Virus record (IMG/VR): IMGVR_UViG_3300040801_003632
Location: 1-31,363 of that record
Reading direction: 5' to 3' (one strand)
Source of the DNA: a virus
DNA: 31,363 nucleotides
In this document: in pieces, positions 1-31,363 of the stretch
How positions within the stretch are numbered: position 1 is the first letter of the stretch
How the letters are laid out: each line of letters starts with the position of its first letter
Program-made: the position numbers and the translations under genes
The notes under the pieces: generated by a model
What the model saw: only the letters and a program-made list of their open reading frames with translations
Told to the model about the DNA's origin: nothing
Database searches by the model: none

Positions 1-117
1 CCTCAACCACGCAGCCACCGACCAATCAGAGTCCGGTAAGTTGAAACTACTCGTGAGTACGCCACCTTGCCTCGCTTGGCCGTAAAAACCATCCTCAAGT
101 GTTGTGTATCCACCGCC
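1..117. repeat. Terminal direct repeat, left copy (assembly overlap of a circular genome)
   Basis: The first 117 bases are identical to bases 31247-31363. A protein frame reads without interruption through the join (31246 to 1), so the repeat is best read as the overlap of a circular or circularly permuted molecule of 31,246 bp. A genuine terminal repeat in the virion is less likely, because it would cut the tail-fibre gene in the middle. The length also fits a k-mer-sized assembler overlap, but this is inference. Confidence 0.93.
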
Positions 118-2415
118 GGACGCCGAGAAGGACTTCCCGCCTCCGCGCTGTACAAGTGTATTATCGAAAGTGAATATATCGGCCGCTACCGGTGCTTTGT
201 ACCCAAAGTAAGTTCCCGAAAGATTTGCCAGTGCGTCAATGAGACCGTTCCCGAAAAGAAGCGGTAAAAACTGCTCGTTTGAGTCTGTCCCGAGTCTCAG
301 CTGCGTGTTCCACTGCGCCCCGTCCCATGTCTGTATCTTGAGCCGGTCGCGTGTGAGTACAAGCCGTCGCAGACCGTCGGAGCTTTCCCCGATGATTCCT
401 TCGTTGCCGATCCGGACCTCTTGGGTCACGTTGGCGATTAAAGCTTCAAGTACAGCTGCCTCGAGTCGATTGGCTTTTATCGAATTCGCAGGGATGCTCC
501 CGTCTTTGATCAGTGAGAAATCCCCTCGCACCGGGTCTGACCAAGCGGATGTCGTTATCCCTTCACGCGTACGGCGTCGCGCTCGGTACCACAGCGGAAA
601 AGATTCGGGCTCATCCGGATCGAGGATGTCAGCATCAATCACGTGCAGTACTCGACCAACAGTGTCCACGTAGAATCCGCCAACAGATCCAGTGAACCAA
701 TCGATAAAACCAAGTTCATACCAGTTTACTGTTTCAGGAGTGCTTTCGGCCGACGGGTCATTTGTTACCTGGATTTCATTATGCATCCACCAACGCAAAT
801 TATCTTGGTGAGGGATAACGATCTCGTTATGCATAAAACCGGATTGCACACCGATTATCGGAACCACTGGTTCCCGAGTTCCAACAGCAGAATCGTACCC
901 GTTGTCGAGTTGTGGAAACGTGGGGCTGTTGTCGGTACGCTCCTGCAATGCAGCTATTGCGGCGGCAGCCTGCTGTGGTTCATCGCCCCGGGTACTTACG
1001 ATTTCAGTCGCGTAGTTTGTAACACCGACAGCTTCGTGGCGGTAGATCTTCTGATGACCGTTATATTCGACCAAAGATACAATCGCTACTGTATCGATGT
1101 TCGGTTGGTCATTCTTCAGGTTGACTACTGTACCGACTGCTACGGGTTGCCTTAGTCCGAAGGTGTACCGGAACGCACTATAGCGAATATGACGAGCTCT
1201 GTGTGTCGCGGTTCGCTCCGCCCGGACCGGGTCAAATATGTGTTCGCTGCGATACTTGTCGGGTCTTTTCGCGGTATCTGGTACGGTGACCTGCTCGATC
1301 CTTTTTCGGTACAGCGTTTTTGCGTAGATCGCGAAGAAATAAATCTTCTTTATCTCAGACGATGTATTTCTGAACCGAATGCGCGCTCTGTGAGCTTCAT
1401 ACTCTTCGAGATCCACAACCACACCGGGATCGGCCGAAAATGAAAGTCTGTGGTCACTGGTAGAGATCAGGGATATGTCTCGATTCTGCTTCCGCGTATC
1501 GGTCGACAGATACGGTGTATCGAGCCATCGATCAGAGAATGTCTGGTAGGTTTCTTCGATGTCGCTATCTGACGGGTAGTAGTCTCCCGGGGCAATATCG
1601 ACGCCTCGAAACGGTCCGTTGACGCCCGAAGGATCTACGGGAAGGTTCGCGTCGTACACCCGAACATCATCAAGAACCGCGGGTCTTGCCCACTCAATCT
1701 CCACACCATCTTCAGGCCAATACTCGCGCTCGACAGTGAACGGCACTGTAGTAAGTTTGTTCTCGTCGATCGTGACTGCGGGAGACCAGGTGTCTTGGTC
1801 AAAACGTGTCCACGTAACAAGTCCCGTGCCCAGTGCGTGGAGTACGTAGCCATGTTCAGACAGCAGCGTGTCGATTGCCTCGCGATACGACAGTTCGTCT
1901 CGATCCCAGGCAACGTGAAGCACCGTGTCGAGAATGTCGGGTGCTCCAGAATCAATCGAAGAGCCGAAACCCGCTGCATTGAGTAGTTGATAGAGGATTG
2001 AGGCGCCAAGGTTTGAGCTGTTATATATGGCAGGAGCCGGGTCACCGACTGTGGCAGGCATACGGATTGACTGCTCGAGCGGCTGGTCGAGCGATTGAGT
2101 CGCGTCGACTATCTCAAGATTAAGCGTTTCGACAAACTGAGACCGGCCTTGAAAATAGGTCGGATCAATTGTGCCGGTGATGAGGTAATCACCAGATTCT
2201 TCCTGTACGTACGCATTGATTTTTTCGGCCGCGTTATAAATCAATCCCACGATTATGGGATCGTGCTTTATGGAGAACTGGTAAGTGTCGACTGTAGAGC
2301 GCCAGTCTTCATTCATGAGCCGACGACTCATAGTTCGTTCTCGATCGATTACCAGGTGTGTAATATCTGTAAAGCCCGCGTCTCCGGGAAACTGCAGGAA
2401 TACGTGGTGGATCAT
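1..2415 (-). CDS. Tail hub / receptor-binding fibre protein, N-terminal 805 residues (continues at the right edge)
   Basis: The frame is open from ATG at 2415 down to base 1 with no stop, and continues in frame at 31246 to a stop at 29390, giving 1,423 residues in all. The start overlaps the tape-measure stop as ATGA, so the two are translationally coupled. Residues 1-~450 look like a tail-hub or tail-tip domain: mixed strands, with a central stretch resembling the D1-type domains of phage hub proteins (LITGTIDPTYFQGR; ILYQLLNAAGFG). Residues ~600-700 resemble the neck seen before phage fibres (IPANSIKANRLEAAVLEALI). A LamG-like jelly-roll begins at about 760-800 (DSDWSVAAW). No separate Dit, Tal or fibre gene lies between tape measure and lysis genes, so this single protein probably fills all those roles. 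The hub assignment is inference from position and composition; the open frame and join are directly visible. Confidence 0.88.
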   Translation of the reverse strand, partial: MIHHVFLQFPGDAGFTDITHLVIDRERTMSRRLMNEDWRSTVDTYQFSIKHDPIIVGLIYNAAEKINAYVQEESGDYLITGTIDPTYFQGRSQFVETLNLEIVDATQSLDQPLEQSIRMPATVGDPAPAIYNSSNLGASILYQLLNAAGFGSSIDSGAPDILDTVLHVAWDRDELSYREAIDTLLSEHGYVLHALGTGLVTWTRFDQDTWSPAVTIDENKLTTVPFTVEREYWPEDGVEIEWARPAVLDDVRVYDANLPVDPSGVNGPFRGVDIAPGDYYPSDSDIEETYQTFSDRWLDTPYLSTDTRKQNRDISLISTSDHRLSFSADPGVVVDLEEYEAHRARIRFRNTSSEIKKIYFFAIYAKTLYRKRIEQVTVPDTAKRPDKYRSEHIFDPVRAERTATHRARHIRYSAFRYTFGLRQPVAVGTVVNLKNDQPNIDTVAIVSLVEYNGHQKIYRHEAVGVTNYATEIVSTRGDEPQQAAAAIAALQERTDNSPTFPQLDNGYDSAVGTREPVVPIIGVQSGFMHNEIVIPHQDNLRWWMHNEIQVTNDPSAESTPETVNWYELGFIDWFTGSVGGFYVDTVGRVLHVIDADILDPDEPESFPLWYRARRRTREGITTSAWSDPVRGDFSLIKDGSIPANSIKANRLEAAVLEALIANVTQEVRIGNEGIIGESSDGLRRLVLTRDRLKIQTWDGAQWNTQLRLGTDSNEQFLPLLFGNGLIDALANLSGTYFGYKAPVAADIFTFDNTLVQRGGGKSFSASGGGYTTLEDGFYGQARQGGVLTSSFNLPDSDWSVAAWLR

Positions 2416-5099
2416 GCAACACCTCGGTCTGCCAGCCGGCGTCCGGCTTGCTGAAGCTGTCGATGAAGTTCGTCAATTCCGTACACAGGGCCATGTACAT
2501 GGATATGGATTCCACCTCCGGATGGACCATGCCGATTCGGCGTACCGATGGGTGTGACATCGATTCGTTCGCGTCCGCCTGGATTGTCGCCTACTCGTAA
2601 AAGCGCGGATCCGCGCGTTTCGAAGGAACCACCAAATTTCGCTGCTTCTACTTCTTCTATTGTCGATGCACTGCGTGCGTTTCGCAGTCTGCCCTGAAGT
2701 CGCGTAATCATATCTTCGAGCTCGCGCCGACGACCGGTTTGACTCACGTTTTTCTGCCACCAGTTCATGTCACCGAGAATGTCTTGATTGTCTCGTATAG
2801 CTGATTCGATTGCGCTGATTTTGGCAGCTTTCTTCCTATCGAGATCAGCCTGGTCACGGGCGGCATCGGCTTGTTCTTCAGCCTCACTGATCGCTGTTTC
2901 TTCGCTTTCAACACCTGTGAGGTGCTGATCAGCAAGAGCTCCTGCCTCGGAACGAAACTCGTCATGGGACATCAGGTTACGATCGAGCATGTCCTTTAAC
3001 ACGTCGAACTCCCGTCGGTACTCGGTCTCCATTCGGCGGATGTTGTCCCGTCGCATGTCGCGTTCGGCTTTCAGCTGCTCATCGATGAGCTTGATCCGTT
3101 CTCGCGCGAGTTTTTCTTCCGCGCTGAGTATCTTTTGTGCTGGTCCATCTACTGGCCCTGCACTGCTCCCGCCAAGATACCCTGTACCTATAGCTGATAG
3201 GCCAGCTAAACCGAATAGTGCTGCTGCCCAAGGCAAAGCTGCCATGCCGCCTTCAGCGAGCAGTCGAAGCCCGGCACCGAGCGCTGTTATCGATATTTGC
3301 CTGGTGATTTCCTGTGCAGCGCTACTAATAGCATTCCCGAACTGATCGGCACCAAGGTTTCCTTCTGCGAGAGCCTTTCCCACGTCTTCGAGCCCCGAGC
3401 GTAGTGCACCAGCGGCTCCTTCTGCGGCACGCCACAGAACGCCTTCGAACTCTTCAGCGATTATTTTCCATGCATCAAACTGTTCTATTTGCTGCTCTTC
3501 TATACCCAACTGCTCACGCAGCGCTTCGCTGATAGACTCGAGTATTGCAAGCTCTTCGGTGAATGCAAGCGCTCCGGCGCCCTGGGAGTGAATAGCGGCT
3601 ATTCGCTCCTGAGCTTGCATATACGCATTCTGTTGAGACGCGAGCTCGGCTCGACGATCACGTTCGTCGCTGATCATGTCCTGCAAACGCGTGCGGACAA
3701 TTACGCTCTCTTCTACCGCTTCTGCCTCTCCTTCGATTAACCCCATATTGATCATCAACTGGGTTTCCTGTTCTTTCAGGTACTCGAGGGATATATTGAT
3801 CTGGTCGGCGTATTCTTTTGTTGCAACCGTAGACTGGTGCTGCAAGAAGGCTGTTTGTTCGCGCAAGTGAGCTAGTTGCCCTTCGTTCGTTTGGCCATAA
3901 ATCGAAAGTATGCGCTGCAGCTGGTCTTCAATCGCGCGGTTTCTCGCTTCTCGTTGCTCAGCTGCATTTCGCTCACGCTCTTCTGCATCGGCCTCCATAC
4001 GAGCAATTGCTGCGAGTCTGTGCTGCTCGTTCTCGAACTCTCGCTCGGCAGCTTCCTGTCGAGACTCTATAACCGCAACGTGTTCTCGCTCTTGCACCGT
4101 CGCGCGACGTATCTGTTCGATTACCGCTTCGAGCTCAACGACAGAAACTGAGGCAGCGGCAGACTGGGCTCCTCCGACGCTTTCGATCTGCTCTTCAAGA
4201 CTCGCCTCTTCTGCGCGCAGCGTACTGATCTCTTCCCGAATAGAAGCAAGAGCTTCCCGTCGCTCCTGGAGCCCTGCGTCCGAGCCCACAGTGGTAATCC
4301 CACGCTCCATGATCTCGCGCAATTCTCGTGCATGCTCGCTCGACTCGATGAAGTCCCTGATCATATTCGCTGTGCCGCGTTGAACAGGTGCGAAGAACTG
4401 GGATGTTACCTGGCCACCGAGCGCCAACAAATCGTCTATTGCGTTTTTGAGCTGCACCCCCGCAGCTTCTGCGCTCAAGCCAATTGCTTCGGCGGTCCCG
4501 CCGAATCGTGAATTGAGTTGCTCGAGTACTGATTCAAGACGTTCGCTGTCGGTTCCTGAGCGATCGATTTGAATTCCATAGCGGGTCAGAGCGGAACTGG
4601 ATCCGTCGATGGTTGCGGCAACCATCCTAGCTGCCCTTTGTAGATCTGTGCCTGTCGCCTCGGCAAAGTCTTGAATCAGAGGGATCGCCCGACGTAGCTC
4701 GTTCTCGCTCAGATTGGCAAGTTGCTGAGTAAGGGCGGCAGCTTCCGTTGTGGCAGCTCCTGCAAATCGAGTAGTTCGGGACAGCTCGCTAGCAAGTTGT
4801 TCGATTCCGCTGACGCTGATCTCTGCACTACGTCCTGTCAGGGAAACCGCATTTGACAGCGCGAGAGACGCTCGCTCATTGTCGAAATACGCCTGCTGAG
4901 CTCGCTGCATTGTTCGAACAAGACCAGCAATGGACACGGCAAGTCCAGCAGCGCCTGCGGCTTTCATTGCGAACTGCTTCACGAGCTGACCACTGCTCTT
5001 TGTAGTTCGCTGTGTCTGCCGATCGAATTGCCGGAGGTTCCGCGCAGCGCGTTCTGTTTCAGATCGGACTATAACCCTGATTTCATCTGCTGTTGGCAT
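2412..5099 (-). CDS. Tail tape measure protein
   Basis: An 895-residue protein, the second-longest gene in the genome, directly after the tail chaperones. It sets tail length and is released on infection. The N-terminal ~110 residues are a short basic coiled coil followed by a small apolar segment (MKAAGAAGLAVSIAGLV). Residues ~280-560 are almost entirely charged coiled coil. A glycine/alanine-rich hydrophobic block (LRLLAEGGMAALPWAAALFG, about residues 625-675) is a likely membrane-insertion segment, and more coiled coil follows. The C-terminus (IHIHVHGPVYGIDELHRQL) has the strand-helix ending typical of lambdoid tape measures. The start at 5099 overlaps the chaperone extension by 17 nt and has GGAGG 9 nt upstream. 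At about 0.15 nm per residue the tail would be roughly 130 nm. Confidence 0.9.
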   Translation of the reverse strand: MPTADEIRVIVRSETERAARNLRQFDRQTQRTTKSSGQLVKQFAMKAAGAAGLAVSIAGLVRTMQRAQQAYFDNERASLALSNAVSLTGRSAEISVSGIEQLASELSRTTRFAGAATTEAAALTQQLANLSENELRRAIPLIQDFAEATGTDLQRAARMVAATIDGSSSALTRYGIQIDRSGTDSERLESVLEQLNSRFGGTAEAIGLSAEAAGVQLKNAIDDLLALGGQVTSQFFAPVQRGTANMIRDFIESSEHARELREIMERGITTVGSDAGLQERREALASIREEISTLRAEEASLEEQIESVGGAQSAAASVSVVELEAVIEQIRRATVQEREHVAVIESRQEAAEREFENEQHRLAAIARMEADAEERERNAAEQREARNRAIEDQLQRILSIYGQTNEGQLAHLREQTAFLQHQSTVATKEYADQINISLEYLKEQETQLMINMGLIEGEAEAVEESVIVRTRLQDMISDERDRRAELASQQNAYMQAQERIAAIHSQGAGALAFTEELAILESISEALREQLGIEEQQIEQFDAWKIIAEEFEGVLWRAAEGAAGALRSGLEDVGKALAEGNLGADQFGNAISSAAQEITRQISITALGAGLRLLAEGGMAALPWAAALFGLAGLSAIGTGYLGGSSAGPVDGPAQKILSAEEKLARERIKLIDEQLKAERDMRRDNIRRMETEYRREFDVLKDMLDRNLMSHDEFRSEAGALADQHLTGVESEETAISEAEEQADAARDQADLDRKKAAKISAIESAIRDNQDILGDMNWWQKNVSQTGRRRELEDMITRLQGRLRNARSASTIEEVEAAKFGGSFETRGSALLRVGDNPGGRERIDVTPIGTPNRHGPSGGGIHIHVHGPVYGIDELHRQLQQAGRRLADRGVA

Positions 5100-5765
5100 T
5101 CCGTGCTTCCTCCATCTCCCGGGCCTGCCAGAGCTGAAACTCTTGCTCGCAGATCTCTACTGCTTTGATCCATTGCGGCCGCTCGTTTATCCACCCTTGA
5201 CCGTGGGGCAATCCAAACCTCTTCCACCGTTGCCATTCATTCCAGGCTGTCACAACTGTTTCACCCGTGATAATGCCGGGAATGTCTCCGCGTCTCACGT
5301 ACGAAAATCCATCTTCTGTACTGTTTGAATAGATCCGTTCAAACTCATTCGGGGCGTGCTCAAATCGCTCGCTTGAGTCGATACTCAGAAGCACTTGAGC
5401 CGCCCGTCTCAGTTTTTTTCTTCATCCTCCGGTATCCCGTACCCGCGAACGATGGTCATCACAAGCTCGTCGATGAGGCTTCTCGTCACGGATCGTGGCG
5501 CCATCGTCACCAACTTTTCACCAGTATCGATAGCAGTACCGTCTTCCAGTTCCAGATTCCGGATGTTGGTAACGAAATTCTTCACCAATCCAACAGCATC
5601 GAACTGATTTGTCAGACTCGGGGCAAACGGCTCATATTCTTCCTGGGTCGGATGCTTGATCATCACGACGATTTTCTCCGCGGTCGGGAGACTCCGGTTT
5701 CCGTGTGGCTCCGGTCCGGTTGCTTCGGGTACGTAGGTCTCGACTCTTTTCGAGGTTATCTTCAT
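5083..5765 (-). CDS. Tail assembly chaperone fusion (gpGT-like) made by -1 frameshift
   Basis: Predicted 227-residue product. Ribosomes start at 5765, slip -1 on A AAA AAC (5412-5418) immediately before the zero-frame TGA, and continue in the frame that ends at 5083. The 5083-5411 frame has no convincing start of its own: its only in-frame candidate, GTG at 5394, lacks a Shine-Dalgarno sequence. The extension is Trp-rich and acidic (WNEWQRWKRFGLPHGQGW), as in T-type extensions of lambda GT. Position between the major tail protein and the tape measure is exactly where G/GT pairs lie. The frames and heptamer are seen directly; the use of the shift follows from the lambda GT precedent. Confidence 0.82.
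5409..5765 (-). CDS. Tail assembly chaperone (gpG-like)
   Basis: An 118-residue acidic protein, start ATG 5765 preceded by AGGAG at 7 nt. It ends EDEEKN directly on the slippery heptamer, so it is the unshifted product of the chaperone gene. By analogy with lambda gpG it should coat the tape measure protein during tail assembly, with the longer fused form recruiting the tail tube protein. The first ~45 codons overlap the 3' end of the preceding gene in another frame, an unusually long overlap for this genome. Confidence 0.8.
   Translation of the reverse strand: MKITSKRVETYVPEATGPEPHGNRSLPTAEKIVVMIKHPTQEEYEPFAPSLTNQFDAVGLVKNFVTNIRNLELEDGTAIDTGEKLVTMAPRSVTRSLIDELVMTIVRGYGIPEDEEKN
5412..5418 (-). 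promoter_or_regulatory. Programmed -1 ribosomal frameshift site A AAA AAC
   Basis: On the minus strand the zero frame reads GAA AAA AAC TGA, so a canonical X XXY YYZ heptamer (A AAA AAC) abuts the stop codon. After a -1 slip the ribosome reads CTG AGA CGG and enters the open frame ending at 5083. About 19 nt downstream an imperfect hairpin (5371-5392, stem TGAGT/ACTCA plus GCT/AGC with a two-base bulge) may stimulate the shift. The spacing is longer than the usual 5-9 nt, so the stimulator is less certain than the heptamer. Confidence 0.8.
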
Positions 5766-5931
5766 TGTTCTTCTCCTGAACTTCGTCTATGCGCACAATC
5801 ACGCTGCGAACGCCGTGATCGTTCTTCGCTGACAACACATAGGCGTTCTCGAGTTTTTTCCCGTCGGACTCGAGAGTTATTTTACTGACCGACGATGTCG
5901 GTTCACCGGCAACAATTTTCACAATCGCCAT
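5632..5931 (-). CDS. Small protein between major tail protein and tail chaperone, function unknown
   Basis: A 99-residue frame with ATG at 5931 and GGAG 5 nt upstream. Residues 1-~55 look like a normal folded domain (alternating strands: MAIVKIVAGEP, SVIVRIDEV). The last ~45 residues are a highly polar RD/RS-rich tail that overlaps the first 134 nt of the chaperone gene in a different frame. The tail composition suggests it is dictated by the chaperone frame and may be unstructured. It may be a tail accessory or chaperone partner by position. A sequencing frameshift near 5760 that artificially extends this frame cannot be excluded. Confidence 0.6.
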   Translation of the reverse strand: MAIVKIVAGEPTSSVSKITLESDGKKLENAYVLSAKNDHGVRSVIVRIDEVQEKNNEDNLEKSRDLRTRSNRTGATRKPESPDRGENRRDDQASDPGRI

Positions 5932-5945
5932 AGACGCTCCTGTGT

Positions 5946-5973
5946 AGCCGCGCCCGTTTTATCAGGCACGGCT
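5946..5973 (-). other. Hairpin after the major tail gene
   Basis: Inverted arms AGCCGCGCC (5946-5954) and GGCACGGCT (5965-5973) pair over 9 bp with one G-T wobble around a 10-nt loop. It lies in the 65-bp gap between the major tail protein and the next gene. There is no clear U-tract beyond the stem on the minus strand, so it may be an mRNA-stabilising or processing hairpin or a weak attenuator. Confidence 0.4.
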
Positions 5974-5996
5974 CGCGTGTTCTTCTTTTTCGACGC

Positions 5997-6662
5997 TTAC
6001 GCAGTGATCGTTCTGCGATACAGTGTCGGGCGCTCAGACCCTACAGCGGTATAGTTGAAGTTCAACGTCTGCGGTCCTTCCATCGGTTTTTGGGTATCAA
6101 GACTGTCAAGAATCGACGGCAAGTACTGCATCAGCTCGTTCTCTCCAACATCCGTGGTTTCATCGCGTCCGAGAAAGAAGTGAAGGACGCCCGTGATCGT
6201 TGGTTTGTACGTGCGCACCCCCGCTCCATCGTCTTCTACGATCCGGAAAAACCGACCCAAAATCAGGTCGACATCTTCGTCATTCGCGATGAAGTAGCCA
6301 TCCACGTTTCCGCTGATTTCGGGCTTATCGCCTTCCTGATAACTTTTCGAGTCGTCGACCTGAGTGGTGTCCTCGTACTTCTCTTTCTGTGCCTGATTCG
6401 GAACATTCGTAACGAATGCGAGCACGTGCATCGGCAGCGGAATTGCCGCGTCTCCTTCTTCCAGCGACAAGCTGGGCTTGTTGTAAATCAAGTCGCCAAC
6501 AACCGCTCCGGCGGGGAATCCGGTTGAAGCGCCGATTGAAGTGATTTTGTAGAACTGCTCTTCCGGCAGAGGAACGGGAGTGGATGCTCCCTCAATTACT
6601 GTTCCTGGAACTCCTAGATAGAGATAATTCTTTACACCGCTCAAACGTTTCTTCTGTGGCAT
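5997..6662 (-). CDS. Major tail protein (tail tube)
   Basis: A 221-residue protein in the tail-tube position, after two tail-completion-type genes and before the chaperones. The ATG at 6662 is chosen over the longer frame beginning at 6713: it has AAGGAG at 6 nt, begins MPQKKRLSGVKNYLYLG, and avoids overlapping the previous gene. Strand-rich sequence with a loop of alternating acidic residues (residues ~90-150) fits a tube protein with a surface insertion. The C-terminus returns to short strands (TLNFNYTAVGSERPTLYRR). No catalytic motif is visible. Assignment is from order, size and composition. Confidence 0.75.
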   Translation of the reverse strand: MPQKKRLSGVKNYLYLGVPGTVIEGASTPVPLPEEQFYKITSIGASTGFPAGAVVGDLIYNKPSLSLEEGDAAIPLPMHVLAFVTNVPNQAQKEKYEDTTQVDDSKSYQEGDKPEISGNVDGYFIANDEDVDLILGRFFRIVEDDGAGVRTYKPTITGVLHFFLGRDETTDVGENELMQYLPSILDSLDTQKPMEGPQTLNFNYTAVGSERPTLYRRTITA

Positions 6663-6672
6663 GTTCGTCTCC

Positions 6673-7137
6673 TTACAAACTGCTAAGTGTTGATTCGATT
6701 CGAACCGTGACAATGCTCATGCGCTCGGCTCCGGCAGGCGAAGCTAACCAGGTAGCTTCTTCAAACCGTGAGCCAAAACACGTGCCGCCAAGGTCTCCAT
6801 CTCGCTCAATCAAGTTTTGAAGTGCATCGGCCCACGCTGATACACGTACTTCCGCCTCATCTGGTTTGCCTCCAACGGCAACCAGAACCAGTAGGACACG
6901 GTGTCGCTTTGCCATATCCTCACGATTCATCTCCGTGCGGCTCGACATCACCACAACCGTATCCTGTTGCATTGCAAACGGATCTCGCCATCCGTACAGA
7001 TATTTGACGGGGGCTTGTATAGCCGTATTCAGCTCTGTGGCGATCAGCTGTACATATCCTGGCAGATTTGATTCGAGAAACGGTATCAAATCCAGTTTTG
7101 CAAATCGTGTTGAACTTGCTGCTCGATACTCGATCAC
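6673..7137 (-). CDS. Tail completion / tail terminator-like protein
   Basis: A 154-residue protein starting at GTG 7137 immediately after the TAA of the previous gene, with GGAGG 5 nt upstream. It lies directly before the major tail protein, the usual place of lambda gpU- or SPP1 gp17-type proteins that cap the tail tube and join it to the head. The core has the expected helix-strand pattern (FLESNLPGYVQLIATELN; HRVLLVLVAVGG; RMSIVTVRIEST). No sequence motif is diagnostic, so the role is inferred from position and size. Confidence 0.6.
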   Translation of the reverse strand: MIEYRAASSTRFAKLDLIPFLESNLPGYVQLIATELNTAIQAPVKYLYGWRDPFAMQQDTVVVMSSRTEMNREDMAKRHRVLLVLVAVGGKPDEAEVRVSAWADALQNLIERDGDLGGTCFGSRFEEATWLASPAGAERMSIVTVRIESTLSSL

Positions 7138-7539
7138 TTACGCCTCCACCACTCGTCGCTGCATCGACTCGTACACCCTCGTCGCAATCTGCTTTGTTCG
7201 ACCTTCCGACTCGAATTGCCGGTACGCTCGCTCCATGGCCGGGTAGCCCTTACGGGCAAGCCCATAGAGGTAATTGAGTCGTCCGGGTATTCCCACACCT
7301 GGCCGAACACCAAATATTCCGTCTCGGATTTTGAAGAACCTGACACTGTCTCTCGTTTCACCGGTCTGTACCGGCAGTACGCCGCCTGAAAACACACTGT
7401 CTCGGGCGTAACGCGAAAACTCTTCGGCGACAGCATTTGAAATCAGGTTGCCGATTCCGGGCATCGCCGCGACAAGCCGTGACGCCCACTCCGGATTTGT
7501 TTGTTCATAACTAATCTGAAGCGGTCTATCATTACTCAT
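7138..7539 (-). CDS. HK97 gp10-like head-tail / tail completion protein
   Basis: A 133-residue protein whose ATG overlaps the connector stop as ATGA. The central stretch LPVQTGETRDSVRFF resembles the LPVrTGrLrdSi pattern of the HK97 gp10 family, which helps join tails to heads. The C-terminal helix is basic. Position after the gp6-like connector and before the tail terminator fits this family. No alternative function is suggested by the sequence. Confidence 0.65.
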   Translation of the reverse strand: MSNDRPLQISYEQTNPEWASRLVAAMPGIGNLISNAVAEEFSRYARDSVFSGGVLPVQTGETRDSVRFFKIRDGIFGVRPGVGIPGRLNYLYGLARKGYPAMERAYRQFESEGRTKQIATRVYESMQRRVVEA

Positions 7540-8120
7540 GCGACGCTCCGGTAGCTTTCGAAAACTCTTTGTGCGTTCATGGGAACGGTCAGCTCGTACT
7601 GAGTTGTCAATCCATCGGGGCCTGACATGCTTTTTATTCCTGGTCCGAATCGGGAACCGGCACCCCCCAACCGAGAAAGGTTGTAGTTCACAACCTCAAC
7701 GATTGCGTGCTGGAGATCCCATGGCACCGGGTCAAGCCCGGCACGAAAGACGACTTTCACATTCTGCACATCAAGCGGCCATCCAGCCGTTCTATAGAGC
7801 TGCCCCACGTTTTTCAGCGTTACGAAATTTGTAATCTCGGTATTGGCATCAAACGTTCGGCTTGGATCCACATGAACGGCAGTCACTGCCTGAATTGGAT
7901 ACGCGGGCAGCTGTAACAGCGAGCGCCCTGTACCGTCGAGAATGACATCGAGGTCGCGAGCTTTTAGAATACGATTTGCATACCACGGACCCTCCGCCAT
8001 GGCTGACGCGGCATTGATCAGTTGCTCGATCAGTGTCTGCTCGCTTTCATCACGCGCGAGCATTTCCCGAACAGTTTCGTACGTTGTCAGCGCATTCGGA
8101 TCAAGGACTGATGCAGGCAT
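7536..8120 (-). CDS. Head-tail connector protein (HK97 gp6-like)
   Basis: A 194-residue protein starting at 8120 on a TAATG overlap with the upstream small gene. Helical N-terminus (LTTYETVREMLARDESEQTL) with a bundle of short helices is typical of gp6/QLRG adaptor proteins that form the ring under the portal. A central LLQLPAYPIQAVTAVHVD and a later VVFRAGLDPVPWDLQHAIVE match the pattern of this family (a strand pair around LP.yPi.sv, then the vtyraGy......ipdlk.Ai motif). Identification rests on these patterns and gene order. Confidence 0.72.
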   Translation of the reverse strand: MPASVLDPNALTTYETVREMLARDESEQTLIEQLINAASAMAEGPWYANRILKARDLDVILDGTGRSLLQLPAYPIQAVTAVHVDPSRTFDANTEITNFVTLKNVGQLYRTAGWPLDVQNVKVVFRAGLDPVPWDLQHAIVEVVNYNLSRLGGAGSRFGPGIKSMSGPDGLTTQYELTVPMNAQRVFESYRSVA

Positions 8121-8305
8121 TATTCGCTCCTGACCTCACCTTTCGGCTTTGTCGCTTTCTCGATCCCGCGTTTTGCTTCTGTTTTCAAAACATGAGCATG
8201 TCCGGCTTTCACGAGCATCGTGCCTATTTCGTGCGGCACGTCGTGCTCACCTTTTCCGAACGCGAAATCGGGACCAGCTACACTTACATCCAGTACGATC
8301 TTCAT
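8120..8305 (-). CDS. Small protein downstream of the capsid gene
   Basis: A 61-residue protein. ATG 8305 is chosen over an upstream in-frame start at 8350 because GGAGGG sits 4 nt before it and the longer version would run through the capsid-gene hairpin. The sequence (GEHDVPHEIGTMLVKAGHAHVL) resembles small proteins often found between capsid and connector genes in HK97-like phages. The C-terminus is basic. It may be a head accessory protein; function is not known from sequence. Confidence 0.65.
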   Translation of the reverse strand: MKIVLDVSVAGPDFAFGKGEHDVPHEIGTMLVKAGHAHVLKTEAKRGIEKATKPKGEVRSE

Positions 8306-8324
8306 GTTTCCCTCCGTCCGATAT

Positions 8325-8350
8325 ATGCCCGGCCATAATTGGCCGGGCAT
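8325..8350 (-). other. Perfect 11-bp hairpin after the capsid gene
   Basis: ATGCCCGGCCA (8325-8335) and TGGCCGGGCAT (8340-8350) form a perfect 11-bp GC-rich stem around a 4-nt loop, 16 bases past the capsid stop. No U-tract follows, so it is more likely an mRNA 3'-end stabiliser or partial attenuator that favours capsid expression than a full terminator. Confidence 0.7.
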
Positions 8351-8365
8351 CCATGTCCGTACTGA

Positions 8366-9628
8366 TTACGTCGCAGACATAACCAGGTGCTTCACAGGAC
8401 CGGTTCCGGCGTTAACCACTACCGATCCGTGTCGCGTAAAAGCGAGGAATGCCACCTGTCCGTAGTCGGCATAGCGCTCTACGAGCCTGAGCATGAGACC
8501 TCCCTGCACGTCACGTATCCACACGTGCGACATGTCGCCAAAGACGATCGCCTTTTCGCTGGCCGCCATGGTTGGCATGTCGTTGTCAATCACATATCGA
8601 TAGCCGTTGATCGTGTCCGGTTCACGAAGCGCGATCCCTGGTGTCCACAGCGGACGATTCTGGCTGTCTTTGAGCTTCTTCAAAGCCTTCAGGGTGTCGT
8701 CGTGAAACATGAACTCGGCATTCGCTCGGTATGCAGGGTCGACCGAATGAATCAGATCGACAAGCTCGTCATATGTAATCGCCGCAGTGGCGTTCGCAGC
8801 TTTTCCTTCGACTGATCCAGTTACAACACCTTCAGGCTGAGCTGTGCCGGTTCCGTTCACGAAGTAACTATTCGAAGCTCTTCCGATTCGTTCTGCAATC
8901 AGACGGTTCAGATACTGCTCTATGTTGATCACCGAGTCCTCCAAAAGCTGGAACGGCACGCGAATCATTTTCGAGCTGAAGGTGTATCCAATCAGGTTCT
9001 TTGAACCGAACGTTGGATCCTGTTCGGTGGCCGGGCTGTTTTCACCGAGCAGTTCGCCCACGTTCGACGTGTCATTTCCAGTTGGAATTGGCATGTCGCG
9101 ACCGTCAGAGCTGTTAATAATTGTTGCCCGAGTGTTCCGGATTCCTCCGAACATCTTCATGCCCTCAACGATTCCTTCCCACATTTCGGCAGGTACGGTA
9201 AAACCACCAGCGGTGTCGGTGCCAACGGCAAGCGCTCGTTCTTCACCATTCAACTGGCGCTGATTGCTCATCACGAGAGATCGCTGCTCGTCAGTGAGTG
9301 AGCTCATGCCGTTTCGAATGTACTGAACGAATGCCGCTCGGTAATCTTCACGCTGCTTTTCGAGGCTTCCGTCCGGGCTGATTTCTTTTCTGCGCGCCTC
9401 GGCCTCAACCATCTTTTCTTCAATTTCGAGTTCCCGCTCTTCGGTCTCGATCTGCGTGGTGAGTTTCTGCACGTCCTCGAGCTTCGCCTGGTACGTGCGA
9501 GCGTCTTCGCTGGACAGCTTACCGTCCGCGCTTTCCTTCTCGCGCTCGTTACGGTAGCTACGGGCTTCTTCCCATAGCTTCTTTCGGTTTTTCCTCATTT
9601 CGAGGATCTGATCAAATCGTACGCTCAT
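8366..9628 (-). CDS. Major capsid protein (HK97 gp5 family)
   Basis: A 420-residue protein directly after the prohead protease. Residues 1-~105 are a charged coiled coil (the delta/scaffold domain normally removed by the protease), followed by a capsid domain. Landmarks are AVGTDTAGGFTVP (the A-x-G-T-x-x-G-G-x-x-V-P N-arm signature of the family), then IIAERIG-type spine helix sequence (LNRLIAERIGRASNSYFVNG) and GVVTG. The processed subunit would be about 300 residues. The overlap-free spacing to the protease and the hairpin downstream suggest strong independent expression. Confidence 0.92.
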   Translation of the reverse strand: MSVRFDQILEMRKNRKKLWEEARSYRNEREKESADGKLSSEDARTYQAKLEDVQKLTTQIETEERELEIEEKMVEAEARRKEISPDGSLEKQREDYRAAFVQYIRNGMSSLTDEQRSLVMSNQRQLNGEERALAVGTDTAGGFTVPAEMWEGIVEGMKMFGGIRNTRATIINSSDGRDMPIPTGNDTSNVGELLGENSPATEQDPTFGSKNLIGYTFSSKMIRVPFQLLEDSVINIEQYLNRLIAERIGRASNSYFVNGTGTAQPEGVVTGSVEGKAANATAAITYDELVDLIHSVDPAYRANAEFMFHDDTLKALKKLKDSQNRPLWTPGIALREPDTINGYRYVIDNDMPTMAASEKAIVFGDMSHVWIRDVQGGLMLRLVERYADYGQVAFLAFTRHGSVVVNAGTGPVKHLVMSAT

Positions 9629-9646
9629 AGACGTATCTCCTTTCGG

Positions 9647-10417
9647 TCAATCATATAAAGTGGCTTCGATCTCATCTTCGAGATCCCGGAATGACGTACC
9701 GTCAACCCGTTCTTCTTGTGGCTTCTCGGCGACAGCTTCACTTTGCTCTTCCGAGGTGGAAACTTGGCCCGGCGTCGAAATGTGCTTGGATAGGCTGTCA
9801 ACGATTGCCCTGATTTTTTCCTTGTCTGTTTCCTCGAGACGACCAGCGCGCGCCTTCACGAGTGCTTTCTCTATTTCCTGATCCTGCAAGTCTGAACCAA
9901 GAAGACCTCTCAAACTCAGTGCGGTCTGTGGGTACGCGGGAAAAGAAACGGGGGAAACTTCGATGAGCTTCGCTTCGAGCACGGTGCGAACGACTTCGCC
10001 ATTCGACCTCTGATCCCAGTCGTCTCGAACCACCTGGAAACGAAAGGACATCTGGTCAACGTCGCCGCGCCGAATGGATTCGAGTAATCCGTTCGCCCAC
10101 TCGGTTTCTGGGGGATCGGCGATCATCTCCAATCCTTCGGTCGTATCATTCAACCTGAGTGTCCCCGCCTTCACGCTCCCCAGCACGTACTTGTCATCGT
10201 GGTTCCACACCGCTTTGACATTCGACTCTTGAAGCGTTTTTCGAAGGCTTCCTGGCGCAAATTGTTCACGAAACCCCCCAAGGTCTTGGGAAAGCTCGTT
10301 GTATACAACTGCAATCCCTCTGATCTGTGGTCGATCGTTCTGATCGCTGTCGAGAAGCCGTAGCTCGTGTACCGGCAGTGTCCGTGTTTCCATCCCCTTC
10401 AGACCTGATCTAAACAT
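9647..10417 (-). CDS. Prohead maturation protease (S78/U35, HK97 gp4-like)
   Basis: A 256-residue serine protease that cleaves the capsid delta domain during head maturation. The family pattern is visible: RGIAVVYNELS, EQFAPGSL, then the catalytic-histidine block VWNHDDKYVLGS, MSFRF with the nucleophilic serine, and LIEVSPVSFPAYPQT. The last ~90 residues are charged and low in complexity, as in self-processing tails. Start ATG 10417 has GGGAGG at 8 nt; an internal Met 9 codons later (METRTLP) is an alternative. It sits 4 nt after the portal stop, between portal and capsid, as in HK97. Confidence 0.9.
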   Translation of the reverse strand: MFRSGLKGMETRTLPVHELRLLDSDQNDRPQIRGIAVVYNELSQDLGGFREQFAPGSLRKTLQESNVKAVWNHDDKYVLGSVKAGTLRLNDTTEGLEMIADPPETEWANGLLESIRRGDVDQMSFRFQVVRDDWDQRSNGEVVRTVLEAKLIEVSPVSFPAYPQTALSLRGLLGSDLQDQEIEKALVKARAGRLEETDKEKIRAIVDSLSKHISTPGQVSTSEEQSEAVAEKPQEERVDGTSFRDLEDEIEATLYD

Positions 10418-10421
10418 CTAT

Positions 10422-12512
10422 TCACCCTCCCATTACCTGACACTCGCACCCATCGTGAAGCGGCGGGTGCGACATGCTGTGACTAACGGTCATTGTTTCA
10501 CCATTCCCTTCAAGCTCTTCGCCTTCAACGACAAAGGTTCGGTCAATTTGCACGCGTCGACCGTGCATGTTCGCGCAGTATGGACATGCTTCCGGATTGG
10601 CAAACCATCGGAGCGTTTGAATACCCACGAGCTGATAAACAGTTTTCGCAAGAGCATTCGCACTTCGCGTCGTCTCTTCGTCGGCTACCTTCGCTCCACG
10701 CGTTTGCTCCCAGTCTTCGAGTCTGCCTTCAACCAGTTCTCTATAGTCCTCGCCATTGTCGACGGCTCGATTCAGCAGTGCGCGAAGCTGCCTTAGTGAT
10801 CGTCCGGTATACCGTCGGACGAACGCTTCTATGTAGTCTTCTTGCATCTGAGATAGCTCATTCGAATCACGATCCAACCCTTCAACTTCTTCCGATAGTT
10901 CTTCGGAGGTTGCCGCGAAAAGACTTTGGAATACCGATCTCGTGTACTGATCAATCCATTGCGAATTCTCGTAAAACTGATCCAGTAATGCCCGGAAGTC
11001 GTTCTGACTTCTCGCTTCGGCTTTCTGCATCAGATCTCTGATCGTGCGTGATTCTCTTTTGACGACTCGATTCATAGCGTCAGCCATTGCTGGTTCGAAA
11101 GCTTTCTCAAGTCCTCGCCGGCGTGCTGCGAACTTCGAGTTGCGATTCTCCCAAGCCCGAAGCTCATCTGAATCGAAAAGCTTTGAGCGAATCGCTTTAT
11201 CTGCTGGCTTTGGTTGTGATCGAGCAAAGGGATCGGCGTCGTCAGTCTGGTTATAATCAAGGATACGGCCGTCTTTGGTGATTATTGCGTTGTGCTGCGG
11301 CACGAGTAAGGCATCTCCATAATCGGATTCGACGGGATTCTGATTATCGAGAAGACGCCACTCATTCGCGGTGAGTACGCCGTTGCGGCGCTTTACCTCG
11401 AGCGCCTGAGCTCGCTGGAGCGCGTCCCCACGCATGAGTCCATCGACGTTAAACTCGACGAAATACTGCTGTCGTTCAGCAACAGTGAAAAGCTTGTGGC
11501 TGTATTCTTGCTCGATACGGACGAGCCACGGCATGAGATCGTACACGACAAATGCTATAGATTGATGCTCGATGTTGCTGAAGGTTGCTCGCTCCAGATC
11601 GTTTATAAAGTGGCTGGGAACGCGAAGGACTCCTGCAAGCTCGCTGCGGGTGAGCTTTCGCGCGTCGAGCGCTTGTGCCTCCTGTGGATTCACCGATGTC
11701 TTCACCCAGTCAAGCCCCTCTTCGAGTACCGCTATTCGATGAGCCTGAGATAATCCTGTATGCGCGGCCTCCCATGAAGTTTTCAGCCGCTCTTTTGCTT
11801 CACTCGATAGCTTTTTCGGGTGTTTCAGGTACCCGGAAAGATTCGCGCCGTTCTGGAAAAATTTGCCCTGGTACTCGTCAAGCGCCTTCGAGTAACCGAC
11901 AGTCTCTCGAGCGTAATCGATGAGCCCAATACCCTTGATTCCATTTCCCATTATAGGGACATGTACCATTCTCGACGCTGGTATCCCAAACCTGTCCGAC
12001 GCAACATCCACTACGTACCAGAGCTCTCCGGATTCAGACAGGTATGGTTCAACCCTCTGTGCGGGTATGGGCCAGAGAGCGACTGGATCCCCGTGAGTGT
12101 TACGCTCAATTTCCGCGTAGTGGTTGCCCCGTAACACCAGATCCATGATCGCCTGTTCGCGATACGTAAAGCTAGACATGCGAGGATTCGGCCTCGTCTT
12201 CAGTAGGTGGAATACCGAATGGTCCCGAGCTTTTGCTCTTCTGTCGTGAAGTTCGCCTTCTGATCGATACGTCACCCAGGGAATCATGGCGACGCTTTCG
12301 GCAAGCACTCGAACACATGCAAGGATTGTGGAGACTCGCATTGAAGAATCAGGAGTAACCGATTGCCCTGTAGAAGTCTTGATCGAGACGAGTTCGGCGA
12401 TCTCTTGTGAGGTAATCTGTGTTTCCGGATTCTCTACACCTCGACTATCACCTGAGTCGTTAAGCGAAGCGAGTCCTCTCAATGCCTGCCGGAAATCCTG
12501 AATCAAACTCAT
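10422..12512 (-). CDS. Portal protein fused to a MuF-like head morphogenesis domain
   Basis: A 696-residue protein coupled to the terminase by ATGA. Residues 1-~410 are an HK97-type portal: AMIPWVTYR, ADP-rich loop, LVLRGNHYAEIERN, FFQNGANLSGYL, and the LTRSELAGVLRVPSHFI block near residue 290 are all typical. After a charged linker (~440-600, coiled coil), the C-terminal ~130 residues resemble the phage Mu gpF/SPP1 gp7 domain: NPEACPYCANMHGRRVQID, and an ending HPPLHDGCECQV with Cys-x2-Cys and His/Cys positions that could bind a metal. In most siphoviruses the MuF domain is a separate gene after the portal; no such gene is present here, supporting a true fusion. Confidence 0.9.
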   Translation of the reverse strand: MSLIQDFRQALRGLASLNDSGDSRGVENPETQITSQEIAELVSIKTSTGQSVTPDSSMRVSTILACVRVLAESVAMIPWVTYRSEGELHDRRAKARDHSVFHLLKTRPNPRMSSFTYREQAIMDLVLRGNHYAEIERNTHGDPVALWPIPAQRVEPYLSESGELWYVVDVASDRFGIPASRMVHVPIMGNGIKGIGLIDYARETVGYSKALDEYQGKFFQNGANLSGYLKHPKKLSSEAKERLKTSWEAAHTGLSQAHRIAVLEEGLDWVKTSVNPQEAQALDARKLTRSELAGVLRVPSHFINDLERATFSNIEHQSIAFVVYDLMPWLVRIEQEYSHKLFTVAERQQYFVEFNVDGLMRGDALQRAQALEVKRRNGVLTANEWRLLDNQNPVESDYGDALLVPQHNAIITKDGRILDYNQTDDADPFARSQPKPADKAIRSKLFDSDELRAWENRNSKFAARRRGLEKAFEPAMADAMNRVVKRESRTIRDLMQKAEARSQNDFRALLDQFYENSQWIDQYTRSVFQSLFAATSEELSEEVEGLDRDSNELSQMQEDYIEAFVRRYTGRSLRQLRALLNRAVDNGEDYRELVEGRLEDWEQTRGAKVADEETTRSANALAKTVYQLVGIQTLRWFANPEACPYCANMHGRRVQIDRTFVVEGEELEGNGETMTVSHSMSHPPLHDGCECQVMGG

Positions 12513-14053
12513 AGAACCAGCATCCCCTCATCCTCGTAGACCGAGGTATTCTCGTCTTTGTGGCGAATCGCGCGATCGATCGCCATGATCAGCGCGACCA
12601 TTCCGTCGATGCGTTCGGTGCTCTTTGATTTGTCTGGTTTTACGTTGTCGGCTGGATCTGATGTTGTGACCAGGTTGTCGGCCATCCACCGGAGTACCGG
12701 GTTCCCGCCGTGCCGTAGTTTCTGAGATAGGACAATTTTCAGTAGCTCTTTCGTGGGGCTGGACATAGACGCATATCCCTGACCCATCGGGAATACTGTC
12801 AACCCGTCTTCCTCGAGCTGCTGCATAAGCTGTAGCGCTCCCCAACGGTCATAGGCTACTTCACGCAGTTCGTACTCCGAACCAAAGTCGATCATCTGGT
12901 GCCGAATAAACTCGTAGTCGATCACGTTTCCCGGTGTCGCGGTGATGTATCCTTGTTTGACCCACACGTCATACGGGACGTGATCTCTTCTGCTTCGTAG
13001 CTCGATCTGTTCTTCCGGTACCCAGAAGTACGGGAACACGTTGAAGTTTCCCTGATCGTCCAGGTGAACCGCGACGAAAGCTGCAATATCCGTGCTCGAG
13101 GCAAGGTCAAGCCCGGCATAAAAGACCTCGCCCCGATACTCTTCAAGCTTTGGCCGGTCTTCGCATTCGTCCCACTTCGACATCGGTATGTACCGGTTCT
13201 CTTGTTTGACCCACTGATTCAGCCTGAGTCGACGAAAGCTGTTCTCAAGCTGCGGTGAGTTCTGCGCTCGTCGACACTGCTCTCTGACCGACTCGATGTT
13301 GATAATATGCCCGAGACTTGGATTTGCTTTCGCCCAGACCGTCTCATCGGTCCAGTCGTCGTCATCGTCTGCGTAAAAAAGCACTGGGAGAAAAGTTGGG
13401 TCATCGATAATGCCGTCGCGGACCTGACGAGCGTATTCGTGCACTTCCCAGCAGATCGAGTTTCGGTCAACCCCTGCCGTCGTGATCGTCAGAAATACCG
13501 GCTGTGTTCGAGCGTCACCAGACCCCTGTGTGAGTACTTCGTACAACTCTCTGCCTGGGTGCGCGTGAAGCTCGTCAATAATGGCTGCGTGAACGTTGTA
13601 GCCGTGCTTCGTGTATGCGTCCGAGCTCAGAACCCGATAATAGGATCCGTTGTTATGGATCACTCGTTTCGTTGAGTCGATGATTTTGCACCGTTTCCCG
13701 AGTGCGGGAGATATTTCGATCATCTCTTTCGCAGCTGCATACACGATCGAAGCCTGATCCCGGTCGGCTGCAGCGCTGTAGATTTCTGCTGCTGGCTCCC
13801 CGTCTGCGAAAAGTAACTTCAGCGCGACCGCTGCTGCGAATGCAGATTTACCGTTCTTCTTCGGTATCTCGATATAGACGTGACGGTACTGACGCATTCC
13901 GTCGTCTCGAAGAGTACCGAACAGTTTTCGAACCACATCGGCCTGCCACGGTAGAAGTTCGAACGGAAGTCCTGACCAACGACCTTTCGTGTGTTTGAGG
14001 TATTTCGGGAACCACTCTACTGCTTTTTCGGCGAGCGCTTCATCGTACATCAA
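12509..14053 (-). CDS. terL: Terminase large subunit
   Basis: A 514-residue DNA-packaging motor. The ATPase domain shows a Walker A-like EIPKKNGKS (residues 62-70) and Walker B with catalytic acid AIIDEL (157-162), followed by HAHPGRELYEVL and the coupling motif LTITTAG (about 188-194). The nuclease domain begins with GLDLASSTD (Asp316), the first metal ligand of the RNase H-like fold. Length and motifs match the Terminase_1/HK97 type. It overlaps the small subunit by ATGA upstream and the portal by ATGA downstream. The adjacent HNH gene favours a cos-type packaging mechanism by family precedent. Confidence 0.95.
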   Translation of the reverse strand: MMYDEALAEKAVEWFPKYLKHTKGRWSGLPFELLPWQADVVRKLFGTLRDDGMRQYRHVYIEIPKKNGKSAFAAAVALKLLFADGEPAAEIYSAAADRDQASIVYAAAKEMIEISPALGKRCKIIDSTKRVIHNNGSYYRVLSSDAYTKHGYNVHAAIIDELHAHPGRELYEVLTQGSGDARTQPVFLTITTAGVDRNSICWEVHEYARQVRDGIIDDPTFLPVLFYADDDDDWTDETVWAKANPSLGHIINIESVREQCRRAQNSPQLENSFRRLRLNQWVKQENRYIPMSKWDECEDRPKLEEYRGEVFYAGLDLASSTDIAAFVAVHLDDQGNFNVFPYFWVPEEQIELRSRRDHVPYDVWVKQGYITATPGNVIDYEFIRHQMIDFGSEYELREVAYDRWGALQLMQQLEEDGLTVFPMGQGYASMSSPTKELLKIVLSQKLRHGGNPVLRWMADNLVTTSDPADNVKPDKSKSTERIDGMVALIMAIDRAIRHKDENTSVYEDEGMLVL

Positions 14054-14502
14054 TCAAGATCATCCTCATCGGTAGTTTTCGCTTCCGGCAGCTCTATCCG
14101 CCCTCTCGAGCTCGGGGTCATACCGAACTCGGCAGCACATTTGATCATGGTCTGTACAGCGTTGCGGCTTATGGATACCTCCGGTCGCTGCACGACGTTC
14201 CCTTTGTCGGTGACCGTCACAAACCCCTGTTTGTTCAGCACATCTTCAGCCTGCTTGAATCGAGCCCACGCCTGGCAGTACGCAGCAAGAACACCGCGAT
14301 CAAGCTCCGTGAGTAGCCCGAGCTTTTCGAGCACCGGCACGACTCGAGACCACTCCCGCTTCGCATACGGCAACAGCCAGCCTGGACGGTCCGGTCTGAC
14401 CGGTGTCGGCTTCGGCGTGTTCTCGGGAATCTTTCGGTGACCGCGATTTCCTTCAATGATGCGAAGCTCTACTGGTTTGGGCTTTCTTCCTGGCACACCC
14501 AC
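14050..14502 (-). CDS. terS: Terminase small subunit (P27 family)
   Basis: A 150-residue protein with the hallmark P27-family N-terminus GVPGRKPKPVELRIIEGNRG, then WLLPYAKREWSRVVPVLEKL and LDRGVLAAYCQAWARFKQAE, and a C-terminal phosphoserine-free GMTPSSRGRIEL block conserved in the family. It recognises the packaging site and loads the large subunit. GTG start at 14502 with GGGGAG 8 nt upstream. The stop overlaps the large-subunit ATG. Confidence 0.93.
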   Translation of the reverse strand: MGVPGRKPKPVELRIIEGNRGHRKIPENTPKPTPVRPDRPGWLLPYAKREWSRVVPVLEKLGLLTELDRGVLAAYCQAWARFKQAEDVLNKQGFVTVTDKGNVVQRPEVSISRNAVQTMIKCAAEFGMTPSSRGRIELPEAKTTDEDDLD

Positions 14503-14505
14503 GAC

Positions 14506-14808
14506 TCAATCTCCCCTTCGATGCATTTCGCGATTTCCTGCGTGGACCTGTACGCGACGGTTTACGGGCGTATGCTCACAGAGATTTGACACCCCCCTCC
14601 CTACCTCAGAATCGTTTGGCAATAAGACGAGAGAGGCTCCGGTTCTGGTTGTGACGTCATTGGGATCAACAGGTACAGCCAATACCTGATCGTAGGCGTC
14701 CTCACACGCGGATCGTGCTGTTTGCTCGTCGGTATAAACCCGGGAGAATAGTTGATCCATCCACGGCAGATGCTTGGTGTTCACGACGGCAAAGACGTAC
14801 CCGTTCAT
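14506..14808 (-). CDS. Hypothetical protein between HNH and terminase genes
   Basis: A 100-residue protein coupled to the HNH gene by an ATGA overlap. The N-terminus MNGYVFAVVNTKHLPWMDQL with a following YTDEQTARSACEDAYDQVL looks like a small alpha/beta domain. No catalytic motif or membrane segment is visible. The last third is basic and polar. Its placement between two packaging genes suggests a packaging accessory, but this is only positional. Confidence 0.55.
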   Translation of the reverse strand: MNGYVFAVVNTKHLPWMDQLFSRVYTDEQTARSACEDAYDQVLAVPVDPNDVTTRTGASLVLLPNDSEVGRGVSNLCEHTPVNRRVQVHAGNREMHRRGD

Positions 14809-15158
14809 GGTTTCGACCTCCGACCGAATCCACCATCGTGTCGCGCGGTCTTTCGACTGTGTTCACTGCGCAACATCGGCACGAGTTCATATCGTTCGTG
14901 ATCGGGTTCAACTGCCGGGTTGTAGGCCGGCCGGTGATCCACGTCGTAAAGACGCCAGAGGTCGCGCGGTATGCCTGCTTCCTGCAGAACTCGTGCGCGT
15001 ATCGCTCTCCATCGTCGATTGTATCCGCGCTTCGGAGACGAAGAACGGTAATCAGGAGACCGACCAACAGACTGATGGCTATCGCAGTACCCAGTCCGAT
15101 TGTGAGTGAGTTCGGGACAGCCGGGGCGTCTACATGGTCGCGGTGGCTTATGTGGCAC
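14805..15158 (-). CDS. HNH endonuclease beside terminase
   Basis: A 117-residue protein. The start is GTG 15158, with AGGAGG 5 nt upstream, in preference to the longer frame from 15203, which would run through the terminator. An N-terminal zinc site (CRRPGC then YCDSH) precedes the HNH core: YDVDHRPAYN (His of the first catalytic element) and ELVPMLRSEHSRKT (final H of the motif). This is the small phage HNH family found beside P27/HK97 terminases, where it is needed for cohesive-end cleavage and packaging in several studied phages. It is the first gene of the late operon. Confidence 0.87.
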   Translation of the reverse strand: MPHKPPRPCRRPGCPELTHNRTGYCDSHQSVGRSPDYRSSSPKRGYNRRWRAIRARVLQEAGIPRDLWRLYDVDHRPAYNPAVEPDHERYELVPMLRSEHSRKTARHDGGFGRRSKP

Positions 15159-15174
15159 CGTTGCCTCCTGGGCA

Positions 15175-15250
15175 CAAAAAAAGGCTGAGCACCGGCTGCA
15201 CACTCGTTCGGGCGTATCTTGCCCAATGGTGTGCAGTCGATTCTCAGCCT
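15175..15250 (-). terminator. Nested three-tier hairpin with T7 tail upstream of the late operon
   Basis: On the minus strand an outer stem AGGCTGAG/CTCAGCCT (15182-15189 with 15243-15250, 8 bp) encloses a second perfect 8-bp stem CTGCACAC/GTGTGCAG (15196-15203 with 15229-15236). This encloses an apical stem TTcGGGC/GCCCAA (15107-type arms at 15207-15213 and 15221-15226, one bulge). Seven Ts follow directly. This is a strong rho-independent terminator shape, placed between the early operon end and the HNH ribosome-binding site. Confidence 0.82.
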
Positions 15251-15310
15251 GTGGATCTCAATCAGGCAGTCGAATGACCGCTGCGACTAACAGTCGCCTA
15301 TATGATCTGG

Positions 15311-15340
15311 AACGTAAACGGCGTGTAGTTTATGTGTCAA
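15311..15340 (-). promoter_or_regulatory. Putative late promoter
   Basis: Minus-strand TTGACA (15340-15335), 18-bp spacer, and TACGTT (15316-15311). Downstream lie a perfect 6-bp dyad GCGACT-N3-AGTCGC (15283-15297) and then the nested terminator. A promoter followed by a leader and terminator before the late genes is the lambda pR'-tR' layout, which implies antitermination, but no Q-like gene is recognised here. Confidence 0.5.
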
Positions 15341-15518
15341 GGACTCGAGGCTGTAGTCTTAACTGCGGCTGTATACGAGGATCCTGCAGCTCTCCGTCCC
15401 GAACAAAGAACTCAACCTTGCCGTGTTCACCGACCATATCGAGTGCCGCGACAACTATCCGGATTCGCTCTTCATTTTGGTCTACCCACTCATGCAACTG
15501 TTCAATCGTTCGTTCCAT
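15330..15518 (-). CDS. Small acidic protein, function unknown
   Basis: A 62-residue protein. ATG 15518 has GGAGG 4 nt upstream; an in-frame TTG 5 codons earlier lacks a site. The sequence opens MERTIEQLHEWVDQNEERIR, probably a helix followed by a short strand pair (GKVEFFVRDGEL). It overlaps the recombinase stop by 17 nt and is the last gene of the early transcript. No homologous family is recognised. Confidence 0.5.
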   Translation of the reverse strand: MERTIEQLHEWVDQNEERIRIVVAALDMVGEHGKVEFFVRDGELQDPRIQPQLRLQPRVLDT

Positions 15519-16428
15519 TTCCCCTCCGTGCAAAAGAAACTATCTGATCAGGTTTTATCGATGTGTGTACGTACATGTCAGCTGTGATCGTTGTTGTGCT
15601 GTGCCCGAGATACGAACTGACCGCTTTCAGATCATATCCAGCTTGAATCATTCTCGTTGCGAATGAGTGCCTGAGCATGTGCGGATGGACCGAACGTCCC
15701 AGCGTTCGCTCACCTTCCTTCTTCAGCATCTGCCAGATCTGTTGGCGGGTGTATCGGCGTCCGTTCTTTGTCTGGAACACGTACCCGTGTTTATGCGGGT
15801 ATTGCTCCCTGATCTGATTCCACAACTCAATCGAAACATAGAAAGTGCGCTGCTTCCGTCCTTTTCCGCTTATTGTCACGTCTATTCTGTCTGTCTTCAA
15901 ATTGCAGTCTGACAACTCCCAGTTGATCAGTTCGCTTACTCGGATTCCGGTTTCACCCAGCACCGCGATGATACACGACGCCCACGGTCGAGCCCGGTAC
16001 GCCAGACGTCTTATCTCGTCGTCGCTGAGAATCTTATCGTCCAGGACATTGTTGTTCTGCTTGTTCTTGCTCTTCAGAGTTCCGAGAACACGCTCGATCT
16101 TCCAGACATCGAGTATCGAAAAGCTGTCGGGATCTTCAGCAACAATCTCACGAACAATGCGTTTCGCTTGTGACCTGGCAACGTTCACCGTGCTGCTTCG
16201 TCGATCAGACAGGTGCTCAACAAACTCGATTAAAGACTCAAGAGTCAAACCTCGGTGATTGGCTTCAAGCCAGCTGATCAGGTGCTGGTTCTTTTCGACG
16301 TATGAACCGAATCGCCTGCCATCGAGTAAGAACGCTTTTTGTTCGTCGGTTACCTCGTTTATACGGTCTTTATGCAAAAGGTGTATATGTTTTTTTACGG
16401 AACTCAAATTGTGTGTGTCGCTGCTCAT
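15502..16428 (-). CDS. XerC/XerD-type tyrosine recombinase (second recombinase)
   Basis: A 308-residue site-specific recombinase with a full active site. Arg box I is GIRVSELINWELSDCNL, Lys in the GKGRKQRTF hairpin, box II HMLRHSFATRM (His-x-x-Arg), LGHS, and the nucleophile Tyr in DMYVHTS, near the C-terminus. The N-terminal ~110 residues form the helical core-binding domain. It starts on a TAATG overlap with the preceding gene. It is not next to attP: the other integrase is, so this enzyme probably resolves multimers at a dif-like site, or inverts a DNA segment. No inverted-repeat-bounded invertible segment was recognised around it. Confidence 0.9.
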   Translation of the reverse strand: MSSDTHNLSSVKKHIHLLHKDRINEVTDEQKAFLLDGRRFGSYVEKNQHLISWLEANHRGLTLESLIEFVEHLSDRRSSTVNVARSQAKRIVREIVAEDPDSFSILDVWKIERVLGTLKSKNKQNNNVLDDKILSDDEIRRLAYRARPWASCIIAVLGETGIRVSELINWELSDCNLKTDRIDVTISGKGRKQRTFYVSIELWNQIREQYPHKHGYVFQTKNGRRYTRQQIWQMLKKEGERTLGRSVHPHMLRHSFATRMIQAGYDLKAVSSYLGHSTTTITADMYVHTSIKPDQIVSFARRGNGTND

Positions 16429-16670
16429 TAAAAGATCTCCGGTTGTTCGACTGCTTCTGCCCTGATCTGTCCTTTCTTTATGTTAGCTTCGTAGTCTTCA
16501 GGGAATGCGTGTTTACTGATGTAGACCTGAATCGCTTCTACTGCATTCGTATATCTGGTCGCGAGATCTCTACTTTCGGTAGCTCCCCAGCCTCGATCGT
16601 TTTCGTAAAGGTAGACCGGGCGTCTGTCGGGAAACCCGCTTGTCCAGGCGCATATGAACTTGTCTTTCAT
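16428..16670 (-). CDS. Small protein upstream of the recombinase, function unknown
   Basis: An 80-residue protein, ATG 16670, with GAGGA 5 nt upstream. The sequence MKDKFICAWTSGFPDRRPVY then LATRYTNAVEAIQVYISKHA suggests an alpha-beta fold without catalytic residues. The frame is open further upstream to a GTG at 16802 (with an ATG at 16742), so a longer version of up to 124 residues is possible. The stop overlaps the recombinase ATG (TAATG), so the two may be co-regulated. Confidence 0.55.
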   Translation of the reverse strand: MKDKFICAWTSGFPDRRPVYLYENDRGWGATESRDLATRYTNAVEAIQVYISKHAFPEDYEANIKKGQIRAEAVEQPEIF

Positions 16671-16924
16671 CTGGTCCTCGCTGAATGTAATCTGCGTGGC
16701 GGCCGAGTCGAACGGCTCGCACGGGGCGGACTGCTCTCGCATCGCTGCCGTGATCCTCCTGATACACGCACCCCGTCTGTTCCGGGCGTCAGGTTGTCGC
16801 ACTCAACAGAGGGTGCATCAGCGTACAACCGGGACCGCACCGCCCCTTGACAGATTTTTTTATCGTGGTGTCCGTCGTCCACGCTCGGGGTGCCCATATC
16901 CCGTGTTTGGGGGCAAGCTCGGTT
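16671..16924. other. 254-bp stretch without a convincing gene
   Basis: Two overlapping minus-strand frames are open here (ending at 16667 and 16789) but both are Arg/Ser/Pro-rich with no credible start site. An AGGAGG (minus strand, about 16755-16760) lies 12 nt before an ATG at 16742 in frame with the next gene. A plus-strand TTGACA followed by a T-run lies at 16848-16860. I see no RNA gene. It could hold a small unrecognised gene or a regulatory leader. Confidence 0.4.
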
Positions 16925-17263
16925 TTACTGACCGGCGACAGATTTTCCCCGTGCTTTAGCAATAGCGGCACCGATCTTGCTGTATACTTTTTTCGATCCG
17001 TCGTTAGAGGGAACCCCGTTGATCATCTCGCTCATGACGGAGCGTCGTGCTGCATCGGCGAGCACAGGTAGAGCTTCTTCAAGCGCTGATAGCAGCTCCG
17101 GTGCGGCGGCAATGAGTAGAGCGTTTTGTCTCGCTTCCAACCAGTTGTCATTCGCCTCTGCGATCAGAACTCGCTCATCACCATAATCTTTCCAAACCTG
17201 CGTATAATCTTCGTGATCTGATACATACCATGGTCCAGGAGTGTAGTTTTCGTGATTGCTCAT
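16925..17263 (-). CDS. Ead/Ea22-like hypothetical phage protein
   Basis: A 112-residue protein starting on ATGA overlap with its upstream neighbour. It has the well-known phage pattern of a start with TPGPWYV, followed by NALLIAAAPELLSALEEAL, found in many small proteins of early regions of temperate phages. No catalytic residue is identified. The family is common but its function is not established. Confidence 0.7.
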   Translation of the reverse strand: MSNHENYTPGPWYVSDHEDYTQVWKDYGDERVLIAEANDNWLEARQNALLIAAAPELLSALEEALPVLADAARRSVMSEMINGVPSNDGSKKVYSKIGAAIAKARGKSVAGQ

Positions 17264-17640
17264 TTTTGAATCCTCTCCTTCCGCTCCTGCATCTTCTTTC
17301 GTAGCTGCTCGAAGATCGGAGCCGGGTCGAAACCCGCGTCGTCGCTGATCTGAGCTCGCTCTGGCGTCTCTAACGACCTGGCAGAGAACTCAGGGTATGC
17401 TTCATACATCTCCGTTTTTGCTTTTTCGACTGCGGATACATCAGGTACCCTTATAGCTTTCATCCACGCTTTCCCATCGCGCGTAATGATGTCGTACAGC
17501 ACCTTTAGTCGATCCTTGCTTTTCGGGAGTATCTCCATGACCTGTTTACGCATCTGATCGGGATACTCGTCCCGGTAATACTCTTCCATGCTTTTGAGCC
17601 ATCTCTCTCGATAATCAGGCCTTTTTTCATCATCTTTCAT
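17260..17640 (-). CDS. Conserved early protein downstream of the replication initiator
   Basis: A 126-residue, charged, mostly helical protein on TGATG overlap with the initiator. Sequence from MKDDEKRPDYRERWLKSMEE through LEKPER-like (LETPERAQISDD) to FEQLRKKMQERKERIQK suggests a helical bundle and a C-terminal coiled coil. In lambdoid phages the gene following the origin-binding protein is a helicase loader; this protein lacks the AAA+ motifs of DnaC-like loaders, so it could be a small loader of the P type or a regulator. Function is inferred from position only. Confidence 0.5.
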   Translation of the reverse strand: MKDDEKRPDYRERWLKSMEEYYRDEYPDQMRKQVMEILPKSKDRLKVLYDIITRDGKAWMKAIRVPDVSAVEKAKTEMYEAYPEFSARSLETPERAQISDDAGFDPAPIFEQLRKKMQERKERIQK

Positions 17641-18665
17641 CAGAACCCAACCTCCCGATAAACCTCGTCGTCGACCATGCTTTCAACCTTCTGCCTGATC
17701 TTTTCAATAACCACGTCCCACCGAGCCGTAAGTGCGCTCGGTACCCAGGGGCACAACCGCCAGTAGTCCCCGCGGCCAATCCTTCTCAGCTCTGCGAACT
17801 CGGCCATGATCGCACCAGCGAGTTCACCTTCGGACTCGTACGGCGTCGATTCGACAAGCCTCCTTGTTCGCTTGGCAATGTCGACCAGGTGTTTCCGCTC
17901 TTTCGGAATGCTTTTCCACGATTCAAGAGGTGTCTGGCTTGTGAATGCGGACTCGTAGTCTGCAGCGAGTGAATCCTTGAGAGTACCTGGTGACCTTGAA
18001 CCGGGTTCACCGCGCGGCTTTTGCTGCGCAAGAGAGTTTCTTTTATTCTCTTTAAGCATTTCCTTATTCGCTTTAAGCATTTGTTTCTCGAAACCACACG
18101 TGTGGTCAGCCACACCACTGGTGGATAACACCACTGGCTGTTGATCCACTGGTGTACTTTTCACACCACTGGTTTCGGTATCTGTAGCGTTGTCCTGGGC
18201 GTGGCTTTCCGTCTGCTCAGGATCATAGGTTTCGGCCTGCTGAGGTACCGTCGATGACTCTTCAAAGAGTGAACCCTGTGACGGATCCTCGACGAACTCA
18301 TCGTCTTCTTTTTTGGTGCGTGCTTTGGCGGCTGACTGAAGGTACGTGATCTGGATGAATATAGACCCGAGTTTCCCGTGTTCATCGCGCCTACGGACAT
18401 ACCTGATCAGGTCGCGTTTGCGCAACCATGATTTCGCGGCTTTGAGCTTATCAACGCCCCATCCGAGACCGTTCCGGAGGTATTGATCGTTTGCCCGAAC
18501 AGTGTTTGTCGCCTGAAGTCGTGCGGTGAACATGAGGTGCTCGTACAGGAGCTTCGCGTCCTGGCCGACTTTACCGCCTTGCATGAACAGTTTGTACAGA
18601 CCGACGGTAAAAAATATCAGATCACCGTCAGCATCCATCCGAACGTTTTGGAAGTCTCTGTTCAT
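17640..18665 (-). CDS. Replication initiator (O-like), with the origin inside the gene
   Basis: A 341-residue protein. Residues 1-~115 look like a winged-helix DNA-binding domain (LYKLFMQGGKVGQDAKLLYE, then LKAAKSWLRKRDLIRYVRRR and a strand pair, KLGSIFIQITY). Residues ~115-230 are a Gln/Ser/Thr-rich linker whose DNA carries the iterons. Residues 230-341 are a helical C-terminal domain (KHLVDIAKRTRRLVES; AELRRIGRGDYWRLCPWVP), fit for partner contact. This domain order and a linker-encoded origin match lambda O. Start ATG 18665 on ATGA overlap with the upstream gene. Confidence 0.72.
   Translation of the reverse strand: MNRDFQNVRMDADGDLIFFTVGLYKLFMQGGKVGQDAKLLYEHLMFTARLQATNTVRANDQYLRNGLGWGVDKLKAAKSWLRKRDLIRYVRRRDEHGKLGSIFIQITYLQSAAKARTKKEDDEFVEDPSQGSLFEESSTVPQQAETYDPEQTESHAQDNATDTETSGVKSTPVDQQPVVLSTSGVADHTCGFEKQMLKANKEMLKENKRNSLAQQKPRGEPGSRSPGTLKDSLAADYESAFTSQTPLESWKSIPKERKHLVDIAKRTRRLVESTPYESEGELAGAIMAEFAELRRIGRGDYWRLCPWVPSALTARWDVVIEKIRQKVESMVDDEVYREVGF
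18037..18172. other. Putative iteron origin of replication with AT-rich unwinding element
   Basis: Four copies of CACCACTGG or a close variant begin at 18113, 18129, 18144 (ATCCACTGG) and 18164, spaced 16, 15 and 20 bp. A 14-bp palindrome with core CACGTG lies directly beside them (18093-18106). Adjacent DNA at 18037-18084 is AT-rich and contains CTTTAAGCATTT twice, as expected of a DUE. The whole lies within the linker codons of the initiator, as in lambda ori. Seen directly; function is inferred from layout. Confidence 0.68.
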
Positions 18666-18859
18666 ACAGAACCCCGATCGCGCTGGTCGAGAACAAGGAA
18701 ATAGGCCTCTCGATCAGCTATGGATCCGGGTTTTCCTTCCGACTCAATTTGCCCTGCTTTTTCTAACCACATATCAAACTCTCTTTCGTTGAACTCGTGT
18801 ATCCACGGAGGAAAACCTCGAACGAGTCGAGGCTTACTTCCTGTACTGCGTTGGCTCAT
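18662..18859 (-). CDS. Small early protein, function unknown
   Basis: A 65-residue protein with ATG 18859, overlapping the upstream gene by 26 nt and the initiator by ATGA. It contains PRLVRGFPPWIHEFNEREFD and a short amphipathic helix but no known motif. Its tight coupling to the initiator gene suggests a replication-associated role; no more can be said from sequence. Confidence 0.5.
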   Translation of the reverse strand: MSQRSTGSKPRLVRGFPPWIHEFNEREFDMWLEKAGQIESEGKPGSIADREAYFLVLDQRDRGSV

Positions 18860-19271
18860 CGGGTGTTGTATCGTTCACAATGGCAACCCACCTGTACCGA
18901 CTGCCGTCGGTGTGCTCGGCGCAGTACAGCTGATCAAGAATGGAATCGGCGTCACACTGAAACGTTTGGGCAATCTTTCGAATGCGCTCGATCCCATGCC
19001 ATTGATTGTCTGAGAGTACTTCACGAGCCTTCGTGCACGCTTGCGAAAAGTTCTCACCCATTTTCGCGGTCCGTCGGTTCGATCTAATCTTTGCTCCAGT
19101 CTTGCCTCGACCAGCACCGATAGAGTTTTCTCTTCGCCGTATTTCACTGATCGATCGGTACACGACGTCAATACTGCATCCGACTTCACTTTGGATCTCG
19201 CGAGGCGATAACCCCAGCGTTTTCAGCTGCCAGATCTGATCTGTTCGCCTCTTTGTTTCTGCTCGATTCAT
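18834..19271 (-). CDS. Helix-turn-helix DNA-binding protein
   Basis: A 145-residue protein. ATG 19271 has GAGG 7 nt upstream. Residues ~10-45 contain TDQIWQLKTLGLSPREIQSEVGC then SIDVVYRSISEI, a resolvase/Hin-type helix-turn-helix in which the loop glycine and IQSEVG turn are visible. A basic linker and a C-terminal helical domain ending in WHGIERIRKIAQTF (winged-helix-like) and SRYRWVAIV follow. It could be a transcription factor or a late activator; no partner site was identified. Confidence 0.6.
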   Translation of the reverse strand: MNRAETKRRTDQIWQLKTLGLSPREIQSEVGCSIDVVYRSISEIRRRENSIGAGRGKTGAKIRSNRRTAKMGENFSQACTKAREVLSDNQWHGIERIRKIAQTFQCDADSILDQLYCAEHTDGSRYRWVAIVNDTTPDEPTQYRK

Positions 19272-19299
19272 TGCAATACCTCACTGGGTTTGGATCTAC

Positions 19300-19372
19300 T
19301 GCGGCTGCCGGGAATCGCACCCGGTTCTCTGCCATACGTTGACAGCGGGCTCGTCTGTCACCCCCCAGCCGC
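19300..19372 (-). tRNA. tRNA-like element, degenerate or divergent (possible Thr-CGT anticodon)
   Basis: The minus-strand RNA folds as a 72-nt cloverleaf: acceptor GCGGCTG/CAGCCGC (7 bp), D stem GGGT/GCCC, anticodon stem CTGTC/GGCAG (one wobble), 4-nt variable loop, T stem CCGGG/CCCGG (5 bp) with 7-nt loop. Departures from consensus are clear: the T loop is TGCGATT rather than TTCGATT, position 33 is A not U (loop AACGTAT), and the D loop lacks the GG pair. CCA is not encoded. It lies 8 nt after an early gene stop, inside the early operon. It is either a decayed tRNA or an unusual functional tRNA-like RNA. Confidence 0.5.
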
Positions 19373-19379
19373 TTCATGT

Positions 19380-19721
19380 TCATGTCTCAAGCTGTGACTT
19401 GAAATGCATCGCTTCTTCGGCATACCGACAGACTCGAGCCCGAAGCTCGTTCCGCTCTGTCATGAGTTCGTCAACCTTCTGCTGAAGCGTTGCAATGGAA
19501 GCAATGGCAAGTTTGTACGAGTGCTCATATGCCACAACGATCTTCTTCAGTTCGCCCTTCCGCATCTCGCCGAGCGATCGTCCAGACGCGCCTTTGTGGT
19601 TGTTAACCTCGCGGTTTTCATCGTCACGTGTTTTGATTGCTTCCTCGAGCTTTGTGCTGAGCTCGTCGATTTTAGCTGACATTTCGTCCTGACTGAGCGT
19701 CTGCATAGTTTCAGTATTCAT
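19380..19721 (-). CDS. Coiled-coil early protein, function unknown
   Basis: A 113-residue, charged, helical protein on ATGA overlap with its upstream neighbour. A short N-terminal helix precedes long heptads (EMSAKIDELSTKLEEAIKTR; LQQKVDELMTERNELRARV). No membrane segment. It probably dimerises, but nothing identifies its partner. Confidence 0.55.
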   Translation of the reverse strand: MNTETMQTLSQDEMSAKIDELSTKLEEAIKTRDDENREVNNHKGASGRSLGEMRKGELKKIVVAYEHSYKLAIASIATLQQKVDELMTERNELRARVCRYAEEAMHFKSQLET

Positions 19722-20035
19722 CGTTCATCTCCTGATCCGTGGATCACGCTTCGGCTCTTTCTATCTCGTAGCTTTGCAATGTTAATTTCCGCTATCTGGT
19801 CGAGATTGACGCCTATGACCGTGCACGTTTCCGACAGGTACCACAGGCAGTCGCCGAGCTCTTTCTCGAGCTTTTGCTTTGCTTGAGCGAATGTGTAATC
19901 ACCCCGTTCGATCTTTTGAAAGATTCCGGCAACCTCGCCGGCTTCGGCGAGCAAACCGAATGCAGCGTGGTACAACTGGTGCCCGGCCGCTGAACTCGTT
20001 TTATTCGCTTCATCCTGATATTCCGACATCTTCAT
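19718..20035 (-). CDS. MazG-like nucleotide pyrophosphohydrolase
   Basis: A 105-residue protein. ATG 20035 is chosen because it overlaps the upstream stop as ATGA; the longer frame from 20068 lacks a site. The MazG-type metal-binding pattern is visible: LLAEAGEVAGIFQKIERG, then KLEKELGDCLWYLSETC with its E-x2-E...E-x2-D acids, and VNLDQIAEINIAKLRDR. It would hydrolyse nucleoside triphosphates (dNTP house-cleaning) and in phages may lower host alarmone or nucleotide pools. Compact phage form of the all-alpha NTP-PPase family. Confidence 0.85.
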   Translation of the reverse strand: MKMSEYQDEANKTSSAAGHQLYHAAFGLLAEAGEVAGIFQKIERGDYTFAQAKQKLEKELGDCLWYLSETCTVIGVNLDQIAEINIAKLRDRKSRSVIHGSGDER

Positions 20036-20403
20036 GACGCTCTCCCTTGCTGATTGATTTCTCGCCACTCACCTATGAGTTCCGACTCTTCCTTCCCGAG
20101 CCACTCCGATACCTCTTCGCGGGAATAAGCACACCGAAGAGGCCCACGTTCCATGACACGGTGTCCGCGGCCGAACGCTGGAAGAAGGTGCGAGTTTTCC
20201 GGCTTCCGCAGGGTGTGATACGGCACGCCTTTGATCTCACAGGCCTCACGAGCCGTGTACCACGCCTTGTTGAGCTGCAATGAGCCGGTACTCCGGACTT
20301 CCGATACTTCTCTGCGTAGCTCGCTTATCTCGGTCAACGTGCTTTTCAGAACGAGCTCGAGCGATTGGAGTTCGGGCACATGAAGCTCCACTGAGGGTGT
20401 CAT
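20032..20403 (-). CDS. Excisionase/MerR-like helix-turn-helix protein
   Basis: A 123-residue protein starting on an ATGA overlap. The N-terminal ~40 residues are a coiled coil (LTEISELRREVSEVR). The middle contains AWYTAREACEIKGVPYHTLR, a winged-helix 'ayt.reAae..gvs..tl' pattern of DNA-binding domains of the excisionase/MerR type, and a C-terminal AYSREEVSEWL. It is a candidate excisionase (Xis) or transcription factor. It is far from the integrase, so Xis function is only a possibility. Confidence 0.6.
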   Translation of the reverse strand: MTPSVELHVPELQSLELVLKSTLTEISELRREVSEVRSTGSLQLNKAWYTAREACEIKGVPYHTLRKPENSHLLPAFGRGHRVMERGPLRCAYSREEVSEWLGKEESELIGEWREINQQGRAS

Positions 20404-20567
20404 CGAACTGATCTCCGTCGCTTCCGATCGCGCTCGATAATATCAAGACGCCCAAGCGTATTGGTTTCGCGATAAATCAATGACTGGTTCTTGATTCGGT
20501 ACTGCAGGATTGCAATCGAGCAGCCAATGATTATTCCGAGTATCAAAAAAACACTGTAGGGGATCAC
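20400..20567 (-). CDS. Small single-span membrane protein
   Basis: A 55-residue protein. GTG 20567 overlaps the ParB-like stop as GTGA; the longer frame from 20618 would run into that gene. The N-terminal VIPYSVFLILGIIIGCSIAI is a single membrane helix, followed by a basic cytosolic tail (DIIERDRKRRRSVR). No signal-peptide cleavage is obvious. Function unknown; small membrane proteins in early operons often modulate host processes, but this is speculation. Confidence 0.5.
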   Translation of the reverse strand: MIPYSVFLILGIIIGCSIAILQYRIKNQSLIYRETNTLGRLDIIERDRKRRRSVR

Positions 20568-21457
20568 GCCGCACCGCCTTCTATGCGTTTCTTCTCCTCG
20601 TCCATCCAGTACGCACAAACAGTCAGTACATACGCCTTATCGCTATCGCTCGAAACAGAACTCAGCAACTCATTGACGTAACCCTTGACGCTTTTCACCG
20701 CCTCGTATGCATCAAGACTTTCCACAAGCCCAGGCTGTGCCGTCGGTTGTCTGTCTGTTTCGTCTTCGTGGTCTTCGATCTGATCGACAGGATTCGGTTC
20801 AGGCTCGTAGTAGTCTTCATCGCTGGGATCGTACTCCGGTTCGTAGAACGGTCGGTCGTCAACCTTCGCTGGTTCCGATTCTTTTTCGTGCTCGGTGTGG
20901 CTTTCCGGATCTGATGAAGTTGTGCCTATATTCCCTGTCTGCATGGTTGCAACCGTTCCGTGCTTTGTGACGTACTGCCGTTCGGTATCAGAGTCCTGAC
21001 CTGGCATGGCCGCACGCATCCGACTCACCATCGAGTTGTTGACACCGCATTTCCGTGCGATCTCTCGGTCGGACCACTTGGACCACTCCGGATCCATCAG
21101 AAGCGTCTCTACCGCGCGACGCTTATCGGCGTTCGTTCGTCGGAGTCCATGATTAGCATTCGCGCCGACCGAAAAAAGGACCGCGTCTCGCCGGTGACCC
21201 TGTCGAACGATTGCAGATATTTGCTCGAATTCTCTATGGGTATTGGCTCGTAGGAACCTGTGAGCTGCGTACCGATGAAAACCGTCAGCCAGCCAGTAAT
21301 CAGATCCGTCGTAGTAGACCACAACTGGTGGAAAATCCGCGCCTTCAAGCATCGCTTCCGCGTACTCAGCGACAACATCCCGGTTCAGAGCTTCACGAGT
21401 CTGTGTGCCGCCATCAACCTTGATCAGACCGATCGATAACTTAGTTTCATTTTCCAT
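20564..21457 (-). CDS. ParB/Srx-domain protein with helix-turn-helix
   Basis: A 297-residue protein. ATG 21457 with GGAG 6 nt upstream, overlapping the antirepressor by 11 nt. Residues 1-~110 form a ParB N-terminal/sulfiredoxin-like domain (IKVDGGTQTREALN, FPPVVVYYDGSDYWLADGFH with the GFHR motif, and HRRDAVLFSVGANANHGLRR). Residues ~115-150 are a helix-turn-helix (SDREIARKCGVNNSMVSRMR). A long acidic low-complexity stretch (~190-245) and a short helical C-terminus follow. No ParA partner is present, so it is more probably a replication or transcription regulator than a plasmid-type partition factor. Confidence 0.82.
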   Translation of the reverse strand: MENETKLSIGLIKVDGGTQTREALNRDVVAEYAEAMLEGADFPPVVVYYDGSDYWLADGFHRYAAHRFLRANTHREFEQISAIVRQGHRRDAVLFSVGANANHGLRRTNADKRRAVETLLMDPEWSKWSDREIARKCGVNNSMVSRMRAAMPGQDSDTERQYVTKHGTVATMQTGNIGTTSSDPESHTEHEKESEPAKVDDRPFYEPEYDPSDEDYYEPEPNPVDQIEDHEDETDRQPTAQPGLVESLDAYEAVKSVKGYVNELLSSVSSDSDKAYVLTVCAYWMDEEKKRIEGGAA

Positions 21458-22229
21458 GGGTGACTCCTACTGACGCTACGGGTTGAATAATCTCGTGTTT
21501 CTCGAGTTGCTTACGGATCCAGTTCACTCCCTTCTGGTACACAAGCGTTTTGAAACGAATGTGGGTCTCGCCATCAGGGGTTGTGTATTTCTGCTCGACC
21601 AGACGGAAGTAACCTCGGTCGACATAGGTTTGGTATGGGGTGTTATCCTGCATGAGCACGCCCTGGTTGCGGAGGAACTCAAAAAGTCGATTACGGCCGA
21701 TGGATCCAAGCGCCTTGGCGACGTGCTTCATTTCGATCGCGTCTTTGCTCGAGGCAACCGCGTCGAAGAATTCAACCTTTGGTTTCGCTTCGGCGATCAA
21801 TGCTTGCTGGGCGTCAATCTCGCGTTGCTGGTCTGCTGCGAGCTGTAAGGCGTCCGCAAGGGTCTGCGGGACGATCGGAGTGTACTGGCCATATCGCCGG
21901 ATCGCGGGAAGCACCTCGCCGACCACCCACTCTTCGAACCGCTCTGCGGCCGGCAGCTTTGACCGCATGATCAGACGGTATACGTCGCGTTCGGGTATAA
22001 TCAGCAACCTACGAGCGCCACCATGCCCGATACTTGAAAGTACCGTTTCGGTACCCCCTTCACCAGCGTTTATCTCGCGGACAGATTTGCAGTGCCGCTG
22101 AACATCTCGGCTGATGTTCGCATACCCGAGCACACGGGCCACGTCGGACGCGACAAACCACGGTTCCCCGTGCATTTCGATAACTCGCACTTCACTGTTC
22201 CCGTAGGCAAACGGAATAATGAGATTCAT
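21447..22229 (-). CDS. ant: Antirepressor (Bro-N + KilAC)
   Basis: A 260-residue protein. ATG 22229 is supported both by GGAGGT 4 nt upstream and by an ATGA overlap with the previous gene. Residues 1-~110 form a Bro-N domain (RVIEMHGEPWFVASDVARVL GY continuing, then LLIIPERDVYRLIMRSKL and FEEWVVGEVLPAIRRYGQY). Residues ~150-250 are a KilAC/ANT domain (KVEFFDAVASSKDAIEMKHV, LFEFLRNQGVLM, GYFRLVEQKY). Such proteins bind and inactivate repressors. It is the third gene after the RHH repressor, as ant follows arc in P22. Confidence 0.92.
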   Translation of the reverse strand: MNLIIPFAYGNSEVRVIEMHGEPWFVASDVARVLGYANISRDVQRHCKSVREINAGEGGTETVLSSIGHGGARRLLIIPERDVYRLIMRSKLPAAERFEEWVVGEVLPAIRRYGQYTPIVPQTLADALQLAADQQREIDAQQALIAEAKPKVEFFDAVASSKDAIEMKHVAKALGSIGRNRLFEFLRNQGVLMQDNTPYQTYVDRGYFRLVEQKYTTPDGETHIRFKTLVYQKGVNWIRKQLEKHEIIQPVASVGVTHGK

Positions 22230-22450
22230 ATAGACCTCCAATAGACCCGAAGCACGCTTTCCAGATCGCGCTCCACCTGAGATATGTTTTTCAGAAGCTC
22301 TTTATTCGCTTGATGATTCCCCCCGGTAACCTGGTTGATTACCTGCTCAGCGGCGTACGCGCGAAGCTCGGGATTGGCAGTTGGCCATGCTGAGTCGACA
22401 GCAGCGGATAACGACCTGTTTGCCCAGAGGTTTACGATTGAACTATTCAT
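22226..22450 (-). CDS. Small protein between the RHH repressor and the antirepressor
   Basis: A 74-residue protein starting at ATG 22450, overlapping the RHH stop (ATGAATAG). The sequence NLWANRSLSAAVDSAW and ELRAYAAEQVINQVTGGNHQ is predicted helical. It ends on ATGA coupling with the antirepressor. Not recognised; it may modulate either neighbour. Confidence 0.6.
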   Translation of the reverse strand: MNSSIVNLWANRSLSAAVDSAWPTANPELRAYAAEQVINQVTGGNHQANKELLKNISQVERDLESVLRVYWRSI

Positions 22451-22637
22451 CGGACATTTGACCAAGCTCTGACTCAAGCATCACCAAGACCTGAGCCGTG
22501 ATGGTTCGGCGTTCTTCTCTTGCCCTGCGAACGATTTCTTGATAGATGGCTTCCGGAAAACGAATGGACGTTGTTCGAGTCTCACCACTCGAAGTTCCTG
22601 AAAGCTCAACAATTTGAGTTTCATGCGTTGTTTTCAT
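22443..22637 (-). CDS. Arc-like ribbon-helix-helix repressor (early operon)
   Basis: A 64-residue DNA-binding protein. The RHH core is TRTTSIRFPEAIYQEIVRRA, then the turn EERRTITAQVLVMLESELG, matching Arc/MetJ-type beta-helix-helix (strand SIRFP). It is the first gene of the leftward early operon that carries the antirepressor. There is almost no leader: the -10-like TACCGT ends about 8 bases before the ATG, and no Shine-Dalgarno is visible, so it may be translated leaderless. Operators of the AACCTAC type overlap its promoter, so it may autoregulate, as Arc does. Confidence 0.88.
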   Translation of the reverse strand: MKTTHETQIVELSGTSSGETRTTSIRFPEAIYQEIVRRAREERRTITAQVLVMLESELGQMSDE

Positions 22638-22742
22638 GTAACCTACGGTAACCTACTTAGAATTAAGTGTCAAGAACTATAGCAACCTACCGAGAATTGT
22701 TTTAGTTGTAATTTATGTTATAATTAGTGGAAGGAGATATTT
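22638..22742. promoter_or_regulatory. Divergent operator-promoter region of two RHH repressors
   Basis: 105 bp between divergent repressor genes. Leftward promoter: TTGACA (22673-22668), 17-bp spacer, TACCGT (22650-22645). Rightward promoter: TTGTTT (22697-22702), 16-bp spacer, TATAAT (22719-22724), then AAGGAG before the ATG at 22743. Three AACCTAC copies lie at 22640, 22650 and 22684 (first bases). Two of them extend to AACCTAC-N3-GAATT and repeat 34 bp apart; the first two are 10 bp apart, one helical turn. The first two overlap the leftward -10 and spacer; the third abuts the rightward -35. Confidence 0.78.
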
Positions 22743-22964
22743 ATGCCGTACCAAGGTGATGGAAAACAGATTTCTATTCGGTTCCCGAAAGGCACTTATG
22801 AGACAGTCAGTAGAATGGCGAAAGAAGATCATCGATCAATCAGTGCTGAGGTAGTCTACCTGGTGGAGCAATCTATAAAGAGAAGTTCGGAATCACATCT
22901 ACACGCTGCAGATTCTTCACCTGACTACTCGTTGGATGACAAAGATCGAAAGGACATTGTTTAA
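22743..22964 (+). CDS. Mnt-like ribbon-helix-helix repressor (divergent)
   Basis: A 73-residue protein with SD AAGGAG 6-7 nt before ATG 22743. RHH core: KQISIRFPKGTYETVSRMAK then EDHRSISAEVVYLVEQSI, the same fold as its divergent partner but only partly similar in sequence. The C-terminal ~25 residues are acidic (SSPDYSLDDKDRKDIV). It is the rightward counterpart of the leftward RHH gene, in the place of P22 mnt. Likely the prophage-maintenance repressor. Its 3' end is duplicated at 23643-23725. Confidence 0.88.
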   Translation: MPYQGDGKQISIRFPKGTYETVSRMAKEDHRSISAEVVYLVEQSIKRSSESHLHAADSSPDYSLDDKDRKDIV

Positions 22965-23040
22965 ACATTCTTCCCCATTCTTTTTCGGTCGACAAAACAA
23001 AGACCTCGATATTACAATGCAAAATATTACCGTTTAGAAA
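22882..23040 (+). repeat. 158-bp direct duplication, first copy
   Basis: Covers the last codons of the Mnt-like gene and the noncoding segment up to the cargo gene at 23058. The second copy (23643-23798) is near-identical with scattered substitutions. Each copy lies just before a plus-strand gene and shares TCGACA-N15-TATTAC, a possible promoter with a short spacer. Confidence 0.85.
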
Positions 23041-23057
23041 GGACTTGGGTTAATTAC

Positions 23058-23576
23058 ATGAGAAATCGTCTACTGTTGTGCTTGGCTATTGTGATGTTCG
23101 CTGGGGTTGCTAATGTCCACTCAGATAGTATTTTTCAAACGGATTATGAAGACGCCGTTCGACGACAGCGCCGCGGTACGATAATGACATGGACGTCAAT
23201 AGTGACCCTTTCTGCTGGTGTATTTTTCGCAACTCGAAAATCGGACATAGGAGTGCTTTCGATACCCTCATTCGCTATCGGTTTATACACGGGTGTTCGA
23301 GGCTCCATGGTTTGGGCAGAATCTGGATTAGAATCAAGTCGTCTCGGCTATGCGATCGAAAACGAGCAGCGAATGACAGGGAGAGAAATTGAAGCAGTTC
23401 GAGACGAGCGCATTTTCATCGGAATGTCAGAAACAGGATTGCGATCTAGCTGGGGATCTCCGATGAGGATCAACACATTTCTTAATTCGACTTCCAGGCG
23501 AGAACAATTTGTATATGGGACCGGTGGGCCATACGTTTATTTGGAGAACGGCCGAATTCAATCGATTCAAAACTGA
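23058..23576 (+). CDS. Secreted/membrane cargo protein with SmpA/OmlA-like C-terminus
   Basis: A 172-residue protein with ATG 23058. The N-terminal MRNRLLLCLAIVMFAGVANV is a signal peptide, with a likely cleavage near AGVANVHS. A second hydrophobic stretch (TWTSIVTLSAGVFFATRKSD; IPSFAIGLYTGVRGSM) suggests a membrane anchor. Residues ~115-172 show the pattern IFIGMSETGLRSSWGSPMRI, with a final YGTGGPYVYLENGRIQSIQN, common in BamE/SmpA-fold proteins. It is probably a lysogenic-conversion gene acting in the host envelope. Confidence 0.65.
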   Translation: MRNRLLLCLAIVMFAGVANVHSDSIFQTDYEDAVRRQRRGTIMTWTSIVTLSAGVFFATRKSDIGVLSIPSFAIGLYTGVRGSMVWAESGLESSRLGYAIENEQRMTGREIEAVRDERIFIGMSETGLRSSWGSPMRINTFLNSTSRREQFVYGTGGPYVYLENGRIQSIQN

Positions 23577-23590
23577 AGGTGCCGTTTATG

Positions 23591-23621
23591 CTCTTATCCG
23601 GCTATCACCACCGGATAAGAG
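23591..23621 (+). other. Perfect 11-bp hairpin between cargo genes
   Basis: CTCTTATCCGG (23591-23601) and CCGGATAAGAG (23611-23621) pair perfectly around a 9-nt loop. No T-run follows on either strand, so it is a weak terminator candidate. It lies between the first cargo gene and the second copy of the duplication, and may mark the boundary of the duplicated cassette. Confidence 0.55.
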
Positions 23622-23642
23622 ACATAAGACACTGCTTATAGG

Positions 23643-23725
23643 GAAGTTCGGAATCACATCTAAAAGCTGCAGATTCTTCACCTGACTCCTTGTTGGATGA
23701 CAAAGATCGAAAGAACATTGTTTAA
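23643..23725 (+). pseudogene. Remnant of the Mnt-like gene (C-terminal 27 codons)
   Basis: Codons matching SSESHL-AADSSPD-LDDKDRK-IV, with a terminal TAA at 23723-23725, repeat the end of the Mnt-like gene with several substitutions but without frameshifts or stops. No start is nearby, so it is a truncated copy made by the duplication. The open frame hints that it arose recently. Confidence 0.75.
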
Positions 23726-23798
23726 GCATGATCCCACGTTTTTTCGGTCGACAGAAACGTCACTTCGATATTACAATGCAAAATTATACTGTTTAGAA
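23643..23798 (+). repeat. 158-bp direct duplication, second copy
   Basis: Near-identical to 22882-23040. It includes the gene remnant and the same noncoding segment ending TATTACAATGCAAAA, then a cargo gene. Offset between copies is about 761 bp. Confidence 0.85.
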
Positions 23799-23802
23799 AA
23801 AA

Positions 23803-24342
23803 ATGAGGTACTTTGTGACACGTTATTTCTTTATTATTTTGATCGCTTGTTTCGGCCTGCTGTCGTGCGGGACACTGAACTTCGAATCGGCTCCAGAGGT
23901 TACCTACGCAACTCAAAGTGATGATTTCAGCGGTGTCGAGTTCAAGCAAATAGCACTTCCGCGCGATAATAATCGCCGGAATTACCTCGGGTTTCGCCGT
24001 TTTCCGAATGATGAAACTGTCGTAGTAGCCGTTAACTACCGATCCAGTGACTGGCGTTTTATTGACGCGTTGTATTTTTTGGTAGACGGGGAGTCTCAGC
24101 TACTAGTTGAAGGTCAATATGACAGAAATGTGAACAGCGGGTCAGTTAGTGAGTGGGTAACTTGGATAAGTAATCTTAATGAATTAGCGTTTTTCACTTC
24201 AAACACATCAACTGTTAGATATTCTGCCAGAGGATCAGGCGGACGGGTCGATTACGAGTTATCGAGAGAACAGATAGATGCTCTAATTGATTTTCTCAAC
24301 TCGCCTTACGAAGAGATACCCACAACTCCCACGCTTTTTTGA
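23803..24342 (+). CDS. Lipoprotein cargo gene
   Basis: A 179-residue frame. The GTG at 23815 is a better start than ATG 23803: GAGG lies 6 nt before it and the protein then begins TRYFFIILIACFGLLSC, a full lipoprotein signal with lipobox LLSC (lipidated Cys about residue 18). The mature protein has strand-rich sequence (VEFKQIALPRDNNRRNYLGF; WRFIDALYFLVDGESQLLV) and no known domain. It follows the duplicated segment, is AT-richer than the late genes, and probably acts at the host surface, perhaps in superinfection exclusion. Confidence 0.72.
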   Translation: MRYFVTRYFFIILIACFGLLSCGTLNFESAPEVTYATQSDDFSGVEFKQIALPRDNNRRNYLGFRRFPNDETVVVAVNYRSSDWRFIDALYFLVDGESQLLVEGQYDRNVNSGSVSEWVTWISNLNELAFFTSNTSTVRYSARGSGGRVDYELSREQIDALIDFLNSPYEEIPTTPTLF

Positions 24343-24426
24343 AACGCAATTATATAAGTATAGATAGCACTATAAACGTCCTGATAGGTGCCATGATGAT
24401 CGTAAGATGCAGACAGGAGAATGATA

Positions 24427-24810
24427 GTGAGTGACCAAGCCAGCAGCCAGCCGAACGAAAGTACGAGACAACCAGCCCAATCTTCCAAGAAATGGTGGTT
24501 AATCGGGCTTGCCCTTCTGGTGATCTTTGTTGTCGCATTTGTAGGATTAACCGGTTTTTTTGCCGTGCCCCCAATTGGGGCAGTTCCAGAGGGTGTGACG
24601 ATCTGGTACTTCCGCTCAGGATTGAATATCCCGTTCACGTCATCGCCCGACTCGCTGGCTATGGATGAGAGCGGGCGCCTTTCACTCATGGGTCGAGCAT
24701 CAGGAATTGCTGCATTCATGGATGTCGCAGAAGACCGTATTATCGCGCGGTTACCTTTTTCGCGCGCAATCTACCAAAGATCAACAGGCGGACGGTCGTG
24801 GGACTTTTGA
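24427..24810 (+). CDS. Single-span membrane cargo protein
   Basis: A 127-residue protein. GTG 24427 sits 7 nt after AGGAG; the ATG at 24421 is too close to that site. N-terminal polar segment (DQASSQPNESTRQPAQSSKK) then one membrane helix (WWLIGLALLVIFVVAFVGL), then a periplasmic domain of ~90 residues (GVTIWYFRSGLNIPFTSSPD). No known family is assigned. Last of the three plus-strand cargo genes. Confidence 0.6.
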   Translation: MSDQASSQPNESTRQPAQSSKKWWLIGLALLVIFVVAFVGLTGFFAVPPIGAVPEGVTIWYFRSGLNIPFTSSPDSLAMDESGRLSLMGRASGIAAFMDVAEDRIIARLPFSRAIYQRSTGGRSWDF

Positions 24811-24837
24811 TTCGCCCATAGTTCCCTGACATGGAAT

Positions 24838-25155
24838 CTAAGATATTTCTTTCTGCAGTTTTTCCATGAGCTTCACAGACGCTCTACCTGGGCTGTGCTT
24901 TTGGTCGGCGAACCGATGTAAAACGGCACGGCTTTCGTCTATTTGGCCTCGCTTTTTGTATTCAATCGATAGCTGATCATAGTACCAAGGCGCTACACCA
25001 AAACCTGTATCTACGGATTCTGCTTCTGTAGCGTCGATCAGACGCAGCAGAAGACGCACTGCTTCATCGCTTTTACCTTCCCGACGTAAACGTCTCACTT
25101 CATCTGAATACTCAGTGAAGTGCTTGCCATCTATATAACCAGGTTTCTCGCTCAT
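24838..25155 (-). CDS. Small TPR-like helical protein next to the integrase
   Basis: A 105-residue protein with AAAGGAG 5 nt before ATG 25155. Two antiparallel helical hairpins (EVRRLRREGKSDEAVRLLLR; APWYYDQLSIEYKKRGQIDE) fit a TPR-like fold. Proteins of this shape (GVAPWYYDQL...) are common beside temperate-phage integrases. The operator-like motif AACCTACCATGAATT lies about 60-80 bp upstream of its start, so it may belong to the repressor regulon. Confidence 0.68.
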   Translation of the reverse strand: MSEKPGYIDGKHFTEYSDEVRRLRREGKSDEAVRLLLRLIDATEAESVDTGFGVAPWYYDQLSIEYKKRGQIDESRAVLHRFADQKHSPGRASVKLMEKLQKEIS

Positions 25156-25217
25156 TTAATCTCCTTTGCTCAACAAAGCGAAGACAAAGTACCGTTTATT
25201 ATTCTCTCGTAACATTG

Positions 25218-25237
25218 AACCTACCATGAATTAGGTT
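25218..25237. promoter_or_regulatory. Distant operator-like dyad (AACCTA-N8-TAGGTT)
   Basis: AACCTAC-CAT-GAATT occurs at 25218-25232, the third instance of the 15-bp motif found twice between the divergent RHH genes. Here the site extends to a perfect inverted repeat AACCTA-N8-TAGGTT (25218-25237). It lies upstream of the TPR-like gene and 2.5 kb from the other copies. Confidence 0.62.
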
Positions 25238-25268
25238 TTACGTGTGATCATATTCGATGAAAGAACAG

Positions 25269-26480
25269 CTATGTCACATAGCCTTCGATCATCGGCAGAA
25301 GGTCTCGTAGTCTCTCGGCCTTCCGGCGTTTATACCGGCTCTGTGCAGGCGTGAGCACCCGAGACGATCCGTAAGTGTGCGAATGCCCGACCAGTTCTCT
25401 CACCAGCAGCTCGTCTGCACCGTCGTCGAGCAACAGTGAGATCACCGTATACTTGAGGCTATACGGAGTGATCCTGTTTCCTTCGACGTCGTGCTCCGGG
25501 ATCTTCGCGGCCGTTGCTGCACGCTGCCAGCGCTTCCGCCGAAACCAGCCTTGATACAACAAACGTTCGCCACCGGTGTTGCAGAACACATAGTCCACCG
25601 GGTTTATCCTGACAGACAGATCCTGAACGCGCCTGAATGCGTCGATCGCGGATGTTGTCAGCGGAACAAACCGTCCTCGGGCTGCTCTGGTTTTCGTGTC
25701 GCGGTACCGAACCGATCCGTCGTCGAGGTCGACGTCTTCCCACCGTAGCGACTCAATCGCCTTCGGCCGTTCACCCGTCGTAAACATGAGAAGCGCGAAA
25801 AGGTGCGCTTTCGCTGTGCGCTCTTCACGGTCTGCCTTTTTGAGTCTAGCGTCCTCATTGTAGTCCCAGTTCGCCGAATCCATTAAGGTTTTGACTTGGT
25901 CTTTCGTGAGAGCTCCCCGGGACGTGGTTTCCTCTCGAACACGCGAAACGGTCGACAACGGATCAAACTGGAATGCCCCGTCCTGGGCGTGCAAGCTCTC
26001 GCGTATCGCGGTCCGGAGGTCGCTGATCACCAGGTTAACCGTTCTCGCGCCAGTCCCATTCTCTCGGAGCCTTCGTTTCCAGTCTTCAATGTCTCTGGGC
26101 TTAATCTCCGTGGTGACCATTCGCCCAAGCTCATCATTTATCACCAGGCGCTTCAGTCGACTCTTTCGGTCAGCGAGCCGTCGCAGATCAGGATCACGTC
26201 CATCGGTGCGCTGTCTGGATACCCACGGACACGTATCAGGGTCGAAAAACGGTTCGAGGTACTCAGACATTGTTTTCAGGTACCGGTGTTCCGGCACCTG
26301 AGCGGTATATTGAGCGGCTGCAAAGCGTTCCGCTTCCGCTCGGTTTCTCGGCTTACCGGCCTTCGAAAACTCGATACGGATCCCAGTAGATCGGTAGTTT
26401 TTCCAGCCTGACAGGCGATAATACCAGAACGGAGACGATCCACGGATTACGACTGTCCATGATTCTGATGGTCTTCCCAT
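25269..26480 (-). CDS. int: Tyrosine integrase (attP-associated)
   Basis: A 403-residue site-specific recombinase from ATG 26480; a longer frame from TTG 26516 is less likely because it overlaps the predicted -35. The N-terminal ~100 residues include an arm-binding region and a stretch RAEAERFAAAQYTAQV; a core-binding domain follows (ARTVNLVISDLRTAIRE). Catalytic domain: box I FTTGERPKAIESLRW with Arg, DTKTRAARGRF with Lys. Box II normally reads H-x-L-R-H-T but here is TPYSLKYTVISLL, so His, Arg and His are replaced by Tyr, Lys and Tyr. LVGHS follows, then the putative nucleophile Tyr in QSRYKRR, further away than usual. It lies beside attP, so it is the phage integrase. Confidence 0.85.
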   Translation of the reverse strand: MGRPSESWTVVIRGSSPFWYYRLSGWKNYRSTGIRIEFSKAGKPRNRAEAERFAAAQYTAQVPEHRYLKTMSEYLEPFFDPDTCPWVSRQRTDGRDPDLRRLADRKSRLKRLVINDELGRMVTTEIKPRDIEDWKRRLRENGTGARTVNLVISDLRTAIRESLHAQDGAFQFDPLSTVSRVREETTSRGALTKDQVKTLMDSANWDYNEDARLKKADREERTAKAHLFALLMFTTGERPKAIESLRWEDVDLDDGSVRYRDTKTRAARGRFVPLTTSAIDAFRRVQDLSVRINPVDYVFCNTGGERLLYQGWFRRKRWQRAATAAKIPEHDVEGNRITPYSLKYTVISLLLDDGADELLVRELVGHSHTYGSSRVLTPAQSRYKRRKAERLRDLLPMIEGYVT

Positions 26481-26487
26481 GTGAAAA

Positions 26488-26516
26488 AGTATCGTTTTTG
26501 AGTCGAAAAGTTGCAA
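26488..26516 (-). promoter_or_regulatory. Putative integrase promoter with almost no leader
   Basis: TTGCAA (26516-26511), 17-bp spacer, GATACT (26493-26488) on the minus strand. Transcription would begin within a few bases of the integrase ATG (26480), so the mRNA may be leaderless. No Shine-Dalgarno is visible. Confidence 0.45.
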
Positions 26517-26534
26517 GTTTGTTGCGAAAAAGAA

Positions 26535-26557
26535 AAAGCCGGGTGTTTCCCGGCTTT
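26535..26557 (-). terminator. Rho-independent terminator upstream of the integrase
   Basis: AAAGCCGGG (26535-26543) and CCCGGCTTT (26549-26557) form a perfect 9-bp stem with a 5-nt loop. On the minus strand the stem is followed by a T-rich stretch (TTCTTTTTC). It ends transcription from the late/lysis operon before the integrase. Confidence 0.8.
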
Positions 26558-26563
26558 CAGTTT

Positions 26564-26588
26564 CGTTGTAATTCTCTGTATTACAACG
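26564..26588. promoter_or_regulatory. Inverted repeat next to attP, possible integrase or Xis binding site
   Basis: CGTTGTAAT (26564-26572) and ATTACAACG (26580-26588) form a perfect 9-bp dyad with a 7-base centre. It lies 10 bp from the att core, on the integrase side. It could be an arm-type binding site. Confidence 0.5.
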
Positions 26589-26597
26589 CTTTATGTT

Positions 26598-26640
26598 TGG
26601 GCGCTACTGGATTTGAACCAGTGACATCCTGCTTGTAAGT
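26598..26640 (-). other. attP core: 3' half of a tRNA-Val(UAC) gene
   Basis: The minus strand reads from the anticodon loop CTTACAA (anticodon TAC, Val) through 3' stem GCAGG, variable ATGTC, T arm ACTGG-TTCAAAT-CCAGT, and acceptor AGCGCCC plus A73. The 5' half is absent: the sequence before the loop cannot pair with GCAGG. Such a fragment beside an integrase is the standard phage attP, which restores the host tRNA on integration. No CCA is encoded after A73. Confidence 0.88.
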
Positions 26641-26776
26641 CTCTTCTTTACGTGAGAAACCTTGATATAGTAACTATTTTACGGTGTTTTCCGGCAATTT
26701 TTCGGCATATTTAGAGGGTTTTGTGACCAGTCGTGATCGGGTTTATTGCGAGTAAAATGTGCAGGGTTTTTTAGCG

Positions 26777-26801
26777 GCATCCTGCGTGTCATGCAGGATG
26801 C
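26777..26801. other. Inverted repeat that shares CATCCTGC with the att core
   Basis: GCATCCTGC (26777-26785) and GCAGGATGC (26793-26801) form a perfect 9-bp stem with a 7-nt loop, followed by TTTT on the plus strand. The same CATCCTGC occurs in the att core (at about 26624). It could be a plus-strand terminator or an integrase-binding dyad. Between lysis genes and attP. Confidence 0.55.
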
Positions 26802-26813
26802 TTTTCAGAGCAA

Positions 26814-27356
26814 TCAAAACAGTATCAACACAACCACTGTCGCCACGACTACGATCGTCGGGGCTCCGTAGGTGACGATGCTCCGGTACAGATTCGCCCT
26901 CCCTGCCTCGGCGTCTCGCTCATTCCTGAGCTCGTCCAATTGCCGCTCGTATTGCTCGGTCAAGCTCTGTCGCAAGCTCCTGGATTCGATCAGTTCGGTC
27001 TGCAATGCGGTTTGTAAGCTCTCTGTCTCCTGCAAGTCCATCTGTAACTGCTGTAGCTCGCTCGATAGCTGATCGGTGCGCTCGCTCAAGCTCTCCGACA
27101 ATCTCTTCAAGTCGAGCGCTTGTATCTCTCGCTGTCGCAATCGCTGCTGCAAGCTCGAGACTTCGCTCTTCAATGATTGCGTCTCGCTCAGTAACAGACT
27201 GCTCAAGGTCGGCAATTCGCTCTCGTCGCTCTGCGTCCAGGCTTGCGTACTCACGAGTAGCAGGACGATAGACAACAGCGTAGACAAGGATCGCTGTGAG
27301 CGCTGCGCCGATGATCGCGGTGATCCCGTGTGTGATGATGGCCTTCTGCATCTCAT
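26814..27356 (-). CDS. Coiled-coil protein with C-terminal membrane anchor, overlapping the Rz-like frame
   Basis: A 180-residue frame that begins on ATGA overlap with the holin-like gene (ATG 27356), in the +1 frame of the Rz-like ORF, which it contains and extends past. Residues ~20-40 are hydrophobic (LSTLLSIVLLLVSTQAW), resembling a signal peptide with possible internal TTG start; residues ~50-145 form a coiled coil (LQQRLRQREIQALDLKRLSE); the C-terminus is a second hydrophobic helix (TIVVVATVVVLILF). No lipobox. It may be the outer partner of an embedded spanin pair. Confidence 0.5.
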   Translation of the reverse strand: MRCRRPSSHTGSPRSSAQRSQRSLSTLLSIVLLLVSTQAWTQSDESELPTLSSLLLSETQSLKSEVSSLQQRLRQREIQALDLKRLSESLSERTDQLSSELQQLQMDLQETESLQTALQTELIESRSLRQSLTEQYERQLDELRNERDAEAGRANLYRSIVTYGAPTIVVVATVVVLILF

Positions 27357-27363
27357 ATCTCAC
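26920..27363 (-). CDS. Rz-like inner-membrane spanin candidate
   Basis: A 147-residue frame from GTG 27363, or 143 residues from ATG 27351. N-terminal membrane helix (ITAIIGAALTAILVYAVVY) then a basic stretch and a long coiled coil (LEQSVTERDAIIEERSLELA, with RTDRIQELATELDRAIR near the end): the single-anchor plus coiled-coil shape of i-spanins such as lambda Rz. It spans the periplasm and would fuse membranes with an outer lipoprotein. It overlaps the other frame for over 430 bp. Confidence 0.6.
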   Translation of the reverse strand: MRYEMQKAIITHGITAIIGAALTAILVYAVVYRPATREYASLDAERRERIADLEQSVTERDAIIEERSLELAAAIATARDTSARLEEIVGELERAHRSAIERATAVTDGLAGDRELTNRIADRTDRIQELATELDRAIRAAIGRAQE

Positions 27364-27589
27364 TGTGCTCTGAGTCGCCGAAATAGTAGGCGACGATGGT
27401 AAGCACGCTCCCGGTGATCGCTCCGAGAAGCGTGGTGAGCACGTCCCGGTTCCCGGCTGGAATCTCTGTAATCAGTAGCCAGCCGAACCCGACCACAATC
27501 AGTGCAATCATGAGCATGGCTATCAGTAGGCGTGCGTAGCTTCTCCTTCTCTTCTCTGCTGCCCGGATCCTCATCTCCTGCGGCGTCAT
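27353..27589 (-). CDS. Holin-like protein
   Basis: A 78-residue protein with GGAGG 4 nt before ATG 27589. Basic N-terminus, helix 1 (LLIAMLMIALIVVGFGWLLI), a short polar loop with GNRDVLTTLL, and helix 2 (GAITGSVLTIVAYYFGDS), ending in a charged tail. Two-span layout and position in the lysis cassette fit a class II holin. The GNRDVLTTLLGAITG phrase is shared by known small phage holins. Confidence 0.68.
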   Translation of the reverse strand: MTPQEMRIRAAEKRRRSYARLLIAMLMIALIVVGFGWLLITEIPAGNRDVLTTLLGAITGSVLTIVAYYFGDSEHSEI

Positions 27590-27590
27590 G

Positions 27591-28109
27591 TTACCTCCTG
27601 GCGACGTGAAACAATCGCCTGCTAATCCTGTGCTCGAGCTCGAGGCCGGGGTGTGGATCCCACCAGATCGTCCCGTCCGCTCGGGCGTTCATGAAGTGGG
27701 ACTGCGCTCCTGCTACCTGCCATTCATCGATCCAGTAGAATCCCGGCTTTGATTCTCGATCTGAATACAGATCCCGGTCTCGTATGGTTTTTTCTCCGGA
27801 TTCTTCGAGCCGGGCGACGTATGTACCGCGGTACCCTTTGCGCCATAGTCCGCCTATATCAAGCGCTGCGTTCAGACAATGCTCGTGTGAGTCTCCACGG
27901 TGCAGGGCCATGTTTGCGTTGATCGCCCCTTCTCTCAGTAGTCGCGTGATAAGGTGGTGATTCTCGGCAACGGTGAATGCTCGCTCGGTTTCCTCTTCAA
28001 CGATTCGCCTGATTGACGCGACAAAACAGCCGTACAGGTTTTTCTGTTTGCGAAAACGGTAATCGATTTGCTGCAGGACCTGCGTCTGGAATGGGCGTGC
28101 TACGTTCAT
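27591..28109 (-). CDS. Papain/C39-like cysteine peptidase-like protein (endolysin candidate)
   Basis: A 172-residue protein coupled by ATGA. A cysteine near the N-terminus in LYGCFVASIRRIVEEE (Cys28), a histidine in AGAQSHFMNAR (His138) and an Asp in TIWWDPHPG (Asp151) give the Cys-His-Asp order of papain-like and C39-type peptidases. The central region is helical and polar. Located in the lysis cassette next to a holin, so it may be a peptidoglycan hydrolase. Not a known endolysin class, and no cell-wall-binding domain is visible. Confidence 0.5.
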   Translation of the reverse strand: MNVARPFQTQVLQQIDYRFRKQKNLYGCFVASIRRIVEEETERAFTVAENHHLITRLLREGAINANMALHRGDSHEHCLNAALDIGGLWRKGYRGTYVARLEESGEKTIRDRDLYSDRESKPGFYWIDEWQVAGAQSHFMNARADGTIWWDPHPGLELEHRISRRLFHVARR

Positions 28110-28498
28110 ATCGCCACGAGAATTGACCCAATCCCGAGGACCATTGTCACGAAAAGGCCTATCATCCAGAACGTTTGTTTCTGCGTTTTGTCTCCCAGTT
28201 TTTGTAGTTCCCTCAATACCATTATCTCCATCTCTTTATCTCCAGAATGGGATTCAAGCGCGAGCGCTGCAATCCCATCGTTCGCCATCTTCACTGAGTT
28301 CCTGAGTTCACCGATCGCGTGGTGAGCCCGCTCTACACTGGACCTGAGCCCATTTGTTCCGTCCTCCCCGTGCAGGACTATACGCGTGCGGTGCAGAAGG
28401 TCCTGCGTCTCTGCTACGCGCTCTTTTAAGAGCTCAAACTCCCGTCGGTCGATGTTGATCTCGTCTGCGTAGCTCAATCGATCCCTCCCAGTTACCAT
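28106..28498 (-). CDS. XhlA-like coiled-coil membrane protein
   Basis: A 130-residue protein. ATG 28498 overlaps the lipoprotein stop; a TTG seven codons later, 6 nt after GGGAGG, is also plausible. Long coiled coil (REFELLKERVAETQDLLHRT; HAIGELRNSVKMANDGIAAL) ending in a C-terminal membrane helix (FWMIGLFVTMVLGIGSILVA). This shape matches XhlA-type proteins of lysis cassettes, which partner holins or anchor lysis factors. Overlaps the following gene by ATGA. Confidence 0.6.
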   Translation of the reverse strand: MVTGRDRLSYADEINIDRREFELLKERVAETQDLLHRTRIVLHGEDGTNGLRSSVERAHHAIGELRNSVKMANDGIAALALESHSGDKEMEIMVLRELQKLGDKTQKQTFWMIGLFVTMVLGIGSILVAI

Positions 28499-28842
28499 TC
28501 ACCAAACTGATTTATTCGCTGTGACTGCGGCGGTACTCGCCACCAGTGCGCGGTAGGACCGCTGTCCACGGGGACCCTGCTCCCGTCTGCCATTATGTCC
28601 ACGGCTGTGATGGTCGTAGCGTCGCTGTGAGCGTTCGCGGCAATAAAAGCCGGTCGCTCATATACAATCGTCTGCGGTCCGTCTCCCTGGTGCAGCGTGC
28701 TCTGCGCTGTATCGCCTGTCGTGTGCTCGAATACACGGACTGCCCACGGTCCGTCTGCGTCGATCTGTAGTTCAACGGTTCCGGTACGCGGGGTCGCGCA
28801 CCCTGCGAGTATCAAAACTGCCAGTATCAGTAGTGCTTTCAT
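28492..28842 (-). CDS. Lipoprotein in the lysis region (o-spanin candidate)
   Basis: A 116-residue protein, ATGA-coupled. Signal KALLILAVLILAGCATP with lipobox LAGC (Cys at about residue 15). The mature part has strand-rich sequence (TVELQIDADGPWAVRVFE; TIVYERPAFIAANA), unlike short Pro-rich Rz1 proteins, so it may instead be a lysogen-surface or lysis-timing protein. It is the only lipobox protein in the late operon. Confidence 0.62.
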   Translation of the reverse strand: MKALLILAVLILAGCATPRTGTVELQIDADGPWAVRVFEHTTGDTAQSTLHQGDGPQTIVYERPAFIAANAHSDATTITAVDIMADGSRVPVDSGPTAHWWRVPPQSQRINQFGEW

Positions 28843-29393
28843 TCTGCCCCTCCCTTGGTCATATCATGCCGCCACCGGGCGGCTTCGTGGGCTGATTTGT
28901 TGTGTGCCTTCCACGGCCATGTGATCCTGTCTTGCCAGTCGACCGGTGGCAGTCTGTAAGGCCACGGTGGCAGGTAGGGTACAATGTCGCCTCGGTGTGC
29001 CCGGTTCGCCTCGGTCTCAATATCTGACACTCGGGTGAGCGTGCGCTTGCTCGCAAACAGGTGTAGCTGTGTGCGTACTCGGAAACCTGTATCGAGCATG
29101 AGCGCGAGTATCTGCGCTACTGCCCCGCCACGGCTGAATCCGCATGTGACGATCTCTTTTGCTTGGTGGATTATTCCCTGTGACGCAAGCTCCACGACTA
29201 TATAGCTCGCCTCTGCGTAGTCGCGGGTGTTGACCCTGCGCCCGGCATAGCGGACGGTGCGGGTGTCCACGTTGTGCGCCCACTGTGACCAGCCGTGTGT
29301 ACCGGCGCACCAGATGTAGAGTGTCTCGTCGCGGAATAAGTAGCGGTGCTGTGTTGTGGGAATGCGGGTCCAGATCATGCGCTTCATACTCAT
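28839..29393 (-). CDS. Lipase class 3-like alpha/beta hydrolase
   Basis: A 184-residue protein with ATG 29393, ATGA-coupled to the fibre gene. Nucleophile elbow CGFSRGGAVAQILAL (G-x-S-x-G, Ser87) after a helix (YIVVELASQGIIHQAKEIVT), then Asp136 in HRGDIVPYLPPWPY, the D-x-V-P-x-L-P-P phrase of class 3 lipases. A terminal His (RWRHD or HNKSAH) could complete the triad. It is small for the family. It may act on membrane lipid at lysis or adsorption. Confidence 0.72.
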   Translation of the reverse strand: MSMKRMIWTRIPTTQHRYLFRDETLYIWCAGTHGWSQWAHNVDTRTVRYAGRRVNTRDYAEASYIVVELASQGIIHQAKEIVTCGFSRGGAVAQILALMLDTGFRVRTQLHLFASKRTLTRVSDIETEANRAHRGDIVPYLPPWPYRLPPVDWQDRITWPWKAHNKSAHEAARWRHDMTKGGAE

Positions 29394-31363
29394 CCAGCTT
29401 GCAACGTCAGATTACCAACTAGCGTTACATCTGCCATTGTCAATGGATTAGAGAAAACTTCATTTTGTGGTATGCCTGGAGTATCCCAAAGGTAGCCTGT
29501 GAAGCGTAGTGTTGATCGCCAGTACGGTTTACCATCGTACCTAAGTGCTGCATAGTCTTGCCCCCCGTATGTAACTCGAGATAAGTACCAATAAGATGAA
29601 CCGTCCGTACCACCGGAGTGATAGGAAACCGCATTCATGTAGGCTATATAACGCGCGTTCATGCCGTGTGCTTGTGACGATACGCCGAAATCTATCTTGT
29701 GAATGTCGTCGTGACCGGACGATCGTTGCCCGAGAAGTTGCCCCTGTACATTTAGAGATGAAGAGCCCCATTCGCCGAGAAGCCACAAGCAAGAGGTTCC
29801 ATTTGCGTCTGCTTCTGGTACGTCACGGTTGAGGACGTAGCCCGATGTAAACCGTAGCTCCCCTGCTATCTCTAATGTGTCTATACCTACCGGAAAAGAA
29901 ACTCCCCCCTCAAACCGATGCACCCCTCCACCGGTCGTAACGTAGTTGATGTCCCGACCATCTCTCGCTTGTATCCGCATATCTCGGGTGTCTGCGTCGT
30001 CTGTCCACGGTTGGCCGGACTGGCGGTATGCGGTGATCTCGCTTTCAACTACGTTGTCACCTTCGAGTAGCAACAGGTCGTCTATTTTGCTCGTGCCGGA
30101 CAGGGTGATCTGTAGCGGGGCGGCGCTCATGTCTAGGCCGGTCGTGTCAATCGATGCTGCTACTGTGCCGTCAACTGTGAGTGAGACCGTGCTGCCGTTG
30201 CGCTTGAGATGGTAGTGGTGCCATGCGTTCGCGGGAGGTGGGGTAAAGGTGTCGGATGTGCCGACAGTACGGGCGATTTGCGCTACATTGTCTCCGCAAA
30301 GTCCCATTCCATTTTCGCGTAAAACGACAGATTGAAGACTTGCATTGCTATGCGGATAAGCACTCGAGATGTCTGTCCACGTGACGCCTGAATCAGTTGT
30401 GCGGGCGATTTCGCCTGATTGACCAACTGCCAAGCCTACTCCGTCATCGCAGAGAGTGACGGACAGGATTATCCAATGGTGCGGGTAGGCACTCGAGATG
30501 TCCGTCCACGTGACGCCCGAATCGGTTGTGCGGGCGATGTCCCCTGAGTCGCCGACAGCCAGACCCACTCCGTCGTCACGCAGGGCTACGGACCGGACGT
30601 TGCTGCTATGCGGATAAGCACTCGAGATGTCTGTCCACGTGACGCCTGAATCGGTTGTACGGGCGATTTGTCCGAGAACACCGACAGCCAGACCTACTCC
30701 GTCATCACGCAGTGCGACGGATAAGATACTTCCGCTATGCGGATAAGCACTCGAGATGTCTGTCCACGTGACGCCTGAATCAGTTGTGCGGGCGATTTCG
30801 CCTGATAGACCAACTGCCAAGCCTACTCCGTCATCGCGTAAAACGAGAGATTCAAAACTGAGATTTGTAAACTCATAAGATTCAAATATTTTTGTCCACG
30901 TGACGCCTGAATCGGTTGTACGGGCTATCGTTCCTAAGGCACCGGCAGCGAGCCCTACTCCGTCGTCACGCAGGACAATGCCAAAAATTGTTCTTGCATG
31001 CGGGTAGGCACTCGAGATGTCTGTCCACGTGACGCCTGAATCAGTTGTGCGGGCGATTTTTCCTGAGTCGCCGCCTACGAGTCCCACTCCATCATCGCGT
31101 AAGGCAATGCACCGAATCGAGTTGTGCGGGTAATTGCTAACATTAGACCATACTGAGCCGTGGTTTTCTGCATTGAAAAGAAACGCGAAACCACTTCCTA
31201 TGTTCACGCCCGTAAAACGGGTTCGCAGCTGTAACTTATTCTCCCGCCTCAACCACGCAGCCACCGACCAATCAGAGTCCGGTAAGTTGAAACTACTCGT
31301 GAGTACGCCACCTTGCCTCGCTTGGCCGTAAAAACCATCCTCAAGTGTTGTGTATCCACCGCC
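29390..31363 (-). CDS. Hub-fibre protein, C-terminal part with a seven-bladed propeller nested in a LamG-like domain
   Basis: The 3' part of the gene that begins at 2415 (1,423 residues in all; residues 806-1423 fall at 31246-29390, and the repeated 31247-31363 stretch is the overlap). LamG first half: DSDWSVAAWLRRENK...TGVNIGSGFAF. Then seven ~43-residue units (about 834-1130), each with LRDDGVGL and a G-x-I-A-R-T-T-D-S-G-V-T-W block (Asp-box) in six of seven. LamG second half: WHHYHLKRNGSTVSLTVDGT and KIDDLLLLEG. A C-terminal beta-rich region (ALRYDGKPYWRSTLRFTGYL) follows. Reading from a GTG at 31264 would miss the first half. Confidence 0.88.
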   Translation of the reverse strand, partial: GGGYTTLEDGFYGQARQGGVLTSSFNLPDSDWSVAAWLRRENKLQLRTRFTGVNIGSGFAFLFNAENHGSVWSNVSNYPHNSIRCIALRDDGVGLVGGDSGKIARTTDSGVTWTDISSAYPHARTIFGIVLRDDGVGLAAGALGTIARTTDSGVTWTKIFESYEFTNLSFESLVLRDDGVGLAVGLSGEIARTTDSGVTWTDISSAYPHSGSILSVALRDDGVGLAVGVLGQIARTTDSGVTWTDISSAYPHSSNVRSVALRDDGVGLAVGDSGDIARTTDSGVTWTDISSAYPHHWIILSVTLCDDGVGLAVGQSGEIARTTDSGVTWTDISSAYPHSNASLQSVVLRENGMGLCGDNVAQIARTVGTSDTFTPPPANAWHHYHLKRNGSTVSLTVDGTVAASIDTTGLDMSAAPLQITLSGTSKIDDLLLLEGDNVVESEITAYRQSGQPWTDDADTRDMRIQARDGRDINYVTTGGGVHRFEGGVSFPVGIDTLEIAGELRFTSGYVLNRDVPEADANGTSCLWLLGEWGSSSLNVQGQLLGQRSSGHDDIHKIDFGVSSQAHGMNARYIAYMNAVSYHSGGTDGSSYWYLSRVTYGGQDYAALRYDGKPYWRSTLRFTGYLWDTPGIPQNEVFSNPLTMADVTLVGNLTLQAG
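30265..31155 (-). repeat. Tandem ~129-bp repeats coding for the beta-propeller
   Basis: Near-identical blocks such as CTCGAGATGTCTGTCCACGT recur at about 30362, 30491, 30620, 30749 and 31010 (one divergent copy between the last two), a period of 129 bp or 43 codons. Blades 2-7 share most of their DNA, so they expanded recently. Confidence 0.9.
31247..31363. repeat. Terminal direct repeat, right copy
   Basis: Identical to bases 1-117. See the left copy; the unit length is 31,246 bp. Confidence 0.93.

Follow-up and report, generated by a model that had tools for sequence, protein, structure and literature searches.

How lysogeny might be controlled in a temperate phage with no recognised CI-type repressor is the question raised by one short intergenic region of IMG/VR record IMGVR_UViG_3300040801_003632, whose positions 1 to 31,363 (31,363 nucleotides) form the window of this analysis. 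Two genes for predicted RHH repressors diverge from this region, and an antirepressor gene lies third in line on the leftward side, a layout that a preliminary description had likened to immI of phage P22. We give a probability of roughly 0.6 to the reading that lysogeny in this complete temperate phage is governed mainly by this immI-like module, whose antirepressor belongs to a family other than that of P22.

The record represents a completely assembled circle of 31,246 bp, with an exact 117-bp terminal repeat revealed by end-to-end comparison (1-117 = 31247-31363) and a tail ORF that spans the join of its ends (29390-31363 + 1-2415). Since the genome is complete, the absence of a CI gene is informative. 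On the circle, 37 of the 41 genes point leftward and four point rightward, namely RHH2 and three moron-like genes in a block of 45% G+C; the only divergent gap among the 41 genes is 22638-22742. Two features bear on the lifestyle of the phage:

25269-26516, minus strand: tyrosine integrase (Pfam 9e-16; PHROG integrase 1.3e-38)
26599-26640, minus strand: probable attP core, read from the sequence as the 3' part of a tRNA-Val(TAC) gene

The integrase adjoins the tRNA-Val 3' part and phage genes flank both sides, as attP would predict; ARAGORN found no complete tRNA at this tRNA-Val(TAC) core. The phage is small and appears to be complete and temperate. It might instead have lost its true repressor and with it functional temperateness, leaving RHH genes that merely dampen early expression, a scenario that agrees with the missing CI gene and with the retention of integrase-like recombinases by some phages judged lytic (PMC13313380). 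However, the integrase is intact next to its tRNA-derived attP, the rightward moron block behind RHH2 has promoter-like sites of its own, and the paired operator-like repeats described below are likewise intact, all of which makes such a loss improbable.

Several further features of the genome can be recorded here. A second tyrosine recombinase, XerC-like and with apparently intact R-K-HxxR-H-Y residues as judged by eye, is encoded at 15502-16428 in the leftward operon, close to the packaging genes. The join-spanning tail protein contains repeated ARTTDSGVTWTDISSAYPH units matching Ycf48-like models, and one Pfam-scanned ORF, likely 28839-29393 (GFSRGG motif), gave a weak match to Lipase_3 (lipase class 3; 2.2e-4). 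About 165 bp occur twice, at 22876-23040 and at 23637-23799, as a duplication in two pieces of 87% and 81%. The duplicated unit comprises the RHH2 3' end and a promoter-like TCGACA-18-TACAAT, with one copy ahead of each of the genes at 23058 and 23803, and from its sequence looks like a moron-insertion scar. Behind gene 23058 lies a perfect 11-bp stem-loop (23591-23621; z -5.9) that lacks a T run and is a possible terminator.

The preliminary description had placed two divergent RHH genes at the centre of the locus, and their positions agree with that description:

22443-22637, minus strand: RHH1, predicted Arc-like repressor, first gene of the leftward early operon (AlphaFold RHH fold, PHROG, likeness to RHH2)
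22743-22964, plus strand: RHH2, in the Mnt position, predicted prophage repressor (Pfam Arc; Arc and AmrZ in the PDB)

Both point away from a shared 105-bp gap, 22638-22742. RHH2 matches Pfam Arc (PF03869; E 4.5e-7), an Arc-like PHROG family (1.8e-7) and PDB structures of Arc and AmrZ. RHH1 has no Pfam match and reaches only 0.005 against the Arc-like PHROG family; at the protein level it matches RHH2 with 35% identity (E 5.8e-8). Its AlphaFold model (mean pLDDT 85) contains a strand (residues 19-28) followed by two helices (29-41 and 46-63), and RHH proteins account for nearly all of its top structural matches, including PutA, AtaR, CopG, Arc and AmrZ (Z 5.6-6.2, rmsd 1.2-1.8, 43-46 residues); the small size of the domain keeps the Z values modest. 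The model thus predicts that RHH1 is an RHH protein with a strand-helix-helix fold. In Arc, residues Q9, N11 and R13 touch DNA. The corresponding strands, as aligned with Arc, are TTSIRFP (RHH1) and QISIRFP (RHH2), and since they are near-identical, one operator common to both proteins appears plausible. Neither protein has relatives in the viral_contigs collection; searches of annotated phages gave weak relatives for RHH2, none for RHH1 and no DNA match to the switch region.

The RHH proteins could also serve in partition or as part of a toxin-antitoxin system, given that antitoxins are numerous among RHH proteins, that a ParB-like gene lies in the operon and that the matched PHROG families are labelled 'partition protein ATPase'. 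The same label, however, is attached to a protein in the Mnt position of SEN22, a P22-like Salmonella phage, and therefore says little. Moreover, PADLOC linked none of the genes next to the RHH pair to defence or toxins, and the phage has an integrase, so that we consider a role of this kind very improbable.

In an immI-type module, operators would lie between the two RHH genes, and candidate sites are found there and at one other position:

22640-22664, plus strand: O1, operator-like, AACCTAC twice with a distance of 10 bp, together with GAATT (motif search, PWM)
22684-22698, plus strand: O2, operator-like, AACCTACCGAGAATT (motif search, PWM)
25218-25237, plus strand: O3, operator-like, AACCTACCATGAATTAGGTT, a perfect AACCTA-N8-TAGGTT palindrome before ORF 24838 (motif and palindrome search)
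22676-22684, minus strand: P_L, predicted early promoter with extended -10 TGCTATAGT (consensus match only)
22697-22724, plus strand: P_R, predicted RHH2 promoter, TTGTTT-16-TATAAT with extended -10 (consensus match only)
24838-25155, minus strand: ORF 24838, 105-aa TPR-like protein, predicted third target via O3 (weak TPR matches; O3 upstream)

The 12-base motif AACCTACnnnGAATT occurs exactly three times, at 22650, 22684 and 25218, against an average of 0.0025 in shuffled sequences. Two of the copies lie within the gap, where they overlap the two predicted promoters; the third precedes ORF 24838. Because the motif was defined from the copies at 22650 and 22684, the independent evidence is the third copy. 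A PWM scan scored the three sites, which were also its training set, at 30.8, 30.3 and 29.6 bits, with the next site at 10.9. The exact O3 palindrome was absent from 400 shuffles. A near-palindrome inside the antirepressor gene (21611-21630, one mismatch) fell outside the top PWM sites and was dropped. O1, with an additional AACCTAC 10 bp before its core, covers the predicted P_L start region and reaches the RHH1 start codon, and O2 lies within the predicted P_L spacer and touches the predicted P_R -35. A stock sigma-70 scan listed neither promoter, so both rest on the extended -10 rule. The repeats in the gap are above chance and operator-like, and we regard them as putative RHH operators.

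The gap heads the early operon, whose leading genes are tightly coupled:

22226-22450, minus strand: ORF74, 74-aa small protein between RHH1 and the antirepressor gene (sequence; low-confidence three-helix model)
21447-22229, minus strand: antirepressor with Bro-N and KilAC (ANT) domains, third gene of the leftward operon (Pfam Bro-N 1.6e-23, KilAC/ANT 2.5e-32; PHROG Ant 1.3e-73)
20564-21457, minus strand: ParB-like protein, the next operon gene (PHROG ParB-like 1.5e-21)
17640-18665, minus strand: replication initiator-like protein of the early operon (PHROG O-like 3.1e-5, DnaD-like 1.3e-4)

RHH1 and ORF74 overlap by 8 bp (ATGAATAG), and ORF74 and the antirepressor gene by 4 bp (ATGA), with a GGAGG site preceding the latter. 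ORF74 belongs to no family found with Pfam, PHROG or PADLOC. The antirepressor, which the preliminary description had correctly placed third in the operon, is not of the P22_AR family, as Pfam searched up to E 1 reports Bro-N and ANT only. Downstream of it, overlapping or separated by short gaps, come the ParB-like gene, an HTH_17 gene (20032), MazG, a second HTH gene (18834), the replication initiator-like gene and others, so that the DNA-binding genes at 18834, 20032 and 20564 indeed lie inside the early operon. A Pseudodesulfovibrio MAG contig carries a small ORF judged by eye to be RHH-like, an 85-aa ORF and an antirepressor in the same order; the two antirepressors are 50% identical. Searches with TerL and the ParB-like protein returned distant relatives only, and those with the replication protein and one moron protein found no viral relatives.

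In agreement with the preliminary description, no CI/Cro-type HTH repressor was found in the complete genome. The best HTH_3 score, within the ParB-like gene, was 11.6 bits (cut-off 23), S24 and HTH_19 had no match in the genome, and a Pfam search of 88 ORFs at 14-29.4 kb listed no CI/Cro-type family among 25 of 40 families. The phage has no recognised CI/Cro or S24 repressor, although a repressor of some unrecognised family is possible and the HTH_17 gene at 20032, the HTH gene at 18834 and the ParB-like gene at 20564 could contribute to control.

An unrecognised repressor of this kind would be needed if the RHH pair were an accessory, immI-type switch that mainly governs the antirepressor while another phage protein keeps lysogeny. 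Such an arrangement is found in P22 (PMC11016777), Paracoccus phage Pyei1 and Synechococcus phage MinM1, which has an RHH/P22_AR module plus an S24-like gene. It also counts against the main-switch reading that KilAC antirepressors are described as countering major phage repressors (PMC11172241), and no CI-type one is present here; in phiCDKH01, KilAC antirepressor genes adjoin an XRE repressor (PMC11172241). We compared 50 records that share a related antirepressor or ParB-like gene; Arc-family genes occur in 10 of them and HTH_3 matches above the cut-off in 33. Divergent RHH pairs occur in four, three of which (G009, G019 and G020) have HTH_3 genes alongside. The fourth, G035, has no HTH_3, HTH_19 or S24 match. 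Overall, a CI, S24-like or HTH_3 gene is present in most of the comparison phages with RHH pairs. Against an accessory role stand the failure to find a CI, Cro or S24 gene, the absence of a second divergent promoter region and the position of the module at the head of the replication operon rather than among virion genes, and we consider this role unlikely. We count in favour of the main-switch reading that G035/L180 is laid out in the same way and has a paired repeat of 17 bp; repeats also adjoin RHH genes at L182 and L183. As a second CI-less case, G035 was set aside: both ends of its record coincide exactly with gene ends, so that it is probably a trimmed provirus and only a lead, and its module adjoins a large virion-type gene.

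If the RHH module is the main switch, it may operate as follows. In a lysogen, P_R would make RHH2, which would bind O2 and O1, cover the P_L spacer and start region and thereby silence the leftward early operon with RHH1, ORF74, the antirepressor, the ParB-like gene and the replication genes. Upon infection or induction, P_L would be active and RHH1 its first product; acting at the same operators as RHH2, it would limit both promoters, like P22 Arc and lambda Cro. The antirepressor would come next and lift repression, either of its own phage or of a resident prophage, and O3 would place ORF 24838 under the same regulators. The strongest form of this model, in which two competing RHH repressors at common operators run the whole lysogeny decision of a tailed phage and the antirepressor acts on an RHH repressor rather than on CI, is tentative, and we lean somewhat against it. 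If the main-switch reading is true, an immI-type module has been raised from an accessory to the main switch, providing lysogeny control without a CI protein and an explanation for some temperate phages that have no recognisable repressor. It also poses a testable question, namely what the target of a KilAC antirepressor is in a phage without a repressor of the CI type.

Most phages rely on a CI/Cro pair for this decision, and the Arc-type pairs known from elsewhere act mainly as accessory switches. The comparison with P22 immI (mnt / arc-ant) holds in part. Both systems have two divergent genes for RHH repressors and an antirepressor gene on the arc side; between the two RHH genes lie operators in P22 and operator-like repeats in our phage. 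However, the P22 antirepressor Ant is a P22_AR protein that targets c2, the repressor encoded in a separate immC, whereas the antirepressor here is a Bro-N/KilAC protein, and ORF74 is inserted between the arc-like gene and ant. Moreover, immI of P22 controls ant only and has a separate CI-type immC beside it, whereas our module is continued on the same strand by the early operon, and we see no switch of the immC type. P22 immI is dispensable for lysogeny, yet its deletion reduces lysogeny frequency (PMC11016777). Paracoccus phage Pyei1 (MK291445) similarly has an Arc-family gene followed by a KilAC antirepressor, plus a divergent Arc-like gene, but its module lies among tail genes and it has an annotated CI-like repressor, p19. 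Repressor C, the usual repressor of Pf prophages, is missing in 12 of 182 cases, where an Arc-family gene stands in its place; these are filamentous phages, for which a distinct regulatory mechanism is merely suggested by the authors (PMC7549136). The switch of lambda, cI/cro, is similar in outline, with two repressors and operators between divergent promoters, as proposed here, but the proteins of our phage have an RHH fold instead of an HTH, lack a cleavable S24 domain and are unrelated in sequence to those of lambda. RHH regulators of lysogeny are already known from archaea: in SSV1, the carrier (lysogenic) state is maintained by F55, a small RHH protein that acts as the main regulator of the virus and has repeated operators at the early promoters and its own promoter (PMC9608457), although SSV1 is a fusellovirus in which a single RHH protein fills this role, with no antirepressor or divergent RHH partner described.

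Follow-up and report, generated by a model that had tools for sequence, protein, structure and literature searches.

Among the closest described systems are the highly repetitive beta-propellers of Pereira and Lupas (2022, PMC9218822), which the accessible part of that paper defines by a median internal identity above 60%, and among which it mentions an Asp-box group and viral members. The Vibrio cholerae sialidase, according to the part of PMC2716378 available, is a type 2 Asp-box propeller with an inserted lectin-like domain, and tail-like fibres with propeller lectins have already been described (PMC12923769, also available in part). Here we analyse a phage tail protein in which a propeller of the repetitive Asp-box kind appears to interrupt a LamG domain.

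The window, by which we mean the whole stretch of DNA analysed, is the 31,363-base viral record IMGVR_UViG_3300040801_003632 of IMG/VR. Because its ends carry the same 117 bases as a perfect terminal repeat, the record was taken as circular, and the minus-strand frame 31363-29390 (P0001, 657 residues, open past the window end) is therefore continuous with the minus-strand frame 2415-1; with an overlap of 39 residues, the two make up a tail protein of 1423 residues. The presence of HK97-type head genes, a terminase, two integrase genes and an antirepressor identifies a temperate tailed phage, presumably of siphovirus type judging from gene place. Both integrase genes (15502-16428 and 25269-26516) encode tyrosine integrases, two in one 31-kb phage. 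The terminase has matches at 9 loci of viral contigs and in 2558 phage records, every one of them below 60% identity.

Beside an integrase gene, near 26610-26660, is a 42-base stretch resembling the 3' half of a tRNA-Val gene, a label that reflects our own reading of the anticodon; ARAGORN reported no whole tRNA at 26610-26660. Exact copies of the stretch occur in two contigs of the genome collection, both from Spirochaetales MAGs whose source, at a guess from the isolate names, is soda-lake sediment. The stretch is a probable attachment site and a probable clue to the host. The first part of the tail protein has a distant homologue in one of 46 Spirochaetales genomes (24%, E 6e-14), and on sequence grounds the host is likely to be a spirochaete. 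The homologous tail protein in a Spirochaetales genome (L235:2315-6925) has a C-terminal region weakly like designed propellers (E 0.006), and no LamG domain is recognisable in the part of it that corresponds to the LamG domain and ring.

The first 805 residues of the tail protein (1-2415, minus strand, continuing off the low end of the record) comprise the region with the Spirochaetales homologue (residues ~1-577) and, in their last ~70 residues, the beginning of a LamG-like domain (1-213, minus strand, with an approximate boundary), which resumes at the opposite end of the circular record. In P0001, all on the minus strand, follow the LamG first half with its DWSVAAW and GFAFLFN strands (residues 1-65, 31169-31363, recognised by Laminin_G_3 and our own LamG HMM); a seven-bladed Asp-box propeller of PSII_BNR/Ycf48-like type (residues 66-366, 30266-31168, recognised by profile, motif and model); the LamG second half with WHHYHLKRNG...VDGT (residues ~370-440, 30044-30256, recognised by our HMM and modelled strands); and a C-terminal region of ~210 residues (29390-30043) without a family match. 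The LamG-like strands before and after the ring thus lie, by their profile matches, where the preliminary description had put them.

Just upstream, and overlapping the tail gene start, an 895-residue protein (2412-5099, minus strand) is probably the tape measure, from its size, composition and place, and gave no tail family match in Pfam or PHROGs; because the tail gene adjoins this gene, the tail protein is likely to belong to the tail tip or a fibre. The tail gene is followed directly by a lipase/esterase-like gene (28839-29393; phrog_21992, 3.4e-10; Lipase_3 just below cut-off). Neither the first 805 residues nor the C-terminal region matched a family in Pfam, PHROGs or NCBIfam, and the whole protein gave no TipJ match in NCBIfam. 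When viral contigs were scanned for close relatives of P0001, of the 805-residue part and of the probable tape measure, no homologue was found; in the phage collection the 805-residue part had no match and P0001 one weak ring match. No relative of the exact LamG-ring protein was found in the viral contigs or the phage collection, and hence the window's own site was not seen in an empty state.

The ring is built from seven units with starts of the LRDDGVGL type at P0001 residues 88, 131, 175, 218, 261, 304 and 348. The preliminary description had spoken of exactly seven 43-residue units: the number stands, while the length is not uniform, the successive spacings being 43, 44, 43, 43, 43 and 44. 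Six units contain a strict Asp box, TTDSGVTW, at residues 106, 149, 193, 236, 279 and 322; the strict motifs of blades 1 to 6 lie on the minus strand at 31025-31063, 30896-30934, 30764-30802, 30635-30673, 30506-30544 and 30377-30415. The seventh unit has no strict box, and a degenerate one, AENHGSVW (residue 65; 31148-31171, minus strand), lies just before the first unit, at the junction of LamG domain and ring. Blade 7 is therefore read as split between the ring ends, so that the chain runs from the turn and outer strand of blade 7 through six complete blades of 43-44 residues to the first three strands of blade 7. The window contains the blade pattern six times, compared with a mean of 0.00 over 100 shuffles, and the strict Asp-box motif never reached more than one copy in any of 2000 residue shuffles. 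Median identity is 78% for the cores of blades 1-6 and 65% for the seven boxes, which places the ring among the highly repetitive beta-propellers (median blade identity above 60%).

By family, the ring is a PSII_BNR propeller (PF14870; 2.2e-14, 53.8 bits against a Pfam cut-off of 27), with Sortilin-Vps10 as the second Pfam family. A PDB sequence search with the ring alone matched Ycf48 (6.7e-9), a protein-binding assembly factor of photosystem II; with 71.1 bits against a cut-off of 326 for the NCBIfam equivalog NF010237, the ring is not Ycf48 proper. A Foldseek search of the PDB with the structure model placed Ycf48 at all of ranks 1-12 (best E 2.7e-16, TM 0.77 by target), and VIA-align superposed model residues 70-366 on a solved designed seven-bladed propeller with Z 32.3 and rmsd 2.2 over 275 aligned residues; its best 50 matches by Z were WD40 and designed seven-bladed rings, with no Ycf48 chain among the matches listed. 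In both programs residues 66-366 span whole seven-bladed rings. The nearest relatives of the ring are Ycf48-type propellers, not sialidases. Since blade order, Ycf48 matches, model and whole-ring superposition agree, the insert is one complete, closed seven-bladed Asp-box propeller, and what had been proposed from the letters of the DNA is confirmed by seven units, by profile and model matches and by a repeat count beyond chance.

The model used in these comparisons came from AlphaFold2. Run on P0001 alone (single-sequence, 657 residues), AlphaFold2 gave a pLDDT of 36; a second model, built with an alignment (A2), reached a mean of 71.6 and modelled the ring confidently, most of it at about 80-95. 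In the same model the LamG first half lies at 25-53 outside one strand (25-72 overall) and the C half at about 50-77, with strands at 381-389, 392-397, 400-406 and 426-434. Alignment A2 has 42 rows: the query, 28 query fragments serving as anchors, 8 LamG rows and 5 ring rows. The anchors were added because MAFFT never placed LamG and ring rows together, and A2 was picked from random row-set trials (349, 794, 1198, 533, 700, 849, 524, 444 and 444 alignments) by a score that rewarded nested placement, with two tryptophans of every LamG row and the ring tryptophans in place; even so, its LamG rows keep 45-62 residues in ring columns. Chosen in this way, A2 makes the model evidence for the ring only and no independent test of the LamG split.

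The evidence for the split comes from profiles. On the intact protein, Laminin_G_3 (PF13385) matches in two stretches, the first at residues 17-78 (profile 4-65), and scores 26.9 bits, narrowly short of its 27.6-bit cut-off; once the ring is removed, the match becomes one continuous stretch of 37.6 bits (E 3e-9), above the cut-off. Our own LamG HMM, for which 48 LamG sequences from viral contigs and nothing from the window were used, gives two co-linear matches to profile positions 49-93 and 113-169, separated by 303 residues of the protein, and on excision of the ring a single match to 49-169 at 35.5 bits. Shifting the excision upstream lowers this score to 34.1 bits at 20 residues and about 30 at 40 or 60; shifting it 30 or more residues downstream leaves at most 2.8 bits, because the LamG C half is then lost. 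These scores place the insertion in the hairpin region after GFAFLFN, not at a single residue. When MAFFT was given the query and LamG rows alone, 6 of 6 and 20 of 20 rows split round the ring unprompted; with one or three LamG rows the first half stayed unaligned (0/1, 0/3), and with ring rows present it was misplaced in every trial. The sequence thus supports the view that a single LamG domain supplies both flanks, as co-linear halves with the ring inserted between them.

A comparable insertion is found in a second phage protein, L097, a 1470-residue protein of TipJ type (NCBIfam TipJ 1e-32, 113 bits, below the cut-off of 140; GpJ FNIII-A domain 6.2e-21) with a ring of 302 residues at 737-1038. 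Its matches number 98 phage records, of which three were compared: Curvibacter phage P26059A, Rhizobium phage RHph_Y3_1 and Rhodobacter phage RC1. Each of these has an empty ring site and an uninterrupted domain, and when the ring is removed from L097 the two BLAST matches merge in each comparison, from 227 and 87 to 297 bits, from 375 and 69 to 430, and from 305 and 39 to 332. The ring occupies a hairpin turn, apparently without loss of host-domain residues.

More widely, a degenerate Asp-box blade pattern was found in at least 119 stretches of the viral contigs, with 112 open frames carrying a blade among the matches listed. The longest run of boxes in these 112 frames was six in 21, seven in 5, five in 5 and fewer in 81, so that six boxes plus a closing blade, the arrangement in the window, is the commonest full array among them. 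Such rings lie between other sequences in L106, L053, L091, L022, L104 and L085. In L106 (2371-4704) the blades have a median identity of 88% and the flanks look like one interrupted domain; no relatives that might have supplied a third empty site were found for it. A 694-residue protein of Vibrio phage vB_VmeM-32 from Lake Elmenteita (L241:1658-3742) consists almost wholly of Asp-box repeats; its record notes a similarity to an outer capsid protein.

A LamG pattern scan of the viral contigs gave 99 frames, none with an Asp-box run or with more than one box in a row, which indicates that LamG domains rarely contain a ring. Long-spaced LamG proteins were considered as further nested cases and rejected: the 9 of 99 with a spacing of at least 277 are tandem LamGs, in a judgement that leaves aside the 44 of 99 in which the pattern has no upstream motif. 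Two ring matches in the 46 Spirochaetales genomes were likewise discarded as phage rings, both being transporter permeases. These OppC-type proteins (L236:3299-5044 in G032 and L237:7380-9125 in G033) carry a Ycf48-like propeller between OppC_N, with the first membrane helix, and the transport domain BPD_transp_1, apparently a nested ring in a cellular protein.

Variation between blades is unevenly distributed. Among blades 1-6, pN is 0.06 in the framework (strands A/B and C/D, the Asp-box turn included), rises to 0.27 in SSAYPHx and 0.34 in the B-C loop, and reaches 0.48 over the seven residues that precede the LRDDG of strand A; pS is 0.57-0.73 except in the C/D stretch (0.22). In every region compared pN is below pS, so relaxed constraint is as good an explanation of the loops as selection for variety. 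Across 13 arrays (the window's and 12 hand-picked among the 31 listed with at least five boxes), mean blade identity is 0.14-0.35 at three positions after the B strand, 0.17-0.40 at four in the D-A loop, and 0.57-1.00 in the Asp box apart from one position at 0.45; four positions at the start of strand A, at 0.35-0.49, are also rather variable, and the variation is thus not confined to one face. The Asp-box stretch itself, ~48 bases per blade within 30377-31063, is near-identical even at silent sites (the pS of 0.22), and in this resembles a tract of recombination or gene conversion. Over the core, blades 3 and 6 share 96% of their DNA sequence, and other pairs differ by 15-33%.

Taking these results together, we think it likely that the ring is an inserted receptor-binding head carried on a LamG mount in a tail-tip protein. 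A whole seven-bladed Asp-box propeller would have entered a beta-hairpin of the LamG domain in permuted form, its chain ends being neighbouring strands of blade 7 beside the bottom-face Asp-box turn; because these ends are adjacent, the ring could take the place of a hairpin turn and leave the host domain undisturbed. In propellers the B-C and D-A loops lie on one face and the A-B and C-D turns on the other. Both chain ends of the ring sit at blade 7's C-D turn, on the face away from the B-C and D-A loops, and for this reason the top-face loops, variable between blades, would point outward and the nearly invariant bottom-face turns (A-B, with the Asp box) toward the host domain. The tail-tip protein would reach the cell surface, where the outer ring face may bind a surface molecule, with the LamG domain as mount of the ring or as a second binding site; near-identical blades could offer several equal sites to a repeated ligand. 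We infer the face assignment, by analogy with general propeller topology, and with it the orientation of the ring, its receptor binding and its place in the virion.

The ring might instead be a spacer or structural collar, with binding left to the C-terminal region or the LamG domain. The ~210 residues without a known family after the LamG domain would suit this role, Ycf48-like rings are general scaffolds, and pN stays below pS even in the variable loops. Set against these points, variation peaks in the loops of one face, and the different, weakly propeller-like C-terminal region of L235 fits an exchange of binding modules; we regard a collar as unlikely. A still less probable reading takes the flanks as a pair of unrelated beta pieces, or of degenerate lectin domains, on either side of a free-standing ring. 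It draws on the weakness of the LamG first half, which scores an i-E of 0.18 by itself with our HMM and is poorly modelled, and on the frequency of tandem LamGs in phage proteins; it has to contend with matches that are co-linear and non-overlapping, each without the other's part, with the higher score of the joined halves, and with L097, a clear insertion in one domain. Split matches, excision gain, ring fold and the L097 ring with its empty sites all support the earlier proposal that the ring is nested in one LamG domain.

A sialidase-like or other glycan-cleaving propeller is very improbable. Several glycosidase families typically have Asp boxes (PMC2716378, in the part available). There is also a weak NCBIfam glycosylhydrolase match (55 bits against a cut-off of 175), as well as the neighbouring lipase/esterase-like gene. 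Near-identical blades leave scant room for an asymmetric active site, the nearest folds are Ycf48 and WD40 propellers, and the FRIP/YRIP arginine motif of GH33 sialidases is absent from P0001. The argument of the preliminary description from Asp boxes through sialidases to a carbohydrate receptor accordingly finds no support; a glycan receptor is possible by another analogy, as LamG domains often bind glycans. That the repeats were collapsed or duplicated in short-read assembly, as the near identity of blades 3 and 6 and the origin of the record in a viral contig collection might suggest, is hardly credible given that the blade number closes the ring exactly in an open frame, that other blade pairs differ by 15-33% and that other contigs show the same number (a run of exactly six boxes in 21/112 and of seven in 5/112 of the frames listed).

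To return to the inserted binding head, we tentatively raise a broader idea, somewhat less probable than not, that tailed phages possess a portable, permuted seven-blade cassette, cut at the Asp-box turn, that drops into hairpins of tail-tip domains unrelated to one another (LamG here, TipJ in L097) and serves, variable face outward, as an exchangeable and evolvable binding head with a logic like that of a variable repeat receptor. Since the cassette is cut on the invariant face, each insertion would present the variable face outward. The structural rule suggested is that a large module can be added to a tail-tip protein, leaving it unbroken, when its ends lie on one face and its variable loops on the other. 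The ring would then be a candidate host-range module recognisable from sequence alone, and empty sites in named phages make the module idea testable.

Compared with known systems, the window ring resembles the repetitive propellers of PMC9218822 in its median identity above 60% and its Asp-box kind; the accessible part of that paper contains no mention of 'phage', 'inserted' or 'insertion', nor was nesting in another domain found there. In the open-access literature, as far as its texts were available, we found no description of a propeller set into a LamG or tail-tip domain, which suggests that such nesting is apparently new, highly repetitive propellers themselves being known. Ycf48/HCF136 (PDB 5ojr, 2xbg, 8am5) shares the Asp-box blade kind and the seven blades and is the best sequence and fold match, whereas the window ring lies far below the equivalog cut-off and has nearly identical blades; Ycf48/HCF136 is a free assembly factor, the window ring an insert in a phage protein. 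The TipJ/gpJ proteins of RHph_Y3_1, RC1 and P26059A are homologues of L097, whose inserted ring resembles that of the window, and their own site is without a ring. Finally, going by the available part of its description, the Vibrio cholerae sialidase is like the window protein in combining a propeller and a lectin-like sandwich by insertion, but the direction is reversed: there a lectin-like domain sits in a propeller, and here a propeller sits in a LamG domain.
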